Source: a virus
Length of the DNA stretch: 64,000 nucleotides
IMG/VR virus record: IMGVR_UViG_3300025914_000009
Coordinates: 1-64,000 of that record
Reading direction: 5' to 3' (one strand)
Notes under the pieces: generated by a model
Seen by the model: the letters and a program-made list of their open reading frames with translations, nothing else
What the model was told of the DNA's origin: nothing
Database searches by the model: none
Shown: positions 1-64,000 of the stretch, piece after piece
Position numbering within the stretch: position 1 is the first letter of the stretch
Layout: each line of letters starts with the position of its first letter
Program-made: the position numbers and the translations under genes

Positions 1-299
1 ATTTTGAGATCTTTACTAATGATCTGAGATGTCTGTAAAGCCCTTTTAGTGGGAGAGGTGTATACCACTTCCACACCTTCAGGTCTTAAATCTCTTTCCA
101 GAGCTTCTTTGGTTTCTCTATACCCCTCGGGGGTAATGGTTTCACCATTCTGACCACTATTTTTGCCTTCATTATCCTCTTGAGTAATTCCGTGTCTTAG
201 AAAAGCCATAGTTCTTGAGGTCTTTCCTCTCTGAGAAAACAGTTCTCTAAGCTCATCTTCTGTGTACCATTTACCTTTATATAGGTATTGACATGCCAT
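1..299 (-). CDS. Histidine phosphatase superfamily protein, N-terminal part
   Basis: The gene starts at 299 and runs off the left edge. About 99 residues are visible. Residues 33-40 read FLRHGITQ, the phosphate-binding RHG motif of the phosphoglycerate mutase/histidine phosphatase superfamily, with H36 as the predicted phosphohistidine. The usual second block follows: an ITPEGYRETKEAL helix, then VVYTSPTKRALQTSQII, which matches the SSP..RA.QTA pattern. The first 20 residues (KGKWYTEDELREL) form a short stretch ahead of the domain. Its ATG overlaps the TAA of the giant RNA polymerase gene (TAATG), so the two are probably translationally coupled. A late-virion position suggests an injected or virion-associated enzyme. 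Because the C-terminus is missing, it could also be the first domain of another giant protein. Confidence 0.8.
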   Translation of the reverse strand, partial: MACQYLYKGKWYTEDELRELFSQRGKTSRTMAFLRHGITQEDNEGKNSGQNGETITPEGYRETKEALERDLRPEGVEVVYTSPTKRALQTSQIISKDLK

Positions 300-3200
300 T
301 AGTCGCAGTTTTTCTTTTGTAAACTATTTTTAAACTCCTCAAAGCTATCTATCTGCAAGAAAGGTGCTTGAGGAAGATCTGGTGGGTTACCATCATCATC
401 TTCATCTATGTCAGATTGCCCTGGTTCACCATCAAATCTATTTACTACATCAGCCACTACTTGCTCTGCAGCATTAGTTCTTATATCATCTTTTACTAAT
501 GCATAGAGTATCTGATCATCTGTAGCCTCAATTACCTTACCATTATCTGGCAGAACTGATTGACTTTGATCACTATAGAACTCTCTGATTCCACTATCTC
601 CCCAGGGGTTAATTTCAGTAAATAGCACCATATCTCTTCTATACTGTAAAGGTACTAAACCATTTACACCATATACATCTACTCTTCTGAAAAGTCTCAC
701 ACTTCTGCTAAGAATATTGCTGGTAGCCTTATCTCTGTCTACTTGTATTACCTTAATCACTTTTGCTCTTCTATATTGAGCAGCAGGTTGTTCAAGTAGC
801 GCTGGGGCTCTTCCTGTCTCAACACTCATTGCTTTGGCCAGATGTCCTGATACTGCTTCATTATAGAACCATGGGTAGTATGGTTCAGCATTCAGATCTT
901 CTATTTGCATACTCTCTCCAAGTTCAGGCTGCACCATAACTGCTGCAGGAACCAAGGTTGAATTGCTCCAGTTTCCTCTATATAGAGCCAGATTATCATA
1001 GAAATTATCTAATCTCATACTTCTGAGAGCATCTCTCACAATCTCAGAATATGTTTCACTAGGAATAAGATGGCTAAATGAACCTCTTCCTGATCTAGCT
1101 CCTCCCTGAATTAATGCAGTAAGAACCAATCTTCTATAGATTTGTGCCACAGATCTATTATCCTCAGCCCTGTCATTTATAGACACTATTACTCCAGCAT
1201 CATCCCTCAACTCCCTGAAAGAGTCTGTAAGAACGTTTGAGGTATAAGTATCATAGTCTCTCTCAAGCATTTGGATAGTAGAAGGAAATCCCTGTCTTCT
1301 ATCTAAAGTTGGCAATAATGCTTTTACCAAAGGATTTTCAGATAAAACTTTATCTCCCACTACTGCTACATGTCTTTTTAAAGCATCAAGATAGAAAGCT
1401 GTTGCTTTATTAGATAACAGAAGAGGTTGAATGTATGTATTTAGTGGTCTTCCTTCTACCAGAGCATTAGTCTGCACGGCATAGTCTACCAGAGAAAGCT
1501 CAGCTGTAAGCATTACTTGCTGCTTAACTGCTTCCCCTCCTCTCATTTTAAATACGTCTCTTGTAATAGCATTCAGAACTTGCCCAGCAGCCCCTGTTTG
1601 TACGTTGATAATAGACCTCAAACCTTCATCAAGATCCAGAATCTTGTCTCTCATTACTCCTATAAAGGTATCTCTCATCACCTTACTCACTGGGGTAATA
1701 CTCAAATCATTTGCTTTCTCGAACTTTAAGTTCTTGAGTCTCACTAAATTAGGATCATTCATTCTGGCTGTGTCCCAGTTATACCCCTGGTAGAAGTGGA
1801 ATAAGTCCCAGGCAAGTCCACTGTATCCAGTATACTTCCCTTTAGTTCTATCATAGCGTGAGAAGTCATCCAGGATCATCATCTGCAACTTCTTCTCATC
1901 TGCATTTAAGGAGGTAGGATCCTGTGCATATTTCCTAATCATTTCTTCCATTGCAGCTTTTGTATAATATCTAGGCTTATTTGCAATGTTTCTACCATTC
2001 TTACCTATTCCTCCAAATAGCTTATGTGTTTTGTTAAGAAGCTTGGAATCAGACTCATTTCTCACTTTAGGATTAATTTGAGATACTGAACTAGAGATGG
2101 CCTTTGTCTTCAAGAACTCTTGAATAGATGGTTGGTTCAGGTAAAGAATTGCCCACCATGGATCAGCACCCATTCTTACCAGTGTCAAGAAGGTAGAAAG
2201 AGTGTCCTTATTAATACCCATTTCTGCAAGGAATTTATCCTTAGCCACGTCCACCCCTCCATCAGTTGTCTGAGAGTTGATGTTGGAAATTAATCCTCCA
2301 TTCTCTTTATTTGTGCTCATTCCACTTAAGGAAATCTTACCATCTATGGTATTATGAGGAAAACGTGCTACTATATCTGGATCTTCAACAACCAAACCCC
2401 CCTCAAGGTTCTGGCCTATAGCATGAGCAGTCTGAGATACTGCAGAGATACCTACAACCTGTTTTGAGGCCATGTAGGCTTGTCTTTCCTTCATCATGAA
2501 TGTAGAGCTTAGCAGCTTTCCGTAATCCCCTAGGGGTGATGTAGATGTACCTTTCAGCTTCAACATTTCATTTCTGTAACCTTTTAGCTCAGAGGCATCA
2601 TTAGGTGCTATTAGTCTTGAATAGTTTTCGGGAAGAGCCAGTAAGTCCTGGATAGAGTCAAAATACTCATTTTCCAGAGTTTTCTGGTAATACATATCAA
2701 GTACATTATCCTGCCTGTTAGCCAGGAAGTCTTGTATAAGTCTCTCATTTTCAAACTCTTCTCCTACTCCTGGAACACTGTCAAATAATCCACCCTCCTC
2801 AAGATTCTCTGATTCCTCTGATATATACCTTTCCAGATCCTTTCTTATAGAAGTGGCTGGAATGCTTCTTTCCTGGATAAGCCCTGTCAGATATTCTTTA
2901 GTAGCCTGCTCAGAACCCTGATAGTTTAGTATTTTTGGAAGTCCAGTCTTGCCATCAATATAATAGTTACGTAGATAAACGTTTAATTTGTCAATGTCAA
3001 AGTCAGAACCTGCTTTTGCAGTAATTTCTGATGGTAGAACTACCACGTCTCCCATTTGCTCAGGAAGAAAATCTTTCACAACAAAGAAATCTACTGAGTT
3101 CAGACCTTGTGTAGGAATACGGAAACCTATACCAGAAAGGAGTTTCTTTCCTTCTTCAGTAGAGTTCAGGTACTTAATTACTTCTTCTTTAGTTTTACCA

Positions 3201-6200
3201 GATCCAGCTTCCATAATCTTCTTACCAAACCAGTAAGGAAGCATTATCTCACAAGCCTGAGTCCCATTTTCCCCATGAGTATAGAATTTCAGACGATCTG
3301 AAGTATACACAGGTTTTCCATTAACAGTTCTTTTTACCACCCTTGGGGCAGTTTCCATCCCTGTTACTGAAAGCATCGTCTTTTGACCTCCATTTACTTT
3401 AGGTCTGGTAATTGTCTTCTCTAGAATAGAGTAGATAATAGCACGGATCTTAGTATACTGAGGGTTAGCTTCGATAGGATTTGAGAAGTCTCTGGTTTCT
3501 GGAGAGATCTGAATAGCACTAGCTATATTTCTTGGCAGCTCTCTTCTTTCAAGTTCAGAAAGAATGAAGTCAGAAATCATCTTCTTGTCAGGTATTGTAA
3601 CACCTTCATCTCCAGATTCCATACCCAATCTTCTCATTGCCATAGTAGTTCTCACAGTTGTAAGATTTACCAGAGCATCATTATGTCTCTGTACCTTGCT
3701 ATAGATAGGAGAAGCAGCCATCTTTTGCTCTTTATCCAGACTGTTCCATGCCGCAAAAGCATCTTCTGCTGATCCATAAGCTTTTCCAAAGTCTATAGGA
3801 ACCCCATTTTCCATAAGGTCACCAATAGCTATTTTTCTCAGCTGAGACCCTTCAGTCTGACCTTTATCCTTCTTTGATTGCTCTACCTGAACTCCGATCT
3901 GCTTAAGGGGGATCATTTCAGGTTCCATAGTATCAAAAGCAGTACTATTCAGATCACCATTTTCTGCATAAAGACTAAATGAAGAAGCTTTCTGTATACC
4001 TACTTTATGAGCAGATTCCATTCTCACGTAGTCAATACCTCTTTTCTGCATTGCATCATAGAGCTTTCCAAGGTTCGATCCCTTATACCAGCGATAGAAT
4101 AAAGGTGCCCACGAGGCTTTATCCAGAGATACAATAGCTACATCATCCTTAGTCTGAATACCTGAGTGCATTAGCTTCAGAATAGGGAAAGCTACATCAG
4201 TATTTGGCTCTTCCTTTAATAAAGCCTCGTCATGTCTTCTTAACTCTTCTGAACTGTAAGTATACTTACCTTCTCTGGCTTTATCATTTCTTTCCCATGC
4301 CATTTCCCACTGGAACTGCTTTTCCTGAGCCTTTGTCCATCTACCTCCAGATTTCCACATCATTTCTCTATATGCCTGGATGCTCATATAGGCACCAGCA
4401 TCATCCTCATTACCTTCGGTGTATGGAGTAGCTCTATCTCCTAGTACTTCTCTAAGAGCATCTATTTCATTACTCTCATAAATTACATCATATGCAGTTA
4501 TTGTATTGAAATGATTCTTATGAGACTGATATCCAGGATCCCCAAGGGAAAGTTGAATATTACCAGCTTTATTAAGCTCACTATTAGCCCACTGATTGAA
4601 CCCTTCTGAGGTTCCTAAAGTGTCCACATGGGTATATTCCCTTCCTGATAGGAAGGATTTGATACGCTTTAATTCATCTTTGTACTGAGCAGGGTCTCCA
4701 AAGAAGAATTTATGCATTTCAATATTGTTCATCACATAGTTCATCTCTCTGAAAAGAAGTAATCTCTCCAGCTCAGTTCTTGAATAGTCATAGCTCTTAC
4801 CTAAAGTATTGTTTACTACTGTCTTATCAAATCCAAATAGAATAAATCTGTTCTCTGCAGTTGGGTGTATAACTCTCCAGTCGATAAGTTCATTGATAGT
4901 ATCCTGAACTTTCATTTCAGCATATTCTCTCATGTAAGCTCTCATCTGATCTGAACTTACAACATTACCCAGAGGTTCATTTCCATCAATCACTCTTCTA
5001 TTGATATCATCTACAATATCTTGTCTACCAATGCTTTGGAAGATATCTTTGAAAAATCTTAGAGACTTACCTACCACTCTATCTTCTCCTTTGGGTTTTC
5101 TATTAAGAGCATCTATGAACTTTCTATTTTCATAGTCTCTAGCCAGATCTACTTCTGTTTGAAGCCATTTATACATTTGTGACCCAAATGCAGTAACTTC
5201 ATTAGATCTTGTAGAGTCATCTCCAAAGAAACCATCAGCAGAAAGATAAGTGCCGAGGCGGAGAGCCCATTCAGTCTTAGCATCAGCAGGAAGTAAGGTA
5301 TAAAATACTCCATTCAAGTTATTGTTTATCTCATATAGCAGTCTTTCTGCTTGAGTCAGTTTTGAGGTTGAGGTGTTATTTCCATCCCAAGTTTCCCTAC
5401 CTTCAACCACACCTACCTGTACCTCTTTATTCCTATTCCCTTGGGGGTCAAAGATAATCTTGGTAAGTAGTAAGGAATCTTTATGGAAGATATCATCAAA
5501 GTAGCCATTATCTTGTCTACTGATGAAGTCATCTCTGTCATCAGCATTGTTTGCATCATTAACCATTGTTGACACAAAATTGTTCAGCACGAAGTTAGTT
5601 GTTGGCTGATTATCCAGGTTAGGGTGTTGAGATTGAGTATCTTCTCCTACCATATCATGGATATACATATTAGCTAACTTCTTAAGTCTTGTGCTAAAGT
5701 CCAGCTGCTTAGAAGATATTATAGGAACAGAAATGTTGTTATTAGCGGATCTATTAACTAGTGCTCGTATGCTATTTACTTCATCATTAAAGTTCGTTAG
5801 TTTAGATCCTGTGAGCTTCCTATAATCATCACGAGTTATATCAATACCAAGTCTGTTAAGAAAGTCTATATTATCCTTAACATTTACTATTGATTTTGAG
5901 AACAAGAATCTATTCTCTGCAGATGGTCTTACTGCAGAAGAACCCTTCACTCCAGCTACCCAAGTTGTAATAACCTGATCGACCTTTGAGTTTAACACTG
6001 TAGTATCAAAGTATGTATTCCTTTGATAGTCAGTGAATTGTCTGAAAAATGATGGTTTTTGCTTTGTTAAAGCATTCTCCCCTGAAAGGACTAGCCTAAC
6101 ATCAGCCTGAGTTTTCCCTTCAAATCCACTATCAAACTTCAACCTGCTCATCAGCTTTCTTACATTAGCATCAATGAGCTTTCTGGTAAGTGGATCCTCA

Positions 6201-9200
6201 GTCATGTTAGTCAGCTTAGCCCATATATCATAAATACCATTAATACCTGATACGTTGTGTAACAGATAGTTAAATAGCTTAGCATATTGAACCAGCTTAG
6301 GGAGCCTCATAGAAGAAGATTCTCTCTTGGATCTTACAGAGTCAGCAGCAGTCATTCCTGCTCTTGTAGCCTCTTTAACCCATTCAGAATCAGCTATACT
6401 AGCTATCAGCAGCTTCCATCTATTTGATGCATTGTTCTTTGCATCATATGTGAAGATATCCCTATCATACTCACTTTGATTCTTATTATCATCATCAAAA
6501 TCATCCTCATCTGCTATCTCTGTGTTACCTTCATCATCTGTTACAAACTCCACGTTGAATATCTTCAGATACCTTTCATGCTCTTTTACAAAAGATCCCC
6601 AGTTATCTTTTATTCTTCCCCAGATCTCTCTGATTGGTTCCAGCTCTCCAGCTATAGCTTCTCTCTCAGCATCACTAGTAGCCTCCATATAATCTCTCCC
6701 TATCTCAGCAAATAGAGTCCCTTCATCCTTTGCTTCATCTTCAAAGTAATCAGTGAATTTATCCTTTAGCCTGTCGTATATACTCTTTGCTGTTGTCTCA
6801 AAGTCATCCTCCAGCTGATCTATAATAGCTGCATTCTCACCGAAGATTTCTCCCAATAGTTCAGCAGTCATACCTTGAAGCATGTCCTGAACTATTCTTT
6901 CTGAGAAGTTCTCAAGTCCTGGTTCGCGATAATAACTAAACTCTGGTCTTTCCATAGGCCCCCTCAGGGAAGATGAATATTTTCTGTAATACCCATTATT
7001 CATCTTTTTGAAGAGCTCATTTCTCTTAGATGGATCTATTCCGAGAACCCATTTAATAAAGTCTAATAGCCTCTTAAAGAAGCTTCTTTGTTTAGGTTGC
7101 TCAGGTAGCTCTTCATTCATCTTATAGTTTCTGAACTCTTCAGCCAGTTGTTCTTTTGCTTCTTTTACAGTTGCATCAGAATAAGCTTTCTTCTCTCTAT
7201 TATATGTAGTGAAATCGCCCTTTCTTCCTGTAAACTCATCGTATAAGTCCTGCTGCTCCTTACCTGTAAGAAAATGATACCACACAGCTTCAAATGCCTC
7301 GTGGTAAGTTGTACCAATTTCAGCATTCTTATAGATATAGATCATATTATCTCTAAGAGCTCCCCATGCAAGACCTCCTTCAGTAGTTTTCAACATACCA
7401 TCAAGTATTTTAAACTTGAAGAAGTCAGGCAGAATTGATCTCACCTCAGCAAATTCAGCATTCAGATCGGCCTTAACATAACCCTTCCTTAGAGATTCAG
7501 CTCTTCTATATCTATCTGTTCCACGTTTGAAATCTCTACCTTTGAACTTGTCCTTTACGTCCTGGGTCTTATTAGAATTCGTATCATCCTGCTTGATCTG
7601 ATTTTGAGCGAATTTATTCATCAAAATCCTCTTAGCAACTTCTGGGCTTTTATAAGGAGTTATACTATTATCATCATTTACAGTTCCTATAGGCTCAATG
7701 TCAGTGATATTACCTTGAGCATCTCTTGTTAATACCTTGAATCCCAATTTCTTAATACCCATATCACCACCAAAGTTATGCTCGATATACTGAAGTGGTT
7801 CTTCTTGAGGAGCAGCCTCAGCCTCTGCTTTTGCTTCCTGTTCAGCTACTACTTCTGGAGGAGCCATCGGTTTAACTTCCTGCTCCTGAACACCTTGTTC
7901 CTTATTTTTTTTCTCTATATGCTCTATGAGAGCATCTACTGCTCCTGCAAGTTGAGATTTCTGAGCATCAGATAAATTAGTATCACTTAGATAAGCTTCC
8001 CTCAGGGAAAGCAAATTATCTATGGACATGCCAACTTTCTTTCCATCAGCAATAACTTTGGCTAAGGCAGCTTTAGCATCAGTAGCTGTAATGGCAGGAT
8101 TCTCTTCTACTCTTTTTTCCTCTGCAGTCTTTGGTTTCGTGAATTTTGAAGGGTCAAAATCAAAGCTTAGGATTTCAGAATACTTCTGAATAATAGGTCT
8201 TTCATTCCCCTGAGGGACTGCTATATTAGTAACTAGTGGTTCATTAGCCCTAGCCTTACCATCAGGAGTTCTATTTGATAAGAGGTAATAGTTATAATTC
8301 TTCCATCTATTAACAACTTCCACTTTACCATCATCTGCTTTAAGTTCTTGAAATTCAAGGTCATTTGCCTTGGGATCTCTGGCAATTCTTAGCAGTTCAC
8401 TATTCTTAATATTATGGTATGCCCCTTCAAGGAAGGTCATAATTCTATCCTTGTTGTCCTCCAGGGCTTGAGGAATTAGCTGAATAGCTTCTTTATTTGT
8501 ACCAAGATATAGGTTACCAAAATTGTCAATAGTAATAGAACTGGCTGTAGGAGCAATATTTTTCTCCGGGTTAGCCATATAGATTACCTTATGTAGGTAT
8601 TTAAAGAGTGGCCCAGATTCAACAGTTCTGTTTCTATCTGAGATAATCTTTAACATCTCAAAGATGTTCTTAGCTTCATCTTTTGTGAACTTTCTGGCAT
8701 TCAGATAGGTTAAATTACCTCCATAGTTTAGTAGTGGAGTTCCCAGTGGCATTGCTACACCCTGTTTGCTCGAAGCAATACCCTGACCTTCCTCATTGAA
8801 AGCCCCCATAACCGCTACATCCCCCAAGGTTGGCAGAGTGATAACAGGCTTATCCAGATCTCTTTCTCTTATGAGACCAGTTGTAATAACATTATTTCTT
8901 GAACCCTTATTTATAATATGAGGAATCCCTCTGCTAACTGCGAACTGGTAAGTTCTCTGCATAGCCCCCTCAGGGGTATTAATAGATAGAATGTTCTCTC
9001 TGGTTCCTCTCCACCAGTTTTTAGCAGCTTCTTCATCAATTCTATCTTTATTTGTATATCTATTTTCTGTTTCACCAGAAGAGTTTTGACGAGTAAGCTC
9101 TGTAGTAGCAAGTGTGGTGAAAATAGCCTCATTTGGATCTACTCTAGATCCAACCCTTCCCATTTTATCCCCTTTTGGACTTACAAAGAAGATACCCTGA

Positions 9201-12200
9201 TCACCATATTCAATAAGTTTATCTACCAGCTTTTCTCCTATCTGATCATCAGCTCCAGCAGCACTCTTGGCTTGTTCATAAAGATCTTGAATTGCCTGAT
9301 CAGGCATAGTTTTAGCCACTTCTTTAATATGATCAGGTAGTGTTTTACTTTTAGTGATAGCACTTAAAATAGCAGTTCTCTGTCTTTTTCTCTTGACAGG
9401 ATCTACTGTATCATCCACTACATAAACTGCCCTAATTGTAGACTCATCTGGATTTTTACCATCATCTTCTATGAAGCCCTCAGGGAAACCTAAAGCCTTA
9501 TATGTGTTGGCTGTGACTGGAATAATTCTCAGCTTAGGTTTATTATCCTGGTTAAATACATCTGGATCAGAAGATCCCATATCAAATAGGAAGTTCTGAT
9601 GTCTTCTATGAAAGTTATTGAAAGGAGAATCTTGTCTTGAATAAAGAGGATCAGTAGTTGAGAATAGGGCAGTTTTCAAATCTTTTTTCATTGCCCCTTC
9701 TTCACTCCTCTCTCCTCCTTCTACGGGAGGAGGAGGTGGAACATCTTCTGTAGAAGTATTCTTATCTACTTCCTCTTTAACCTCCTCTGCATTCTTGTCC
9801 TTAGCAAAGAAAGTTTCCTGAGGAACCTCAACAGAAGTACCATCAGCAGTTTGCACAACTACTTTACCATCAGGCTTTTGTTCAATTACAAAACCTTTAA
9901 TAGGATCTTTTCCTACCTCTACATTTACATAGTATTCTTTGTTAGGATCGAACTCCTTAACTGCTCCTGCTTTATCTTTAACTACAACAGATTTAGGAGG
10001 AGTTACCACAGTAGTCTCCTCTGGAGGAATGTTAGATTCTGGCGTAGGTGTAGGAGGAGTCTTATCTGAGTATCTATCTTGAGCAATATTAGCTTCCCTA
10101 AAGTACTTATTGAAACCTTCTTCGGTAGAAAGCTTATCAAATGCTTTATAGGCATCATCTCTGTACTTTCTTAATCTGTGTATATCTCTACCATATTGGA
10201 TTAGCTTTGGCAAAGCTTCCTGAGGAATATTCACATTACCAGTATCTTGTTGTCCATTTAAATGGAAGGTCAGAAGATTTTTGAAAGTACCCTCAAATCT
10301 CTTATCGGAGAAATTAGGATCTGATAGATAATTATTTATCAGTTGCACTTTAGTTTGCAGAGACTTAATTCTATTTCTGTCAGTTTCTGGATCTCCAGAG
10401 ACTTTCATATCCACAAGACCTTGTAACCCTTTGGCTTCTTGCTCAAGATTCTTAGCATAGTTCTGTAGATACTTCTTATCAGTGAAATTAGCTACATGAT
10501 ATTGATCCAGATTTGGATTTATAGTTCTTAAGTTGCTACTAATAGACTTGATTCTTGAATCTACATCTGTTGTAATAGATGCAAGGAATGTCAGACTATC
10601 TTTCCAATCTTCAAATGTCTTATGTTTTTGATCCTCCAGTGCAGCCTCAGGGGTAGCATTCTTGCCAGCTTTCTGGAAAGGATTGTTGAAGGTATCATTG
10701 ATCAGATCATAAGATTTCTTAATCTGTTGAGCCTTATCCATCAATGCATCTACATACTCTGAGGCAGTTTTCACATTCTCAGTAGTTTTGTCTAGACCAA
10801 ATGCCTTCTTGAACTCATCATTATCCATCTCCTTGAGCATCTTCAACTGCTCCATTCTTACATCAAATCTGCCAGCTTTGGCTCCAGATAAGATGAAGTT
10901 TACAAACTGCTCATGTTGAAAGTTCTTAAATTTGAATATATCATTAGTTCTAACAGCCTCTTTCATGTCCTCAGAGATTCTCTGAGCCGTAGCAGCTGTG
11001 TCATAATGGTTTTGCAGAACCCCTGTTACCCCTTGGGAGTTTAGAAGATTTAAAGTTGCAGAAACAAGCTGAGTATTCTTTTCTCTATCGAGGAACTGCT
11101 TTACTCCCCCAAACACAACTCCTGTGAGAGCTCCAAGAACCACATTTTCCAGACCTTCATCAGTAGAGAACTCATCATTTAAGCCTTTAACAACAGAGTG
11201 TACAATATTCTTTATCTGATCCCTCGAATCCCATGGAGTTTCATCTTTAGAGTAATTTGACTTAGCAAGCCCTTTATCATATAAATACTTTCTCTCATAG
11301 AAGTTTTCTACTCCTATTTGAGTGGCATACTGACCACCCTCTTCAAATACCCCCTCAGATAAAATAGCAGGTATCGTAGGTTTAATCTTCCCCCATATTC
11401 CCTTAGGGACTACTCTCTCAAAAGTATCCATGGTGCCTTTCTTCATACCAATAGCTGCACCTTCAGTCAATTCTTTCTCGACACTAGATCTGAACCCTGC
11501 CTTTGCTGCACTAAATGGCTTTAAGATGGAATCAAACTGGATTGCATTAGAAACACTTAGCAGAGCCATGTTTATACCAAATCTTAGGTTACCAGCAGCT
11601 CTTGCATATTTCTCTATTTGATCAAGATCCTCTCCTGTCGCAGAGTATCCTTTCTCTCTTTGATAGCTTTTCAGTAGATCTTCTCTTACAGTATTATATC
11701 CATCTCTGGCTTCCATTCCTGCCTCAGAGGCAGATGCACCATAAAGGTTCATAGCATACCTTGCTCCATTAGATACCTTGGTAGCAGCAGCAGCCTGTGC
11801 AAGATTTTTAAGATTAACAAGTTGCTCTTCAGTTCTACCTGCAGCTCTACCTAATTGTAGAAGCTCATCAGCTCTATTTGTTCCAGTAAATACTTTATTA
11901 AGCCACAAAGATGCTTTTCCAATCTGAGAGGCAACACCAGGAATTTCCCCAATACCTTCTGTAGCTGCTCCTATAATAGCATCTTGTGCTACTGCTGATC
12001 CAATAGCACCAACTGTGAATCCAAGGTTCTTAATGAACTTATCTCCCCAGAAGTTAGAGAATCCTCCAGAGAAAGGGACTGCTGACATGAAAGGGTGATC
12101 CCTTTGCCACTTTGTATAGTAGTTCGGGAAACTATCTTCCATATTCTTCAACCATGTATCTATGGAATTACCCATAGAATTATCATATGGATTTCCTGCT

Positions 12201-12622
12201 ATGGTAGAAGGAATAGCTGCCAGCCCATTAACAAATGTACCACCTGCAGTTGCTACTGTCTTTACAAGGGCATTTCCCCATTGTTTGTACCATGGCTGAG
12301 CCTTTCCAAAAGCTTCTTCACTATCTTCCCCAGGGAGAATAGAGCGGTATCTTGGATTATAAACATCTGATACTGAATACTCGGGCAGTTTTCCAGGGGT
12401 TACTTTATCCTTAGTCCCAAGGATAGATTGATTAAATTTATTCAGATAAGATTGACTACTATCCTGACCCTCTGTAAGCCCTGTTCCTGGAATTGGAATA
12501 GGGGCCACAGCAGGAGCATCAAATCCTGCAGGTGAAGGAAGTCCTTCTGTTTCAAATCCTGGATTTCTCTGTGCGGCCAGTACATCACCTTGTTGTAGTA
12601 CATCTTGTTCTGGTAGTGGCAT
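299..12622 (-). CDS. Giant virion protein with crAss-type RNA polymerase signature (4107 aa)
   Basis: This is the largest gene of the window and the next-to-last visible gene of the late operon. Residues 3207-3211 are DFDID in the context KAGSDFDIDKLNVY. That is the metal-binding catalytic motif described for the virion RNA polymerase of crAss-like phage phi14:2, which is ejected with the DNA to transcribe early genes. At about residue 1774 HEAFEAVWYHFL resembles the zincin-type helix reported in such giant proteins, but the second His of HExxH is Glu here, so metallopeptidase activity is doubtful. Residues about 110-245 are Gly/Ala-rich and amphipathic, possibly for membrane passage. Pro-rich linkers lie near residues 860 and 960. 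The start is 3 nt from the upstream stop. I infer a fusion of injected proteins with an RNA polymerase; I cannot place the second double-psi barrel by eye. Confidence 0.78.
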   Translation of the reverse strand: MPLPEQDVLQQGDVLAAQRNPGFETEGLPSPAGFDAPAVAPIPIPGTGLTEGQDSSQSYLNKFNQSILGTKDKVTPGKLPEYSVSDVYNPRYRSILPGEDSEEAFGKAQPWYKQWGNALVKTVATAGGTFVNGLAAIPSTIAGNPYDNSMGNSIDTWLKNMEDSFPNYYTKWQRDHPFMSAVPFSGGFSNFWGDKFIKNLGFTVGAIGSAVAQDAIIGAATEGIGEIPGVASQIGKASLWLNKVFTGTNRADELLQLGRAAGRTEEQLVNLKNLAQAAAATKVSNGARYAMNLYGASASEAGMEARDGYNTVREDLLKSYQREKGYSATGEDLDQIEKYARAAGNLRFGINMALLSVSNAIQFDSILKPFSAAKAGFRSSVEKELTEGAAIGMKKGTMDTFERVVPKGIWGKIKPTIPAILSEGVFEEGGQYATQIGVENFYERKYLYDKGLAKSNYSKDETPWDSRDQIKNIVHSVVKGLNDEFSTDEGLENVVLGALTGVVFGGVKQFLDREKNTQLVSATLNLLNSQGVTGVLQNHYDTAATAQRISEDMKEAVRTNDIFKFKNFQHEQFVNFILSGAKAGRFDVRMEQLKMLKEMDNDEFKKAFGLDKTTENVKTASEYVDALMDKAQQIKKSYDLINDTFNNPFQKAGKNATPEAALEDQKHKTFEDWKDSLTFLASITTDVDSRIKSISSNLRTINPNLDQYHVANFTDKKYLQNYAKNLEQEAKGLQGLVDMKVSGDPETDRNRIKSLQTKVQLINNYLSDPNFSDKRFEGTFKNLLTFHLNGQQDTGNVNIPQEALPKLIQYGRDIHRLRKYRDDAYKAFDKLSTEEGFNKYFREANIAQDRYSDKTPPTPTPESNIPPEETTVVTPPKSVVVKDKAGAVKEFDPNKEYYVNVEVGKDPIKGFVIEQKPDGKVVVQTADGTSVEVPQETFFAKDKNAEEVKEEVDKNTSTEDVPPPPPVEGGERSEEGAMKKDLKTALFSTTDPLYSRQDSPFNNFHRRHQNFLFDMGSSDPDVFNQDNKPKLRIIPVTANTYKALGFPEGFIEDDGKNPDESTIRAVYVVDDTVDPVKRKRQRTAILSAITKSKTLPDHIKEVAKTMPDQAIQDLYEQAKSAAGADDQIGEKLVDKLIEYGDQGIFFVSPKGDKMGRVGSRVDPNEAIFTTLATTELTRQNSSGETENRYTNKDRIDEEAAKNWWRGTRENILSINTPEGAMQRTYQFAVSRGIPHIINKGSRNNVITTGLIRERDLDKPVITLPTLGDVAVMGAFNEEGQGIASSKQGVAMPLGTPLLNYGGNLTYLNARKFTKDEAKNIFEMLKIISDRNRTVESGPLFKYLHKVIYMANPEKNIAPTASSITIDNFGNLYLGTNKEAIQLIPQALEDNKDRIMTFLEGAYHNIKNSELLRIARDPKANDLEFQELKADDGKVEVVNRWKNYNYYLLSNRTPDGKARANEPLVTNIAVPQGNERPIIQKYSEILSFDFDPSKFTKPKTAEEKRVEENPAITATDAKAALAKVIADGKKVGMSIDNLLSLREAYLSDTNLSDAQKSQLAGAVDALIEHIEKKNKEQGVQEQEVKPMAPPEVVAEQEAKAEAEAAPQEEPLQYIEHNFGGDMGIKKLGFKVLTRDAQGNITDIEPIGTVNDDNSITPYKSPEVAKRILMNKFAQNQIKQDDTNSNKTQDVKDKFKGRDFKRGTDRYRRAESLRKGYVKADLNAEFAEVRSILPDFFKFKILDGMLKTTEGGLAWGALRDNMIYIYKNAEIGTTYHEAFEAVWYHFLTGKEQQDLYDEFTGRKGDFTTYNREKKAYSDATVKEAKEQLAEEFRNYKMNEELPEQPKQRSFFKRLLDFIKWVLGIDPSKRNELFKKMNNGYYRKYSSSLRGPMERPEFSYYREPGLENFSERIVQDMLQGMTAELLGEIFGENAAIIDQLEDDFETTAKSIYDRLKDKFTDYFEDEAKDEGTLFAEIGRDYMEATSDAEREAIAGELEPIREIWGRIKDNWGSFVKEHERYLKIFNVEFVTDDEGNTEIADEDDFDDDNKNQSEYDRDIFTYDAKNNASNRWKLLIASIADSEWVKEATRAGMTAADSVRSKRESSSMRLPKLVQYAKLFNYLLHNVSGINGIYDIWAKLTNMTEDPLTRKLIDANVRKLMSRLKFDSGFEGKTQADVRLVLSGENALTKQKPSFFRQFTDYQRNTYFDTTVLNSKVDQVITTWVAGVKGSSAVRPSAENRFLFSKSIVNVKDNIDFLNRLGIDITRDDYRKLTGSKLTNFNDEVNSIRALVNRSANNNISVPIISSKQLDFSTRLKKLANMYIHDMVGEDTQSQHPNLDNQPTTNFVLNNFVSTMVNDANNADDRDDFISRQDNGYFDDIFHKDSLLLTKIIFDPQGNRNKEVQVGVVEGRETWDGNNTSTSKLTQAERLLYEINNNLNGVFYTLLPADAKTEWALRLGTYLSADGFFGDDSTRSNEVTAFGSQMYKWLQTEVDLARDYENRKFIDALNRKPKGEDRVVGKSLRFFKDIFQSIGRQDIVDDINRRVIDGNEPLGNVVSSDQMRAYMREYAEMKVQDTINELIDWRVIHPTAENRFILFGFDKTVVNNTLGKSYDYSRTELERLLLFREMNYVMNNIEMHKFFFGDPAQYKDELKRIKSFLSGREYTHVDTLGTSEGFNQWANSELNKAGNIQLSLGDPGYQSHKNHFNTITAYDVIYESNEIDALREVLGDRATPYTEGNEDDAGAYMSIQAYREMMWKSGGRWTKAQEKQFQWEMAWERNDKAREGKYTYSSEELRRHDEALLKEEPNTDVAFPILKLMHSGIQTKDDVAIVSLDKASWAPLFYRWYKGSNLGKLYDAMQKRGIDYVRMESAHKVGIQKASSFSLYAENGDLNSTAFDTMEPEMIPLKQIGVQVEQSKKDKGQTEGSQLRKIAIGDLMENGVPIDFGKAYGSAEDAFAAWNSLDKEQKMAASPIYSKVQRHNDALVNLTTVRTTMAMRRLGMESGDEGVTIPDKKMISDFILSELERRELPRNIASAIQISPETRDFSNPIEANPQYTKIRAIIYSILEKTITRPKVNGGQKTMLSVTGMETAPRVVKRTVNGKPVYTSDRLKFYTHGENGTQACEIMLPYWFGKKIMEAGSGKTKEEVIKYLNSTEEGKKLLSGIGFRIPTQGLNSVDFFVVKDFLPEQMGDVVVLPSEITAKAGSDFDIDKLNVYLRNYYIDGKTGLPKILNYQGSEQATKEYLTGLIQERSIPATSIRKDLERYISEESENLEEGGLFDSVPGVGEEFENERLIQDFLANRQDNVLDMYYQKTLENEYFDSIQDLLALPENYSRLIAPNDASELKGYRNEMLKLKGTSTSPLGDYGKLLSSTFMMKERQAYMASKQVVGISAVSQTAHAIGQNLEGGLVVEDPDIVARFPHNTIDGKISLSGMSTNKENGGLISNINSQTTDGGVDVAKDKFLAEMGINKDTLSTFLTLVRMGADPWWAILYLNQPSIQEFLKTKAISSSVSQINPKVRNESDSKLLNKTHKLFGGIGKNGRNIANKPRYYTKAAMEEMIRKYAQDPTSLNADEKKLQMMILDDFSRYDRTKGKYTGYSGLAWDLFHFYQGYNWDTARMNDPNLVRLKNLKFEKANDLSITPVSKVMRDTFIGVMRDKILDLDEGLRSIINVQTGAAGQVLNAITRDVFKMRGGEAVKQQVMLTAELSLVDYAVQTNALVEGRPLNTYIQPLLLSNKATAFYLDALKRHVAVVGDKVLSENPLVKALLPTLDRRQGFPSTIQMLERDYDTYTSNVLTDSFRELRDDAGVIVSINDRAEDNRSVAQIYRRLVLTALIQGGARSGRGSFSHLIPSETYSEIVRDALRSMRLDNFYDNLALYRGNWSNSTLVPAAVMVQPELGESMQIEDLNAEPYYPWFYNEAVSGHLAKAMSVETGRAPALLEQPAAQYRRAKVIKVIQVDRDKATSNILSRSVRLFRRVDVYGVNGLVPLQYRRDMVLFTEINPWGDSGIREFYSDQSQSVLPDNGKVIEATDDQILYALVKDDIRTNAAEQVVADVVNRFDGEPGQSDIDEDDDGNPPDLPQAPFLQIDSFEEFKNSLQKKNCD

Positions 12623-12625
12623 TAT

Positions 12626-15295
12626 TTATTCTGTTTTATTCTTTTTAGCTTCTAAAGCTGCGTCTATATATTGATCTCCAACTTGTGATAAGAACTTTGT
12701 AACCTGAGCTTCATTTAAAGTTTGTCCAAAGTTTGCTGTCATGTCAGGTAGCCAGGTCTTGGCATTTTTATCATAAATATACATCCTTACCTGCAATCCA
12801 CCATTTTTAAGAGGATCTTCCACATGATATTTTACACTATATTTATTAAGAAGTCCGCTTTTAAGGTTAAATGCTCCATCTTTACCTAATCCCTGTACAT
12901 CTGTTGTCCATTTAGCTGTACCTTTTGTGAGCTGCATACTTTCCCTGATATTGTAGAAATCATCAAGGAATTTACCCTGCCCAAATAGCTCCTCTGCCTG
13001 TTGTCTTGATATATCCATTTCCACAGGTTGTCCTGTTACTTCAGTGTTACTTAAAGCTAGGGCATATTTTCCTCTACCTTTTGACACAAGTGAATAGGTA
13101 GTGTTTTCAGATTTCTTACCTAACATACTTTCTATATCACTCTTATTATATCTCGGATTAGGGCTTTCCTTGTCTTCAGCTATGATAGTATTTACCAGTC
13201 TACTTGCCACAGCTTGAGCTCTTTTTCTATCAGGTGCCTCAAATGCTTGAAGGGTGAATGAGACAGGTTGAGGAACACCGACAACTTCCTTAACAGCATT
13301 GTCCATATAGTTATCTCTTCCTTTGGCTACATGAATAGAAGGAATAACAGCCGTGCGCATTACATTAGCCATTTTACTTACAATATCCTTTTCCTCAGGA
13401 CTTAATGGTACTCCTTGGTTATTCTTCTTTAAAACTTGGTATATCTGCCTCTCTGCTGGTGTATTTAGTAATTTACCTGCAAGCTGATCATCGAATACAG
13501 TCCCTCTCACATATGGCTCATTTCTAATTATTTGTGCCATTTTCATCTGCAGATCATACTGCTGCTGACCTGTTAATGTACTTGTCCCCTCAGGGGCAGT
13601 TACTTTTAACGGTGGTATCTTGCGAGTGATTTGTTCAGTGCCCCATCCATCACGATCAGCCATCTCACCAACCTTAGCAATAGCAAATTTCCTATCACCA
13701 ATTACTTTGTCTGTATTTGCCAGTTTATCAAAGTATGCCCTTGTGCCATCATCTACACTCTCAGGGTCTTTATCATAAGCATCTTTCAGTTTAGCTACAG
13801 CAGCATTAGCTGCATTTATTACAGTAGAGGGGTCTTTTCCTGCTACATTATACTCGTATCTTGGATTCTTACCAGTAGGATCTCTTTTAACTGTGACTAG
13901 TCCTGTGTTCCCTAATAAGGCCATTTTCTCCTGGTCTATTTCATTACTAATATCACCTGTTTCCTTAAAGAAACTAGATACGTTCACATCTTCTAATCCT
14001 CCCTGGGGTATAGGTTCAAGCACGGCATCAGAAAGAGGTATGTCTGAAAGAGCTCCCTTTGCAGTCTTGGCTGCTTTGGCAGAAAGAGATAACTTGTATA
14101 CCTCTAACTTTTCTCTCTCAACTCCAAGTTTGGCTTGTTCTATACCAAGATTAGCTGCCTGGTAATATTTATTTACCATGAACTCCTGGAACTTAATATC
14201 ATTTTGCCTCTTCGTTTCAGCAGCCATAAAATATGGATTCTGCTCATAAGTGAGAGAATTTTGAGCATAGGCATAACCATCACCAAATCTGCTTAACCAG
14301 TTCTGGGTATACATATTAGCCTTATAACCTTCCAGATTAGTATTTATAGCCCCTATGTCCTGTCTATATGAATTTTGGTAAGATTCTACTCTATCTTTAT
14401 AAGCTTGGATCTGTTGATCTATTTGGGCAGCACGAGCAGGATCATTATTAGATGCGGCTCTTTCTACTATAAGACCTTGAATGACATCATTCATTTGACC
14501 CAGCTTGTATTTATAGCTCTGGTCAGTAATAGCTTTCATTCCAGCAGCATCTTGCCCTCTGTAACTATACCTTCCATCTATTCTCAACTGATTTACATCA
14601 TCTGCAGTCATATTAGCCTGAATAGCCTCTCTTATCCTCTCAGGAGTTAGAGTCTTAGAACCCTTTCTTATCATAGCAAGATCAATCTCAGGGAGCCCAT
14701 CTTTGTCCAACTGTATCTGCCCATTGGGGCCTCTTTTGAAAGGATTATCTTCTATCTGAGAATTTGGATCTAGGTCTTTAATTATCTTACTAACCTTACC
14801 TGTGACGTCTGTATAAGGTGTATAACTTCCTGAGAATCTTGATGATACATCACCGTCACTATACCATTTCTGGAATTGGTCATGGAAATCCCACTCATTT
14901 GAGATTGAAGACTTCCCTTTCTCTCTTGCTTCTCTAATAGCAGCAAGTCCTGTCTTATATGTCTGAGTAGAAGCTACAGAGTTCTGTATAATAGGATCAC
15001 TAGCTATCTTATTAGTAAGAGCTCCAACAGAATTAACCAGCTGTTGGTTGGAAAAGTCTTTCTGTACTACTTTCCCAACCTCTTGCTGTATGTTGCTTAC
15101 TCTTTGATGAAGATAGTCCTTCTGCTCCGGCTTAACTACCTCAAGTCCGGCTACTGAATCTATATATCCTTGTACCTTTTGTACTCCCTGATCATACTGC
15201 TGTTGCTTGATCATCCCCACTCTCACATAGTCGTCCACAGGGATCTGGGACACATAAGGGTTAAAGGCTACGAGCTGGTCGGTAAAACTTGCCAT
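12626..15295 (-). CDS. Large internal virion (cargo-type) protein, 889 aa
   Basis: I recognise this as the type of large, soluble, glutamine- and lysine-rich protein that lies between the tail/muzzle gene and the RNA polymerase gene in crAss-like phages, where such proteins are packed as ejected cargo. The N-terminus (MASFTDQLVAFNPYVSQIP) is followed by long predicted helices to about residue 400 and a mixed alpha/beta C-terminal half. There is no signal peptide, membrane segment or enzyme motif. A good promoter lies about 8 nt upstream (15303-15334), so it can be transcribed apart from the genes ahead of it together with the RNA polymerase gene. The cargo role is inferred from synteny and size. 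Confidence 0.6.
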   Translation of the reverse strand: MASFTDQLVAFNPYVSQIPVDDYVRVGMIKQQQYDQGVQKVQGYIDSVAGLEVVKPEQKDYLHQRVSNIQQEVGKVVQKDFSNQQLVNSVGALTNKIASDPIIQNSVASTQTYKTGLAAIREAREKGKSSISNEWDFHDQFQKWYSDGDVSSRFSGSYTPYTDVTGKVSKIIKDLDPNSQIEDNPFKRGPNGQIQLDKDGLPEIDLAMIRKGSKTLTPERIREAIQANMTADDVNQLRIDGRYSYRGQDAAGMKAITDQSYKYKLGQMNDVIQGLIVERAASNNDPARAAQIDQQIQAYKDRVESYQNSYRQDIGAINTNLEGYKANMYTQNWLSRFGDGYAYAQNSLTYEQNPYFMAAETKRQNDIKFQEFMVNKYYQAANLGIEQAKLGVEREKLEVYKLSLSAKAAKTAKGALSDIPLSDAVLEPIPQGGLEDVNVSSFFKETGDISNEIDQEKMALLGNTGLVTVKRDPTGKNPRYEYNVAGKDPSTVINAANAAVAKLKDAYDKDPESVDDGTRAYFDKLANTDKVIGDRKFAIAKVGEMADRDGWGTEQITRKIPPLKVTAPEGTSTLTGQQQYDLQMKMAQIIRNEPYVRGTVFDDQLAGKLLNTPAERQIYQVLKKNNQGVPLSPEEKDIVSKMANVMRTAVIPSIHVAKGRDNYMDNAVKEVVGVPQPVSFTLQAFEAPDRKRAQAVASRLVNTIIAEDKESPNPRYNKSDIESMLGKKSENTTYSLVSKGRGKYALALSNTEVTGQPVEMDISRQQAEELFGQGKFLDDFYNIRESMQLTKGTAKWTTDVQGLGKDGAFNLKSGLLNKYSVKYHVEDPLKNGGLQVRMYIYDKNAKTWLPDMTANFGQTLNEAQVTKFLSQVGDQYIDAALEAKKNKTE

Positions 15296-15302
15296 TAATC
15301 TA

Positions 15303-15334
15303 CAAAGTTATGTTCTTTCTAATTATGTTCCAAC
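15303..15334 (-). promoter_or_regulatory. Bacteroidota-type promoter
   Basis: On the minus strand a TAACTTTG -7 box (15303-15310) matches TAnnTTTG exactly. Twenty nt upstream is GTTG, a near match to the -33 TTTG. It sits directly ahead of the 889-aa cargo gene, in one of the longer intergenic gaps (69 nt) of this tight operon. Confidence 0.55.
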
Positions 15335-15364
15335 GGTTTACGTGTATAGTTAAACCAGATGGGT

Positions 15365-18300
15365 TTATTTAAGTGGTTGAAGAGGCATTAGAGGTAAAGA
15401 TCTCTGAAGCTTCATTACCTGGAGCATCTTCTGGTAATCTCTCAGTTCTGAATCATCGTATTGAGATGATCCTGTCAGGTTACCTGCTGCATCATACCTT
15501 GTTATAGTCCTCGAAGGGCTTGCAAAGTCATTGTGGCTTGCTCCACTATAGTTGAACATTGCATTAGGCCCAAAGTAAGTAGCAGACATACCACCATCTG
15601 TTTGAGGAACAAATCTGTAGTCATACAGATTCTCATAAGCTGCAAGTCTCTTGTTCTCAAACTCATTCTTAGCATATTTGTCAGATAAGCTATTGAGAAT
15701 CATTTGATTAAATTGTCTTGTCTTAGATCTTGCTTCAGATTGTCTAACCATTTGGGTATCAGCTATTCCAAGATTCTTCATATTGGCATCATTTACTAAT
15801 GCAACATTCTTATTAGTGATATCATCTCTAATAGCCTGATTTGTTCTGAATTCATCTCCCAAAGTTGCCTGATCTGCCTGATATTTCTGTGCTGCGAGAG
15901 TTCCTATTGCTGCTGGATTATTAGCTCCAGTTCCAACAGCTCTCATACCAGCATTCAGAGTCGCCTGGTTCTGATTCAGTCTATCCTGGAAGCTAACTTG
16001 ATAAGGGCTATATAATTGAGGCTCAAACCTTTGTGAAGGTACTGGCTCGACTTTATTAGTAGCTATTCCATATAACTCAGGCAGAATCTGATTGAGATGT
16101 AAAGGTTCTACATTACTTGGAAGCTTTCCTCTTTCAGGGATCTGCAGCTCATCATAAGGAGTTTTTACCTTTCCAGGCTTAGTCCCTGGGGTTTCCGATG
16201 TAAGTGGTATATCAGGTAAAGTGTATGGAGTGAATGGGCCAGGATTAGGCACCTCAGGCTTAGGAGTATTAGGAGTAGGTCTTGGTGTGCTTGGCCTTAC
16301 CCCATATCTTGTCCCTTCTCCTTTAGTCATAGTACCCATCACGATACTCAATTCATCAGGATCCATTTCACTGATTTTTTTATCAGTAAGTGGGCCAAGA
16401 TCATATCTGTAAGGATGTCCACCTGTCCATTTGTTTATAGCATCTTTTGCTGACATATCTCTATATCCCTTACTAGTGAGAAGGTCTCTCATTGCTTTCT
16501 CACCAGTTTTCCTATCAGGAAACACAGCAAATCCATCCTTATCTGTCTTAGCACCATATTTCTGTGCTAATTTTCCATATTTTATGTTTCCAGGATTATT
16601 GTTCCTATCTGCACGAGTGGGATCATTTCCTGGGTCTGTTCCCCCATCCTCGTAAAAAGGGATTGAGGCACCTCCCTTGGCCTTCTTCATTTTACCCTGT
16701 GACATTGCATGAGGGTCAAGACCATGAGCTTCAGCCATATCAAGCATAGACTTCTGAAGAGAAGCCAGTCTCTCTTTTTTAGAAGCTAGATCTTCCATAC
16801 CCATCTTTCCTCCCTGCATCATTACCCTTCCTGCATTGAATTTCAGTTGCTCGAACTTACTTGCTGGGTTGGCATCATTGACAAGATCTGCACCTTTAGT
16901 ATTCAGCATATCATACCTCTTCTCTTTATCAGCTATAGCTTTTGCTGCTTGTTTAAACTTTGTTTTTGTTCCAGGAACATACATATTACCATAAATAGTA
17001 AGATTTCCACTGTTATCTCTTGCTGCATATTCACCCCCCTCTACTTCAACAGGGTTTCCATTGTATTGCATCCCTATACCCCCTTGGGCATGTGAGTCAC
17101 CATTGAACTCTACAGTTCCTCCATCATAAGGATTATAACTCTCCAGGTTTGCATTTCCTCCCCACATAGTATTTATTTGTCCACCATCGTCATACATAAC
17201 TCCTCCGTTAGCCATACCTGCTATTGTACCAGGAGTGGGCATAGCAACAGGAGCATTTCTCTGGAACTCACTAGTACCATATCCATACCTCTTTATGTTG
17301 TCTTTCATGGACTGTATAGCTGGGTCATTAGACTGTATATTATAAAATGTTTGCATCCTCTGATCTGGAGTCATCCCTTTCAGATCAGATCTATTATTAA
17401 ACTCATATAAATAATTATACATCTTCGGGTCAAGTAGATCTCTATAGCTCTTTGCCCTGTTCTTATCCATCATGTGAGGCAAGACTCCTGATCTAATGGA
17501 TTCATTTACAAGATCTATTCCTTTGGCTGTTTCCATTTGAGGTCTGTCCATAGCAGCAAGTGCTCCAAAAGCATTAGTTCCGGCTATACTACCATGCCTT
17601 GGATCATAAGGTTGAGGCTTCACAAGCGAAGGTTTCGTAGGGTCTCCTGATAGAAGATCACCAAATGCAGCTTTACCAGCTGCTACCATACCAAAGTATT
17701 GCTTCTGTTTCTTGGTAAGCTTCTTTCCATGAGCTGTACCATCTTTCAGCATCTCTTTAGCCTTATCTGAGCTTAGGGTTCCCCCTTGGGCATACTCACC
17801 AGTCATCCATGGAATCCATTGTTCGATAAGATCTGTAGTGTCAGATCCTCCTCTCGCCAATCCACCATTTTTGTATTCTCCTGTCATCCAGGGGATCCAT
17901 TGCTCCAGTAGATCAGTAGTATCACTACCACCTCTGGCAGTACCACCATTCTTATAAGTACCTGTTCTCCATGCCACCCACTGTTCAAGCAGATCAGTTG
18001 TATCTGATCCTCCTCTTGCAGAACCTCCATTAGCATATTGATGAGGACTGAATACACTCATATTGTCAGGGATTATTCCACCCTTCTTATACTTATCATA
18101 TCCAGGTTGAATGAATCCACCCATATCCATATCAGCAGTTATCATGCTCATAGCATCATTGCGCTCAGTTTCACTCCAGTCACCAGGTGCAAGCTTTCCA
18201 CCATTTTTATGAAACCCATGATGTTTCTTAAAGGTTTTAGCAAGAGCTTTTCTCCTTGGAGTACATGTGGATTTAGTCATAGGAGTGCAATATCCTTTAT

Positions 18301-19441
18301 GTTTAGGATTTACAGCCTTCTGAATCCAGTGACCATCTTTAGCTTCTATGAGCTTATCTGCAAGTGTTGATTTTATAACCATACCATTTTTTGCTGAGGG
18401 TGAATTATTTTCATCTTCTCCTATATAATAACCATAATTCCCTTTGTCCATAAGAGCCCTTATTTCAGAATTAGGCTTTAGAGTATTTGTCATTATATCC
18501 ATAATCCTTTGTCCGTAAAGTGGATTCTTTTTAAAATCTATTCCACCCTTAGGGATTTCTTGACCATATATCTTATTTGCTCCTTCTAAGTCAGCATGAC
18601 CTCTTCCTATCTTTCCATATCCATTATAACCTTGCAATCTATATACATCAGTATTAGGAACTATTCCCTTATCCTGCATAGATTTGGCATACTTCATTTG
18701 TGCAGCTATATTCTCAACACCTGCTTCTGGGCCAGCTAGATTTGTTCCGAAATAATCTGGATTCAAGTGATATGGAGAGGTTTTATCTATTCCTGATTCC
18801 TGGTAAGCTATGGCCAAAGCTTCGTAAGGATCAATTTTGTTTCTCCTTGAAGAACTTATTATCTTTTCAATAGTGGATCTATCAACATTTCTATCCCCCA
18901 GTCTTATACTAGCGTTAGGAAGACTTGTATCTTTTGGCTTATAGAGTGGCATAGGATCAGTTCCTCCATCTTCCATGTACCCTCCATATTCCATAATGGC
19001 CTGAGATCCAGTACCATATGGGGTAGGATTATATACCATCTGAGGCTGTACAGGATAGTGTCTTTTATAAGGATTAGGTAATCCTGCATCAAAAGCTGTC
19101 ATGCCTATCAGAGCAGCATTACCCCAATTCATCCCAGCTTGTTTACTATTAGGTGGCTGTAGATCCTTTGGGCCAAGGAACTTTCCAGGTTTAACTTTAC
19201 CAGTGTCAATAGCAGGTAGCTGAGATGTCGATACTGCCCCTCTGGGATCAGTGGATATCCTTGGCATGGAAGGGTTCATTTGAACTGGTGAATCCCCTTC
19301 ATAGTAATCCTGAATACTCTGATATAAATTAGGCATCGTAGGCCCAGGCCCCATGTTCATACCATAATCTGCCATCAATTTCTTCTTACATCCTTTGCAT
19401 GGTAGATTTTCGTAGGATAGATATTTTGGCTTAACTTTCAT
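15365..19441 (-). CDS. Virion protein with lytic transglycosylase-like domain (1358 aa)
   Basis: Multidomain structural or cargo protein. The N-terminus has a CKGCKKK motif. Residues about 175-330 look like a soluble lytic transglycosylase (SLT-like) fold: LAIAYQESGID carries the likely catalytic Glu, followed by a YNGYGKIGRGHADLEG segment. Three 27-residue tandem repeats (ARGGSDTTDLLEQW type) lie near residues 475-555. A second domain at about 935-1045 (NNNPGNIKYGK, then FAVFPDRKTGEKAMRDLL) resembles a segment common in phage structural lysozyme-like proteins. Many short GG linkers and a Pro-rich stretch (about 1050-1100) separate the domains. The stop overlaps the muzzle-gene side by one base. 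Likely role: local peptidoglycan digestion during ejection. Confidence 0.65.
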   Translation of the reverse strand: MKVKPKYLSYENLPCKGCKKKLMADYGMNMGPGPTMPNLYQSIQDYYEGDSPVQMNPSMPRISTDPRGAVSTSQLPAIDTGKVKPGKFLGPKDLQPPNSKQAGMNWGNAALIGMTAFDAGLPNPYKRHYPVQPQMVYNPTPYGTGSQAIMEYGGYMEDGGTDPMPLYKPKDTSLPNASIRLGDRNVDRSTIEKIISSSRRNKIDPYEALAIAYQESGIDKTSPYHLNPDYFGTNLAGPEAGVENIAAQMKYAKSMQDKGIVPNTDVYRLQGYNGYGKIGRGHADLEGANKIYGQEIPKGGIDFKKNPLYGQRIMDIMTNTLKPNSEIRALMDKGNYGYYIGEDENNSPSAKNGMVIKSTLADKLIEAKDGHWIQKAVNPKHKGYCTPMTKSTCTPRRKALAKTFKKHHGFHKNGGKLAPGDWSETERNDAMSMITADMDMGGFIQPGYDKYKKGGIIPDNMSVFSPHQYANGGSARGGSDTTDLLEQWVAWRTGTYKNGGTARGGSDTTDLLEQWIPWMTGEYKNGGLARGGSDTTDLIEQWIPWMTGEYAQGGTLSSDKAKEMLKDGTAHGKKLTKKQKQYFGMVAAGKAAFGDLLSGDPTKPSLVKPQPYDPRHGSIAGTNAFGALAAMDRPQMETAKGIDLVNESIRSGVLPHMMDKNRAKSYRDLLDPKMYNYLYEFNNRSDLKGMTPDQRMQTFYNIQSNDPAIQSMKDNIKRYGYGTSEFQRNAPVAMPTPGTIAGMANGGVMYDDGGQINTMWGGNANLESYNPYDGGTVEFNGDSHAQGGIGMQYNGNPVEVEGGEYAARDNSGNLTIYGNMYVPGTKTKFKQAAKAIADKEKRYDMLNTKGADLVNDANPASKFEQLKFNAGRVMMQGGKMGMEDLASKKERLASLQKSMLDMAEAHGLDPHAMSQGKMKKAKGGASIPFYEDGGTDPGNDPTRADRNNNPGNIKYGKLAQKYGAKTDKDGFAVFPDRKTGEKAMRDLLTSKGYRDMSAKDAINKWTGGHPYRYDLGPLTDKKISEMDPDELSIVMGTMTKGEGTRYGVRPSTPRPTPNTPKPEVPNPGPFTPYTLPDIPLTSETPGTKPGKVKTPYDELQIPERGKLPSNVEPLHLNQILPELYGIATNKVEPVPSQRFEPQLYSPYQVSFQDRLNQNQATLNAGMRAVGTGANNPAAIGTLAAQKYQADQATLGDEFRTNQAIRDDITNKNVALVNDANMKNLGIADTQMVRQSEARSKTRQFNQMILNSLSDKYAKNEFENKRLAAYENLYDYRFVPQTDGGMSATYFGPNAMFNYSGASHNDFASPSRTITRYDAAGNLTGSSQYDDSELRDYQKMLQVMKLQRSLPLMPLQPLK
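17777..18019 (-). repeat. Three tandem 81-nt coding repeats
   Basis: Three in-frame copies of a 27-codon unit (ARGGSDTTDLLEQW, then a W..TG.Y.NGG tail) inside the 1358-aa virion protein. The copies differ at a few positions (VAW/IPW, LEQ/IEQ), so they are diverged protein repeats rather than a recent DNA duplication. Confidence 0.85.
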
Positions 19442-22400
19442 TATTTGTAAGAGATTTGAGTTTCTGTGGCAATGAACTGTGAGGTTATCCTTACATCACT
19501 TCTATTGTCAAGTATTTGTCTTATTCTGCAATCTTTAGCTCGCATTTGATACTTCTTGAATGATCTGCTTGTGTAGTTCAAGTTATTGGTATTCAGTACT
19601 TTATTCTCACTACCTGAAGAGCAATCTGGGAGCCAGATAGGTTGAGAGTAGTCTTTTACTATATCCCAGAATCCATTGTAATTATAGAAGTTATCTGACT
19701 TCTTAAATAAGATGTCTCTACTATCTATATTATATTTAGGATACTGGAGATAAGTAGCAAGGTTATTCACAGGTTTAGGAACAAGGTTAAGAATCCCAGA
19801 ACACTGTTGATCATTATATACAATAGCCTTGTTAAAGAAAATGTTATCAGTTTGTACAAAGGTAGAAGCATTAGTCATCAGATTCACCTTACTGTAGTCT
19901 TTTACAGACTGCAGGATCTCATCCTGATACTTGTAGGCAAATGGAACTTCTATCACATATGGCTCTACATCTCCATAGAACTGATTATATGTGTTCAGTA
20001 GAGTATTATGAACCCATCCTGTTGAGAGATCATTTCTTCCTGTATAGAATTTACTAATTGCTCCAACATAATAATTAGGTAGGTAGCTATGGAATGAAAC
20101 CCATGACTTTGATAGGAAAGAATATGAGATAGTAAAGGAAACATTACAGAAGTATGCAGGATCTCCAAGCTTAATTGTCTGCCCATTTAAGGAGAAGGTA
20201 TCTGTAGTACTATTATATTTGATATTACTATCAAGAGGCTTATAATCAAGCTTGGTAATAATTACTCTATCATACTTGTTATCATATACTCCATGTAGAC
20301 CTACACCTTTAAAGTTATTATCAACATCATAGTCTGGGAAAGCTTCAAGCATCTGAAAAGGTAGGTTGTCAGTTAAGAACATCTTAACTCCATCATTTGC
20401 AATATTTTGCAGCTGTCCTCCTTGAACCAGAAATACATCTCCCCTAAGGGCATCTACCCAAACATGTCCATACTCTGTATTTACCAGGAAATCATGTTGG
20501 CTACCTCCATATCCTAACTCTACACTCACAAAGTCTACTGGAGGAACATTGGGATTGAATATCTGTTGACCAAGATAAACCTCTCCTATTGATGAATTTG
20601 CTGTCAGAAGAGCATTATAAACCTGGGATCTGCTCTCAAACCTTGCCAGAAGCTGTCTCGTCTCTATACCATCAATAGCACTTAGCTTACCAAAGTTTAG
20701 AGGAAAGTCATAAAGGGCAGCAGGTCTATAGATCCTCCAGTTATTCTTCTTATAGTTTATAACATCTTGTTGTCTCTCAGAATAAATCGCCCTATTGGGG
20801 AACTTAAATACACATGTTTGAGTTGGATCAAAGTCCACAGGTAATGTGGTAAAGACATTTTCAATATTTTGCTTTGAGAAAGTCTTGTTGTAAGTATAAG
20901 TGTTGTCAAAAGCAATAGGTACATATGCTTCCTGAAGCCATGGATCAGGAACATCTCCTCCAACATGGGGGAAATAGTCACCTTCTTTATTATTGTAAGC
21001 CTGTCTTAAATCTACATTTACTTGACTTTCAACAAAGAAATTCACAATTCCATATGCAAACAGGTATATCTTACCTGCATTGTAGAAGAAGGCATTACCT
21101 TCACAGTCAAAGTTATTAACTTTTACCCCAAACAGAGCCCCGATATTGAAAGCTCCACCATCTCCCCTTCTTATATCTGTTGAGAACCAGAACCTTGGAT
21201 ATCCTATATTTCCAAGCTCATCATAGAATACATCTGAATCATCAGGGAAGTTAACTCTATTATCTATGAAGAAAGGTAGTTTTCTCTTTAGAGCAAACTT
21301 GTTAATGAAGGTATCACCTCCAAATATATCTCTAATAGTGTTTCCAGTGAGTTGAGCAGTGAGGTCAATTTCCAGCTGAAAACCTGTATCAATCGCTTGG
21401 TATGAGTAGATTTGCCCATATTGGTCTGGAATTATATTTTTTATTGATCCGTAGTAAGATGATATGTTTCTCGAATAGAAGGTATCATTACACCCTACGT
21501 CTCCTAGGGTGAACCTGGAATTATCTTCAGGTACTCCCGTTATGGTATTAGGATATGGTAAAGTATTTGTAGTCCTTAAGTAAACAGAAGATTCTCTTTG
21601 GAAGTTATTTACAACATGGAAATCTCCCACGCCTTGCATTCCACTGATGATGTAAGCTGCTATATCAAGCATTCTTACTTTATTACCTGTGTCATTTGGG
21701 ATCACCTTAGGGGTAGTGTAATTCCCTAATGAGTTGAATGAATAGGCCATATTCTTCCTTGGAAGAAGTCTGAATACTATATCATTAAAGGTTTGGAAAG
21801 CTGTGAATGCAGCAGTACCACTAAATGGATTTGTTGATACTCCATATGTTCCCGATGCAAATCCTATTCCTATCCCTACCCCAAGGGCAACGAGATAGGA
21901 TTGTAGAGAAGGAAATCTGTACCTGGCATGTTTATCTACCTGAACAAAGTGAGATCTTGTAGTTCCGTATTCTACACTCTCAAGCTTTAACTGTGTTCCC
22001 AGAAAGGGCTGATAGAAACTTGTATCAGGAGAATGGAAGGTATATCTCATTTGGCTTTCAGTACTACTAAAGCCATTTAGCAAATCACTATTAATTCCTG
22101 GTAAAGGAGCTGCTGCATAGCCTACTTCTATGCTGGTAGCTTGTACATCTCCATCCGCTGTCTCATCAGGAGGGAATAGATCAGTAGAACTTCCAAAGGC
22201 AGATATAGTATGAAGTACACTAAAATCAACTCCATTTATGAATCCACTGGTGTTTATTGTCCTTGGAGTCTGTCCAAATATCTGTAAAGTGTTCTTTAGG
22301 TCTAATCTATTAGTTCCATTTCTTGTAAATTGGACTGTTAGAGTATAGGAATTAGTATCATCTACAGTAAGAAGATCACTTTGATATACTTGTCCTCCAT

Positions 22401-24366
22401 CAAATCTTAGAGATAGCTGCTTTCTGGCACCCAGAAGCCCTGCAAATGTACCCCTCAGCAATACAGTAACTACATCCCCCGACGATTTCCATGTCCCTGA
22501 GGGGATAGGGGCATCATAGAAGTCAGTATTTTGACCCCTTACACTCTGTTGTTGTGTGAAAGAGGAGAAAATCTGGGTTCCTATATCTCCACTCTGAGCA
22601 TTAGATATGAAAGGATCAGGTCTAAGATCATTAAATGGGTAGTTAGGATAGTAATAAACAGTATTCTGCTTAGCATATCTTCCTACATTATAGAGAAGAC
22701 CCTTAGCAATGACTGATTTATTAGCAGCTCTGTTAGACCTTACGATCTTAATGGCTGCAATATTATCCTTTTGTGCCTGCGTTAGGTCTGATCTCTTTAT
22801 TATATCAATTAATGAAGCTTCATCAATCCTTATCCCTAGGGGGTATATATTACCTGCTCCATCATGGTGATGAGTAACAGAGCTGTCAGGAAACTTGTGG
22901 TGTCTTATAGGAGTACCCTGCAAGTCTCCCCAAACTGCTTCATTACAGGGGTAAGTCTCAGTAGATTCCCAGTAAGAGAATGATCCAAACTGATATGGCC
23001 CCTGGTAACAAGAGTCATTAGGATCAAATGCTGGATCAGTTCCAAGCACTTTGGCAGTGTTATATACCTGCCACCTTGGCTTCTTTTCAGGCTGCTCACA
23101 GACAGTTTTCTCAAAATCAGCATCATTATTATTCACAATCACTAAGTCTGTAGCCACTGGAGATCTTCCAGGAATATGAAATCTATCAGTCTGGTAGCCA
23201 TTTTTCAGGATGAAAACTATATCAAATGCATATACTTCATCTCTCATATAGCCCCTAAGGGTGGCGGCATTAACCTCATCTGCATATTGTTTTTTTGCAG
23301 GAGGCATCTTCCAACTGACCCATTGGAGCTCAATCTGATTTGCTATTTTCTGGTAATTAAGTCGAGCAGTGGATTGTAGGTTTGACCATACCAGAATATC
23401 ATCAATAGTAGTAACCTGAGTAGCAGTATCATATACTGGGAACTTCTCAAATATCTCATCTATTGTTCCTGTAATACCTGCTTTAGACTGACCAGTATAA
23501 GTGATAGTAAGTGTAGACCCCTGTATCTGGTAAGTACCTACAATGTCTACAGAAGAGATATCATTTATAGTCTTTATGACAGCTACATTTATAAAGTCAA
23601 ATACTCCAGTTGTGTCTATGTCTGTAATATCAACTATAATGGACTTACCAACCTGATAGTTAAAATTAGGTGTCACTACGAAAGGATCGTAGATAGGAAT
23701 AGGATTGGTTATAGAATAGTAAGAAGTATAAGCATCCCCAAGTACATTAGAATACTGGATTGCAAACTGATAGGTTCCTGCAGTAGTTGTACCTTCAGAT
23801 TCAACACTTCTATAGGTGGCCTGGGGAATGGAGAAGTTAGGTCTAACACTCAGCTTATTACAGTCGATCTCTGTGGATAATGTAACATCACAAGGATTAG
23901 TTCCATCTCCTTGCACGACCTCTTTAAATGGAAGATTATTGAGATCTATAAACCTCATGGGGTTCAGGCCATCTCCCCAATAAACCTCTATGCTACAATT
24001 AGTTATCTTGTCAACTATCTTATGTATAGGAAAGTTGATATTAAAGTTTAGGCAAGGAGCATTTATTACAGTACTATAGGTACATCCTATCACCTTACCT
24101 ATCTCAGATCCTCCTGTAGTAGGGTTTACAAGGAACAGAATTATTATACCCTTTTCTACTATGTTATGCTCTCCTATCACTATGTACCCTGAAGGAATAG
24201 TATAACAAAGTTCATTTGCTTGCTCATTTTGATAGGTGATTACATTACCCTCAAAACCAGCTATTTGTGCATTTTGGGCAAAGGTTAACTGACCAGGCTT
24301 TACCTGGCTTATAATAGAATCCAGGTTCATCCCCAGATATGCATTATTCGGTCTTATCTCTCCCAT
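19441..24366 (-). CDS. Tail muzzle-type structural protein (1641 aa)
   Basis: Long beta-rich protein with no enzyme motif, located immediately downstream of the tail-hub-type gene (1-nt gap) and upstream of the cargo genes. This is the place of the muzzle protein that forms the distal tail tube of crAss-like virions. The N-terminus MGEIRPNNAYLGMNLDSII is followed by beta-strand-rich, Asn/Tyr-rich sequence (PFVVTPNFNYQVGKS, YNQFYGDVEPYVIEVPF) to the end, where charged RSFKKYQMRAKDCRIRQIL gives a C-terminal helix. Length and position fit the family. The assignment rests on synteny and composition. Confidence 0.65.
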   Translation of the reverse strand: MGEIRPNNAYLGMNLDSIISQVKPGQLTFAQNAQIAGFEGNVITYQNEQANELCYTIPSGYIVIGEHNIVEKGIIILFLVNPTTGGSEIGKVIGCTYSTVINAPCLNFNINFPIHKIVDKITNCSIEVYWGDGLNPMRFIDLNNLPFKEVVQGDGTNPCDVTLSTEIDCNKLSVRPNFSIPQATYRSVESEGTTTAGTYQFAIQYSNVLGDAYTSYYSITNPIPIYDPFVVTPNFNYQVGKSIIVDITDIDTTGVFDFINVAVIKTINDISSVDIVGTYQIQGSTLTITYTGQSKAGITGTIDEIFEKFPVYDTATQVTTIDDILVWSNLQSTARLNYQKIANQIELQWVSWKMPPAKKQYADEVNAATLRGYMRDEVYAFDIVFILKNGYQTDRFHIPGRSPVATDLVIVNNNDADFEKTVCEQPEKKPRWQVYNTAKVLGTDPAFDPNDSCYQGPYQFGSFSYWESTETYPCNEAVWGDLQGTPIRHHKFPDSSVTHHHDGAGNIYPLGIRIDEASLIDIIKRSDLTQAQKDNIAAIKIVRSNRAANKSVIAKGLLYNVGRYAKQNTVYYYPNYPFNDLRPDPFISNAQSGDIGTQIFSSFTQQQSVRGQNTDFYDAPIPSGTWKSSGDVVTVLLRGTFAGLLGARKQLSLRFDGGQVYQSDLLTVDDTNSYTLTVQFTRNGTNRLDLKNTLQIFGQTPRTINTSGFINGVDFSVLHTISAFGSSTDLFPPDETADGDVQATSIEVGYAAAPLPGINSDLLNGFSSTESQMRYTFHSPDTSFYQPFLGTQLKLESVEYGTTRSHFVQVDKHARYRFPSLQSYLVALGVGIGIGFASGTYGVSTNPFSGTAAFTAFQTFNDIVFRLLPRKNMAYSFNSLGNYTTPKVIPNDTGNKVRMLDIAAYIISGMQGVGDFHVVNNFQRESSVYLRTTNTLPYPNTITGVPEDNSRFTLGDVGCNDTFYSRNISSYYGSIKNIIPDQYGQIYSYQAIDTGFQLEIDLTAQLTGNTIRDIFGGDTFINKFALKRKLPFFIDNRVNFPDDSDVFYDELGNIGYPRFWFSTDIRRGDGGAFNIGALFGVKVNNFDCEGNAFFYNAGKIYLFAYGIVNFFVESQVNVDLRQAYNNKEGDYFPHVGGDVPDPWLQEAYVPIAFDNTYTYNKTFSKQNIENVFTTLPVDFDPTQTCVFKFPNRAIYSERQQDVINYKKNNWRIYRPAALYDFPLNFGKLSAIDGIETRQLLARFESRSQVYNALLTANSSIGEVYLGQQIFNPNVPPVDFVSVELGYGGSQHDFLVNTEYGHVWVDALRGDVFLVQGGQLQNIANDGVKMFLTDNLPFQMLEAFPDYDVDNNFKGVGLHGVYDNKYDRVIITKLDYKPLDSNIKYNSTTDTFSLNGQTIKLGDPAYFCNVSFTISYSFLSKSWVSFHSYLPNYYVGAISKFYTGRNDLSTGWVHNTLLNTYNQFYGDVEPYVIEVPFAYKYQDEILQSVKDYSKVNLMTNASTFVQTDNIFFNKAIVYNDQQCSGILNLVPKPVNNLATYLQYPKYNIDSRDILFKKSDNFYNYNGFWDIVKDYSQPIWLPDCSSGSENKVLNTNNLNYTSRSFKKYQMRAKDCRIRQILDNRSDVRITSQFIATETQISYK

Positions 24367-24367
24367 G

Positions 24368-25315
24368 TTAGTTATTTAATCCCCATGAACTTGCAGGCCA
24401 TGAACCACCTCTCCATCTCCAGGAATTTCCATACATCTGAGCTGTATAGGGGTCAAATCTGTGCCTATCTTGCTTAATCTCTCTGGCTTTTTCAAATATA
24501 GTCTTCTTCTTGATTTCAATATCTGCGAGGATGTAAGCTTCATCTGCTAATTGCTTGTAGAACAAGTACTTCTTCTCAATTTGATTGAATGTCTCATCTA
24601 CTATCTGATTATAGAGCTGCTCGAATATCTTTTGCTTAAGGAAAGCCTCAATGAACTCCTGAATCCTATAGTTATCAGGAATAAGCTGTTGGCCAGAATC
24701 ATCTCTTTGATCAGAGTAATAGATTAAAAATACGTCACCTTGTCTGAAATTTGTGACTAATTTTCCGTCTCTTACATCATACGTCAGTTCATTGTTACAT
24801 AATCCAAAGGTTCTGGCATTAACATTCATACAACCCAGGTTATGGTCACATTCATTTTTTGCATGAATATTTCCTGGAGTTAGTAGGTATTTCAGTCTTA
24901 TAGGCTGAGTTACTTCCGTTTGAGTCTTTGTAACTACCTGTATAATGTCAGGATTGCAAGGGTCACAATCAAGAGCCGGGTTGCAGGGGTCATAAGGCTT
25001 ATTTAAGACCGTAGTAATTTGTTCGAAGAATGCACCTGGTTTTCTAAAAGTGGGGGATAGCATCTGTGCTGTTAACCATACTTCCCTTGGGGCAATATAA
25101 TCAGGTGGGAGTTTAGCCTCAAAGTTATCTATGAATAAAAGCACAGAAACGATCTTATAGGAAGACCTTCCAAGCTTCTGAAGACATTTACTTGTCCATA
25201 CAGGGAACATAAGATCATCTACTGCATTAGCATCGAAGTAACTCTTCATTTCTTCCTTCACTCTTGCATAGAGAGGATCTGGTGATACAAATTTATACTT
25301 GTAGTAATATGACAT
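24368..25315 (-). CDS. crAss-like tail hub / ring structural protein (315 aa)
   Basis: The N-terminal block YYYKYKFVSPDPLYARVKEE followed by SYFDANAVDDLMFP is characteristic of a conserved crAss-like structural protein, which I place in the neck-to-tail connection (ring/hub; often annotated as P22 gp4-like tail accessory). A central insert is Cys-rich (CNPALDCDPCNPD, then CDHNLGCMN). The C-terminal third is helical (IEAFLKQKIFEQLYNQIVDETF). It lies 1 nt after the HU-like gene and 1 nt before the muzzle gene, so all three are coupled. The exact ring or hub identity cannot be decided by eye. Confidence 0.62.
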   Translation of the reverse strand: MSYYYKYKFVSPDPLYARVKEEMKSYFDANAVDDLMFPVWTSKCLQKLGRSSYKIVSVLLFIDNFEAKLPPDYIAPREVWLTAQMLSPTFRKPGAFFEQITTVLNKPYDPCNPALDCDPCNPDIIQVVTKTQTEVTQPIRLKYLLTPGNIHAKNECDHNLGCMNVNARTFGLCNNELTYDVRDGKLVTNFRQGDVFLIYYSDQRDDSGQQLIPDNYRIQEFIEAFLKQKIFEQLYNQIVDETFNQIEKKYLFYKQLADEAYILADIEIKKKTIFEKAREIKQDRHRFDPYTAQMYGNSWRWRGGSWPASSWGLNN

Positions 25316-25316
25316 G

Positions 25317-25808
25317 CTATTTTCGTTTTCTCTCCCATTCTTTGTAGAGCTCAGGATAGGGAGAATTAGGGCGCTTTAGATATTCTGCGAGCTTTCTGGA
25401 GGTAAATCTGGATGGCTTCCAAACCCACATTTCTACATTAGAAAATCTCGAATCATATGGGAACCAGTACCATTTGAATCTATACCCATCAGTGTGATTA
25501 TTGAGAAGGTATACTCTTTTGCCTAATCTATGGGTCTTTTCCCAATCTACAGCAAGGATTATGTGTTCTTTTCCATCTATGACAATAGACCTCTTGGATT
25601 TCTTCTTACTTACTGTGAATGCCCCCATTCCCCAAGGGAGCTTGCACTTATCCCCCGTCTCAAGAATATGGTCTCTAAAGTTATAATTGAAAGCATAGAT
25701 TATTTCTTCCCACTTTTCAAAGGAGATACTTATATTAGGATGGGCTGCACAAAACTTATTATACACCTTCCTGGAAGCCGTCCTATATTCCACTTTCACT
25801 CTTGGCAT
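25317..25808 (-). CDS. HU/IHF-like virion-module protein (163 aa)
   Basis: The segment DHILETGDKCKLPWGMGAF with following basic VSKKKSKR has the HU/IHF layout: an amphipathic helix, a G-D-x-V-x-L-P-G-G-x-F beta turn, then a basic arm. It continues with an Arg/Trp-rich C-terminus (RFKWYWFPYDSRF, WKPSRFTSRK). crAss-like genomes carry IHF-like subunits within the structural block, and this fits. Probable role: DNA bending in packaging or as a virion component. It overlaps the 57-aa gene upstream by 26 nt. Alternative: a purely structural ring protein with a similar turn. Confidence 0.55.
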   Translation of the reverse strand: MPRVKVEYRTASRKVYNKFCAAHPNISISFEKWEEIIYAFNYNFRDHILETGDKCKLPWGMGAFTVSKKKSKRSIVIDGKEHIILAVDWEKTHRLGKRVYLLNNHTDGYRFKWYWFPYDSRFSNVEMWVWKPSRFTSRKLAEYLKRPNSPYPELYKEWERKRK

Positions 25809-25956
25809 CTCTTACTGTAATTACTTTTAGAACCTCATGATAATCTACTAGAAGTCCTGCTTTGAATTTAAAGTACTCTCTAATTGTCTGGGTCAGTTTC
25901 ATATCAATCTTGTAGATCCTGTACCCTCTTCTCATTAAACTATCTAATGTATCCAT
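25783..25956 (-). CDS. Small conserved-type virion-module protein (57 aa)
   Basis: Open frame from ATG at 25956 to TAG. The ATG overlaps the stop of the 232-aa gene (TAATG) and the 3' end overlaps the HU-like gene by 26 nt. The product is basic with YRIYKIDMKLTQTIREYFKFK, probably one alpha-beta unit with no membrane segment. I do not recognise it. The overlap structure on both sides supports a real coupled gene. Confidence 0.6.
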   Translation of the reverse strand: MDTLDSLMRRGYRIYKIDMKLTQTIREYFKFKAGLLVDYHEVLKVITVRDAKSESGI

Positions 25957-26654
25957 TATGTTTTATTTACTTGGTCATCTTTATCATCTGAAGTATGATC
26001 CACAGGAACTCTGTAGTAAGTCTGAAGGAGGATCTGAAGAGTGTCTTTAACAACAACATCTTCGAGGTAACCAGGGCATTTAAACTCCAGGTCGAGAGGG
26101 TTTATGCAAGGATTAGGTATATTCTGTGAAGGACATGGACAACTTGGATATAAAAGGTCTGCAGACACATCCTCCTCAAAGTATGCCCATATGCTGGCTA
26201 CCTCAACCCTAGGGGAAGATATATATAGGTACCTATCATAGAACCAGTAATATATATCATTTGTGGGTAGTCCGAGCTTTAAAAGGTTTATATATCTACT
26301 TAGAGTGATTTCCTTTAGCCTCTTTGAGTTGTCTACAGAGAAGACACCATGTATCAAGAGTCCATATATCCCATCAGCTATCTTAGGAAGCCTAAACTTG
26401 CTTCTGGCAACAAGCTGATCAGAGACATAATCACAGCAATCAGAGGTTGGAACTTGTATCATCTCCACACAAGGGATATTAGTAAAGATCGTAGAGGTAT
26501 TCCAAAGCTTCCTCTTATCAGTTTCTCTTCTGATATAAAAGGTAGCCTTGCTCCTCAATTCTGAAGCTATGACTCTATCAGTTACACTATTGTCAGAATT
26601 TAACATCTTATCTAGTGATCTGACTCTTGATATCATCTGTCTTAGTGTGCTCAT
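25956..26654 (-). CDS. crAss-like neck/ring structural protein (232 aa)
   Basis: Begins MSTLRQMISRVRSLDKMLNS, then SVTDRVIASELRSKATFYIRRE. This block recurs in crAss-like structural proteins that I associate with the connector rings between portal and tail. The middle is beta-rich with a Cys-Cys-Asp (SDCCDYVS) turn and the C-terminus has a CPCPSQNIPNPC loop. The ATG overlaps the end of the phosphoesterase gene by 4 nt. Function inferred from position ahead of the HU-like, hub and muzzle genes. Confidence 0.6.
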   Translation of the reverse strand: MSTLRQMISRVRSLDKMLNSDNSVTDRVIASELRSKATFYIRRETDKRKLWNTSTIFTNIPCVEMIQVPTSDCCDYVSDQLVARSKFRLPKIADGIYGLLIHGVFSVDNSKRLKEITLSRYINLLKLGLPTNDIYYWFYDRYLYISSPRVEVASIWAYFEEDVSADLLYPSCPCPSQNIPNPCINPLDLEFKCPGYLEDVVVKDTLQILLQTYYRVPVDHTSDDKDDQVNKT

Positions 26655-27904
26655 ACTTTCTGTTTCAATATGCCTGTCACACCATCATTTTCATCTATCA
26701 GGAAGGCTACAAGTTCAGACTTTGAGCAAGTATGACCTTGTTTATCATCCCAGGAGGATTTTGCTTTAGATAGTGCAGGTAGTTGGAAAAACATTATCCC
26801 ATGGAAGTCCATGGTTATTTCATGGTGCTTATCGCCCGTAAATATGTAGTAGTTATCACAATTAGACCACTCGTTTTTAAACTCAATAGGGAACATATTT
26901 GCAAGTTTTGGAGGTTTAATAGCATCCCCATGGTTAAACATAAGGGCATTCTTACCATATCTTGCATACTTCCTATAACGGGGTGATGTATCAAATCTGA
27001 CATTAGGTGTTCCATGATAATAAGCTTTTAGCCAGGTTATCAGGTGCCATCCTGCAAACTCATCATGGTTTCCTGATACATACAGGATTTCTACATCATC
27101 TGAATAGGCTAGGAGCATGTTGATCATGTTGAGTTCATGATTACATATACTCTCAAAGCTTTGATGATATGTACCTAGATTCTCCTGCTTAGTTCCTTTT
27201 GTTGTAGTTCCCATCCACTCAGCATTGAATTGGTCACTTCCTATTACATAGTATACCTTATCAAGCTTATTAGAGTTAATTGACTGGTTAAGGATTCTCT
27301 TGGTTCTTTCGTAGATAGCATTGAACCTTTTACCCATTGAGTTGCTACCCATTATATCATACTTGTTCAAGTGCTGGTCTTGCTTATTAATTACTAAGCA
27401 CCCTCGGGGAAGTGAGTGGTTAACTGCTGGGGAGATCTGTTGATATACAGTAGGATTGTAGGTCTTGAGAAATTCTATGAAATTCTTCTGGAAATTATCT
27501 CCTTGAGTCTTTTTAGAGAGCCAAGCCTTTACCTGCCAGTGGGGATCATTTGGATCACCCCATACATTCTGAACATACCTATCAACATTCCAGGTCTTTG
27601 TATCAATATTACATTTGGCTACAAGTTCATCCAGGGTTCTGATTTGCTCCTTTACTTTGGCTGTGATTTCTGCCTGATTATCCTTTAGATTCTCATCAAA
27701 AGTCATTATGAAATCAGTGCTTGCAGTTGTAGTAGCGAGAATTGGAGTAGGGGAAGGTTCAGGTTTGTGTTCCCTTTTCATTTCCTCAAGTAATTTTTGG
27801 ATCTGATTAATATCAACTCCAAGTTTCTCAGCATAGAATCTTTTTGATTTCTTCTGAGACATTAGCTTTTGTAGCTGCTCAATAAGAGCTTGGTTTTCAG
27901 TCAT
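26651..27904 (-). CDS. Calcineurin-like metallophosphoesterase (417 aa)
   Basis: All metal-binding blocks of the calcineurin-like phosphoesterase fold are visible: D173-x-H175 in NKQDQHLNK, GSDQFN near 221, GNHDE near 276, NHGD near 322 and GDKHHE near 354. An N-terminal 70 residues (coiled coil, then Pro/Thr linker) precede it. The family hydrolyses phosphomono- or diesters; phage members often act on nucleic acids or nucleotides, and which applies here cannot be told. The gene opens a transcription unit: a TTTG-N20-TAACTTTA promoter and a terminator lie just upstream, and the neck genes follow with a 4-nt overlap. Confidence 0.85.
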   Translation of the reverse strand: MTENQALIEQLQKLMSQKKSKRFYAEKLGVDINQIQKLLEEMKREHKPEPSPTPILATTTASTDFIMTFDENLKDNQAEITAKVKEQIRTLDELVAKCNIDTKTWNVDRYVQNVWGDPNDPHWQVKAWLSKKTQGDNFQKNFIEFLKTYNPTVYQQISPAVNHSLPRGCLVINKQDQHLNKYDIMGSNSMGKRFNAIYERTKRILNQSINSNKLDKVYYVIGSDQFNAEWMGTTTKGTKQENLGTYHQSFESICNHELNMINMLLAYSDDVEILYVSGNHDEFAGWHLITWLKAYYHGTPNVRFDTSPRYRKYARYGKNALMFNHGDAIKPPKLANMFPIEFKNEWSNCDNYYIFTGDKHHEITMDFHGIMFFQLPALSKAKSSWDDKQGHTCSKSELVAFLIDENDGVTGILKQKV

Positions 27905-27941
27905 TTGCGCAATTTATTCATTATGGATACTATACAGAGTG

Positions 27942-27973
27942 TAAAGTTATAGAATATTCCTCAGATTTCCAAA
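27942..27973 (-). promoter_or_regulatory. Bacteroidota-type promoter for phosphoesterase and neck genes
   Basis: Minus strand: TTTG at 27970-27973, 20-nt spacer, TAACTTTA at 27942-27949 (7 of 8 to TAnnTTTG with the expected spacing). The start codon is about 38 nt downstream. Confidence 0.65.
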
Positions 27974-28004
27974 CCTACTACGTTATAGTTACACTACCCC
28001 CATT

Positions 28005-28038
28005 AAAAAGAATTGCCCAGTAGTAGACACTACCGGGC
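28005..28038 (-). terminator. Intrinsic terminator after the fibre cassette
   Basis: Minus strand: GCCCGGTAGT, loop, ACTACTGGGC (28015-28038), then AATTCTTTTT. A second CCCCTG/CAGGGG hairpin (28041-28066) follows the stop of the last fibre gene directly. It separates the fibre cassette from the phosphoesterase unit. Confidence 0.75.
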
Positions 28039-28066
28039 TACCCCTGAAAAACCAAAAAACAGGGGT

Positions 28067-28309
28067 TTACTGACTCGTTGCTGGGTATATTACAGGTTCT
28101 CCAAATATACCCCCTGTACAATTCGGACAAATAGTAGTCAGTTCCACCTCATAGTTCCCTACAGGTAAACTTGAGATAGTATATGGAGACTGATTATAAT
28201 TTGGATAATTTGTGATATAAGTAAAAGGATTTGAGGAGTTCTGAATCCTATAGCCGATCCTTAAACTTGATCCAAATGGAATACTATAATTTATTGTTAT
28301 TGAAGCCAT
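28067..28309 (-). CDS. Single fibronectin III-like domain protein (80 aa)
   Basis: A short beta protein with the rhythm of one FN3/Ig-like domain: GSSLRIGYRIQ, YTISSLPVGNYEVELTTIC with the YEV..T tail typical of the F/G strands. The N-terminus of the 360-aa protein before it has the same pattern. It overlaps that gene in a TAATG junction and is the last of the fibre cassette. Probably a virion surface decoration or fibre tip. No signal peptide. Confidence 0.55.
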   Translation of the reverse strand: MASITINYSIPFGSSLRIGYRIQNSSNPFTYITNYPNYNQSPYTISSLPVGNYEVELTTICPNCTGGIFGEPVIYPATSQ

Positions 28310-29391
28310 TAGGTCGTAGTTGTTGTGGTTGTAGTACTAGTAGTAGTAGTGGTGGTGGTATTACATGGTATTGGAGAAGCAGTTGTTACCTTTCTGCAAT
28401 AGGGAGGCCCATCACAAAGAACCAGCGAGTATCCACTTGGGCATGTATATCCAACTCCTCCTGATCCAACTTGGATAGCCTCTCCTATATGATCTTTAGT
28501 TGAGAATAGGAGATTTAGCTGTGCATATGATGTGGCTGCAGCTATTTCTGCTGCACTATTATCATATATCTCTGCCCCTATAGCTGCAGGGTTTGGTAGA
28601 GGTTCAGGCCCATTTTCTCCCAATATCTCTATTACATGGAAACCTGATAAAATAGTCACAGGATATATAGCCCATACTCTAAAAGGAGCAGAGCTTCCCG
28701 GAGTTCCATATTGGGCATCCATTGCTGCTCCATCCTGATCAAGAATAGTAACTCCATCTATTTTTATAATACCTCTGTTATCAGCCCCTATACCAATATA
28801 ATAAGTCTTACTTGAAGGGATATTCACACAATAGCTAAATCCAATCTGTTGGCTAGGTTGTGGACTAGGAGCCCATAAGGCAGTACGGTTTAATGGGCCA
28901 TCAGTAAAATTACCAGCAACAAAGCATGTTCCTGGCCCATTTACCCAAAATGGATTGCTGACAGATATCTGACTTGCTGTTCCTGTACCATTAATAGCAT
29001 AGCTACTATATATCCAGGATCCACATATCGTATAAGAATCTTCATGGACAGCTACAGAATTTACTGACCCTGAGGGGGGTGTGGCTGCAGTTGTCTCTAT
29101 TTTGGAACAATAGCTTCCATCTGCAGATATAATAAATCCACTAGGGCAGCATCCTGTAGAGCTCACAATCTGGAATGTTGTAGATTTTGGGCCACAAGTA
29201 GCTCCATTAGTAGTCAGTCTTACATCATAAATAACATCGTTATTTATTATAAGGGGGTAGCTATTGGAAGTAGTAGGATTCGTTGGGATATTTGGGACTA
29301 TCCAAGTAGTAGTTCCTGCTACTCTATATTCTACTAAAGTACTCAGAGATCCTGGAACAAACCCCCATGATATGATAGCTGTAGTAGACAT
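28309..29391 (-). CDS. Fibre protein: FN3-like, PA14-like domain, poly-Thr tail (360 aa)
   Basis: Residues 1-75 are FN3-like (AIISWGFVPGSLSTLVEYRV, YDVRLTTNG). Residues about 120-275 have a YYIGIGADNRGIIKIDG strand pair and FHVIEILGENG, reminiscent of the PA14/GLEYA lectin fold that binds glycans. Cys-Pro repeats (CCPSGFIISADGSYC, then CPSGYSLVLCDGPPYC) flank it. The last 15 residues are almost all Thr. The stop and next start overlap as TAATG. Likely a tail or head fibre component binding host glycan; the lectin assignment is by pattern only. Confidence 0.55.
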   Translation of the reverse strand: MSTTAIISWGFVPGSLSTLVEYRVAGTTTWIVPNIPTNPTTSNSYPLIINNDVIYDVRLTTNGATCGPKSTTFQIVSSTGCCPSGFIISADGSYCSKIETTAATPPSGSVNSVAVHEDSYTICGSWIYSSYAINGTGTASQISVSNPFWVNGPGTCFVAGNFTDGPLNRTALWAPSPQPSQQIGFSYCVNIPSSKTYYIGIGADNRGIIKIDGVTILDQDGAAMDAQYGTPGSSAPFRVWAIYPVTILSGFHVIEILGENGPEPLPNPAAIGAEIYDNSAAEIAAATSYAQLNLLFSTKDHIGEAIQVGSGGVGYTCPSGYSLVLCDGPPYCRKVTTASPIPCNTTTTTTTSTTTTTTTT

Positions 29392-30791
29392 TAAGTTGTT
29401 GTTGTGGTTGTTGTTGTAGAAGTAGTGCCTTGTTGATATACTACTGTTACATTAGATGGAGCTGCACATGGAGAAGGACAAGATGCAATTGCAGTACACA
29501 ATCTTGTAAATAGTGCAGGGTTGTCAGCCAGTTCATCTAATATTGCTCCGAATAGAACACCTGGATCTACTGATACATTGAGTCTTACAACATGATTTGT
29601 AGTATCTAGCACTGGTGTAACAGTAACTCCATTATTTCCAGTACCTGTCAGTAGTTTCTGAGATAGATAGTCAGGATTAGTATCTCCTGAATCAGCTGCA
29701 ACCTTATGATCTCCAGCTCCAGATCCTCCAGTAGTGTTAATTATCACAAACCCAGGGGAGGTGATGTAGTCAAGGGAGATATTAGTACCTGGGATAAGCT
29801 TATCCTGAAGTACACCAGGGCTCGTATCAGAAGCAGTTGCTGCTACAAATCTATCTGTGCTAAGAGTTCCTGTGAAAGCAACATGCTTACCAAGACATAG
29901 ATTACTATTATCTACATTCGTAATAGCAAAGCTACCAGACCATTGGGTTGGTAATGCCTGAGCTATAGCAGTAACCTTTGAGAGAATGTTTTGAAGAGTT
30001 CCTTGAAGATCAGTTCCATTTGCTACTGAGTTACTTACACATCCAAAAGTGAGGGCAGTCGTATCAATAGTACCTGTTTGACATAACCTTGTCTTGATCT
30101 TATTGATTGTATCAACAAGGGTATCTGATGTAGTAAGAGGAGCAGGAAGGCAACTTCCAACATTATTAAATGTTGGTAATGAAGCAGTTCCACTTTCTAC
30201 TAACCCTTTCAGAATACAGATCTGAGATATAAGAGTATTAAATCCTCCAACTATTGTTGTAGGAGCAGGACTTACAGTATAGCACTGACCCCAGTTAGCC
30301 CCTGAGGGGTTAAGAGTAGAATCAATCTGGCCAAACTTAGTACAATACTTATTTAGAACTGTGATAAGAGTATCTGTATTTACAACTCCTGCAGAAGAGC
30401 AGGTAATTCCTGGTATTTCCAAAGCACTTACTCTACCCTTTAATGTATTCTGATCATTTACATAGGTAGTTCCAATGAAAGTAGTGACTGTGGTATTAAG
30501 GTTACATACATAGTTTGAGATGGTCTCCACAAACTGCTTCTGGGTAGTAATTGGAGCAAGGCAGTAAGTATTGTATGTAGAGTAGTCTCCGGTAGAAGCA
30601 CACAATAAGGGATCTATAATCTGCAGAATAGTCTCCAGATTAGTATTAGGAGTAATACCAGAACAACTTAGGGCAGGGCCAGTATATACTACACAACCAG
30701 AGTCAAGAAAACATGGACTGGTTTCCTGACAGTTAGCTGGAACAAATCCAGTTATAGATGCGGTTGTTTGTGTACAGTTATTGCAAGCCAT
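29391..30791 (-). CDS. Fibre protein with shared N-terminal adaptor and poly-Thr tail (466 aa)
   Basis: The N-terminal CVVYTGPALSCSGI followed by TNLETILQIID matches the neighbouring collar protein (CVQYTGPAIPLLGI, GDTLSAFEASI), indicating a common virion attachment module. The body consists of Cys-containing repeats (NTDTLITVLNKYC, TSDTLVDTINKIKTRLC) about 70 residues apart, then a fibre-like segment HKVAADSGDTNPDYLSQKL. It ends in STTTTTTTT. The TAATG junction couples it to the next gene. Probable trimeric fibre; receptor unknown. Confidence 0.6.
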   Translation of the reverse strand: MACNNCTQTTASITGFVPANCQETSPCFLDSGCVVYTGPALSCSGITPNTNLETILQIIDPLLCASTGDYSTYNTYCLAPITTQKQFVETISNYVCNLNTTVTTFIGTTYVNDQNTLKGRVSALEIPGITCSSAGVVNTDTLITVLNKYCTKFGQIDSTLNPSGANWGQCYTVSPAPTTIVGGFNTLISQICILKGLVESGTASLPTFNNVGSCLPAPLTTSDTLVDTINKIKTRLCQTGTIDTTALTFGCVSNSVANGTDLQGTLQNILSKVTAIAQALPTQWSGSFAITNVDNSNLCLGKHVAFTGTLSTDRFVAATASDTSPGVLQDKLIPGTNISLDYITSPGFVIINTTGGSGAGDHKVAADSGDTNPDYLSQKLLTGTGNNGVTVTPVLDTTNHVVRLNVSVDPGVLFGAILDELADNPALFTRLCTAIASCPSPCAAPSNVTVVYQQGTTSTTTTTTTT

Positions 30792-30801
30792 TTATATTAT
30801 A

Positions 30802-31872
30802 TTAAGGGATATACATTATGTAATAAGCAGCCATGGAAGGTTGGATATTATTATGGGGCTGCCCTCCACCTTGAGAGTTCATAGTAATACCAGTTGTAGA
30901 ATTTCCTGTTTTATCAGGTATTGTGATTGGAGATATGGGGTTATTTCCAAGCGATGGAACTTGAGTGGAGCTTTGATCTTTAACATGAACACCATTACTG
31001 TAAGTGAGGGAGTGATTATGCCCTGGATCATTCAATGTGTGAGTATGAGTAGGCATCTCTGCAATAGTAAGAGTATGGAAAGTCTCACCTTGCTTCATGA
31101 ACACTGACCAGGCAGGGTTATTTGGATTTGCTGCTGGGTCTACCGCTGCATCCAGAGGCCCTCCGGGAACACTTGCAATAGCCCCTACTATGGTTCTACC
31201 TCTTAGGTCAGGAGTACCGTTATTACCATTACATAGATAAACCTTTGCAAATCCAAGTGATGATATACCTATTCCACTAGCATCAAAATTAGATAAAGGC
31301 CCAAAGTAAGCCATTACAGTGAAAGGTATCATCTTTGTATTGTTCTGAACTATAGTTCCTCCCCCTCCATTTATGTTAGTAACTATCTGAGTAACAAGAG
31401 TTGTTAAATCAGAGTTTTTAACATATGTTGAAGGTATAGCATCTACGGTAGTCTTAACAGAACAAAGTAAAGCAATAGCAGCTTGTAAAATATCATCTCT
31501 TGTAGGATTAGTAGGTAATCCTGTAAGGCAAGCAGTATTGAAAACAGGGTTATTCTCTATCTGAGTATTAATAGTGTCAATCAGTTGCTTCAGTGTACAA
31601 GATGCAGTGATAAGCATCTGTAGAACATTACTTAGAGTAGGTGAAGCTACTCCAATTATATCTTGCAGAAAGGGGCAGCTGATAGTCAGATTAGCAGGTA
31701 CAATTCCTGTGCCATCCAGGATACCTACTACTTCAGCAGCAATAGATGCTTCGAATGCAGATAGGGTGTCTCCTGTGCAGATCCCCAGTAATGGGATTGC
31801 AGGGCCAGTGTATTGAACACACTGATCAGATATTATGTCAGGGCAATTAATTAGACAATCTTTGCAACTCAT
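30802..31872 (-). CDS. Short tail fibre protein with phage collar domain (356 aa)
   Basis: The N-terminal adaptor (CVQYTGPAIPLLGICTGDTL) is shared with the downstream fibre gene. The C-terminal about 150 residues carry the phage tail collar pattern: VYLCNGNNGTPDLRGRTIVGA, then AEMPTHTHTLNDPGHNHSL with the HxH metal-binding signature of T4 gp12-like tips, and GGGQPHNNIQPSMAAYYIMY at the end. This is the best receptor-binding candidate of the window. The ATG overlaps the preceding stop (TAATG). Confidence 0.8.
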   Translation of the reverse strand: MSCKDCLINCPDIISDQCVQYTGPAIPLLGICTGDTLSAFEASIAAEVVGILDGTGIVPANLTISCPFLQDIIGVASPTLSNVLQMLITASCTLKQLIDTINTQIENNPVFNTACLTGLPTNPTRDDILQAAIALLCSVKTTVDAIPSTYVKNSDLTTLVTQIVTNINGGGGTIVQNNTKMIPFTVMAYFGPLSNFDASGIGISSLGFAKVYLCNGNNGTPDLRGRTIVGAIASVPGGPLDAAVDPAANPNNPAWSVFMKQGETFHTLTIAEMPTHTHTLNDPGHNHSLTYSNGVHVKDQSSTQVPSLGNNPISPITIPDKTGNSTTGITMNSQGGGQPHNNIQPSMAAYYIMYIP

Positions 31873-32756
31873 TATGTGGTAGTTGTTGTAGTGGTAGTTG
31901 AGGTAGTAGTAGTGGTACAGAATGTTCCAATATCTCTCATAGTGATAGTAACAGCTTGTGAATTATTTACAGTTACACCAGTAAATGTATAGCTACTTGC
32001 ACCTGTATAATCTTGACACTGTGCTACACTATTACTTCCTATAATCTTTATACTTCCAAATGCATTTCCATCTACTGAGATTATGAAGCTACCTGGTATG
32101 AAACTAGCTGCAATGTTAGCAGTCTTGCTTCCCCCTGGGATTACTGGATAAGCTCCTGATACATACTGATTATTATTCGGTGGATAATTATCGTATTGTA
32201 CTGCCAGAATAGCAGCTCCACCTGTAGATGCATTATTAGTTACAGTAACCTGTGGAGAAGCAGTAGTAGTTGTTGTAGTTGTAGTAGATGTTGTAGATGA
32301 AGTACTCGTACTTGTTGTAGTACTAGTACTTGTAGAAGTACTCGTTGAAGTAGTTGTGGAAGTACTTGTACTTGTGGTTGTAGAGGTTGTAGTAGAAGTT
32401 GTGGTGCTAGTTGTACTTGTTGTACTTGTAGTACTTGTAGAAGTAGTGGTTGTAAATGGCCCTACTTTCATTCTTCTTGCTATCTTAAACTCTCCACCAG
32501 TTAATGCTTTCACCCTGGATACTATTGCAGGAAAACCATAGGGGCAATAGAAATCCTGGTTCCATCTAAGATTATTTAGAATCTCCTTATAATACAATAG
32601 CTGCCTTACCCTTATATAAGGGAGGGGCTTTATGGTCATAAAGGCAGTATTTTGCCAAGCATTTTTTCCGTACTGAGCAAGAACTGCATCAATTGAGCAT
32701 ATAGCATCTTCGAGATTATCACAATCTGTACAGGTCTTTAGAAGATAACTAAACAT
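31872..32756 (-). CDS. Virion protein with about 65-residue Thr/Ser linker and poly-Thr tail (294 aa)
   Basis: Residues 1-100 are a compact Cys-containing domain (CTDCDNLEDAICSID, YYKEILNNLRW) I do not recognise. Residues about 102-168 are almost only Thr and Ser. Residues 170-280 form a beta domain (VTVTNNASTGGAAILAVQYD) of Ig-like appearance. The last residues are again Thr/Ser. The linker probably acts as an extended, possibly glycosylated stalk between a virion anchor and an exposed Ig domain. The DNA of the linker is a degenerate ACN/AGY repeat prone to length change. Confidence 0.55.
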   Translation of the reverse strand: MFSYLLKTCTDCDNLEDAICSIDAVLAQYGKNAWQNTAFMTIKPLPYIRVRQLLYYKEILNNLRWNQDFYCPYGFPAIVSRVKALTGGEFKIARRMKVGPFTTTTSTSTTSTTSTTSTTTSTTTSTTTSTSTSTTTSTSTSTSTSTTTSTSTSSTTSTTTTTTTTASPQVTVTNNASTGGAAILAVQYDNYPPNNNQYVSGAYPVIPGGSKTANIAASFIPGSFIISVDGNAFGSIKIIGSNSVAQCQDYTGASSYTFTGVTVNNSQAVTITMRDIGTFCTTTTTSTTTTTTTT

Positions 32757-32890
32757 TTAAGCAATAGTTTGTAAGCACTTTTTTGTTGCAATTTATCCCA
32801 ACATTCTCTACAGTAACCATTTATGAGCTGGCAAGCAGCGGCATAAGTATTGCAGTCTGGGTTTTTGCATTTAGTTGATTGGCATCCCAT
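32738..32890 (-). CDS. Cys-rich zinc-ribbon-like microprotein (50 aa)
   Basis: ATG at 32890 to TAA, overlapping the start of the 294-aa gene by 19 nt. Six cysteines at positions 3, 8, 13, 20, 27 and 30 (KCKNPDC and CREC) suggest a zinc-bound or disulfide-tight fold. It fills an otherwise empty gap between two coupled virion genes and is in the same orientation, which supports it. Confidence 0.5.
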   Translation of the reverse strand: MGCQSTKCKNPDCNTYAAACQLINGYCRECWDKLQQKSAYKLLLKCLVIF

Positions 32891-32901
32891 AATCTTTGGT
32901 T

Positions 32902-33474
32902 TTAGCACCAGAGGGTATTTGTAGTTCCTCTACATCTTCCTCTAATAAAGTTATCCAACATTGTATTTGCATCCTGGTACAGCTTCATGGCCAGGATATT
33001 ATTACATTGATTTGAAGCTGAAATAGCAGCTTGAATATAGAACCAGATTTCATCAAGAACTTTCATCTGCTCAATCTTTACATCTCTATTGCATTCTATC
33101 AGATCAGTCTTTAAAAAGGCTTTCCCGAACTTTTGCTCTATGCGAGTAGTTCTGAGAAAACTTTTCTCAATATTGAAGTCTATAGCAGGGCTTATAGATT
33201 GTTTGATTGTCCATATTCCGTCAGGGAGATCAGTAAGCATGCTTGGGTCAGTGACACAAGTCAAGTTGAGGTTATTTCCATTAAGGAAAAGAACTTCACT
33301 CTTGACAAAAGATACTGTTGCCTTAGGAAAGGAAGGAGGAGTAATCTCATATGTGGGATTAGTCACAACGAAATTACTTGGATAAAAGGAGACATCCGCA
33401 ACAGCCATTGTCAAAGTGTTGTGGGTATCTACTGTTGTGAAATCCAGTATTGGTGAAGTTTGTGGAATAGGCAT
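32902..33474 (-). CDS. Structural-module protein of unknown function (190 aa)
   Basis: The N-terminal half is beta-rich (VTNPTYEITPPSFPKATVSF, LPDGIWTIKQSI) and the C-terminal half helical with IEQMKVLDEIWFYIQAAIS and two late Cys (RGRCRGTTNTLWC). It looks like an adaptor with a beta domain on a helical base. The start overlaps the endolysin stop by one base. I do not recognise the family; by position it belongs to the fibre/virion block. Confidence 0.6.
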   Translation of the reverse strand: MPIPQTSPILDFTTVDTHNTLTMAVADVSFYPSNFVVTNPTYEITPPSFPKATVSFVKSEVLFLNGNNLNLTCVTDPSMLTDLPDGIWTIKQSISPAIDFNIEKSFLRTTRIEQKFGKAFLKTDLIECNRDVKIEQMKVLDEIWFYIQAAISASNQCNNILAMKLYQDANTMLDNFIRGRCRGTTNTLWC

Positions 33475-33986
33475 TAGACATTAACATATTTTGTTCCTGG
33501 AATGAAGTCTCCACTGTTATACTTTTGGAAGAGCTGCTGCCAGGTATTTCCGAATGTTTTCTGTAGGTGAGGATAATCTTTAATGGAAGACCACTTTCCT
33601 CCCCACTCCCAACCAGCTTGTTCAAATACTTTCACTACTTCCAGCCAGTCAGCTACACCATCTCTATCATTATCCTTTTTCATATCCCAGGAGGTCTCAT
33701 CATATACTCCATCTCCATTAGTATCATAAACTAAGCAAAAGTCAATAGCAAGTCCATAATTATGATAGCTGCTCCCCCCACGGGCATTTGTAACAATCTG
33801 TCCTGGTGTAGTTCTCCCTTGAGCATATAGGGCGTTCTGCTCATCTATTGTCCTTAGTCCCTGAGGGACTGCTATAGCAACGGTCTTAGGGAGTGGTGCT
33901 TCTGCTTTTTCGATTAGTGCTTTTACCTCATCTCTCACCTTTGGATGGAGTAGGGCTATCCTAGCTTCTGACTTAGTATGTCTCAT
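33474..33986 (-). CDS. Endolysin, M15 peptidase with EF-hand-like insert (170 aa)
   Basis: VanY/M15-type zinc peptidase: H75 and D82 in SSYHNYGLAIDF and H140 in DYPHLQK are the three expected zinc ligands, with GLRTIDEQNALYAQGRT as the usual substrate-cleft block. These enzymes cut peptide stems of peptidoglycan (L-Ala-D-Glu or D-Ala-D-Ala). Two acidic loops, DTNGDGVYDE (88-97) and DNDRDGVAD (105-113), have EF-hand-like DxNxDG spacing. This recalls the calcium-dependent T5 endolysin, so calcium control is likely. There is no signal peptide, so export needs a holin or it acts late. A terminator lies just upstream. Confidence 0.85.
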   Translation of the reverse strand: MRHTKSEARIALLHPKVRDEVKALIEKAEAPLPKTVAIAVPQGLRTIDEQNALYAQGRTTPGQIVTNARGGSSYHNYGLAIDFCLVYDTNGDGVYDETSWDMKKDNDRDGVADWLEVVKVFEQAGWEWGGKWSSIKDYPHLQKTFGNTWQQLFQKYNSGDFIPGTKYVNV

Positions 33987-34003
33987 TGGTTATTTTTTAA
34001 AAT

Positions 34004-34042
34004 AAAAAAGGAGAGAGAGCCTTGAATTGCTCTGCTCTCCTT
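34004..34042 (-). terminator. Intrinsic terminator after the 385-aa structural gene
   Basis: Minus strand: AAGGAGAGCAGAGC, 8-nt loop, GCTCTCTCTCCTTTTTT. A long stem and a T-run between the 385-aa gene and the endolysin, consistent with stepped-down lysis gene expression. Confidence 0.75.
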
Positions 34043-34061
34043 AACTGCCAGGTTCAGATTA

Positions 34062-35219
34062 TTATGGTATTAGGGTTGTAGTAGAAGTGGTTGAAGTTGA
34101 AGTGGTTGAAGTTGTAGTAGTAGTAGTTGGATTAGTTCCACTCACATCAGTTGGTGCTCCAAGTGCTGCAGTAAGGGCAGTTTCGAATGTTCCACCAGTT
34201 CCTGTTGGGAAGGCTACAATTACTGTAGAATCCTGAGGAACTCCAGGGTTCCATGTATTCAGGTATTCATCATAAGGATAGTACTTGATGTAGTAAGTAT
34301 CATAGAACGTACCATCAGTTACATAGCTGGTAAACAGCTGATCCCAAGATGCATACTTGTATTGATGTTTGAACTGATTAACTTGGTAGCTCCATAAGTT
34401 CTTTTCAAGCTGCTTGATTTCTGCAGAAGATCCGGAAGGATAATCTGATCTTTGAACTACTGTAGATGTAGCTACTATATCACAGGCATTGCTTACAATG
34501 AAATCCTGAGTTGTGACAGGCCCTTTGATCACGAAAGCTCTGAACCAGAGTCTGTCGTATTCATAAGGATAAGCTTCGAAGTCACAAGGGTTTCCATAGA
34601 CTGTCAGAGGCTTTTCAGTTATATACAGCTGAGAGCTTGATCCTGTTCCAAATCTTGAGAAGGTCAGGAAGGTAGAAAGTGCAGGGTCTGCATTTCCTTT
34701 TGCAACAGCTGCATCCACAAAATTCTGCAGAGCAGTTCCTGTAACACTACTACAAGGGTTAGCACCACATGAGCAACATGGAGTATCTACCACGAATGAT
34801 CTTGTAAGACCATTGAAGAATCCAGTATCAATATAACTTGAGTGAAGTACGAAGGCAAAGGTGATCTGCTCACTGCATTCAAGAGCCCATGAGCTAACGG
34901 ATTGTACCTGTGTTGGCACGTTTGATACAGCAGTTATTTTGTACCACTCAATAACCTTGGTAGAAGTGATCTTATCAGATCTTTTACTTCCAAGTTGGTT
35001 ACCTACTGTACCAAATCCTACTGCATTATTTGAAGGTAATACTTCGATTCTACCTTGAGCAATGTAGAAGTACTTTGCTGCTGCTATATTACCAGAGGTG
35101 GCAATTGAATAGTCAGGACGAAAAAGCCCAATTTGACCTGGTGTAAGGTCTTGGGTAGATCCTGTGGAAGCCAGAGTTCCTGATGTGGCAACAAACAGCG
35201 TTGTTAATGAGAAATCCAT
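34062..35219 (-). CDS. Capsid-associated structural protein with Thr/Ser tail (385 aa)
   Basis: A beta-rich protein with an NSNP-type composition and a Cys cluster (DTPCCSCGANPCSS) near residue 150. The C-terminal 25 residues are a Thr/Ser run ending LIP. It lies two genes after the capsid gene, where crAss-like phages encode auxiliary capsid or head-fibre proteins. The tail is of the same kind as in the fibre genes and may be a flexible exposed stalk. Assignment as auxiliary capsid or head fibre is inferred. Confidence 0.55.
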   Translation of the reverse strand: MDFSLTTLFVATSGTLASTGSTQDLTPGQIGLFRPDYSIATSGNIAAAKYFYIAQGRIEVLPSNNAVGFGTVGNQLGSKRSDKITSTKVIEWYKITAVSNVPTQVQSVSSWALECSEQITFAFVLHSSYIDTGFFNGLTRSFVVDTPCCSCGANPCSSVTGTALQNFVDAAVAKGNADPALSTFLTFSRFGTGSSSQLYITEKPLTVYGNPCDFEAYPYEYDRLWFRAFVIKGPVTTQDFIVSNACDIVATSTVVQRSDYPSGSSAEIKQLEKNLWSYQVNQFKHQYKYASWDQLFTSYVTDGTFYDTYYIKYYPYDEYLNTWNPGVPQDSTVIVAFPTGTGGTFETALTAALGAPTDVSGTNPTTTTTTSTTSTSTTSTTTLIP

Positions 35220-35240
35220 TTAGATATAGATTTTACGTGA

Positions 35241-35969
35241 TTATTCAGATGTTCTTATTCTTTCTTGGGTGTACTGGACTGCAGGATTATTTTCAGTATC
35301 CATTGCTAACTCCTGTACTGTAAGGTTAAGTAGTTCATCCTCAAGATATTCTGGCAGCTCACAGTCTACATGAGTAGAAGTAGTACCATCAAATTTTATA
35401 TATCCTGGGAAGTCTACCTTTTGGGGATATCTTATGTAGCTTACATAAATAGTCTTCGGAGTGAAGGTTCCATCTGTGTAGACACTTAAATTGAACTGGG
35501 CTATTGAAGAAAAGCTCTCTTCGTATTCAAAAGAGGGCCTATAGTTCGTGTTGATAAGCAGACTAATAACATCAGAATGCTTTACAAGATCCTTATTTAC
35601 GTATATGACCTTATCTTTACACGTCCCCTTGGAAGCTATAAAGTACGAGTCTATATAGAACATGTACTGGGGAGTAAGTAGTGTAAGATCAGCTGTCCAC
35701 TTATTCAGATCTGGATCAGTTAGAGTAAGGCTCAGAGGATGACTTCTCATGGGCTCTATTAAAACTTCAAGATCCTCATATCTCTTCTTGAAGCTATCTA
35801 ACCCGAGACCCGAAGGATTATTCGAGTCCATTTTTAGTTTAACCAGCTTGAGCTGGGCTTCATTCAGAGCGAGGATCTTGTTTTCTAAAGGTATAATCTG
35901 ATGTTCGAGAGCTGCTACCTTATTTAACTTAAGGTCTATCTTATATAACAGGCTCTCTACTGGGATCAT
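35241..35969 (-). CDS. crAss-like ring/connector structural protein (242 aa)
   Basis: An N-terminal helix pair (LKLNKVAALEHQIIPLENKIL) is followed by a beta domain and a conserved-looking end: VDCELPEYLEDELLNLTVQE and LAMDTENNPAVQYTQER. I recognise this end from crAss-like neck proteins attached to the portal. The start overlaps the 333-aa gene by 4 nt. A position just downstream of the capsid gene fits a head-completion ring. Confidence 0.6.
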   Translation of the reverse strand: MIPVESLLYKIDLKLNKVAALEHQIIPLENKILALNEAQLKLVKLKMDSNNPSGLGLDSFKKRYEDLEVLIEPMRSHPLSLTLTDPDLNKWTADLTLLTPQYMFYIDSYFIASKGTCKDKVIYVNKDLVKHSDVISLLINTNYRPSFEYEESFSSIAQFNLSVYTDGTFTPKTIYVSYIRYPQKVDFPGYIKFDGTTSTHVDCELPEYLEDELLNLTVQELAMDTENNPAVQYTQERIRTSE

Positions 35970-36967
35970 ACTTCAGCAAGTTTTTTTACTTTTAACTTTT
36001 TCTCCAGTTCGAGTAAATCTTCCTGGTTTATTTCATCCATGAGGTGATCAATTAATTCTTGTTTATCTCTAAACACTTCCAGTTCTCCTTCATATACACG
36101 TCCACCTTTCTTCTCTTTGTAGATCTGGTGTTTGAAAGCTTGCTCTACTAAGTCTCTCACATATAAGGAGTCATCTTTCAGGTCTGCATATAAGCTGAAC
36201 ACTTTAACTGGATCTTTACCTTTGTGTACTCCATTGTCTACCTGGTTCTTTTTCAGGAAGTTATCTACAAGATTGTACACAGTTTCTTCTTTTGCACTAT
36301 CACCTACGGGCAGATCAAGTAGTCTTGCGACCTTCTTACGCTTTTCAAGAGACCAGCTATCAAACTTAATGATAGCATCATTAGCAGTCTTCTTTTTTCT
36401 GTACTGAAGAGCACTTTCAACATCCTCATCATTCACATAGTATTGTGTATCATGAGAATATTCTCCTCTCTCATAAGCAGCAAGTGAAGAGGCAATGCGT
36501 GGATCTGCAGCTAACCACAAATAAGTGATGTGCTGCCAGGGATCTTCCAGATTGAAGATGTTATCTCCATCTGCCAGCTTTACTGGTTCCACATGCGCTG
36601 TTCCTTTTTTAGATGTATAGTTGTAATACTCAGAAGTTGGTGACAGGTCAATTCCCGTAGCTTCTTCAAGCTTTTTTCTCAATGCTTTTACCTTCTCCTG
36701 CTCAAGCTTTCTAAGCTGAGGGTCTTCTATCTTGAGAATGTATTTAGCATGCTCATCTAGGCCATTTCTGTACTTCCCACTAAGTTCCTTAAATGGAAGC
36801 ATCATCTTGGTTGTACCAGGAGCTCTACTCATCCCTCTCTGTCTTAGAGATTTCTCCATAGTAGGGAATGCACCATCAAAGTCCTTCGGTATTACACTAA
36901 TCTTACCGATCTTACCCATAAGTAGTTGATTATTTGGTTTACTGTACCCCTGGTGGTCATGATCCAC
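35966..36967 (-). CDS. Conserved capsid-module protein (333 aa)
   Basis: Highly charged, mainly helical protein with WQHITYLWLAADPRIASSLA in the centre and a Lys/Glu-rich C-terminus (LLELEKKLKVKKLAEV). No enzyme motif. The frame opens with GTG at 36967; an in-frame ATG at 36919 (MGKIGKIS) is an alternative start. A strong terminator separates it from the capsid gene upstream, so its expression is set below that of capsid. Function unknown. Confidence 0.6.
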   Translation of the reverse strand: MDHDHQGYSKPNNQLLMGKIGKISVIPKDFDGAFPTMEKSLRQRGMSRAPGTTKMMLPFKELSGKYRNGLDEHAKYILKIEDPQLRKLEQEKVKALRKKLEEATGIDLSPTSEYYNYTSKKGTAHVEPVKLADGDNIFNLEDPWQHITYLWLAADPRIASSLAAYERGEYSHDTQYYVNDEDVESALQYRKKKTANDAIIKFDSWSLEKRKKVARLLDLPVGDSAKEETVYNLVDNFLKKNQVDNGVHKGKDPVKVFSLYADLKDDSLYVRDLVEQAFKHQIYKEKKGGRVYEGELEVFRDKQELIDHLMDEINQEDLLELEKKLKVKKLAEV

Positions 36968-36992
36968 ATGCTTCTTAGGAAGGGGTATTTTG

Positions 36993-37032
36993 AAAAGAGG
37001 GCCCTGGAGGCGGGAAGTTTCAGGGCTCTCTT
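36993..37032 (-). terminator. Intrinsic terminator downstream of the capsid gene
   Basis: Minus strand: AAGAGAGCCCTG, 14-nt loop, CAGGGCCCTCTTTTC. It lies 18 nt after the capsid stop. With the promoter ahead of the scaffold gene it gives scaffold plus capsid their own abundant transcript. Confidence 0.75.
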
Positions 37033-37049
37033 CTCGGAAGGTTTCCTCA

Positions 37050-38594
37050 TTAGAACTGAGGAACTTCTTCTATAACGACGCAACGTGATAAATCTTCTAT
37101 AAAGACATCGTATCTATCATCCATGAAGATAGTATAACCATCAAACATGTTGGCAGCTGAGTGACCTTGTGATCTCATAGCTCCAAGGTGATGTCTACGC
37201 CCATCAATATATCCCCATGTCATTGAGGGTCTTCCCTTCATTCTTACTTCTCTGATATTGTTTCTCAGAGATCCATCTCCCTCAGGGGAAATGTCAAAGA
37301 CAAGGAATAATGGAGTTGATTTCTTATTCTGACCGAACTCAAGGTTAGATTGAGGTAAATCCAGTTCTTTTAAGTGAACCAGCTCAATTCTACCTGTTTC
37401 ACGAGTTACCATGCTTGAGAAGGCATAGTTTAGTGTTAGTTTCTGTTCAGCACCCTGAATGAATCTTGTATCAGCAATGATAGTAAGACCACTATTGAGA
37501 GCATCATCTTTCAGAGCTTGGTCGAATACATCGAACCCTGCTTCATTAGTGTATATCTTAACTCTTCTTTGTGCTACATCTACACGTCTGTAGAACAGAT
37601 CTCCAAACACAGCACGGAAGATATTAGTTGAGAACTCACCTCTGTTATACTGAACAAGGTTACCATTGTTTCTCATTCTGTAGTAAACTCCAGAAGATAC
37701 TTTCTTAACCTCTTGCTTAGAACCTCTTGTCTTCACGATACCTGGTTTACCCCAGATCATCTTTTGTACTTTCAGATCAAGCATTGCTTTTCTCATCCAG
37801 AACTCAATGAAAGGTTCCCATCTGATATCATGACGAGTAACTGGTTTCTCGTTTCTCTTACCATTGATGTACACCATCAGGTCAAGAGGCATACCATCTT
37901 TGTTCTTGAGCATACGATCATCTGCCCAACCAGTGATAGTATGTTTGTAACCTACAGCTGAACCTAAAGATTCATACATTGTGATCTTTTCAGCCATACG
38001 AGGAAGACCAGGAAGATCTTCATCGAACTCACCAATTGATTGATTTACAAGAGTAAACTCAATACCAGGTTCAAGGAATGTAGGATCAACGAACTCAACT
38101 TTAGGATTGCTCGATACAAGCGTGGCAGTGTAAAGGAATCCCATGTTGTAAGGCTGCGGATCTCTTATGATAGCAAATTGCTGACCATAGATCTTGTGTG
38201 GAGTGATGATCATATTCTGAGTGAACTCAGCTGAATCCATCACGAACTGGAACTCCTGACCATCAATACCTGGAGTGGTAAGATTCAGTGTGCTCGTAGG
38301 AACCTCGATGATCTTAGGGAATTTGTATGGTACTTCTACTTCCCATTGCCATGCATCAGAGTTGGTATCAATGTAGAACGGAGTAGACTTGTTGATCATG
38401 TCCAGGAAGTCATTGGCATACAATGAGCTCTGTGTATAAATGGAGATAATCTTCTTATCATAGTCCGCAGGATCTGTGGTATGGAAAGACTCCAGGTGAT
38501 TTGTGTCTGTGAGCTTACCAATAGCACGTTTGTCCATTGAAGCTACCCTGGCATAGGCAAAACCAGTAAAACCAGGTATTGTTTGTAAAGCCAT
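37050..38594 (-). CDS. Major capsid protein, crAss-like HK97 fold (514 aa)
   Basis: The length and the N-terminal sequence (MALQTIPGFTGFAYARVASM) with DKKIISIYTQSSLYANDFLD match crAss-like major capsid proteins. Further typical blocks are PYKFPKIIEVPTSTLNL, HDIRWEPFIEFWMRKAML and RMRNNGNLVQYNRGEF. It is directly downstream of the scaffold-like gene and followed by a terminator, as expected for the most abundant protein. It forms the icosahedral shell. Confidence 0.88.
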   Translation of the reverse strand: MALQTIPGFTGFAYARVASMDKRAIGKLTDTNHLESFHTTDPADYDKKIISIYTQSSLYANDFLDMINKSTPFYIDTNSDAWQWEVEVPYKFPKIIEVPTSTLNLTTPGIDGQEFQFVMDSAEFTQNMIITPHKIYGQQFAIIRDPQPYNMGFLYTATLVSSNPKVEFVDPTFLEPGIEFTLVNQSIGEFDEDLPGLPRMAEKITMYESLGSAVGYKHTITGWADDRMLKNKDGMPLDLMVYINGKRNEKPVTRHDIRWEPFIEFWMRKAMLDLKVQKMIWGKPGIVKTRGSKQEVKKVSSGVYYRMRNNGNLVQYNRGEFSTNIFRAVFGDLFYRRVDVAQRRVKIYTNEAGFDVFDQALKDDALNSGLTIIADTRFIQGAEQKLTLNYAFSSMVTRETGRIELVHLKELDLPQSNLEFGQNKKSTPLFLVFDISPEGDGSLRNNIREVRMKGRPSMTWGYIDGRRHHLGAMRSQGHSAANMFDGYTIFMDDRYDVFIEDLSRCVVIEEVPQF

Positions 38595-38620
38595 CTTTAC
38601 GCTATTATTTTGTTATAGGA

Positions 38621-39889
38621 TTATTGGGAAAACCAAGATTTGGGTTGAGCTTCTTCCTCTGTCTTCTTATTACCACCAGTTTTCATGGCAGTCTTCTTAA
38701 GACCTTTGAAGAGTTCATTACTTTCTTTAGATACTGCCTTTTTGGCTAATTTCGTAAGTTGAGGATCTTCTTTCAAAAGTTGCATAAGCATAGCTACTTT
38801 AACTCTAAGTTCGTGATTTTCAGGTCTCTTCAGATCCATTATATCCTTGTCAAAAGTTGTAAGTAGTTCCCCATCGGGGGTTTGGAATCTGTCCTGGGTG
38901 AGATAGGCATATGTATTCTCAGCGAACTTCTTATCTACAGGGATTCCATCAAAATCTTTATTTTTCATCTTATCAGAAAGGATTCTGCCAACATTGTTGA
39001 CATACTCAGTTTTGATCTGCTGCTTTCTGGTAATTTCTTCTTGCTTTCTGGCTGCGGCCTCTGTGATTTCCTTTTCCTCTTTGGCTACCAGGATCTTTTG
39101 AGCTTCTGTAGCTTCATCGAGTAAGTCATTATAATTCTTTAGCTGAGTAACTCTTTTCTCGATATATTCAGAAGATCTACCTTCTGATCTGTACAACTCT
39201 CTCACAATTCTTTCCTGATTACCTTCATCGGTAAGGTCAATTTCTTTGATACCTTCTACTTTAGTATAGCGGCTCAGATAGTCAACTGGGTTAATACCTT
39301 TTACAAAGACATTTTCAAACATGTCCTTATAATTATCGCCAAACCTTGCAAGGAACTTATCTATTACTTGGGAAGCTTGCTTTCTTGATTCGTACTGGAA
39401 TCTATCGAGCAGTTCTTCCGGAGTACCTACTTCTATACCCTCCTCATCTTCATCGAGATTAAAGATACCATGATTCACAAGCTCTTGAGCTATTGTGTTG
39501 AACATGTTCTCCTCACCCTCTTCAGTAGTAGCTTCTTCCTCTGTTTCCTTAGGGGAATCTTTGGGAGATTTGGCTGGAGGTTTAGTTCCTTCCTCTTCGG
39601 TTTCTTCTGATCTTTCTTCAAGAACATCATAGATATCCTTGTCTTTTATCTCAGGAGTTTCTTCCTCAGTTTCTTCTTCTTCTTCTATAACCTCTTCTTT
39701 CTTCTTTACAGGTGGTTGCTTCTTAACTGCCTTCTTAACAGATACCTCTTCTTCAGTTTCTGTTTTGGAAGGTATTACCTTTATATCTTCAGGATCAGAG
39801 CTAAGGAATGCTTCCCCAGCTTGGATCTCTTCTGTAGACATGATTCCAAAGTCACCTGCAGAGAAAGAAAATTGTTCTCTGTCCGCCAT
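38621..39889 (-). CDS. Scaffold/assembly-type acidic coiled-coil protein (422 aa)
   Basis: Extremely Glu/Lys-rich, with runs such as KKKEEVIEEEEETEEETPE in the first 130 residues, then long helices (ITEAAARKQEEITRKQQIK). This is the composition of a scaffolding protein or protease-less assembly factor, and it sits immediately upstream of the capsid gene as scaffolds do. It opens the promoter 39923-39953. No protease motif was seen. Role inferred from position and composition. Confidence 0.6.
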   Translation of the reverse strand: MADREQFSFSAGDFGIMSTEEIQAGEAFLSSDPEDIKVIPSKTETEEEVSVKKAVKKQPPVKKKEEVIEEEEETEEETPEIKDKDIYDVLEERSEETEEEGTKPPAKSPKDSPKETEEEATTEEGEENMFNTIAQELVNHGIFNLDEDEEGIEVGTPEELLDRFQYESRKQASQVIDKFLARFGDNYKDMFENVFVKGINPVDYLSRYTKVEGIKEIDLTDEGNQERIVRELYRSEGRSSEYIEKRVTQLKNYNDLLDEATEAQKILVAKEEKEITEAAARKQEEITRKQQIKTEYVNNVGRILSDKMKNKDFDGIPVDKKFAENTYAYLTQDRFQTPDGELLTTFDKDIMDLKRPENHELRVKVAMLMQLLKEDPQLTKLAKKAVSKESNELFKGLKKTAMKTGGNKKTEEEAQPKSWFSQ

Positions 39890-39922
39890 ATTTAGTTGAT
39901 TTTATTGGTTTTCAACAGGATG

Positions 39923-39953
39923 TAAAATTATGTGTATTTATATTACCAGCAAA
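39923..39953 (-). promoter_or_regulatory. Bacteroidota-type promoter for scaffold and capsid
   Basis: Minus strand: TTTG (39950-39953), 19-nt spacer, TAATTTTA (39923-39930). It lies 34 nt ahead of the scaffold start, in the only sizeable gap between portal-side genes and capsid. Confidence 0.6.
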
Positions 39954-39996
39954 GACTTTGCTCCTAAAAGGCTGATTAATATTGCTTAATATAGCA

Positions 39997-40329
39997 TTAG
40001 GATTCATCATCCGATTCGAAAGATTCACCTGTTTCATTATAGACAGGCCAGTCTCCCTCACATAGTCTCATTTCAACAACTGCTTTCTCCCATCTTTCAC
40101 AGAGTTCTTCAAAGGATTCAGCTACCAGGATCTTCTCTCCATCATACATCTGGACTATGCTCTTAGTAGAAGTATATCCAATTACCTTATATATTTCCCC
40201 TACCGGAAGGGCCATTGCTCTCCATACCCATTGTTTGGACTTAGCAATGATGCCCATATCCATTTCCTCCAGCTCCATGTCTTCCTCCGAGACAAGCTTT
40301 ACCTTGGCTTTCAGTTTTAATAGACTCAT
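39997..40329 (-). CDS. Small acidic protein between portal and scaffold (110 aa)
   Basis: The N-terminus is acidic and Met-rich (EEDMELEEMDMGI), the middle a beta segment (GEIYKVIGYTSTKSIVQMYDGEKILV) and the end strongly acidic (ESFESDDES). The start overlaps the portal stop by one base. I do not recognise it. Its place suggests a packaging or head-assembly helper. Confidence 0.55.
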   Translation of the reverse strand: MSLLKLKAKVKLVSEEDMELEEMDMGIIAKSKQWVWRAMALPVGEIYKVIGYTSTKSIVQMYDGEKILVAESFEELCERWEKAVVEMRLCEGDWPVYNETGESFESDDES

Positions 40330-42917
40330 TATTTAGATTTTGATTTCTTTGCCTGGGCCTTCTTAGCCTTGATATCCATTCTCTTCATCTGGAGCTGAGC
40401 TTGGATTTTCTCCTTATCTAGCGCGATCTTTCTGAGCTCCATCGCAATATAATCATTCGACTCTTTGGCCTTCTGCTGGATTTGAGATAGTTTAAGTTGG
40501 TATTCCCTATCCTTACCAATGCTTTCTTGTGTAAGTCTATTAGCTTCTGCGATATCTTCATCTCCTGCATTTTCAATTGGGTTCATTGCACTTCTTTCTT
40601 TGGCTGCTGCTGCTATTAGAGCAATCTCCTTCTTATTAAGTCTATCCAGCTCATTTTGCCCGGCTTCAAATTCTTTATCTAATTGATCCTGGATGGCTGC
40701 CTGTTCCTGCTCATGCTGGAACATAGCTTGCTGCTGCTGTTGATCCTGTTGCTTAAGCTGTTGTTCTTGTTGCTGCATTGCTTCCATTTTCTCCTTTAAG
40801 GACTTGAATACTTGCTTCATTGTCCTGATAGAGTTGGTAGTATATAGTACAGATATTTCATATGGAGTAGCTCCATTCTGTAGCATTGGTTGAGCAAGCT
40901 GTCTGAGATCTTCAAAGGCTTTTTGATCCTGGGCTCTGGTAGTAACAAATACCTGTAGATCCCTAAGGGTGATGTCTTCAGAGTTAACTCTAATGAAGGC
41001 TTGTTCTCCTTCTGTATTGATATAGGAAATGGTTGACTCTGGTTTCTTTACTTCTATATGCTGAACTGCATCCAGAATAGCTTGATATACATCATTTAAT
41101 ACATACTCATGTTGTGCAAAGTATGGTTCTGTCTGAGCATAGGATTGAGATAAGGCAGTATTTGTACCTGTAGCAGTTTGAGTTGCAGCTACTCCACCTG
41201 TTCTTTCTCTGGTAATACCTACCAGTTCCCATGCTTCCTGTTTAAGCTGCATAGCCAGAGTGTATCTGCTTTGGATTTCAGCAGTCCTTGTCCAGTCTAT
41301 ATTCTTAAACATGTTGAAGTTAGATGGACTCTTCAGGTTTTCAGGAGAGTCATCTACTATAACAACCCCTCTTTTTCTGGCCTCCTGCTCCCAGATATCC
41401 AGTGCATCCTGAGCATCCCCATCCTTAGGGATAGGAATGTGCCTCATAGACATAAGGTACACATTACCAATTTCCTTCTCCAGCAGCTTATAGAGCTGGT
41501 TCATACATACATTGTACAGAATCTGATAAGGTTTTAGTAGGTCAATTAAGCTCTTAGCTTCATTTATGTTCTTGATCTCATGAACTACTCCAATAATAGG
41601 GCAGTAGTTCAGAAGTTCAAAGGGCTCCACATTATATACATCAGATCCAATCTTGTAGCCTTTATACCATTGGTTTATATAGTTCCACTCGATTGATACC
41701 TGGTTTGGTACTCTCTTATAAGACTCATCTACTAAAGTGGTCTGTTCTACTCCCTCTTCGTCCTTAAATATCAGTCTCCCCACTTTCTTTTTTGAGCACC
41801 AATAGGCTTGAACTACTACATACTTATTACCAAAAGTATTTACATTGGATGATAAGCCAAGAAAGTCATTAAGAGGATCCACGTTCTCTTTGAGCATTGA
41901 CTCAACCAGAAGTCTTTGTTGTACTATAAATGGGGAATAAGTATCATATTTGATTGATTCCCATCCACTTACGTTAGGATTCTCAAAGTTCGATTCCCTT
42001 GGGGAGAATAGAGAGAGTTCTCTTACACCTTTTCTTAAGTGATCAATCTCTTTCTTATCCAGATCAAATCTCTCAATAATCTCACTAAGCTCCATTACAT
42101 GCACTGTCCCTGCAGCAAAGGCATCTTTAAGATACTTCTTATCAGGAAGAGTCAAGAACCATACATTCTTTGGGTTTAGATTTTCTACTCCTACCCCCAG
42201 CTTTGAGTTAGTCTCATATATGTGATAGAACTCTCTTGAGCAGATTAAAAGATCTCTAAAGCAATCTTCTGAGATCTCCTTCATGTTCATCTGCATCTTC
42301 ATGGCTTCCAAAACATGATTTCCCCATTTCTCTGCAGTAGAAGTATAGTCAGTCAGATACTCTGATACCTTCTCCATTGTAAGTTGTTCCAGATCCTGAT
42401 CATTAGAAGGACTGCCTTGTCCTTGTACTCCTGACTGAACAGCAATCTTAGACTTAGCTTGTTCCATTATGAATTGCTGTAATATCTCAGTCTTGAATTG
42501 AAGCTCCTCATTTTTTGAATCATCATCAAAAGCCTTAACCCTAGCTACATCTGGTCTTCTTGTAAGCTCTCCTAACATGGTATTCATAGGAGGGTTTAAG
42601 ATAGGATAGTGCTTCACATAGTTAGGGAGTTCTACATCTCTTACTACTGTATCTGCAAAGGATCTAAGTTCAGGATCATCTGTATCATTAATATAGAAAT
42701 CCTGTGGTCTGAGAATCCCCTTTACCAGGTTATAGTTATTTACAAAGGTATCTTTACCTTTAATAAATTGAGAGTAGGCCACATTGGCAAAGTAGTCCAT
42801 ATTGGACTTTATCCAGTCATCTGTTCCTTTCTCTGCTTCTGGTACGAACTGATCAGGATAAATGTTCCACCTTGCCCAGTCAAGGTTCTGATCCTTTGAG
42901 TGAATGATTATAGGCAT
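40329..42917 (-). CDS. Portal protein, crAss-like (862 aa)
   Basis: Large portal with the crAss-like pattern: an N-terminal WARWNIYPDQF block, a wing with VKHYPILNPPMNTMLGELTRRP, then WSCKKK-type crown strands and the family block GITRERTGGVAATQTATGTN. The last about 130 residues are Gln/Glu-rich coiled coil (QQQEQQLKQQDQQQQQ) ending in a Lys-rich tail. It directly follows the terminase gene. The dodecameric portal is the DNA channel at the special vertex. The long Gln-rich barrel is a noticeable feature. Confidence 0.87.
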   Translation of the reverse strand: MPIIIHSKDQNLDWARWNIYPDQFVPEAEKGTDDWIKSNMDYFANVAYSQFIKGKDTFVNNYNLVKGILRPQDFYINDTDDPELRSFADTVVRDVELPNYVKHYPILNPPMNTMLGELTRRPDVARVKAFDDDSKNEELQFKTEILQQFIMEQAKSKIAVQSGVQGQGSPSNDQDLEQLTMEKVSEYLTDYTSTAEKWGNHVLEAMKMQMNMKEISEDCFRDLLICSREFYHIYETNSKLGVGVENLNPKNVWFLTLPDKKYLKDAFAAGTVHVMELSEIIERFDLDKKEIDHLRKGVRELSLFSPRESNFENPNVSGWESIKYDTYSPFIVQQRLLVESMLKENVDPLNDFLGLSSNVNTFGNKYVVVQAYWCSKKKVGRLIFKDEEGVEQTTLVDESYKRVPNQVSIEWNYINQWYKGYKIGSDVYNVEPFELLNYCPIIGVVHEIKNINEAKSLIDLLKPYQILYNVCMNQLYKLLEKEIGNVYLMSMRHIPIPKDGDAQDALDIWEQEARKRGVVIVDDSPENLKSPSNFNMFKNIDWTRTAEIQSRYTLAMQLKQEAWELVGITRERTGGVAATQTATGTNTALSQSYAQTEPYFAQHEYVLNDVYQAILDAVQHIEVKKPESTISYINTEGEQAFIRVNSEDITLRDLQVFVTTRAQDQKAFEDLRQLAQPMLQNGATPYEISVLYTTNSIRTMKQVFKSLKEKMEAMQQQEQQLKQQDQQQQQAMFQHEQEQAAIQDQLDKEFEAGQNELDRLNKKEIALIAAAAKERSAMNPIENAGDEDIAEANRLTQESIGKDREYQLKLSQIQQKAKESNDYIAMELRKIALDKEKIQAQLQMKRMDIKAKKAQAKKSKSK

Positions 42918-42920
42918 CTG

Positions 42921-45017
42921 TTATATAAATAATTTTGATCTTCTTCTACCATTATTATATCTGATTGGAGAAGAGTTTGAGAAGTCGATTACTTTGTTTG
43001 TGCTTTTTTGTCCCTTGAAGTAAGCTTCAAATCTGGGATCTTTCTTTTCTGTGGATACTACGAACTGTGGATTAAGATGATCCGCCAGGGCAATGGCCAG
43101 CTCCGCAGCTACTATACGGTCATAGTTCCCTTCCTCTGAGTTGAAGTTAATAATTTCTTCCAAGAGCATAGGATCAAATACTCTGGTTACTCCCAGGGTC
43201 TCTATATTCTTCTCCTCTTCTCTGAAGATGACATCATCCAGATAAGATTTAAGTAGACCATCCAGGTGGTTCCTGATCCTATCACTCGATCTATGAATAC
43301 CATAATCCCTTCTAACTGAGGTATTTGGAACTATTTCTCTAAGCCAGCTCGGTTGAGGGGCCAGGTATCTTGCAGCTTCTCCTTTCTTGAGCATATAATC
43401 TATAAAGCTATACTCATCATTTTCACAAAGGGTATAGGCATTATAGTACTTAATGAGGAGTCTGGCAGTCTCATTCCACTTGTCTTTACTATCTGGCCTG
43501 GCTACATAAGAAGCTACAAATAGGTTTTGATATCTATCCGAGGCAATGTCATGTACCCTTTTAAAGATATACACTGCCCCAAGGGAGTCTGAATATTCAG
43601 ATCTACTCTGTCTATAAGGGTCAACTCCAGCTGTATAGAGTCCGAATGGTGGTTCATCATCTATTGGGAACTCCCAAATGACTGGAGGAGCATCAAGTGA
43701 AGTTGTGCTATCTGCAGGAAACTTGCTGATTGGTAGTTTATCACTGAACTTATGGCAAATCTTTTCTCCATCATGATATAAGTCTACCGGAGTACCAGTC
43801 TTCCCAAGGGCAGTAAGTCTATTCTTTTGAGCTTTAGCAGCTTCGATATTAAAGTCATTCTTTGTAAGAACCAGGAAGCTATCAGATGGAACCAGAGGCC
43901 AGAAGGCTTTGAACTTCAATACAGTCTTCTGATTACCAGATTTTATAGCTCTTGCATATTCTTTTTCCCACCACTCCCTAGCCTTCTCATAGTTGGTTAC
44001 CAGAATGGTAATTCTTTCTAAGTCAGGGTGTTGTATTCCCAAATAATCAGATAGCTTCATTGGATCCTTGTACTTGATCTTAGCCATTAAGGCATCAATG
44101 AATCTACCCATCTTTGTTCCTGGTATTTCAGGATTATCAAAGGGGAGTATGTTATAGGCTTCAGGGTGAAGGAACACTTCAGATGCCTCTTTACCTTTTT
44201 CCATATCACCCCCAGTGCCTGCTATCATAGCAAGACAGGAAGGTTTATCTTCTTTGGATGTACCAGACCACCAGGCACCTTCAGAGTCTTTGAAACAGGC
44301 AATGAAGTTTCTAATGGTACCAATTTCATCTATAAGATGGAAACCAGGTCTAGCTCCTACTGCTGCATCGCTCTTTGATCCTTCTTCAAAGTTTCTTATC
44401 TGTATAGATGATTGAGAAGATAAAGGAGATGTTATCCCTGTCTTCTTATCTTTCCAACCAGCCTTTATTTCTTTTTTCCAGTCATTAACAATCCTTTGCT
44501 TCTGCAGGATTGGATGTAGATTGATCAGACCATCTTCTACCTTATCAGTAGCAAGCTTGATATATGTACCATTACCTGCACTGATGATAGCTTCTGATTT
44601 GTCAAAGAGAGTGTACTGATAACCAGCTCTTGAGCCAGCCATGATAGATTTCCCGAAGTCACGAGATCCAACCAGGGCATAGAACTTACCTTTCTGTTCA
44701 CATTGAGTAAAGTCATCAGCTATTATCCACTCAATGTCCCTGAGATAGGGAGTATCAATAATTCTGATCTTCTTATTAAGTCTTTCATTTTCAATGTACA
44801 TGGCGATTTTCCAGTACACTGTGTGCCAATAGAGCCATCCAGAAATGTATACTTTCCCATCTGCCAGATAAAAGCCTTCCTTCATCCTACGCTTTTCTTC
44901 AGTCCAGTACTCCCTAAAGGTTTCCATAGCTGCTTCATCTGTAGGATCGTAAATAGGTTCTACCTGGTCGGGGAACCAAATGTTTTTAGTTTTCTGGGTA
45001 TACTTCTGGTCTATCAT
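42921..45017 (-). CDS. terL: Terminase large subunit (698 aa)
   Basis: The packaging ATPase and nuclease. GSRDFGKS (about residue 120) is the Walker A variant of crAss-like terminases, HLIDEIGT (about 228) the Walker B with catalytic Glu, and AGVDPYRQSRSEYSD starts the RNase H-like nuclease with its first acidic residue. MIAGTGG between them fits the coupling motif. The gene overlaps the small gene upstream by one base and is followed by the portal 3 nt later, the usual packaging order. Confidence 0.92.
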   Translation of the reverse strand: MIDQKYTQKTKNIWFPDQVEPIYDPTDEAAMETFREYWTEEKRRMKEGFYLADGKVYISGWLYWHTVYWKIAMYIENERLNKKIRIIDTPYLRDIEWIIADDFTQCEQKGKFYALVGSRDFGKSIMAGSRAGYQYTLFDKSEAIISAGNGTYIKLATDKVEDGLINLHPILQKQRIVNDWKKEIKAGWKDKKTGITSPLSSQSSIQIRNFEEGSKSDAAVGARPGFHLIDEIGTIRNFIACFKDSEGAWWSGTSKEDKPSCLAMIAGTGGDMEKGKEASEVFLHPEAYNILPFDNPEIPGTKMGRFIDALMAKIKYKDPMKLSDYLGIQHPDLERITILVTNYEKAREWWEKEYARAIKSGNQKTVLKFKAFWPLVPSDSFLVLTKNDFNIEAAKAQKNRLTALGKTGTPVDLYHDGEKICHKFSDKLPISKFPADSTTSLDAPPVIWEFPIDDEPPFGLYTAGVDPYRQSRSEYSDSLGAVYIFKRVHDIASDRYQNLFVASYVARPDSKDKWNETARLLIKYYNAYTLCENDEYSFIDYMLKKGEAARYLAPQPSWLREIVPNTSVRRDYGIHRSSDRIRNHLDGLLKSYLDDVIFREEEKNIETLGVTRVFDPMLLEEIINFNSEEGNYDRIVAAELAIALADHLNPQFVVSTEKKDPRFEAYFKGQKSTNKVIDFSNSSPIRYNNGRRRSKLFI

Positions 45018-45313
45018 TATATTTCACCTTTCTCAATTGGAGAGAGCTCCTGATCTCCTCTAACTGAAGGAGACTTAGCTTCTTCTTTATCTCTGAGTTT
45101 ATCTATTGCTTCTACAATTAATATATAGTCTTTCAGAGTCTCTCTTATTGACTTTACCTGCTCTTCGATCTTGGATACTACTTTATCTCCCAGCATACGA
45201 TCTTTGAGCTTGTGTATAGGCTGATTACAATATTCGCGAATCTCTTTGGCTTTCTTCTCCAGCCACTCAAGCTCCATCCCTATATAGTTATTACTCGTCT
45301 TCTTAGTAGCCAT
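45017..45313 (-). CDS. Coiled-coil protein directly ahead of the terminase (98 aa)
   Basis: Mostly helical with heptads (LEWLEKKAKEIREYC, EEQVKSIRETLKDYILIVEAIDKL). Size, helicity and the position immediately ahead of terL would suit a small terminase subunit, but I see no recognisable helix-turn-helix, so this is only a possibility. It overlaps both neighbours by a few bases. Confidence 0.5.
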   Translation of the reverse strand: MATKKTSNNYIGMELEWLEKKAKEIREYCNQPIHKLKDRMLGDKVVSKIEEQVKSIRETLKDYILIVEAIDKLRDKEEAKSPSVRGDQELSPIEKGEI

Positions 45314-45584
45314 CTTCTTCCTCCTCTTCCTGAAATAGCTTATCCAGGTTTTGTCCCTCTTTAAGTACCCTATCTACCTCAGTATCTGAGACAATATTCA
45401 TTTCCATTTCAGCTCTGTATTTCTCCAAAGCAAACAGAAACTCTTTATCTGTCAGACCCCATATATCCCCATAGTCCCCCAGGGCAGTTGCGATATGCTG
45501 GCCCAGAGTATTATTAGGGTACTCTTTCTTCAGGCTCTCCAGGATATGGATGGCCTGATTATATGGTAATGCTTTCTTCGCCAT
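45303..45584 (-). CDS. Small acidic protein of the terminase-upstream cluster (93 aa)
   Basis: Contains GLTDKEFLFALEKYRAEME and a strongly acidic end (FQEEEEEDGY). The N-terminal ALPYNQAIHILESLKKEYP is helical. I recognise the type from crAss-like genomes, where small genes precede terL, but not a function. The stop overlaps the next start by 11 nt. Confidence 0.55.
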   Translation of the reverse strand: MAKKALPYNQAIHILESLKKEYPNNTLGQHIATALGDYGDIWGLTDKEFLFALEKYRAEMEMNIVSDTEVDRVLKEGQNLDKLFQEEEEEDGY

Positions 45585-45594
45585 ACTCTTTGTT

Positions 45595-45783
45595 TTATAC
45601 TATTGTCAGTCCCGATGCTTTAGCTGTAGATTCATTTACACTTGGCTCAAGTGCATCTACCAGCCTGTCAATATATCTGTTTACTTTGTACTTAATTTCT
45701 CCATCAATTCCTTCAGTTGCAACTAGTTGTGCAAAGAATCTGATTGACTCGACTATCTCGAATGAATTAATTGGTGCTCCCAT
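45595..45783 (-). CDS. Small helical protein (62 aa)
   Basis: MGAPINSFEIVESIRFFAQL, then a YKVNRYIDRLVDAL helix. Soluble, no motif. It sits between coupled genes, with 10 and 20-nt gaps, in the packaging-side small-gene cluster. Unknown function. Confidence 0.5.
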   Translation of the reverse strand: MGAPINSFEIVESIRFFAQLVATEGIDGEIKYKVNRYIDRLVDALEPSVNESTAKASGLTIV

Positions 45784-45803
45784 ATTTAGTTGTTTGGTTT
45801 TGT

Positions 45804-45992
45804 TTAGATTAATGTATATATGTTCTCATCTGTAAGCTCTGAGTCATCCTGCGGCCTTTCTACAGGGTCTAAGATAATTGTCTTGTTGTCAGTATCTACT
45901 ATAATATCTACAACATCATACTGCATTGACAATCTGGTAAGTACTACCATTAGATCTCTTATCTTAACATTACTTAGCCTGGCTACTTTCAT
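45804..45992 (-). CDS. Small alpha/beta protein (62 aa)
   Basis: KIRDLMVVLTRLSMQYDVVD followed by a strand pair DIIVDTDNKTIILDPV. It overlaps the zinc-ribbon gene upstream by 23 nt in another frame, which supports coupling. Unknown function. Confidence 0.5.
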   Translation of the reverse strand: MKVARLSNVKIRDLMVVLTRLSMQYDVVDIIVDTDNKTIILDPVERPQDDSELTDENIYTLI

Positions 45993-46290
45993 CTTCCAGT
46001 TTTTTGATTATTTCTAACTCTTCTTCCTGAGTCATGTGAGCTTTCCATTTCCCCAAGGGGCATTCCTGAGATAGGGCTCTGGTCTTAAGATGTAGGTCAC
46101 AACCACATACTGTGCAGTGAAAATCTGGTCTGAAGGTCTTATAATTATTGATCTCTTTCTGAGCCTCAGAGTTTAGAAGGCAATGATTTCTGCATATATC
46201 CTCTCTCTGATTAGCCACATCTTCTATCTCCTTCTTAACGAAAATGGAGTTCCAGGTTCCTTCTAATATTCCTTTAAGACTTATTTTCAT
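45970..46290 (-). CDS. Zinc-ribbon-like small protein (106 aa)
   Basis: Cysteine pattern ICRNHC, then FHCTVCGCDLHLKTR and a final CPLGKW. This CxxC-CxC-C-CP..KW layout is a common small phage/bacterial zinc-binding family. An amphipathic C-terminal helix follows (EEELEIIKKLEDE). The gene overlaps the HU-like gene upstream by 17 nt. Probably a structural zinc site rather than an enzyme. Confidence 0.6.
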   Translation of the reverse strand: MKISLKGILEGTWNSIFVKKEIEDVANQREDICRNHCLLNSEAQKEINNYKTFRPDFHCTVCGCDLHLKTRALSQECPLGKWKAHMTQEEELEIIKKLEDESSQAK

Positions 46291-46648
46291 ATCCTCCCTT
46301 TTTGGTTTTCATATAGGCAACTGTGGCCTTGAGCTTTTCCATCATGTTATTCCAAGTCTCCATATTCCTGATTTCCTCAGGTCTATCTTTAAGCTTAGCT
46401 TCCATATTGAAGATAAGTATTTCCAACTTCTGTATCTTCCTTCTAATCTTATTAGGAGAGGTCATGAACTTTCCAAATCCTGAGATCTCTACCTGTTCAT
46501 GATCTACCATTGCATCTCTTGCATCTTTAAACTGAAACATAATAACTTTCTCTACTATGTCTTCAGGAACTAAGGTCTTTATAGCAGTCCTTGTTATAAG
46601 AACACCTTTCAACTTGTCAGCATCTATACTACTCTGATTCTTTTGCAC
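46274..46648 (-). CDS. HU/IHF-like DNA-binding protein (124 aa)
   Basis: TAIKTLVPEDIVEKVIMFQF then VEISGFGKFMTSPNKIRRK shows the HU pattern: a helix-rich base and a V-E-I-x-G-F-G-K-F turn followed by a basic segment. The last 50 residues are a helical, Lys-rich extension (LEILIFNMEAKLKDRPEE), not typical of HU itself. Likely role: DNA architecture in packaging or in the virion. It is one of two HU-like genes here. Confidence 0.6.
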   Translation of the reverse strand: MQKNQSSIDADKLKGVLITRTAIKTLVPEDIVEKVIMFQFKDARDAMVDHEQVEISGFGKFMTSPNKIRRKIQKLEILIFNMEAKLKDRPEEIRNMETWNNMMEKLKATVAYMKTKKGGYENKS

Positions 46649-46988
46649 TTCCTGCCAGGTTTATTTGTAACTGAATATCTTTTGAAAAGTCAAGAGCAAT
46701 CTTTGGATTCACTCTATATTTCATATCTATCTGTACAAGAAAGCCAGCCTTCACAAGTTCCTGCTTCATATTCTCCAGAGATGCAAGTGAGCTATTAAAC
46801 ATCTCAACAAACTCCTTTCTAGCCGCAGGGGATGTTATGCTCCCTCGGGCAGCTGTGAATGCCAGGAGGTATAGCTGCTTTTGTGGAAGTCTTACTTCAT
46901 TCAGAGCAAGCAGTACAGAATAATACTTTATTGCCTTTTCCACCTCAGTAGCTACCTCTCTTCGTATTTTCTGCACAATTACCTTCAT
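46629..46988 (-). CDS. Possible winged-helix protein, first gene of the late operon (119 aa)
   Basis: LPQKQLYLLAFTAARG, then SSLASLENMKQELVKAGFLV and YRVNPKIALDF gives a helix-helix-helix-wing rhythm of replication-initiator or regulator winged helices. The N-terminal IRREVATEVEKAIKYYSVLLAL is helical. As the first gene after the tRNA block it has a -7 promoter box 20 nt upstream. DNA binding is plausible, not proven. Confidence 0.5.
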   Translation of the reverse strand: MKVIVQKIRREVATEVEKAIKYYSVLLALNEVRLPQKQLYLLAFTAARGSITSPAARKEFVEMFNSSLASLENMKQELVKAGFLVQIDMKYRVNPKIALDFSKDIQLQINLAGSAKESE

Positions 46989-47007
46989 GTAGCTTGGTTT
47001 TCTTTTA

Positions 47008-47015
47008 CAAAGTTA
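47008..47015 (-). promoter_or_regulatory. -7 promoter box ahead of the late operon
   Basis: TAACTTTG on the minus strand, an exact TAnnTTTG, 19 nt from the first late start codon. No TTTG occurs at the -33 distance (TATA instead), so this may be weak or need another factor. Confidence 0.4.
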
Positions 47016-47099
47016 TGGGCTTTTTTGGAAGTAATATATAACTCTTTGGGATGTAATGCTATAAAAAGCAAAAATCCTCCCAATATGAGAGGATCTTGA

Positions 47100-47170
47100 G
47101 GCAGATATCTGAATCGAACAGATGTATAGGGCTTTTGCAGAACCCGACCTTTCCACTTGGCTAATCTGCC
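47100..47170 (-). tRNA. tRNA-Cys (GCA)
   Basis: Acceptor GGCAGAT/ATCTGCC, anticodon loop CTGCAAA, T-arm ATCTG-TTCGATT-CAGAT. Last tRNA of block 1; its codon type (TGC) is codon 13 of leader 1. Confidence 0.9.
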
Positions 47171-47174
47171 TTAT

Positions 47175-47248
47175 GCACGTATCGGGGGAATCGAACCCAG
47201 TCCTCCTACAGTTTTGGAGACTGCTTGGCCACCATGGCCTGACACGTG
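47175..47248 (-). tRNA. tRNA-Trp (CCA)
   Basis: Acceptor CACGTGT/ATACGTG with one G-U, anticodon loop CTCCAAA, T-loop TTCGATT. Block 1; Trp is codon 9 of leader 1. Confidence 0.88.
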
Positions 47249-47252
47249 TGTA

Positions 47253-47325
47253 GACTACCCTGCAAGATTCGAACTTGCGTTCTAACATCCGTAGTGTTGA
47301 GTCCTTCCACTGAACGAAGGGTAGT
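47253..47325 (-). tRNA. tRNA-Arg (ACG)
   Basis: Acceptor ACTACCC/GGGTAGT, anticodon loop CTACGGA, T-arm GCAAG-TTCGAAT-CTTGC. It would read CGN via inosine; leader 1 uses CGT. Its 5' base abuts the CCA of the tRNA-His upstream. Confidence 0.88.
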
Positions 47326-47397
47326 GGGGTGGAGTGCAGAGTCGAACTGCCTTACCTGGTTCACAGCCAAGTCCATTCACCGAATTGGTATCTCCAC
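47325..47397 (-). tRNA. tRNA-His (GTG)
   Basis: Anticodon arm CTTGG-CTGTGAA-CCAGG. Acceptor GTGGAGA/ACTCCAC, discriminator C73 and an encoded CCA (47325-47327) that ends on the first base of tRNA-Arg. Block 1. Confidence 0.87.
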
Positions 47398-47399
47398 AG

Positions 47400-47472
47400 A
47401 TGCCCCTGGAGGAATCGAACCTACCATCATGAGATCCAAAAGCTCACGCCCTTCCATTGTGCTAAGGGGCAT
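47400..47472 (-). tRNA. tRNA-Gln (TTG)
   Basis: Acceptor ATGCCCC/GGGGCAT; anticodon loop TTTTGGA with a C-U mismatch at 31-39; T-arm GTAGG-TTCGATT-CCTCC. Reads CAA, which is codon 15 of leader 1. Confidence 0.82.
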
Positions 47473-47482
47473 TAAAAAAATG

Positions 47483-47555
47483 TGGTACAGAGTGGACTTG
47501 AACCACCAACGCCCAGCTCTTCAGGCTGGCGCTCTACATTGGAGCTACTGCACCA
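47483..47555 (-). tRNA. tRNA-Phe (GAA)
   Basis: Acceptor TGGTGCA/TGTACCA, anticodon arm CCAGC-CTGAAGA-GCTGG, T-loop TTCAAGT. Block 1; Phe occurs three times in the leader 1 sensor. Confidence 0.92.
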
Positions 47556-47559
47556 TATG

Positions 47560-47632
47560 AGCCTGAGCAGGAACTCGAATCCTGTTCTGATGCTTACAAG
47601 GCAACTGCACCACCATCAGTGCTTCTCAGGCT
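47560..47632 (-). tRNA. tRNA-Thr (TGT)
   Basis: Acceptor AGCCTGA/TCAGGCT, anticodon loop CTTGTAA, T-arm CAGGA-TTCGAGT-TCCTG. Block 1. Confidence 0.9.
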
Positions 47633-47636
47633 TATG

Positions 47637-47713
47637 TTGGGTGAATAGGATTCGAACCTACGCTTTCAGCCTCCCAAAGGCTGCCGGAAAAACCTGGCTT
47701 CCGTACCACCCAA
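47637..47713 (-). tRNA. tRNA-Pro (TGG)
   Basis: Acceptor TTGGGTG/CACCCAA, anticodon arm CAGCC-TTTGGGA-GGCTG, T-loop TTCGAAT. First tRNA of block 1, 9 nt behind the attenuator terminator's T-run. Confidence 0.9.
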
Positions 47714-47721
47714 TATAAAAG

Positions 47722-47752
47722 AAAAACCCCCAGTCTTGGTAGAAAGGGGGTT
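47722..47752 (-). terminator. Attenuator terminator of tRNA block 1
   Basis: Minus strand: AACCCCC (47746-47752), loop with TTTCTACC, GGGGGTT (47725-47731), then TTT. It lies between leader ORF 1 and tRNA-Pro. Its 5' arm can instead pair with the leader segment at 47788-47800 (8 contiguous pairs GGGAAGGG/CCCTTTCT including two G-U, plus GTTG/CAAC after a mismatch and bulge). Confidence 0.8.
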
Positions 47753-47773
47753 GACATGCAAGAGCTTTATATC

Positions 47774-47848
47774 CTATACATACATGACAACTCCCTTCCC
47801 TGGTTGAGGGCAGAAGGTAAACCACGTATGACGAAATACTTTATTCAT
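47774..47848 (-). CDS. Leader peptide 1 of tRNA block 1 (24 aa)
   Basis: ATG at 47848 to TAG, beginning 5 nt after the -7 box, so the mRNA is probably leaderless. Codons 5-16 read FRHTWFTFCPQP. These eight amino acids (Phe, Arg, His, Thr, Trp, Cys, Pro, Gln) are exactly the eight tRNAs of the block behind it, with no other amino acid in that stretch. From codon 17 (GGG AAG GGA GTT G) the RNA is complementary to the 5' arm of the terminator. I infer a regulatory peptide whose translation senses charging of these tRNAs; the peptide itself need not be functional. Confidence 0.85.
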   Translation of the reverse strand: MNKVFRHTWFTFCPQPGKGVVMYV

Positions 47849-47852
47849 AATG

Positions 47853-47884
47853 CAAATATATGGTGAATATTTTAATCCACCAAA
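47853..47884 (-). promoter_or_regulatory. Promoter of tRNA block 1
   Basis: Minus strand: TTTG (47881-47884), 20-nt spacer, TATATTTG (47853-47860). Geometry identical to the promoters of blocks 2 and 3. Confidence 0.8.
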
Positions 47885-47890
47885 AAAAAG

Positions 47891-47975
47891 TTGCACAGGT
47901 CAGATTCGAACTGACAAAGGCTAAAGCCCCGAGTTTTACAGACTCAGAAGGATCTCCCACTCCTGTCGCAGTGCA
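47891..47975 (-). tRNA. tRNA-Tyr (GTA), long variable arm
   Basis: Anticodon arm TGAGT-CTGTAAA-ACTCG, extended variable arm GGGGCTTTAGCC, T-arm GTCAG-TTCGAAT-CTGAC, acceptor TGCACTG/CTGTGCA with one T-T mismatch. Last tRNA of block 2. Confidence 0.88.
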
Positions 47976-47982
47976 ATGTAAG

Positions 47983-48065
47983 AGGAGAGCAGTGGCCCTG
48001 ATCCACATCCCCGAGGGAACAGTCAGCTTAGCAGGCTGCTCCTACATCGTGTAGGTTTACTCTCC
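47983..48065 (-). tRNA. tRNA-Ser (GCT), aberrant D and T arms
   Basis: Acceptor GGAGAGT/GCTCTCC and anticodon loop CTGCTAA are clear, with a long variable arm (TTCCCTCGGGGA). However the D-arm is a stiff CCTAC-ACGA-TGTAGG hairpin and the T-loop is ATCAGGG closed by GTGG/CCAC, lacking TTCRA. It is either a decayed or an unusual functional Ser tRNA. Leader 2 contains AGT codons for it. Confidence 0.6.
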
Positions 48066-48073
48066 TTATAAGA

Positions 48074-48165
48074 GGAAGGCTGAGGACTCGAACCCCACTC
48101 CTGCTCATCGCCGAGCCCTAGTTTTCAAGACTAGTCGCCGCTCCTGTGCAGCTGCATAACCTTCC
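48074..48165 (-). tRNA. tRNA-Ser (TGA), class II
   Basis: Acceptor GGAAGGT/GCCTTCC, anticodon arm CTAGT-CTTGAAA-ACTAG, long variable arm, T-arm TGGGG-TTCGAGT-CCTCA. Block 2; TCA occurs twice in leader 2. Confidence 0.88.
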
Positions 48166-48171
48166 TTATAG

Positions 48172-48245
48172 TATCCCTGGTAGGACTTGAACCTACAGAA
48201 CTCAGATTTTAAGTCTGATATGGTTACCTATTACATCACAGGGAT
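48172..48245 (-). tRNA. tRNA-Leu (TAA) with short variable loop
   Basis: Acceptor ATCCCTG/CAGGGAT, A73, anticodon arm TCAGA-CTTAAAA-TCTGA, T-arm GTAGG-TTCAAGT-CCTAC. The variable region is only GTTCT, although bacterial Leu tRNAs are class II. Reads TTA. Confidence 0.82.
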
Positions 48246-48250
48246 AAGTG

Positions 48251-48323
48251 TACCGAGGATGGGATTCGAACCCACACTTTTCAGTTCCTAAGACTGTTGC
48301 CTCTCCCGTTGGGCTACCAAGGT
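48251..48323 (-). tRNA. tRNA-Leu (TAG) with short variable loop
   Basis: Anticodon arm with loop CTTAGGA, T-arm GTGGG-TTCGAAT-CCCAT, variable region AAAGT. Acceptor ACCTTGG/CCTCGGT has two mismatches. First tRNA of block 2, 10 nt after the terminator T-run. Confidence 0.78.
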
Positions 48324-48332
48324 ATGTAAAAC

Positions 48333-48363
48333 AAAAAACCCAGCTGTAGAAACAGACTGGGCT
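48333..48363 (-). terminator. Attenuator terminator of tRNA block 2
   Basis: Minus strand: AGCCCAG-T-CTG, loop TTTCTA, CAG-CTGGGTT, then TTTTTTG. The 5' arm GCCCAGTCTG (48353-48362) can alternatively form 10 contiguous pairs, two of them G-U, with CAGGCTGGGT in the leader (48397-48406). Confidence 0.85.
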
Positions 48364-48385
48364 AAAAAATAAAGTCTAATGAACT

Positions 48386-48454
48386 TTACATACTATACCC
48401 AGCCTGTCTGTGTAACAGGAGTGAACTGGAATAGTATGATAGAAGATTGAACAT
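48386..48454 (-). CDS. Leader peptide 2 of tRNA block 2 (22 aa)
   Basis: ATG at 48454, 5 nt after the -7 box, to TAA. Codons 4-14 read LLSYYSSSLLL, using CTT, CTA, CTC, CTG, TTA for Leu, TCA, TCC, AGT for Ser and both Tyr codons. The block behind it is Leu, Leu, Ser, Ser, Tyr and nothing else. Codons 17-20 (CAG GCT GGG T) form the antiterminator strand against the 5' arm of the terminator. As with leader 1, a ribosome stalled in the sensor codons would leave that strand free, while one reaching the stop would cover it. Confidence 0.87.
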   Translation of the reverse strand: MFNLLSYYSSSLLLHRQAGYSM

Positions 48455-48458
48455 GATG

Positions 48459-48490
48459 CAAATGTAATAACTCTTTTTGAATTTTCCAAA
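48459..48490 (-). promoter_or_regulatory. Promoter of tRNA block 2
   Basis: Minus strand: TTTG (48487-48490), 20-nt spacer, TACATTTG (48459-48466); a full match to the Bacteroidota consensus. The leader ATG is 5 nt downstream. Confidence 0.82.
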
Positions 48491-48499
48491 TAATTCTAG

Positions 48500-48573
48500 T
48501 GGAGCTAAAGAGAATCGAACTCTTCTCAGGCTCCTTGCAAGGGAGCTTCGCCAGCCTTGGAACATGTAACCCC
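48500..48573 (-). tRNA. tRNA-Ala (TGC)
   Basis: Acceptor GGGGTTA/TAGCTCC with G-U pairs, A73, anticodon arm GCTCC-CTTGCAA-GGAGC, T-arm AAGAG-TTCGATT-CTCTT. Last tRNA of block 3. Confidence 0.87.
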
Positions 48574-48679
48574 TAAATCTGAAGCATAACCTTTCTACCT
48601 TCTCTGTAAACAGCTTTATTACAGTTATGAAATTGTATACCAGTAGATTGTACATGCTCCAGAGGTTCTTTCAAACCAG

Positions 48680-48752
48680 TTGCCTGAGGTGGGATCGAAC
48701 CACCAGCCTTCTTCGTATCAGGAAGTTGCTCAGACCATTGAGCTACCAGGCA
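48680..48752 (-). tRNA. tRNA-Ile (GAT)
   Basis: Acceptor TGCCTGG/TCAGGCA, A73, D-arm TAGCTCAATGGTCTGAGC, anticodon loop CTGATAC, T-arm GGTGG-TTCGATC-CCACC. The 106 nt between this tRNA and tRNA-Ala hold no feature I can support. Confidence 0.88.
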
Positions 48753-48756
48753 ATTT

Positions 48757-48838
48757 GATATAGGGGAAGAGGTGGTTCTTACACAGCCCACCTTCAGAAG
48801 TGTGCTTCTTCCAGGTTTTCACCCTCCCCCACTATATC
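48757..48838 (-). ncRNA. Rod-like hairpin between tRNAs
   Basis: Minus-strand ends GATATAG and CTATATC pair, and the helix continues through GGGGGAGG/CCTCTTCCCC for about 16 pairs with one mismatch. A small GGAAG...CTTCT hairpin lies in the apex. It is tRNA-sized (82 nt) but has no T-arm. It may be a processing spacer or a decayed tRNA. Confidence 0.4.
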
Positions 48839-48844
48839 TTCTAG

Positions 48845-48918
48845 TTGTCCCTAAGGGAGTTGAACCCTTGATCTTCTCATTATGAGTGAGCTGCTCTGAC
48901 CACCTGAGCTAAGGGACG
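48845..48918 (-). tRNA. tRNA with CAT anticodon (Met or Ile2)
   Basis: Loop CTCATAA, D-arm TTAGCTCAGGTGGTCAGAGC, T-arm AAGGG-TTCAACT-CCCTT. Positions 1-72 are C-A, an initiator trait, but the anticodon stem lacks the three G-C pairs of initiators. The body resembles tRNA-Ile2 (lysidine type), which would serve the ATA codon of leader 3. Confidence 0.8.
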
Positions 48919-48924
48919 ATTTGA

Positions 48925-48999
48925 GCCGAGAGTGGGGGATTCGAACCCCAACCTTCACCTTGACAGGGTGATACTGCAGCCATTACACCACACCCTCGG
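48925..48999 (-). tRNA. tRNA-Asp (GTC)
   Basis: Acceptor CCGAGGG/CTCTCGG, anticodon arm TCACC-CTGTCAA-GGTGA, T-loop TTCGAAT in a G/C-rich arm. Block 3. Confidence 0.9.
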
Positions 49000-49002
49000 A
49001 TT

Positions 49003-49075
49003 AGCCACATGCCGGACAATTACTTGACTGCTGTTAGAAACCAGCTGGTTTCCATCTTTTTTGTCCGCATGTAGC
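49003..49075 (-). ncRNA. Long interrupted hairpin between tRNA-Asp and tRNA-Glu
   Basis: Minus strand: AGCTACATGCGGACAA pairs with TTGTCCGGCATGTGGCT with two bulged bases. Inside is the palindrome GAAACCAGCTGGTTTC followed by TAAC. No promoter or T-run, so it is probably a processed spacer of the block 3 transcript. Confidence 0.4.
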
Positions 49076-49087
49076 TTTAATTATTTG

Positions 49088-49161
49088 TACTCCCAGTGGG
49101 AATTGAACCCTACATTTTTACCTTGAAAGGGTAATGTCCTTACCATTTAGACGATGGGAGC
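49088..49161 (-). tRNA. tRNA-Glu (TTC)
   Basis: Acceptor GCTCCCA/TGGGAGT, anticodon arm TTACC-CTTTCAA-GGTAA, T-loop TTCAATT. Block 3. Confidence 0.9.
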
Positions 49162-49182
49162 ATAGCTCCTCACCCTCCTTTA

Positions 49183-49395
49183 TTACATTAGCCATCTTAT
49201 CAATAGTTTAGCCTCCATTACTGGAAGAAATTTCGCATCCTGTATGTCCCCCAGGGGAATGGAGAAATTAATGATTCCATCAATAGAACCTGTCCAAAGG
49301 TTAGTCATGTACAGCATCCTTTCTTTATCCACATACAAAAGCTCAGCCTTTGGATTTTTCTTATACAACTCCTTTTTAATTTCATTTAGTTCCAT
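49183..49395 (-). CDS. Small protein encoded inside the tRNA block (70 aa)
   Basis: ATG at 49395, directly after the 3' end of tRNA-Gly. A longer TTG start would lie inside the tRNA and is unlikely. Product MELNEIKKELYKKNPKAEL, then a beta stretch LYVDKERMLYMTNLW and IPLGDI. No recognisable family. RNase cleavage at the tRNA end would leave a leaderless mRNA. It shares block 3 regulation. Confidence 0.55.
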   Translation of the reverse strand: MELNEIKKELYKKNPKAELLYVDKERMLYMTNLWTGSIDGIINFSIPLGDIQDAKFLPVMEAKLLIRWLM

Positions 49396-49396
49396 G

Positions 49397-49467
49397 AGCA
49401 CCAACAGGGAGTCGAACCCTGCTCTCAGGCTTGGAAGGCTAGTGCATTACCGAAATGCTTCTGGTGC
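49397..49467 (-). tRNA. tRNA-Gly (TCC)
   Basis: Acceptor GCACCAG/TTGGTGC, D-arm GCAT/ATGC, anticodon loop CTTCCAA, T-arm GCAGGG-TTCGACT-CCCTG. The anticodon stem has two weak pairs. Block 3. Confidence 0.82.
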
Positions 49468-49518
49468 ATAGAGGGGGACAGGTTATTTAATCCTTTAAGG
49501 GACTCCCCCAGACCCTGG

Positions 49519-49593
49519 TTGCGGGAGAGGGAATCGAACCCTCGTAGTTCAGCTTATGAGACTGAGCTGGCACCATCTCCAGTCTACCCCGCA
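49519..49593 (-). tRNA. tRNA-Met (CAT), initiator-like
   Basis: Starts TGCGGGGTAGA, close to bacterial tRNA-fMet (CGCGGGGT), with anticodon arm TCAGT-CTCATAA-GCTGA and T-arm GAGGG-TTCGATT-CCCTC. 1-72 is a weak T-A pair. The 3' end of the 85-aa gene overlaps its 5' end by 10 nt. Confidence 0.82.
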
Positions 49594-49841
49594 ATCTTTA
49601 ATTGTTTCTTTTCCTCCTCTGTCAAATCATAATCCTCTTTTACCAAAGTCAAAATTAAGTTAAGTTCCTCAGCAAATCTAATTCTTCCTCTAAAGACTAT
49701 TTCATCAAACCTCTTATTTCTGATAGACACTATACTAAAATCATGAGAGTCATTTTTTAATATAGTTATCTGATAAGAATCATCATGAAACTGCCATGGC
49801 AACCTCTGCTCGAAACCTAGTTCTAACAAGTGCTCTTTCAT
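49584..49841 (-). CDS. Small protein encoded inside the tRNA block (85 aa)
   Basis: ATG at 49841 follows tRNA-Asn directly; the TAG stop lies inside tRNA-Met, so processing of that tRNA would cut the stop off. The product is alpha/beta (DDSYQITILKNDSHDFSIVSI, ELNLILTLVKEDYDLTEEE). Family not recognised. Expression would follow block 3 attenuation. Confidence 0.55.
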   Translation of the reverse strand: MKEHLLELGFEQRLPWQFHDDSYQITILKNDSHDFSIVSIRNKRFDEIVFRGRIRFAEELNLILTLVKEDYDLTEEEKKQLKIAG

Positions 49842-49842
49842 G

Positions 49843-49915
49843 AGGACAGTTTAGGGATCGAACCTAAGACCTAAGAGTTAACAGCTCTTTGCTACTGCCA
49901 CTGAGCTAACTGTCC
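49843..49915 (-). tRNA. tRNA-Asn (GTT)
   Basis: Acceptor GGACAGT/ACTGTCC, anticodon arm AAGAG-CTGTTAA-CTCTT, T-arm TTAGG-TTCGATC-CCTAA. Block 3. Confidence 0.9.
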
Positions 49916-49959
49916 ATTTCCAGTTTTGTACTCCACGCAGATACTGGTAAACTGACCTG

Positions 49960-50031
49960 AGGACTTACAAGGAATCCAACCTTGATAGCTTGCTTAGAAG
50001 GCAAGAGCTCTATGCATTGAGCTATAAGTCC
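49960..50031 (-). tRNA. tRNA-Arg (TCT)
   Basis: Acceptor GGACTTA/TAAGTCC, anticodon arm CTTGC-CTTCTAA-GCAAG. The T-loop is TTGGATT instead of TTCGATT. Reads AGA, the Arg codon used in leader 3. Confidence 0.85.
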
Positions 50032-50034
50032 ATG

Positions 50035-50107
50035 TTGTCCCACTTAGAATCGAACTAAGGTCGCTAGTTTGTAAGACTAGAGCACTCAACCACTGTGCTA
50101 TAGGACA
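50035..50107 (-). tRNA. tRNA-Val (TAC)
   Basis: Acceptor TGTCCTA/TGGGACA, A73, anticodon arm CTAGT-CTTACAA-ACTAG, T-arm CTTAG-TTCGATT-CTAAG. Block 3. Confidence 0.9.
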
Positions 50108-50113
50108 ATCTTG

Positions 50114-50185
50114 TTCCCCTGGAAGGGCTCGAACCTTCAACCTTCTCCTTAAGAGGGAGTAGCTCTACCATTAAGCTACAGAGGA
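50114..50185 (-). tRNA. tRNA-Lys (CTT)
   Basis: Acceptor TCCTCTG/CAGGGGA, A73, anticodon loop CTCTTAA, T-arm GAAGG-TTCGAGC-CCTTC. Block 3. Confidence 0.9.
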
Positions 50186-50197
50186 ATTTTATCTCTG

Positions 50198-50268
50198 TAC
50201 CCCCACCAAGGATCGAACTTGGTTCCACTGGTTAAAAGCCAGTTACTTCACCATAAAGCTTTGAGGGT
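50198..50268 (-). tRNA. tRNA-Lys (TTT)
   Basis: Acceptor ACCCTCA/TGGGGGT, A73, anticodon arm ACTGG-CTTTTAA-CCAGT, T-arm CCAAG-TTCGATC-CTTGG. First tRNA of block 3, 10 nt behind the terminator. Confidence 0.92.
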
Positions 50269-50278
50269 AATTGTAAAC

Positions 50279-50309
50279 AAAAATCCCCAGAGCTTATGGG
50301 CTCCAGGGA
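50279..50309 (-). terminator. Attenuator terminator of tRNA block 3
   Basis: Minus strand: TCCCTGGAGC, loop CCATAA, GCTCTGGGGA, then TTTTTG. The 5' arm region GAGTCCCTGGAGC (50300-50312) can alternatively pair over 13 nt (one G-U) with GCTCCAGGGATTC inside the leader ORF (50352-50364). Confidence 0.87.
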
Positions 50310-50334
50310 CTCTTGTTTGCTGTTTATAAACCTG

Positions 50335-50415
50335 TTAATTAGCAGACAGTGGAATCCCTGGAGCAGATTTCTCTGCACCTCTTACAATCCCATTATCCAC
50401 TATTGAGTAAAACAT
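50335..50415 (-). CDS. Leader peptide 3 of tRNA block 3 (26 aa)
   Basis: ATG at 50415 (23 nt after the -7 box) to TAA. Codons 5-16 read IVDNGIVRGAEK: Ile, Val, Asp, Asn, Gly, Arg, Ala, Glu and Lys, the same set as the block behind it apart from Met, which the start codon supplies. Arg is AGA, matching the UCU tRNA; Ile is ATA and ATT. A GCAGA-GAAA-TCTGC hairpin covers codons 14-18. The next stretch, from codon 18, is the 13-nt antiterminator strand. This is the clearest of the three attenuators. Confidence 0.88.
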   Translation of the reverse strand: MFYSIVDNGIVRGAEKSAPGIPLSAN

Positions 50416-50438
50416 TGTTTGCTTTTTTAAGATTTTAG

Positions 50439-50470
50439 CAAATATAATACCACTTTTTGACATGGCCAAA
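50439..50470 (-). promoter_or_regulatory. Promoter of tRNA block 3
   Basis: Minus strand: TTTG (50467-50470), 20-nt spacer, TATATTTG (50439-50446). Consensus match, same spacing as the other two blocks. Confidence 0.82.
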
Positions 50471-50478
50471 TAATTCCA

Positions 50479-50898
50479 CTACTTTTTTTCTCCTAGCTCC
50501 CCTGGGGAAGATAGCTGATTAGAGTCACAAATTATACCCAGGACTGGCTGACCTATCTTCCCTGAACTCTGCCTCTTCTCCATAAACTCATCCAGCTTAG
50601 CTTCAAACTTCTTCCTTGGCCAGGTACACACAAACTCTCCATACATATCACTGACCACAATAGTCAGATCAAATCCTCCTTCAGCTACCTCCTCTACCTT
50701 CCTCTCTCTGGAAAATCCATCATGCCACATAAGCTTATGAAGATCTCTGGCAGGTATCCTAACCCAACCAGTAATCCAATCTATTGGCACAGGCTCCTCA
50801 GTAGTATCTTTATCTTCCTGTTCCATAGCCTTCTTAACAGAGAATCCATCATATATCTTCATAGGAAAGCTAAAGAACTCTTCAGTGAATTTACCCAT
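50479..50898 (-). CDS. Unknown protein next to the tRNA blocks (139 aa)
   Basis: Contains PIDWITGWVRIPARDLHKLMWHDGF and a beta segment DLTIVVSDMYGEFVCTWPRKKFEAKLDEF. Soluble; the end is polar (SGKIGQPVLGI, then SPGELGEKK). No known motif. It is the first minus-strand gene left of the divergence point, has its own consensus promoter at 50914-50945 and ends just ahead of the block 3 promoter. Confidence 0.6.
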   Translation of the reverse strand: MGKFTEEFFSFPMKIYDGFSVKKAMEQEDKDTTEEPVPIDWITGWVRIPARDLHKLMWHDGFSRERKVEEVAEGGFDLTIVVSDMYGEFVCTWPRKKFEAKLDEFMEKRQSSGKIGQPVLGIICDSNQLSSPGELGEKK

Positions 50899-50913
50899 AC
50901 TTTATATTTTATT

Positions 50914-50945
50914 CAAAGGTAATACGTTATAGTGGAATTTCCAAA
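50914..50945 (-). promoter_or_regulatory. Promoter of the 139-aa gene
   Basis: Minus strand: TTTG (50942-50945), 20-nt spacer, TACCTTTG (50914-50921). A full consensus match, 16 nt ahead of the start codon. Confidence 0.75.
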
Positions 50946-50971
50946 TGGTGAATAAGTGAGAGAGACCTGTC

Positions 50972-51003
50972 AGTACTTATAGTACTTGCCCCTGGGAGTA
51001 CTT
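50972..51003. repeat. Three AGTACTT copies at the divergence point
   Basis: AGTACTT at 50972, 50981 and 50997 (spacing 9 and 16 nt), each containing the palindrome AGTACT. They lie behind the minus promoter and ahead of the plus-strand region, so they could be an operator. Confidence 0.4.
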
Positions 51004-51160
51004 GGAAGTTAATAGATTTGAGCCCCCTACTAACGGTAGGTATCAGAAAAACTCGGGGTTTTGTCTCATAGGCTTTTTATATAACCTATTGATATATAAT
51101 TACTTAATCCCAATATCTTCGGTTAACCATGTTTTAAAACTTATGTATATCTATGAGTAT

Positions 51161-51275
51161 GATGGTGACACCATCCCTTGACCCCTTGGCAAAATCGTCG
51201 TGCTGGGGGTATCCCCCCATGACCCCTTGGGGAAAGTGCGATTCAGATTATGTCACATCGCCTTGAAAATCAAGG
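51161..51275 (+). ncRNA. Candidate structured RNA at the divergence point
   Basis: Five clear stem-loops in 115 nt: GATGGTG/CACCATC, AATCG (51193-51197) with CGATT (51239-51243) enclosing GGGGG-TAT-CCCCC and CCCC-TT-GGGG, then CCTTG-AAAAT-CAAGG. No ORF covers it. It could be a small RNA or a 5' leader. The strand is assumed from the plus-strand genes that follow; the flanks 50946-51160 and 51276-51392 show nothing else. Confidence 0.4.
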
Positions 51276-51392
51276 ATTTATGTTTTAAGGAGTCGAACCA
51301 AAGCCAGAGGTTGGGAACCAGTAGTACCAATACAGCGTGAGGAAAGCTCCTTATACATATATATAATGGTATAACCCTAAAACCCCATCAAC

Positions 51393-51473
51393 ATGGTACT
51401 AACAGCAGTCATAACAACAGCTTTAATAGTCTCTGCATTCATTTGGAACCACAAGATGAACAGAGCTAAGTGA
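51393..51473 (+). CDS. Single-helix membrane micropeptide (26 aa)
   Basis: ATG to TGA. MVLTAVITTALIVSAFIW forms one hydrophobic helix followed by basic NHKMNRAK. First plus-strand frame after the divergence point, preceded by an AT/A-rich leader as for other genes here. Unknown role; membrane micropeptides recur in this region. Confidence 0.45.
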   Translation: MVLTAVITTALIVSAFIWNHKMNRAK

Positions 51474-51582
51474 TTGATACACAATGAATTGGGACGGTCA
51501 GAGAGAGTTTGAGTACACTTTACAACTCATAACTCTCTCATTTTCTATTACTTAGTTAACCTGATGAGGAATAGTATACATT

Positions 51583-51690
51583 ATGGCATTTATTACACCA
51601 CTACATATATGTTATCTACTATATTCCCTTAGGGAGGATATAGATAACCTTTTAGAGCTCAATATTAAAATGGTCTTCAAGCAGGGCTAA
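51583..51690 (+). CDS. Possible micro-ORF (35 aa)
   Basis: ATG to TAA; MAFITPLHICYLLYSLREDI followed by a short helix. No family and little support beyond position and orientation ahead of the 184-aa gene. Confidence 0.3.
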   Translation: MAFITPLHICYLLYSLREDIDNLLELNIKMVFKQG

Positions 51691-51771
51691 AATACTGTGA
51701 ATACTACAGAAAACAGTAGTTAGTTGACCTATTTTCGAATTAAATTTCTTCAACAATAAAACATCAAGACA

Positions 51772-52326
51772 ATGGCAGACACAAACACACAAACAACTGA
51801 ACAAGTTGCACAGCCAATGCAACAGGAGCCATCAGCTTTAGAAAGAGCTAAAATGGCTGACACAAGACAAGTTATTACTTTGGATGCTGAAGCAGCTTAT
51901 GATGAGCTTGAGCTATTTGGCACACAACCCGGTGAGTACAGAGAAGATTCACCAGTACAGGGTGAATACTGGAGATTTAAATTCAGAGGAGCAATTTGCA
52001 CTGTATCTCCTGAGTTTAAAGAGGCTTACGACAGTGGTAATCTGTTGAGCATTACAGCATCACCAACAGTATTTACAGTAACTAAAGCTGATCCTAACAA
52101 TGCTGGCAAGAAAATGGAGCAGGTTGGGTATGGTTACAGCCTGAGTTACAGCGATTTAGCCAAGAAACAGAAGGCACAAAAGGCTAAATTAGCTGCTAAA
52201 GAACTGGGCCTGAAAGCACAGGTACAGGAGCTTAAGATGGAGAAGAAGCTGGAGGCAATCAAAGCAGCTGATTTCAAAGTAGTGCTCACTGAAGATGAGA
52301 TGCAGGAGCTAATGGGAGCAATCTAA
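51772..52326 (+). CDS. Soluble early-region protein with Lys/Ala coiled coil (184 aa)
   Basis: N-terminal 30 residues are polar and Gln/Thr-rich. A compact beta domain at 35-120 (GEYWRFKFRGAICTVSP, SITASPTVFTV) is followed by a long Lys/Ala helix (KAQKAKLAAKELGLKAQVQEL) and an acidic end. No recognised family. The A-rich sequence AACAATAAAACATCAAGACA precedes the ATG. A strong terminator follows at 52369, so it is probably a monocistronic, well-expressed gene. Confidence 0.7.
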   Translation: MADTNTQTTEQVAQPMQQEPSALERAKMADTRQVITLDAEAAYDELELFGTQPGEYREDSPVQGEYWRFKFRGAICTVSPEFKEAYDSGNLLSITASPTVFTVTKADPNNAGKKMEQVGYGYSLSYSDLAKKQKAQKAKLAAKELGLKAQVQELKMEKKLEAIKAADFKVVLTEDEMQELMGAI

Positions 52327-52368
52327 TTTACATGGAAGAACACAAGGGATAAACTGATGATTCTAACT

Positions 52369-52399
52369 GGTCGGGGAGCTAAGGCTCTCCGATCTTTTT
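52369..52399 (+). terminator. Intrinsic terminator after the 184-aa gene
   Basis: GGTCGGGGAGC-TAAG-GCTCTCCGATC then TTTTT. Confidence 0.85.
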
Positions 52400-52421
52400 A
52401 ATTAACTGAAAATCAAGAGTA

Positions 52422-52619
52422 ATGAAGAAAATAGTCATAAAACAGTATAGCAAGAAGCCTTGTGGATCAACAATAGGAGCATTTGAGTATCATTATGGAG
52501 TCAACTATAATGGTAGCTACAACTACTCTATTGTCACAACAGCTGAATCTATAATGTATATGATTGAGGCTTTAAGAAAAGGTAATGAGGTAGAGTTTAT
52601 AGAAGCTAAAGAGCAGTAA
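52422..52619 (+). CDS. Small protein (65 aa)
   Basis: Basic N-terminus MKKIVIKQYSKKPCG, beta-strand-like YHYGVNYNGSYNYSIVTT, then the helix ESIMYMIEALRKGNEVEFIE. A hairpin of the following terminator includes its stop codon. Unknown function. Confidence 0.6.
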   Translation: MKKIVIKQYSKKPCGSTIGAFEYHYGVNYNGSYNYSIVTTAESIMYMIEALRKGNEVEFIEAKEQ

Positions 52620-52630
52620 TGCTCTTTTTT
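52609..52630 (+). terminator. Terminator overlapping a stop codon
   Basis: AAGAGC-AGTAAT-GCTCTT followed by TTTT. The TAA of the 65-aa gene lies in the loop. Confidence 0.7.
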
Positions 52631-52756
52631 CCAGCAGTACCACATAACTGTTTGATATTCAGCAGATTTCATCAACTTAAACCGTTCTTTTTACATCCAT
52701 TTAGCCCCAAAGCACAAAACGTTCTTTTATTAACCATTTAACCCAAGCACAAACAT

Positions 52757-53140
52757 ATGTCATTTCAGATACATGACCTTAAGGGAAGGGCAATACCTAT
52801 AATTGAGCTGGAAAGGGAAGTCTGTGAGTTCTGGAATGTAAAGGAAGATGCAAGGTATTATGCTCATCCTGATATGCTATCACACTACACTAATAGCTGG
52901 TTTGATACTATTGGCTGGGCAATACGCTATCCTGAGAACTATATTAAAGGTTGGAATGATGTCAGATGTACATTATGGACAATACAAGCCAAAAGCCTCT
53001 ATGAGCATTTGTACGACAATGAGAACATGCAAACTCATATAGAGAGAATACAGGTCTTTCTAAAGCCTTATTATGATCTCATAGATCATTGGGAGTCAAA
53101 GGGTTATATTCCAGTAAAGATTGATGATAAAACTACGTAA
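52757..53140 (+). CDS. Unknown soluble protein (127 aa)
   Basis: Begins MSFQIHDLKGRAIPIIELER. Rich in Trp and Tyr (WFDTIGWAIRYPENYIKGW, CTLWTIQAKSLYEHLYDNE), an alpha-helical fold. I do not recognise it. A repeated CCCA..GCACAAA..GTTCTTTTA motif in the 110-nt leader (near 52710 and 52740) is noted but unexplained. It overlaps nothing and is followed 1 nt later by a membrane micropeptide. Confidence 0.65.
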   Translation: MSFQIHDLKGRAIPIIELEREVCEFWNVKEDARYYAHPDMLSHYTNSWFDTIGWAIRYPENYIKGWNDVRCTLWTIQAKSLYEHLYDNENMQTHIERIQVFLKPYYDLIDHWESKGYIPVKIDDKTT

Positions 53141-53141
53141 T

Positions 53142-53228
53142 ATGAAGCGTAACCTTATGGAATTAGGCTTTGTAATAGTGTTTTCCATAGTATACTGGTT
53201 ATGCGATAAAATGGAAAGGAGAAAATAA
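53142..53228 (+). CDS. Membrane micropeptide (28 aa)
   Basis: ATG two bases after the previous stop. MELGFVIVFSIVYWLC is one hydrophobic helix between basic ends. Its TAA overlaps the next ATG (TAATG), which supports translation. Confidence 0.5.
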   Translation: MKRNLMELGFVIVFSIVYWLCDKMERRK

Positions 53229-53341
53229 TGTCAGATCAGAAAGATATAAGTAATGATCCTCTCACAGTGCTCATAGGACTTATCTTTAGGATACTATGGG
53301 CACTATTTATCCTTGCATGGTTAATTAAGGAGTGCAACTAA
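53228..53341 (+). CDS. Membrane micropeptide (37 aa)
   Basis: Coupled to the previous frame by TAATG. The polar start MSDQKDISNDP is followed by the helix LTVLIGLIFRILWALFILAW and LIKECN. With its neighbour it could form a two-component holin/spanin-like or defence-interfering pair; this is only an idea. Confidence 0.5.
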   Translation: MSDQKDISNDPLTVLIGLIFRILWALFILAWLIKECN

Positions 53342-53353
53342 ATACTACATAAT

Positions 53354-53548
53354 ATGCTAAGCGAACAAGATTTGATTAAGATGAGATTCCTCACGCTCCC
53401 CGGAGGATATCCAAGACTATCTATTCAATGCAATACGGTATTAGCTATTTACAGATCAACACTAATAGCAGCCCTGAGGGAATACCCTAGAAAAAGCAAA
53501 GAAAATGCTGCCAGAGCTAAGCTATTGCTATATTATTGCCTAAACTGA
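53354..53548 (+). CDS. Small basic protein (64 aa)
   Basis: MLSEQDLIKMRFLTLPGGYP, then a helix with VLAIYRSTLIAALREYPRKS and a Leu-rich end (AKLLLYYCLN). It follows the micropeptides by 12 nt. Unknown family. Confidence 0.5.
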   Translation: MLSEQDLIKMRFLTLPGGYPRLSIQCNTVLAIYRSTLIAALREYPRKSKENAARAKLLLYYCLN

Positions 53549-53616
53549 TCCTTTGAAAGGCTTGTACCTTGTGAAAAAGTAAAACACATTGTTAACTCAT
53601 TAAATCCCCTAGAGCA

Positions 53617-54057
53617 ATGACTTACGATGATTTCGAAGAACTACCAGAAGAATTTCTCCAATCAGAGGCAGAACTGAGGAGAGAAAACAAAAGGCTTCTC
53701 AGGCTAATGAAGAAAGCTGAGAAGTGGCACGATAAGGAAATAGATGGATTAAGAGGCCAAATAAGAGAGCTTTTAGAAAAGAACATGGATTTAACCGAAA
53801 CCTGCAATCTGTTTGCCAGAGGTATTGACAGATTAAAGGATGAAAAGCACATTATTACAGAATCACACCACTGGACAAGAAAAGGAGCCAGAGGGCTAAA
53901 AGAAAGAATTGGAGATTTTACAAATGATGGTAAAAGGATAGTCACAATAGTACCAATGTTTACAGATCCCCAAGGGCATACAACTGAAGCTCTGATAGTA
54001 ACTGAGCATATAGAGAAAACCAAACCTAAACCAACAAAACTCTTTAATGACATATGA
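53617..54057 (+). CDS. Coiled-coil protein (146 aa)
   Basis: Residues 10-85 form a charged coiled coil (SEAELRRENKRLLRLMKKAE, LRGQIRELLEKNMDLTE); residues 90-146 a small beta tail (GDFTNDGKRIVTIVPMF). It overlaps the next membrane protein by 4 nt (ATGA), so the two are coupled and may interact. The opposite-strand frame over the same DNA has low-complexity Ser-rich sequence and is not real. Confidence 0.65.
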   Translation: MTYDDFEELPEEFLQSEAELRRENKRLLRLMKKAEKWHDKEIDGLRGQIRELLEKNMDLTETCNLFARGIDRLKDEKHIITESHHWTRKGARGLKERIGDFTNDGKRIVTIVPMFTDPQGHTTEALIVTEHIEKTKPKPTKLFNDI

Positions 54058-54425
54058 CAAAGCAGACTAAAATACTGGCAGCTGCCATATTCATATTATT
54101 AATTATGACAATAGTAGCTGCTTATTTCGCCAAAAAGTCCATAGAGGGCAAGCAAAAGGAATCACAATTCCATCTCAGTGAGGGAACGAGCTTACTGAAT
54201 TTTAATAATAAGACAGTAAGACTTATCTATGTTGATAATTCAAAAGTCCTCACAATATATTTCACAGACAATAGTGTATTCAAAGTGGCTATTGGAGAAA
54301 GAGGGCTGGAATGGATCATAGTAGAAAATCAGATAATTAGAATAAATAAACATAAAAACCCTCAACAATGTTCAGAAAACTATTTGACAGGCTTACAGGG
54401 CATGTACCTGCAACCAGACAAGTAA
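54054..54425 (+). CDS. Membrane-anchored protein (123 aa)
   Basis: N-terminal anchor KILAAAIFILLIMTIVAAYF (residues 5-24), then an external beta domain (NNKTVRLIYVDNSKVLTIYF, DNSVFKVAIGERGLEWIIVE). The C-terminal 20 residues overlap the next gene by 58 nt in another frame, so the real end matters for both. Unknown function. Confidence 0.6.
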   Translation: MTKQTKILAAAIFILLIMTIVAAYFAKKSIEGKQKESQFHLSEGTSLLNFNNKTVRLIYVDNSKVLTIYFTDNSVFKVAIGERGLEWIIVENQIIRINKHKNPQQCSENYLTGLQGMYLQPDK

Positions 54426-54766
54426 TGACAACACACCGGTCACAAGGATATGTACTGGCAGCCAGAATGAGAACTGAAGAAGTTAAGCATGATGAAAAGG
54501 TTCTTGCTGATATAGACTGCGTGAGAATAACCAGTTTATCAGCTGTAGTGGGTGAAATTACCTTCTGTCCTGTATTAAGTATAAAAGTAAAGGAGATAGT
54601 GGAACAGGGAGATGGAAAAGAAATAGTTTCACACGAGCCTGTGGTAAAAGGAGGTCTTTTGGCACCTAAACAAGATGGCACATATAGGCTTAAAAATGTA
54701 CTACTTAAATCCAACGGAGTATTGAGTATCGAAGCTACACCTGCTACAAAATGGCAAAAAGCTTAA
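54368..54766 (+). CDS. Soluble beta-rich protein (132 aa)
   Basis: MFRKLFDRLTGHVPATRQVM, then strands (CVRITSLSAVVGEITFCPVL, LKNVLLKSNGVLSIEATPAT). No known motif. The start lies inside the 123-aa gene. An A-rich leader (AAACATAAAAACCCTCAACA) precedes it, as before other genes of this region. Confidence 0.55.
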   Translation: MFRKLFDRLTGHVPATRQVMTTHRSQGYVLAARMRTEEVKHDEKVLADIDCVRITSLSAVVGEITFCPVLSIKVKEIVEQGDGKEIVSHEPVVKGGLLAPKQDGTYRLKNVLLKSNGVLSIEATPATKWQKA

Positions 54767-54827
54767 ACGAGCAACCAAACAGCTATGTCCGAAGCAGACT
54801 ACCGCAAAATAGACCTGTAGCGACTAA

Positions 54828-54992
54828 TTGAATCGCAAATGCAGACGAGAATTCTTAACATGGGCCCAATGTAAACCTCGCTCAAAAAGCAGGATAACAG
54901 ATTGGCAAAATGTTATAATTCCAAGTGTCTTGAGTGGTAGTTTGTTAGGACGTATTACAAAAGAAATTAATGTACCATTCCCAGAGGTATAA
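54828..54992 (+). pseudogene. Possible remnant of a small gene (54 codons, TTG start)
   Basis: A protein-like frame (REFLTWAQCKPRSKSRITDW, PSVLSGSLLGRITKEINVP) without an ATG. Just upstream, in another frame, ATG at 54784 gives MSEADYRKIDL and then TAG. The two pieces may be one gene broken by a frameshift and stop. Otherwise 54767-55190 holds only a terminator. Confidence 0.3.
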
Positions 54993-55128
54993 CCAAACCT
55001 CCTAAATGAAAGGATCATTTAGCTTCCCAAGGGTGGGCTAAAGTAATTGGAAGACTACAATCTTCGCACAGACAATTACTTGAAGGGTACAGAGGGATTT
55101 CTGAGTGTTTATTTTTTCCATTCCTCTA

Positions 55129-55167
55129 GTGGCCCTACTATTGCTCAAGGGGGTAGGGTCACTTTTT
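55129..55167 (+). terminator. Intrinsic terminator
   Basis: GTGGCCCTAC, 14-nt loop, GTAGGGTCAC, then TTTTT. It lies ahead of the 56-aa gene and argues against a longer reading frame that would run through it. Confidence 0.8.
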
Positions 55168-55190
55168 CTCTGCTATCAAATCACAACAAT

Positions 55191-55361
55191 ATGAAGCAGA
55201 CACATTTTATTAGCAAAGAAGAGATCTTCACCATTGAGTTATCAGCATCCCTGCAGTATTGGCTAATAGTGCTAATGATGGACAAAGGGATATGGTATGC
55301 AAAATCCTTTACTGCTGACCAGAAAGGAATACATGGTGATTTTTACGACGAGAGATTTTAA
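55191..55361 (+). CDS. Small protein (56 aa)
   Basis: I chose ATG at 55191 (MKQTHFISKEEIFTIELSAS) because an in-frame TTG at 55047 would include a terminator hairpin. A-rich leader CAAATCACAACAAT. The product has one alpha/beta unit ending KGIHGDFYDERF. Unknown function. Confidence 0.55.
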   Translation: MKQTHFISKEEIFTIELSASLQYWLIVLMMDKGIWYAKSFTADQKGIHGDFYDERF

Positions 55362-55371
55362 ACCACATATT

Positions 55372-55452
55372 ATGGGATTAATTTTGTTCTTATCTATTCT
55401 CGTTGGACTTGTACTATTCAAGAAATGGCTTGATAAGATCTCCAAATGGTAA
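55372..55452 (+). CDS. Membrane micropeptide (26 aa)
   Basis: ATG 10 nt after the previous stop. MGLILFLSILVGLVLF forms one helix, then KKWLDKISKW, a positively charged amphipathic end. Resembles small toxin or holin-like peptides in shape only. Confidence 0.45.
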   Translation: MGLILFLSILVGLVLFKKWLDKISKW

Positions 55453-55491
55453 AATATTTTAAGGGTATCAGAGACCACTCGTTAAAAACCT

Positions 55492-55557
55492 GGGTAGCCT
55501 GATTTGTCTTAGGTAAGTCTGCCGACCTCCCTCTAGTTGAAGAGGGCTACCCTTTTT
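55492..55557 (+). terminator. Branched terminator
   Basis: GGGTAGCC at 55492 pairs with GGCTACCC at 55545-55552, followed by TTTTT. A nested CCCTCT...AGAGGG hairpin lies inside, so two alternative folds compete. Confidence 0.6.
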
Positions 55558-55576
55558 CTGAGGAAAATTATATAAA

Positions 55577-55912
55577 ATGAGAATAACAAGAACTAACCAA
55601 GTCACAGGTAGAACACACCAGTTGGATCTTGCAATAACTAAACATGACCTGTTAAAATGGATATGTGGAGAGCTTATCTTATCCCCGGGGGATGGAGAAT
55701 TTCTGACCTCTGGGATGCTTAGCCATGAGCTTGACAGCATAATTGCAGAATGGGAAATAGCAGAATATGCCCTTGAAGAAGAAGAAATTGAAGGTATAAT
55801 ACTATTAGACCCTGAGCAAGTTGAAGAGGTATTAAAACTTATTGCAGCATATAAGCCTGAAAGGCCCGTAAGAGTCTACAAATGTCTCTCATGTGACGAG
55901 AGATTAGTTTAG
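55577..55912 (+). CDS. Acidic soluble protein with terminal CxxC (111 aa)
   Basis: The N-terminus is basic beta (MRITRTNQVTGRTHQLDLAI), the middle helical and acidic (IAEWEIAEYALEEEEIEGII), and the end YKCLSCDERLV has a CxxC that could be half of a zinc site. Unknown family. Confidence 0.6.
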   Translation: MRITRTNQVTGRTHQLDLAITKHDLLKWICGELILSPGDGEFLTSGMLSHELDSIIAEWEIAEYALEEEEIEGIILLDPEQVEEVLKLIAAYKPERPVRVYKCLSCDERLV

Positions 55913-55915
55913 GGT

Positions 55916-56195
55916 TTGGATCATCTACTGTCCAGGTGTTTCTACACCTGGTTCTAAATTATTTCAGAGTGATCCTCTGAGAAACGCCAGTCCCTTTTTA
56001 GCCTTAGGGGGAAGTAGAGCTTAGTCAGAGGCTGATTTTGCTCACTTTGTGGGATTACACTCAACCCCTGAGGGGCTGGCAATGAACGCTTTACCAGTCA
56101 TCAGCATTCTGAGTCACTTGAAATTAAAGGGTTAGGAGGCACAGATGAAAGGGGTACTATTTATCCTGGATGACTGGTATTTTTAAACATTAACA
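55916..56195 (+). ncRNA. Structured RNA region ahead of the 100-aa gene
   Basis: No ORF. GGATCA/TGATCC encloses CCAGGTG-TTTCTA-CACCTGG (55932-55951). CAGAG/CTCTG, GCCAG/CTGGC and CCCCT-G-AGGGG follow, and ACCAGTCATC pairs with GGATGACTGGT before ATTTTTAAA at the end, which reads like a closing terminator. Either a small RNA or a regulatory leader. Confidence 0.45.
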
Positions 56196-56206
56196 ATTTA
56201 AACTCC

Positions 56207-56509
56207 ATGAGTTCACTTACTAAAAGGAATCTCAAGAAGAAGATTACAAAAATGTCTATCAATGAGGTCATATCACTTATAGACATAGGAATTGCTAATG
56301 GAGCAATAGATGCTAAAGATGAAGATCTCGTAGAGTTAGCCTTTTTAGCTCAGCATCAGCATGAAAGGGCTGGAACTAAGTTTGCTGGTATGATAAATGA
56401 GGGCAGGATAGCACTTTTCTTCAATGCCCTTGATACTACTGTTCCCTTAGGGACAATAGTGGAAACAATACAAGTTGAGGGTATGCTGGTATGCAAAAAG
56501 ATTAAGTAG
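56207..56509 (+). CDS. Helical soluble protein (100 aa)
   Basis: MSSLTKRNLKKKITKMSINE, then helices EDLVELAFLAQHQHERAG and a short beta end (TIVETIQVEGMLVCKKIK). The leader is AT-rich. No recognised domain. A terminator follows. Confidence 0.6.
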   Translation: MSSLTKRNLKKKITKMSINEVISLIDIGIANGAIDAKDEDLVELAFLAQHQHERAGTKFAGMINEGRIALFFNALDTTVPLGTIVETIQVEGMLVCKKIK

Positions 56510-56536
56510 GCGCTTTTTCATAATTGAAAAGAGTAC

Positions 56537-56567
56537 CTCCCGATATATCTATATCTTGGGAGCTTTT
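56537..56567 (+). terminator. Intrinsic terminator
   Basis: CTCCCGATAT, loop, ATATCTTGGGAG then CTTTT. After the 100-aa gene. Confidence 0.7.
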
Positions 56568-56714
56568 AAGATATTATCACTATGAATAAAGCCAAATAGG
56601 AAAAGGCACAATCTGATTTCCTATGAAAGCAAAGCCCCTAAGGCCGATTTGCTGATATCCTGTCATCTTTATAAGAGACAGAGATTTCAAGCTGTACCCC
56701 TGAAACCCACAGGG

Positions 56715-56738
56715 GGGAGGAGAGTTCCTCTCCCTTCT
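56715..56738 (+). terminator. Hairpin with T-rich tail ahead of the 101-aa gene
   Basis: GGGAGGAGAG-TTC-CTCTCCC followed by TTCTTATTTT, 13 nt before the start at 56751. The interval 56568-56714 has no other feature I can support. Confidence 0.5.
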
Positions 56739-56750
56739 TATTTTAATAAT

Positions 56751-57056
56751 ATGGAAATAGTAGCATTTGACAAACTAGAACTAACTGCCAGTGAGATATA
56801 CTATGGCCTAGTGAAGGTGAATGAAGATGGAGACTATTACTATTATACCGAACCATGGAAGGAGAAGATATATGTCTGGTTACCACCACATGTAATCAGG
56901 GCTCACAATACAGGAAATCTGCGAACTTTAACTCTATTTGAGCACGAAGTAGGCCCATGGACTGTTCGTGAGTTTAGTATATATCTGGAGGAGACTTCAT
57001 ATATGCGCAAACAGAAACTACTAAAATTAACGAAACGAAAAAAACAAACTTTATGA
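56751..57056 (+). CDS. Soluble protein (101 aa)
   Basis: Start taken at ATG 56751, since an earlier in-frame ATG would run through the hairpin. MEIVAFDKLELTASEIYYGL, an aromatic beta stretch (GDYYYYTEPWKEKIYVWLPP) and a very basic end (KLTKRKKQTL). The TGA overlaps the lipoprotein ATG (ATGA). Confidence 0.6.
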   Translation: MEIVAFDKLELTASEIYYGLVKVNEDGDYYYYTEPWKEKIYVWLPPHVIRAHNTGNLRTLTLFEHEVGPWTVREFSIYLEETSYMRKQKLLKLTKRKKQTL

Positions 57057-57172
57057 AGGTCAGAAAAACGATGGTAGCAATCCTAATTCTGGTGCTTGGT
57101 ATGATGGTGATCTCTTGTTCATCTTCTCGTAGGGGCTGTTATGCCACTCAGAAGTATGTCGGTTATCACTAA
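57053..57172 (+). CDS. Small phage lipoprotein (39 aa)
   Basis: Signal peptide KTMVAILILVLGMMVISC: basic start, hydrophobic core and the lipobox V-I-S-C, so cleavage and lipid attachment at Cys18 are predicted. The mature part is only about 22 residues (CSSSRRGCYATQKYVGYH type). Such tiny lipoproteins with a C..GY end are common in Bacteroidota and their phages. Possible roles are superinfection exclusion or outer-membrane anchoring. Coupled to the gene upstream. Confidence 0.7.
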   Translation: MKVRKTMVAILILVLGMMVISCSSSRRGCYATQKYVGYH

Positions 57173-57291
57173 AATTGAACATGGGTAGTTTTCTGCCCAT
57201 GTTTCCAACTTCTTTCACTGAAAAACAGTATTCACTATAATAGGATAATCAGTGATCTCATGTAAAAATTTCTCGAACAACAATTAAGCTC

Positions 57292-57326
57292 AAGGGGGAG
57301 GAATGAATACTGTCCTGCCCCTTTTT
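57292..57326 (+). terminator. Intrinsic terminator
   Basis: AAGGGGGAGGA, loop, TCCTGCCCCTTTTT. It lies between the lipoprotein gene and the next micropeptide. A second hairpin ACATGGGTAG-TTTT-CTGCCCATGT (57179-57202) directly follows the lipoprotein. Confidence 0.75.
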
Positions 57327-57348
57327 ATATTATTGAAAATCCCTAAAT

Positions 57349-57459
57349 ATGAACTATAGTAGAAGATACCAGAAAAGAGCACATACTCAGGGCCTAATAA
57401 CAGGACTCATAATATTTGTGATGTTCTTTCTGGCAATTTTCGGACGATTTTTATGGTAG
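57349..57459 (+). CDS. Membrane micropeptide (36 aa)
   Basis: ATG to TAG. Basic MNYSRRYQKRAHTQG followed by LITGLIIFVMFFLAIFGRF, a typical N-in single-span peptide. It stands between two terminators. Confidence 0.5.
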   Translation: MNYSRRYQKRAHTQGLITGLIIFVMFFLAIFGRFLW

Positions 57460-57488
57460 AACCCCTCAAACGGCTACCATGAACTAGG

Positions 57489-57515
57489 GAGGAGAATAAA
57501 TCTCTCCTCTCTTTC
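57489..57515 (+). terminator. Hairpin/terminator just before a tRNA-like element
   Basis: GAGGAGA, loop ATAAATC, TCTCCTC, then TCTTT; ends 6 nt before the tRNA-like RNA. Confidence 0.55.
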
Positions 57516-57520
57516 CATTA

Positions 57521-57629
57521 TGTCCCTTAACTCAACGGTAGAGTATTCCGATAGCTGCAAGGGTAATTATTAACTTTTAACCCTTTTTCAGTGAATCAGA
57601 AAGTACCTGTTCGATTCAGGTAGGGACAG
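57521..57629 (+). tRNA. tRNA-like RNA with expanded anticodon loop (109 nt)
   Basis: Acceptor TGTCCCT/AGGGACA, D-arm ACTC-AACGGTA-GAGT and T-arm ACCTG-TTCGATT-CAGGT are canonical. Between D- and T-arm, TTCCGAT pairs with ATCAGAA (one C-A) and encloses about 40 nt instead of 7, including AAGGGT...ACCCTTTTT, a terminator-like hairpin. No anticodon can be assigned. Either an interrupted tRNA with a very small intron or a tRNA-shaped processing element. Confidence 0.5.
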
Positions 57630-57643
57630 CTGTACAGCTTTAA

Positions 57644-57770
57644 GTATCAATGCTCTATAGGTGATCTACATGGAGAGATCACTAAATAGACAGTGTGCAA
57701 TAGTCTGAAACAGAGACTGCATAAGTGCTGGTAGTGGATAAGAAATACGCCACATTTAGAACATTGATAC
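57644..57770 (+). ncRNA. Multi-branched structured RNA (127 nt)
   Basis: GTATCAATG (57644) pairs with CATTGATAC (57762-57770), and flanking ACAGCT/AGCTGT extends the helix. Inside are GTGATCT/AGATCAC, AGTCT-GAAAC-AGAGACT framed by TGCA/TGCA, and GTGG/CCAC. No ORF. A GCACAGC...GCTGTGC terminator at 57861 may end the transcript. Confidence 0.5.
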
Positions 57771-57860
57771 AGCTGTTGTATTGGTCAGCAAGGTACACCC
57801 TGAGAACGGATGTATCTTGTTTTGTTATGTCTGTCAAGTTGTTTTTTCATAGGATGTACC

Positions 57861-57909
57861 GCACAGCTGAAGTACAGAAGCTTGATCTGTATGGAGGCTG
57901 TGCATTTTT
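57861..57909 (+). terminator. Intrinsic terminator with nested hairpin
   Basis: GCACAGC, nested GTACAG/CTGTAT, GCTGTGC, then ATTTTTATTT. Precedes the 91-aa gene by 26 nt. Confidence 0.65.
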
Positions 57910-57935
57910 ATTTCGAGTTACTAATACCTAGATAT

Positions 57936-58211
57936 ATGAGGCACAATGCTTACAGCTACCAACCGCAACTAAAAGTGGATTGCTACCACGTTGCCCAAGC
58001 CCCTAAGCTGTTCGTGAAAAGGGTAGAATTGCTTGAACTTATGAAAATGTGGTCACCTCATCACCCAAATGAAACCCTGTCCAAAGATGATGCTTACTAC
58101 GTAGAGTGTCAGGAAAGAGGGTTCGTTGACTGGAAAACTGCAAAAGTCTATACTTCCAAGCTACTGATCGGTAGAAACAATGTATTTGTTATTAAGATCC
58201 GTAAGCACTAA
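57936..58211 (+). CDS. Soluble protein (91 aa)
   Basis: Start at ATG 57936; earlier in-frame ATGs would read through a terminator. MRHNAYSYQPQLKVDCYHVA, then RVELLELMKMWSPHHPNETL and a beta end (KLLIGRNNVFVIKIRKH). No family recognised. Confidence 0.55.
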   Translation: MRHNAYSYQPQLKVDCYHVAQAPKLFVKRVELLELMKMWSPHHPNETLSKDDAYYVECQERGFVDWKTAKVYTSKLLIGRNNVFVIKIRKH

Positions 58212-58331
58212 ATCTGTAATGTAACAGTACAATTTTCTCATCTCAAGAAGAATCGTAGTACCAACTACGGTTTAATTGAGAACAGTTCCCCTTGTTCTCA
58301 GGGGGAACTTAAATTAAAAAAGGAGGTATGT

Positions 58332-58439
58332 ATGATTCAGTTGACAGAAGGGGTTTATCTCTGGTTATCACCATGGAAGGTTGAGAGAATCGACCTAGAG
58401 GTATTGGAAGAGCCAGAAGATATGTTCTTTCTCAATTAA
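58332..58439 (+). CDS. Micro-ORF with a true Shine-Dalgarno (35 aa)
   Basis: AGGAGG at 58321-58326 stands 5 nt from ATG 58332; almost no other gene here has such a site. The product MIQLTEGVYLWLSPWKVERI is followed by an acidic end. A GTTCCCC...GGGGGAAC hairpin (58291-58316) lies just upstream. Confidence 0.45.
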   Translation: MIQLTEGVYLWLSPWKVERIDLEVLEEPEDMFFLN

Positions 58440-58579
58440 GCTTTCTCTCATCCCCTAAGGGAATAGATGTACACTATTCCTTGAAGGGAGATTATAGTTC
58501 GAACTATTTGGTTAACAATGAAATGTAGCGTGTTTTTATTTGTTAACATGCTAAACCTGGTTCTCTTGTAGCGGCTTAT

Positions 58580-59131
58580 ATGGCAGGAATAGTGAAAGTT
58601 CACCGACATGGTGACACATTTGCCACAATGAACCCAGCAACTGGGGAGTGGCAGGAAATGGTGAATGTAGTCTTCGTTGAAGAGGGAAGACAAGGTGTAA
58701 ATCGCACATTGTCAGACACTTCAGATTATCTAAGCCAAATGATGGGTGAAGATGTGGGTCTAAAGAACACAAGGACTCATACTCAGCCTGTTAAGAAAGA
58801 GGCAATAGATAAAGGTCTCTTCCCTGTAGGATTTGAAATGCCTGGTTATATCAATCGTGAGATGTATTCCACACCTCAGATGGCAAACCAGCAGGATAAA
58901 ATCCCAAGGGTAGTAGATGGGAAGATTACATACTTTAAGACAAGCATCGAGGCAACGCCTAAAGATGATGCAGATTACAGGATAGCAGTAGCCAATGTGG
59001 ATATTGTACCTCAGGAGTTGATAACTCAGGCAGCACAAAACCTGAGAGCAACTCAGGTGCGTACAATCCACAGAGCCCCAAATCCTGTCCTACAGAGCAC
59101 TAATGCTCCATTAAGACAGGAACAGGTATAG
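58580..59131 (+). CDS. Unknown soluble protein (183 aa)
   Basis: MAGIVKVHRHGDTFATMNPA; the HRHG is not followed by phosphatase blocks, so it is not that family. Middle rich in Thr/Gln (THTQPVKKEAIDKGLFPVGF), the end disordered (HRAPNPVLQSTNAPLRQEQV). One of the longer plus-strand genes; may be a phage-specific host-takeover or structural accessory protein. A terminator with the UUUCUA loop follows. Confidence 0.65.
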   Translation: MAGIVKVHRHGDTFATMNPATGEWQEMVNVVFVEEGRQGVNRTLSDTSDYLSQMMGEDVGLKNTRTHTQPVKKEAIDKGLFPVGFEMPGYINREMYSTPQMANQQDKIPRVVDGKITYFKTSIEATPKDDADYRIAVANVDIVPQELITQAAQNLRATQVRTIHRAPNPVLQSTNAPLRQEQV

Positions 59132-59162
59132 AGATGTCAATTATTAGTATATCTCAAAAGCG

Positions 59163-59188
59163 GAAAGGAGTTTCTACTCCTTTCTTTT
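59163..59188 (+). terminator. UUUCUA-loop terminator
   Basis: GAAAGGAG-TTTCTA-CTCCTTTC then TTTT. Ends the 183-aa gene transcript. Confidence 0.85.
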
Positions 59189-59211
59189 AGTGTTATGTTT
59201 TTAATGGGTGG

Positions 59212-59238
59212 GGAGGGACTAACAATCCCTCCTTTTTT
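59212..59238 (+). terminator. Terminator abutting a tRNA-like element
   Basis: GGAGGGA-CTAACAA-TCCCTCC then TTTTTT; the tRNA-like acceptor begins at the next base (59239). Confidence 0.8.
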
Positions 59239-59345
59239 CGTTTCTTAGCACAAGGGTAGTGTATTACTTCTCTGGGCCGTTTTTCTATAAGAGTAGTAAA
59301 TTGGAGTGAGAAGTAAGGGTGAGAGTTCGACCCTCTCAGAAACGG
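59239..59345 (+). tRNA. tRNA-like RNA with expanded anticodon loop (107 nt)
   Basis: Acceptor CGTTTCT/AGAAACG, D-arm GCAC-AAGGGTA-GTGT, T-arm GAGAG-TTCGACC-CTCTC. The anticodon stem is TTACTTCTC/GAGAAGTAA, nine perfect pairs, enclosing 35 nt. If the extra bases were spliced, a CTCTGAG-type loop (anticodon CTG) or CTGTGAG loop (GTG) would be possible. Same design and length as the element at 57521. Confidence 0.5.
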
Positions 59346-59387
59346 CGGATCTGTTTTAAAAGGTTATCAAAGAGTATATTTTGCGAC

Positions 59388-59410
59388 GGCCCCTGTTTCT
59401 ACAGTGGGCC
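59388..59410 (+). terminator. UUUCUA-loop hairpin with T-rich tail
   Basis: GGCCCCTG-TTTCTA-CAGTGGGCC then TCTTCTT. Confidence 0.65.
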
Positions 59411-59414
59411 TCTT

Positions 59415-59475
59415 CTTATTACACTGGCTAGTGTATTCCTTAAGGGATAGTAAGGTTCGAATCCTTACATAATAG
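59415..59475 (+). tRNA. Minimal tRNA-like element (61 nt)
   Basis: T-arm TAAGG-TTCGAAT-CCTTA is canonical. CACT-GGCT-AGTG and TATTCC-TTAA-GGGATA stand for D and anticodon arms but with four-base loops, and CTTATTA/TAATAG closes it with a bulge. No anticodon can be read. From 59476 to 59558 are small hairpins (ACTTC/GAAGT, TGTCC-TTACA-GGACA). Confidence 0.35.
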
Positions 59476-59558
59476 CGACTTCACGAAGTGACCTTTGGTT
59501 GGGGCACAGAAGTCAATCACTATTGTTAAAAATGTCCTTACAGGACAGGGAACCATTC

Positions 59559-59590
59559 GAGAGGAGTTTCTACTCCTCTCACTCTTTTTT
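59559..59590 (+). terminator. UUUCUA-loop terminator abutting tRNA-Arg
   Basis: GAGAGGAG-TTTCTA-CTCCTCTC then ACTCTTTTTT. The tRNA starts at the next base. Confidence 0.85.
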
Positions 59591-59663
59591 GGGTGTGTAG
59601 CTCAATGGATAGAGTGTCTGACTTCGGATCAGAAAGTTAAGGGTTCGAATCCCTTCATGCCCA
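59591..59663 (+). tRNA. tRNA-Arg (TCG)
   Basis: Acceptor GGGTGTG/CATGCCC, D-arm TAGCTCAATGGATAGAG, anticodon arm TCTGA-CTTCGGA-TCAGA, T-arm AAGGG-TTCGAAT-CCCTT, A73. The only ordinary tRNA on the plus strand; it adds CGA/CGG decoding to the 25 minus-strand tRNAs. Confidence 0.93.
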
Positions 59664-59732
59664 CAGGTTTTATGGCTAATGGTGTTTGATTAGTATTGCA
59701 AGAATTTAGCAATAATCAGTACTATTAAACGC

Positions 59733-59762
59733 GCCCTGAGTTTCTACTTGGGGCTCTTTTTT
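59733..59762 (+). terminator. UUUCUA-loop terminator
   Basis: GCCCTGAG-TTTCTA-CTTGGGGC then TCTTTTTT. Downstream of tRNA-Arg. Confidence 0.82.
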
Positions 59763-59805
59763 ATTAACAAACTTAGTTTTTTTTTTAGAGCATATAATCG
59801 TTAGA

Positions 59806-59835
59806 GCCCTCTTGTGTCTACAGGAGGGCATTTTT
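59806..59835 (+). terminator. UGUCUA-loop terminator ahead of the 235-aa gene
   Basis: GCCCTCTTG-TGTCTA-CAGGAGGGC then ATTTTT; one-base variant of the UUUCUA loop, 20 nt before a start codon. Confidence 0.78.
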
Positions 59836-59855
59836 AACCAAAAAAACCAAAAATT

Positions 59856-60563
59856 ATGACTAAGGTATATACCCCTGAAGGGAGCCTGCAGTTGAATCAC
59901 CAGCCTATATGGCAGGATGATACAGTCATTCCAGAGAAATACTACAAAAACCCTCAAAGCAGGCTGATAAAAAAGAGGGAAAAAGAAAGAGAGAAAGCAT
60001 CCTTCGAAAGGAAGTTTCAATTAACGGGATTAAAGGAAAGTACATGTCCTACACATGGAGTTCTTCCCATAAATAGATTTGGTGTTTTAGTAAGAAAAGG
60101 CAGGGCCTACGTAGATAAGCAATGTATAAAGTGTAAAAGTGCAAAACGACGAAAGATATCTACTAAAAGGAGGTCTACTGACCATAACATGAAGGAAAGA
60201 CAGAAAGAAGCAGTAAAGTTCCTTGCTGACTGGTATATAGATAGACTTTTAGTATGCTCCGGAATAAAGAAGGATCAAATAACTCCTGAAATGAGAGCAA
60301 GAAAAAGAATGGACTTAGAAGAGAAAAGGGAAAGGATAAAAAACCCGGGGGAAGTAAAGTATAAGACGAAAAAAAGCAGGAGGGGGAGAATGAAACTCTC
60401 TAAGTGGTATATAGATTCCATAATAAGGAATAGGAAATCATATAAAGGTGAAGAGATAACTGAGAAGATGAGAGAGAAAGTGAGAAATGAAATATATAAC
60501 AAAAGGCAGTCAGATGATAAAAGGTTCAGAGGAGTGAAACAAAGATTACAACAGGAAACTTAA
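59856..60563 (+). CDS. Zinc-ribbon protein with duplicated helical motif (235 aa)
   Basis: Residues about 63-96 hold CPTHG and CIKCKSAKRRK, a likely four-ligand zinc ribbon with basic surroundings. The rest contains two copies of one motif: DWYIDRLLVCSG, ITPEMRARKRMDLEEKR and KWYIDSIIRNRK, ITEKMREKVRNEIYNKR. In phages such W/DxYI...I..EM...KR units accompany HNH-type or DNA-binding modules. The protein is very basic. I infer nucleic-acid binding, possibly a regulator; no HNH catalytic histidines are seen. Confidence 0.6.
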   Translation: MTKVYTPEGSLQLNHQPIWQDDTVIPEKYYKNPQSRLIKKREKEREKASFERKFQLTGLKESTCPTHGVLPINRFGVLVRKGRAYVDKQCIKCKSAKRRKISTKRRSTDHNMKERQKEAVKFLADWYIDRLLVCSGIKKDQITPEMRARKRMDLEEKRERIKNPGEVKYKTKKSRRGRMKLSKWYIDSIIRNRKSYKGEEITEKMREKVRNEIYNKRQSDDKRFRGVKQRLQQET

Positions 60564-60610
60564 CAAATATAAAATGCAACTCAGGCCGTTTTTTTATAAT
60601 TCAGACCAGT

Positions 60611-60634
60611 AGGAGGGGTTTCTACCCCTCTTTT
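60611..60634 (+). terminator. UUUCUA-loop terminator
   Basis: AGGAGGGG-TTTCTA-CCCCTCTT then TT, 24 nt ahead of the next start. Confidence 0.8.
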
Positions 60635-60657
60635 CATTTCATCATCAATCACCTAAT

Positions 60658-61491
60658 ATGAGATACAGAGCAAAAAATGATACAATTCTTGAGCATGAAG
60701 GAAAAGAAACCCTTACTGCCAAAGGGGACAAAGTATATGTCCAGCAATACAATGACAGATGGAAAGTTTTTAGTTTCTACAGCAGAAACATAGTTGTTTG
60801 TTGCACTAAAGATGAACTCATGGAATGGTTCTGTCCAGAAGATGAGTTCCAGAAACCCCCAAGGGAGAATAAATTTAGGGGTAGGTCATTTGGGAACAAA
60901 CTAATGACAGCTTTAATGCTAATAGCTCCTCTCATCACCACAGCTCAGATGAGTCCTGTAAAATGGAGTTATAATGCTGTAAGAGTAGACTCCAACTACT
61001 TTGAATTCCATCTAAGAGCTGATATCTATAGAGGATGGTGGATATATGAACCTAATAGACAAGAAGCATGTCCATATTCACCAATAGTTACCTTTGAGAG
61101 ATCCCCCCTTATGAAGCCTATAGAAAAACTATGCGTAATAGAATATGCCTATTATGCTGACAATGAAGAAATTGAGGGTGTAAATCCTCCACTGTGTCCT
61201 GTACCACAATATAAAACCAGTGTAATTTTTGTACAATTATTTAAAATGCCCATAAACAGGCTAGGGACTGTAAAAGGACAGATTATCTACCAGGCATTAG
61301 GAAGATATGTAATAGAACCTCCTATAACTGAGCAGTTTAGTATTAATGTAGGAGATGATTCAAACCTCGTGAGAACCAATTGTACTGCCGGTATTGCTAC
61401 TATTTACCCCAAGAGGACTATGAGAAAAGTACTCTGGTGGATAAGACATCCATTTGGCCCATCTTATATCAGCAAAAAAATTGTACCATAA
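60658..61491 (+). CDS. Membrane protein with DsbD-N-like external domain (277 aa)
   Basis: Residues 1-80 are a cytosolic-type domain (KGDKVYVQQYNDRWKVFSFY). A hydrophobic segment NKLMTALMLIAPLITTAQ at about 80-97 acts as anchor or internal signal. The rest matches the rhythm of the Bacteroidota DsbD N-terminal/DsbC-like (PF11412-type) domain: PVKWSYNAVRVDSNYFEFHL then GWWIYEP and a P.V.F strand. Two Cys pairs (ACPYS, CPVPQ) may be relevant. Host versions feed electrons to periplasmic thiols. A phage copy with a fused internal domain is odd; it may alter envelope redox or exclude other phages. Confidence 0.6.
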   Translation: MRYRAKNDTILEHEGKETLTAKGDKVYVQQYNDRWKVFSFYSRNIVVCCTKDELMEWFCPEDEFQKPPRENKFRGRSFGNKLMTALMLIAPLITTAQMSPVKWSYNAVRVDSNYFEFHLRADIYRGWWIYEPNRQEACPYSPIVTFERSPLMKPIEKLCVIEYAYYADNEEIEGVNPPLCPVPQYKTSVIFVQLFKMPINRLGTVKGQIIYQALGRYVIEPPITEQFSINVGDDSNLVRTNCTAGIATIYPKRTMRKVLWWIRHPFGPSYISKKIVP

Positions 61492-61571
61492 CTCTAGGGG
61501 AGCGAGAGGAGGGAATTGTTCATCCTTCAAAGGGTTAGCCCTCTATCACAAACTCCCCTATTCTTTAAATT

Positions 61572-61673
61572 ATGAAACAAAAAAGAAAACAACGCGAAGA
61601 GCCCCTATTTTGGGGTATCGTAGGAATATTACTAGCATTTTATATGATATATCAAACATATAATATGCGTTAA
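61572..61673 (+). CDS. Membrane micropeptide (33 aa)
   Basis: ATG to TAA. MKQKRKQREEPLFWGIVGIL then LAFYMIYQTYNMR: a strongly basic start and one helix. It precedes a run of structured RNA. Confidence 0.5.
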   Translation: MKQKRKQREEPLFWGIVGILLAFYMIYQTYNMR

Positions 61674-61676
61674 AGA

Positions 61677-61876
61677 TTGTCTGCACTTGATGTTGAAAAA
61701 TCCAAGTACCAGGGAATGATGTTCCCACAGCTCTGTGGAAGCTTAAGAGGGGGAAGGCAGACAAGAGTATAGACTTGTCCGTCTGATAGTCCAGTTACAT
61801 AAAAAGTGTTGTTCTGGTTGACATAACTATCAGGCTTTGTGCATCTCAACCATGGTTTGGTCTTAAGTGCACAGCC
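61677..61876 (+). ncRNA. Three consecutive compact RNA folds
   Basis: Fold A (61677-61764): TTGTCTGC/GCAGACAA closes three arms, ACTTG/CAAGT, GGGAA-TGATG-TTCCC and CCACA-GCTC-TGTGG, a cloverleaf of 88 nt without T-loop or anticodon. Fold B (61783-61833): CTGATAGT/ACTATCAG with inner CCAG/CTGG. Fold C (61833-61876): GGC.TTGTGCA/TGCACAGCC with inner AACCATGGTT. Upstream of the 124-aa gene, so possibly its leader. Confidence 0.5.
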
Positions 61877-61926
61877 AATAGGTGTCTTCTCCCTTTTTAT
61901 TCAGTCATTTATTAAATCAACATAAA

Positions 61927-62301
61927 ATGAAGAAAAAAGACCAAACCAAAGAAGCAAGTGAGGGAATATCAATAATTGAGGTTCCCTTTACAGCACGAGA
62001 AAAGAAAGCTTTGGGTAAAATCCTCGAAACCCCTCACTGGGGAAGGAGGAAACTGAAGGACGAATTTATTGCCGACAATGGTAGGCTATCTGAAGAAGTA
62101 GATGCCTACATTATGGCTAATGGGAAGCGTAAGAGAGTTAATGAAGCAGTAAGTGATTCTGGATCAGCGAATGATCCTATAGGCTCTAAGGAGAATAAAA
62201 AGCTGAGTGAGCCTGTAAAAGCACCTACCTCTGAGCTCAGAATGCAAATCAAAGGTCTCAGAATAGAAGGTGATATTCTGGTTATTGAGCTCAATAAGTA
62301 G
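61927..62301 (+). CDS. Basic protein with disordered middle (124 aa)
   Basis: Start at ATG 61927 after the A-rich leader AAATCAACATAAA. MKKKDQTKEASEGISIIEVP, helix REKKALGKILETPHWGRRKL, a Ser/Lys/Glu linker, and the strand pair QIKGLRIEGDILVIELNK. Unknown family. Confidence 0.6.
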   Translation: MKKKDQTKEASEGISIIEVPFTAREKKALGKILETPHWGRRKLKDEFIADNGRLSEEVDAYIMANGKRKRVNEAVSDSGSANDPIGSKENKKLSEPVKAPTSELRMQIKGLRIEGDILVIELNK

Positions 62302-62307
62302 TTTTAA

Positions 62308-62600
62308 CTAATTCGGATCAGGAGTAGGACAAACTCCAGAGAGGGGGGCATTGATAATACCAACTTTGTCCACCTCTCAATTCATTTCTGATTAGTAGCA
62401 ACGATCAGAACCATCGGCAGAGCTGATGATATGGGCAAGAAACAAGCTAAACTGATCCAAAATAGAGTACCTCTATAGAGCAGATACACTTGAGGATCTA
62501 ACTTCTGTATTTCTTCCCATATAAAGCCACACACCACATATTCAAAGTAGTGGGGCCAAAGATATTTAATTTTTCTACAGTAAGGGACGTCTGAAACGTC
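62308..62600 (+). ncRNA. Structured leader with probable pseudoknot
   Basis: HP1 GGAGT-AGGACAA-ACTCC (62321-62337) and HP2 GAGAGG/CCTCTC (62339-62378). The HP2 loop holds TTTGTCC (62365-62371), complementary to GGACAAA of HP1, giving a kissing or H-type pseudoknot. CTAAT...ATCAG/CTGATTAG closes the 88-nt unit. Further stems: GATCAG/CTGATC (62403-62457) and GACGT-CTGAA-ACGTC (62586-62600). No ORF; a terminator and then a membrane gene follow. Confidence 0.5.
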
Positions 62601-62615
62601 GATTTAACCAAGAAA

Positions 62616-62641
62616 GGAGGGGTGTTTCTACACTCCTCTTC
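62616..62641 (+). terminator. UUUCUA-loop terminator
   Basis: GAGGGGTG-TTTCTA-CACTCCTC then TTCTT, 25 nt ahead of the 71-aa gene. Confidence 0.78.
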
Positions 62642-62665
62642 TTATTTAACTAAAAACATTAATAC

Positions 62666-62881
62666 ATGAAAAAGGAAAGATTTTTTAATATTGTTCATTG
62701 GGCATCATTCTGCTCTGTGGGACTTTTTGTGTGCTGGGCAATGATTATCTACTTCAGCCACTGGGATGAAGTTATGACTTCTAAAACACAGTTCATGTTG
62801 CAATGGAAGCCATTACTAGGCATATTCTTAAGCTTCGCATGTCAAATTGCTAGTAGTATACTATTAAACAGGGAAAAATGA
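62666..62881 (+). CDS. Two-span membrane protein (71 aa)
   Basis: Helices at about 10-31 (WASFCSVGLFVCWAMIIYFS) and 48-66 (PLLGIFLSFACQIASSIL) with charged ends. The shape suits a holin but nothing specific supports it, and the endolysin is far away. It overlaps the next gene by 4 nt (ATGA). Confidence 0.6.
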   Translation: MKKERFFNIVHWASFCSVGLFVCWAMIIYFSHWDEVMTSKTQFMLQWKPLLGIFLSFACQIASSILLNREK

Positions 62882-63108
62882 AACTAGAATTCCCTCTTAC
62901 TGTAGCATACAATAAAGAAGACAAAAAGATTGGATGTGTCCTTTTGCAACCAGCAATGGGCGCCACACTTCCCTCAGGGGTAGTATCAAGCCTATTCGAT
63001 ACAGACAGTTGGGAATTAAGTCCTGTTAAATTAAAGCTGTATACCCTTCATAATCAAGAGCAGTTTGATCTCATGGTTAAAATCACTAAAGAAGCCAGAA
63101 AATCATGA
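62878..63108 (+). CDS. Small beta-rich protein (76 aa)
   Basis: MKLEFPLTVAYNKEDKKIGC, VLLQPAMGATLPSGVVSS and a helical end. It overlaps both neighbours by 4 nt, so it belongs to a coupled set of three. Unknown function. Confidence 0.55.
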   Translation: MKLEFPLTVAYNKEDKKIGCVLLQPAMGATLPSGVVSSLFDTDSWELSPVKLKLYTLHNQEQFDLMVKITKEARKS

Positions 63109-63314
63109 ACAATCATTTGGAAGAAGTATGTCAAATGGGCCAAGGGGCTAAATGTTGTAAATTCTTAACATTAGGCCCTGAGGGGTTTGCTTGCGCAAAA
63201 ACTGATCCAGCTTTGTATGCCGGGATTATTGCTACATGGCACCTTAGTCCACATGTTGCTCAAGGAGACAACTGTGAAGGAGCCCAAGGCTCTGTTTTAA
63301 ACAAAAAAAGATAG
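63105..63314 (+). CDS. Small Cys-motif protein (69 aa)
   Basis: Pattern CQMGQGAKCCKFLTLGPEGF, CAKTDP and GDNCEG. This CC..L...GF.C.K...A.GDNC.G layout is a small family seen in bacteria and phages, presumably metal-binding. Last of the coupled set. Confidence 0.6.
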   Translation: MNNHLEEVCQMGQGAKCCKFLTLGPEGFACAKTDPALYAGIIATWHLSPHVAQGDNCEGAQGSVLNKKR

Positions 63315-63342
63315 TCTATTAATTCACATAAAATACACGAAA

Positions 63343-63975
63343 ATGGAAACAAACCAAGCAACACTTGCAGACCTTGCTAAGTATGACATCTATGTAGTAG
63401 CAGACCGTTCAGGTTCAATGGGAAACACAGACATGCCAAATGGCAGAAGTCGTTGGAAAGCTGCTGAAGAAGGCACTATCGCAGTAGCTTCTAAAGCAAT
63501 CCAGTATGATCAGGATGGTATTACTGTAGGCATATTTGGTGGAAACACTATCAAACTTATTGATAATGTGAAGGATACTGCTGCAATCCAGAAAATCTTC
63601 ACAGAAAATGAGCCTGCTGCCGGCACTCCCACTGATCAGATGTTAAATCAGGTATTTGACAGGTACTTTGCTGCCAAAGCTGCAGGTAACAATCCTAAAC
63701 CAATCTTACTGGCAGTAATTACCGACGGTGAGCCTAATGACAGAGGTGCTACTAAAAAGGCTATTGTTGAAGCTACCAAAAAGATGGACAAAGATGAGGA
63801 AATTGCTATCTCTTTCCTGCAGATAGGAAATGATCCTTCTGCCGCCAGCTTTCTGGCTGAATTGGATGATGAACTGGTAGACAAAATGGGTGCTAAGTTC
63901 GACATTGTTGATACAAAGAAACTGGAAGATGTTGAAAACATCACAGAGACTCTGCTCGCAGCAATAAATGATTAG
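63343..63975 (+). CDS. von Willebrand factor A (vWA) domain protein (210 aa)
   Basis: A complete MIDAS site: DRSGSMG (D22, S24, S26), the Thr of AGTPTDQ, and the Asp of AVITDGEPND. The Rossmann-like vWA fold with TEENPAAG-type loops fills the whole length; no other domain, signal or anchor. vWA proteins of this compact type (TerY/phage-like) bind partners via a divalent metal and often act with ATPases. The partner may lie beyond the right edge. Good A-rich leader at the start. Confidence 0.88.
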   Translation: METNQATLADLAKYDIYVVADRSGSMGNTDMPNGRSRWKAAEEGTIAVASKAIQYDQDGITVGIFGGNTIKLIDNVKDTAAIQKIFTENEPAAGTPTDQMLNQVFDRYFAAKAAGNNPKPILLAVITDGEPNDRGATKKAIVEATKKMDKDEEIAISFLQIGNDPSAASFLAELDDELVDKMGAKFDIVDTKKLEDVENITETLLAAIND

Positions 63976-64000
63976 TGATTCTTCCAAGCAGGTTAAGGAT

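Follow-up and report, generated by a model that had tools for sequence, protein, structure and literature searches.

What controls the expression of the large set of tRNA genes carried by this phage? The window, which is the complete 64,000-nucleotide stretch of viral DNA that was analyzed (IMG/VR record IMGVR_UViG_3300025914_000009), carries an array of 25 tRNA genes on the minus strand (47,098-50,268). The original prediction proposed that this array consists of three blocks, and that each block is controlled by a leader-peptide attenuator whose codons match the tRNAs of that block. We therefore determined whether these elements are present, whether they recur in related phages with different tRNA content, and whether RNA folding is compatible with such a mechanism. 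The phage is crAss-like, based on a match to the Pfam Crass_capsid family (4e-32) and on PHROG portal and terminase matches.

All predicted elements are present in the sequence. In brief, each block has a Bacteroidota-type (-33/-7) promoter, a leader ORF of 22 to 26 codons, an intrinsic terminator (a hairpin plus a T run), and then tRNAs. We refer to the three blocks as K, L and P. Of the 25 tRNAs, 21 were found by ARAGORN with default settings, Ala, Ser(tga) and Trp were found with relaxed settings, and Ser(gct) was identified by eye. The array extends down to 47098, which is beyond the interval of the original prediction (47,722 to 50,470).

The K block begins with a promoter at 50439-50470 (TTTG-N20-TATATTTG), followed by a 26-codon leader ORF at 50335-50415 that encodes MFYSIVDNGIVRGAEKSAPGIPLSAN, with sensor codons 5-16 specifying IVDNGIVRGAEK. 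A predicted antiterminator 5' strand (50345-50365, codons 18-24) can pair with the 5' arm of the terminator (about 50277-50310) with a duplex energy of -26.2 kcal/mol (p=0.002). The terminator is followed by Lys(ttt), Lys(ctt), Val, Arg(tct), Asn, Met, Gly, Glu, Asp, Met, Ile and Ala tRNAs, with two small ORFs between them (48497-50268). In the L block, the promoter (48459-48490, TTTG-N20-TACATTTG) precedes a 22-codon leader ORF (48386-48454) that encodes MFNLLSYYSSSLLLHRQAGYSM, with sensor codons 4-14 specifying LLSYYSSSLLL. Its predicted antiterminator 5' strand (48396-48408) has a core of -12.1 kcal/mol (p=0.024), and its terminator (about 48331-48363) is followed by Leu(tag), Leu(taa), Ser(tga), Ser(gct) and Tyr tRNAs (47890-48323). 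The P block has a promoter at 47853-47884 (TTTG-N20-TATATTTG), a 24-codon leader ORF at 47774-47848 that encodes MNKVFRHTWFTFCPQPGKGVVMYV, with sensor codons 5-16 specifying FRHTWFTFCPQP, a predicted antiterminator 5' strand at 47781-47801 (codons 17-23; duplex of -23.7 kcal/mol, p=0.002), a terminator at about 47722-47751, and Pro, Thr, Phe, Gln, His, Arg(acg), Trp and Cys tRNAs (47098-47712). All of these features are on the minus strand. As originally predicted, leader/terminator pairing starts at codons 17-18 in all three cases.

The sensor stretches contain all 9 non-Met amino acids of the K block, all 3 of the L block and all 8 of the P block. Moreover, Arg is encoded by AGA in the block with tRNA-Arg(tct) and by CGT in the block with tRNA-Arg(acg). 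The original prediction also stated that no foreign amino acid enters any sensor stretch. However, residues immediately before and after the sensors (FYS, FN, NKV; HRQ, SAPG) are foreign, so this statement holds only for the stretches as they were delimited. We also used fixed codon positions, without choosing a stretch. All 20 block/amino-acid assignments (excluding Met) occur in codons 4-17 of the own leader, whereas random relabeling of the amino acids gives a mean of 50% (p<=5e-6, the floor of the test, for the window alone).

Related phages provide the covariation test that the original prediction called for. We examined 11 phages, with terminase identity down to about 26% and including the cultured Cellulophaga phage phi17:2, and found that ORFs placed alike match blocks of quite different composition. 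The promoter element is also found before most homologous leaders, although a search based only on promoters missed many leaders because -7 boxes vary or because the leader follows a gene. In total, 194/211 block amino acids occur in codons 4-17 of the own leader, as compared with 51/364 for amino acids of other blocks. Each phage gives p<=1.2e-4, and most are at the 5e-6 floor. At codons 8-14, 92-100% of residues belong to the own block (background 33%), and this proportion falls to background at codon 18, where the antiterminator strand begins. Among residues at codons 5-15, 89% are in the own set and 5.6% are in the set of another block of the same phage. Some block assignments and leader choices were made by us from the scan output, and closely related phages are not independent. 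Homologous leaders track tRNA content across at least five divergent lineages.

Different partitions of the tRNAs are matched by different leaders (designations beginning with L and a number are our labels for phages in the comparison). For example, phi17:2 has QRLHLQELEQP before Pro, Glu, Gln, His, Leu, Leu and Arg tRNAs. Leaders of phage L024 cover 7/7 and all 13 amino acids of their blocks, leaving aside a tRNA-Glu at the end of the first. Phage L020 has RNNWFNNAAAFTTTDCG before Ala, Gly, Asp, Asn, Trp, Thr, Arg, Phe and Cys tRNAs; an ORF near its tRNA-Glu was found by its promoter, but this ORF overlaps the tRNA and is not a leader. That tRNA-Glu has its own promoter, which explains why Glu is missing from the L020 leader. 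Phage L043 has NNWHNTFNNFTPDQQD, and in this phage Asp and Asn reside in the P block. Overall, Cys, Asp, Asn, Glu and both Arg isoacceptors moved between blocks, and the leader codons mostly moved with them. The Arg codon box follows the Arg anticodon in every sensor whose block has an Arg tRNA. Also, the Cys codon in leader 3 of phi17:2 pointed to a tRNA-Cys that is annotated as a pseudo-tRNA. However, some matches are imperfect. Cys in L043 and L076 occurs only outside the sensor, the K-leader of Lbo-JY46 contains Val and Ser and its L-leader contains Tyr without such a tRNA found in those blocks, and the L007 K-leader and the middle leader of phi17:2 require a GTG start.

We next assessed the competing structures. 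The antiterminator is supported at p<0.05 in 30/36 leaders, whereas pairing is weak in L007-L, L069-L and L006-K. Leader strands pair better with their own terminator 5' arms than with swapped partners (-17.2 versus -10.7 kcal/mol; permutation p of about 1e-5), and both terminator and antiterminator are kept while their sequences change. For the window, folding predicts antitermination when the ribosome stalls in the sensors and termination otherwise. When leaders are folded with the nucleotides covered by a ribosome masked, the 5' arm is sequestered until the A site is at about codon 14-16 and is then released. The predicted switch point coincides with the end of the sensor. Nearly all untranslated leaders favor the terminator by equilibrium folding. 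By the same approach, however, about half of the relatives' leaders favor the terminator even with a ribosome stalled at codon 12, so antitermination in these cases must rest on the antiterminator forming first. Also, a stall at codons 15-17 would already mask part of the antiterminator.

Given these data, we consider it very likely that each tRNA block is an operon controlled by ribosome-mediated transcription attenuation, with its own tRNAs as the sensed quantity. According to this model, when the amino acids of a block are all available on charged tRNAs, the ribosome runs through the sensor and covers codons 17-24, the terminator forms, and transcription stops before the tRNAs. If any of these charged tRNAs is scarce, the ribosome stalls in codons 5-16, codons 17-24 pair with the 5' arm of the terminator, and the tRNAs are made. 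The sensor would be an OR gate over 3-13 amino acids, and enough charged tRNA would shut off its own operon. Our evidence is computational; expression, translation of the leaders, coupling and read-through are inferred, as is the presumed benefit of replacing tRNAs lost to host anticodon nucleases or to phage takeover. In particular, whether the trigger is host nuclease attack or a general shortage of charged tRNA is a matter of inference.

Other explanations are less consistent with these observations. The leaders could be translated test messages that affect RNA stability, tRNA processing or translation rather than transcription termination, because the composition match alone shows only that charging of the block's tRNAs is sensed, and equilibrium folds are ambiguous for many relatives. 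We regard this possibility as unlikely, because every leader is followed by an intrinsic terminator that ends just before the first tRNA, a complementary strand occurs at a fixed place in the ORF, and the sensor ends where that strand begins. Direct binding of uncharged tRNA, as with T-box RNAs, would also give antitermination on tRNA shortage, but no T-box match was found with Rfam models, and sensing through a translated ORF with many different codons does not fit one specifier loop. We therefore give this alternative almost no weight.

It is also very unlikely that the ORFs make small peptides with their own function, with terminators that merely separate tandem operons and a match that is a by-product of composition or common descent. 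Close relatives do share leaders by descent, and all blocks keep a terminator. However, unrelated peptide sequences match unrelated blocks (phi17:2, L020/L024, L043 and Lbo-JY46), residues track tRNAs that moved between blocks, and residues of other blocks are depleted. Many short ORFs exist around any tRNA array, so convenient ORFs or stretches might be selected by chance, but the fixed-position statistics effectively rule out this explanation, as do seven arrays without the system and permuted identities, which stay at background. More distant crAss phages of the Steigviridae (crAss001, cr111_1, cr112_1 and DAC15), with 12-25 tRNAs near the terminase, have no matching leaders and score at background. 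A scan of genome contigs gave only two MAG contigs of distant relatives and no host, and pattern scans with leader DNA gave mostly unrelated phages plus one new member, L306.

The proposed system resembles the ribosome-mediated attenuators of amino acid operons (trp, his, thr, ilv and leu) and of pheST in having a leader ORF with regulatory codons for the operon's product, an intrinsic terminator and a competing antiterminator. It differs in that it controls tRNA genes, so that product and sensed molecule are the same, in that one sensor reads 3-13 different amino acids, in its occurrence in phages, and in that several attenuators in series divide the amino acids among them. T-box riboswitches likewise respond to a shortage of charged tRNA upstream of genes that restore it, but they bind tRNA directly and were reported mainly upstream of tRNA-ligase genes in Firmicutes (PMC2494555). 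Phage tRNAs have been proposed or shown to replace tRNAs cleaved by host defense nucleases (PMC10264068, PMC11555353). Those papers concern which tRNAs are supplied, and a search of PMC10264068 for attenuators, leaders, operons and promoters found nothing, whereas we propose a switch that provides supply on demand. Rfam searches gave no attenuator family, and we found no prior description of tRNA-operon attenuation in the open PMC literature that was searched.

Why phages carry large tRNA sets has been debated for decades. It is likely, although not established, that a widespread group of crAss-like phages runs its translation supply as autonomous feedback loops, in which serial multi-amino-acid attenuators sense the charged-tRNA pool by a test translation and switch on only the tRNA set that is short, giving a built-in counter to host tRNA-cleaving defenses. 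In the window phage, these proposed attenuators together cover all twenty amino acids (Met through the start codon only). To our knowledge, this would be the first described attenuator of tRNA genes and the first with a sensor of up to 13 amino acids, and it would provide a ready biosensor design. The question can be addressed directly in a cultured phage, phi17:2 on Cellulophaga baltica. A leader that tests for the very tRNAs its operon makes would say that the phage treats tRNA shortage, amino acid by amino acid, as the signal to express them.

The window is part of a 124,983-base IMG/VR record that encodes crAss-type capsid, portal and terminase proteins. On the minus strand, next to the terminase, lie 25 tRNA genes. 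Of these, 21 were found by ARAGORN with default settings, those for Ala, Ser(tga) and Trp were found with relaxed settings, and that for Ser(gct) was identified by eye. The genes fall into three blocks, and each block is arranged as a TTTG-N20-TA(T/C)ATTTG promoter, a leader ORF, an intrinsic terminator and then tRNAs. The three leaders are designated K, L and P. The central, or sensor, stretch of the K-leader, IVDNGIVRGAEK, holds each of the nine non-Met amino acids of its block, which is Lys/Lys/Val/Arg/Asn/Met/Gly/Glu/Asp/Met/Ile/Ala. The L-leader stretch, LLSYYSSSLLL, holds Leu, Ser and Tyr, and the P-leader stretch, FRHTWFTFCPQP, holds all eight of Pro/Thr/Phe/Gln/His/Arg/Trp/Cys. The L- and P-leaders start only four bases after the -7 box (48455-48466 and 47849-47860, minus strand), so these messages may be nearly leaderless, unlike that of the K-leader. 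Two small ORFs inside the K block (49584-49841 and 49183-49404, minus strand; 85 and 73 aa) have no Pfam or PHROG match; similar ORFs sit at the same places in the related phage array L001. A lone tRNA-Arg(tcg) is located far from the array (59591-59664, plus strand), and no leader of this type was seen just upstream of it.

Apparent matches of this kind could result from the choice of a convenient stretch. We used codons 4-17 of each leader and mechanically called tRNAs, without choosing a stretch. By this measure, 20 of 20 block amino acids are present. Random relabelling of the amino acids gives 50% on average, and reaches 20/20 in none of 200,000 trials.

To find related arrays, we used terminase searches, phage records and leader patterns. 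Leaders matching their blocks occur in the arrays that we designate L001, L006 (Leptolyngbya phage Lbo-JY46), L007, L008, L020, L024, L040, L041/L069, L043, L044, L045, L076, L210 (Cellulophaga phage phi17:2), L240, L250 and L306/L371. The strongest cases are those with a different partition of amino acids. In phi17:2, MKIQRLHLQELEQPIISGG precedes Pro Glu Gln His Leu Leu Arg(acg), VQLTKTGITVIDKTKGARAY precedes Ala Lys Ile Gly Met Asp Thr Val Arg(tct) Met, and MKTNYCTYNNSNWSFSY precedes Tyr Ser Ser Asn Trp Phe and a last tRNA. This last tRNA (L210, minus strand, 18037-18111; NC_021798, about 91043-91116) is annotated as pseudo/OTHER, but its anticodon reads GCA (Cys), as predicted by the Cys codon in the leader of its block. 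In L024, LSLHSSRPYQQLSLL corresponds to Pro Gln His Arg Leu Leu Ser Tyr, and MMNNWFNIIDTAFATRNCGKVG contains exactly the thirteen amino acids of its block. In L020, RNNWFNNAAAFTTTDCG corresponds to Ala Gly Asp Asn Trp Thr Arg Phe Cys. We note that Lbo-JY46 was deposited with a cyanobacterial host, yet it has Bacteroidota-type TTTG-N20-TANNTTTG promoters (L006, 1789-6110) and crAss-like relatives. The true host may be a Bacteroidota companion of the culture.

Leader codons also covary with tRNA content. When Cys moved to block 1 (L006, L040, L069), Cys codons appear in leader 1 and leave the sensor of leader 3. When Asp and Asn moved into the P block (L043, L076), Asp and Asn codons appear in that leader and vanish from the sensor of leader 1. 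Glu is present in the leader where tRNA-Glu is inside the block (phi17:2), and is absent where tRNA-Glu lies at the end of the block (L020, in which it has its own promoter, and L024). Not every case is perfect: Cys in L043/L076 lies outside the sensor, and the Lbo-JY46 leaders contain Val, Ser and Tyr without such tRNAs found in their blocks. For Arg, sensors of blocks with tRNA-Arg(tct) carry AGA, and sensors of blocks with tRNA-Arg(acg) carry CGN. Where both tRNAs share block 1 (L043, L076), leader 1 carries AGA and CGC. In L044 (3716-3791) and L240 (3070-3142), initiator-type Met tRNAs (GGGCTCATAACCC) lie upstream of the leader, outside the attenuated block, as expected, since elongation codons cannot sense an initiator tRNA. 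No initiator-type Met tRNA was seen in the window array. Over eleven phages, 194/211 own-block amino acids occur in codons 4-17, against 51/364 belonging only to other blocks.

We next examined where in the leaders the match resides. Pooled over 39 leaders, the share of residues belonging to the own block is below background at codons 2-3 (0.08 and 0.15 versus 0.33), as if sensing right after the start is avoided. It climbs to 0.92-1.00 at codons 8-14 and returns to background (0.3-0.4) at codon 18. In codons 5-15, 89% of residues belong to the own block and 5.6% to another block of the same phage. The predicted antiterminator strand begins near codons 17-20 in most leaders. When folding was performed with a ribosome whose front edge lies 12 bases past the start of the A-site codon, the 5' arm of the terminator was sequestered by upstream RNA for stalls up to about codon 14-16, and was released beyond this point in most leaders. 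Two independent measurements, composition and folding, thus give much the same boundary.

Evidence for the alternative structures involved both pairing and folding calculations. Of 36 leader/terminator duplexes, 30 beat shuffled leaders at p<0.05. Pairing each leader with the terminators of other leaders is much weaker (-10.7 versus -17.2 kcal/mol; permutation p=1e-5), so the complementarity is not just a consequence of G-rich sequence facing C-rich sequence. In equilibrium folding, untranslated leaders favour the terminator in nearly all cases. However, for about half of the relatives' leaders, equilibrium favours the terminator even when the ribosome is stalled at codon 12, so in these the mechanism would need the antiterminator to form first, as it is transcribed first. 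For the three leaders of the window, folding gives the antiterminator with the ribosome at codon 6 or 12, and the terminator with the ribosome at codon 16 or the stop codon.

The system is not a property of any tRNA array. The arrays of crAss001, cr111_1, cr112_1 and DAC15, as well as three unrelated arrays (L325, L337, L352), score at the level of permuted identities.

The underlying principle is that of trp/his-type attenuation, which has been modelled quantitatively (PMC1183508). What appears to be new here is that tRNA genes are the target, that the setting is a phage, that many amino acids are read by one sensor, and that serial attenuators divide the amino acids among them. We found no such case in our literature searches, which did not extend to subscription papers.

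Given the anatomy, composition, covariation and pairing, we propose that the blocks are probably controlled by ribosome-mediated attenuation with an OR-type sensor, in which shortage of any charged tRNA of the block lets RNA polymerase into the block. Translation of the leaders, coupling of transcription and translation in the host, and read-through are inferred in this model, as is its purpose. As the products are the sensed molecules, the loop closes on itself. Although starvation or phage-driven demand would work equally, replacement of tRNAs lost to host anticodon nucleases is an attractive purpose, because phage tRNAs are known to counter such defences (PMC10264068, PMC11555353).
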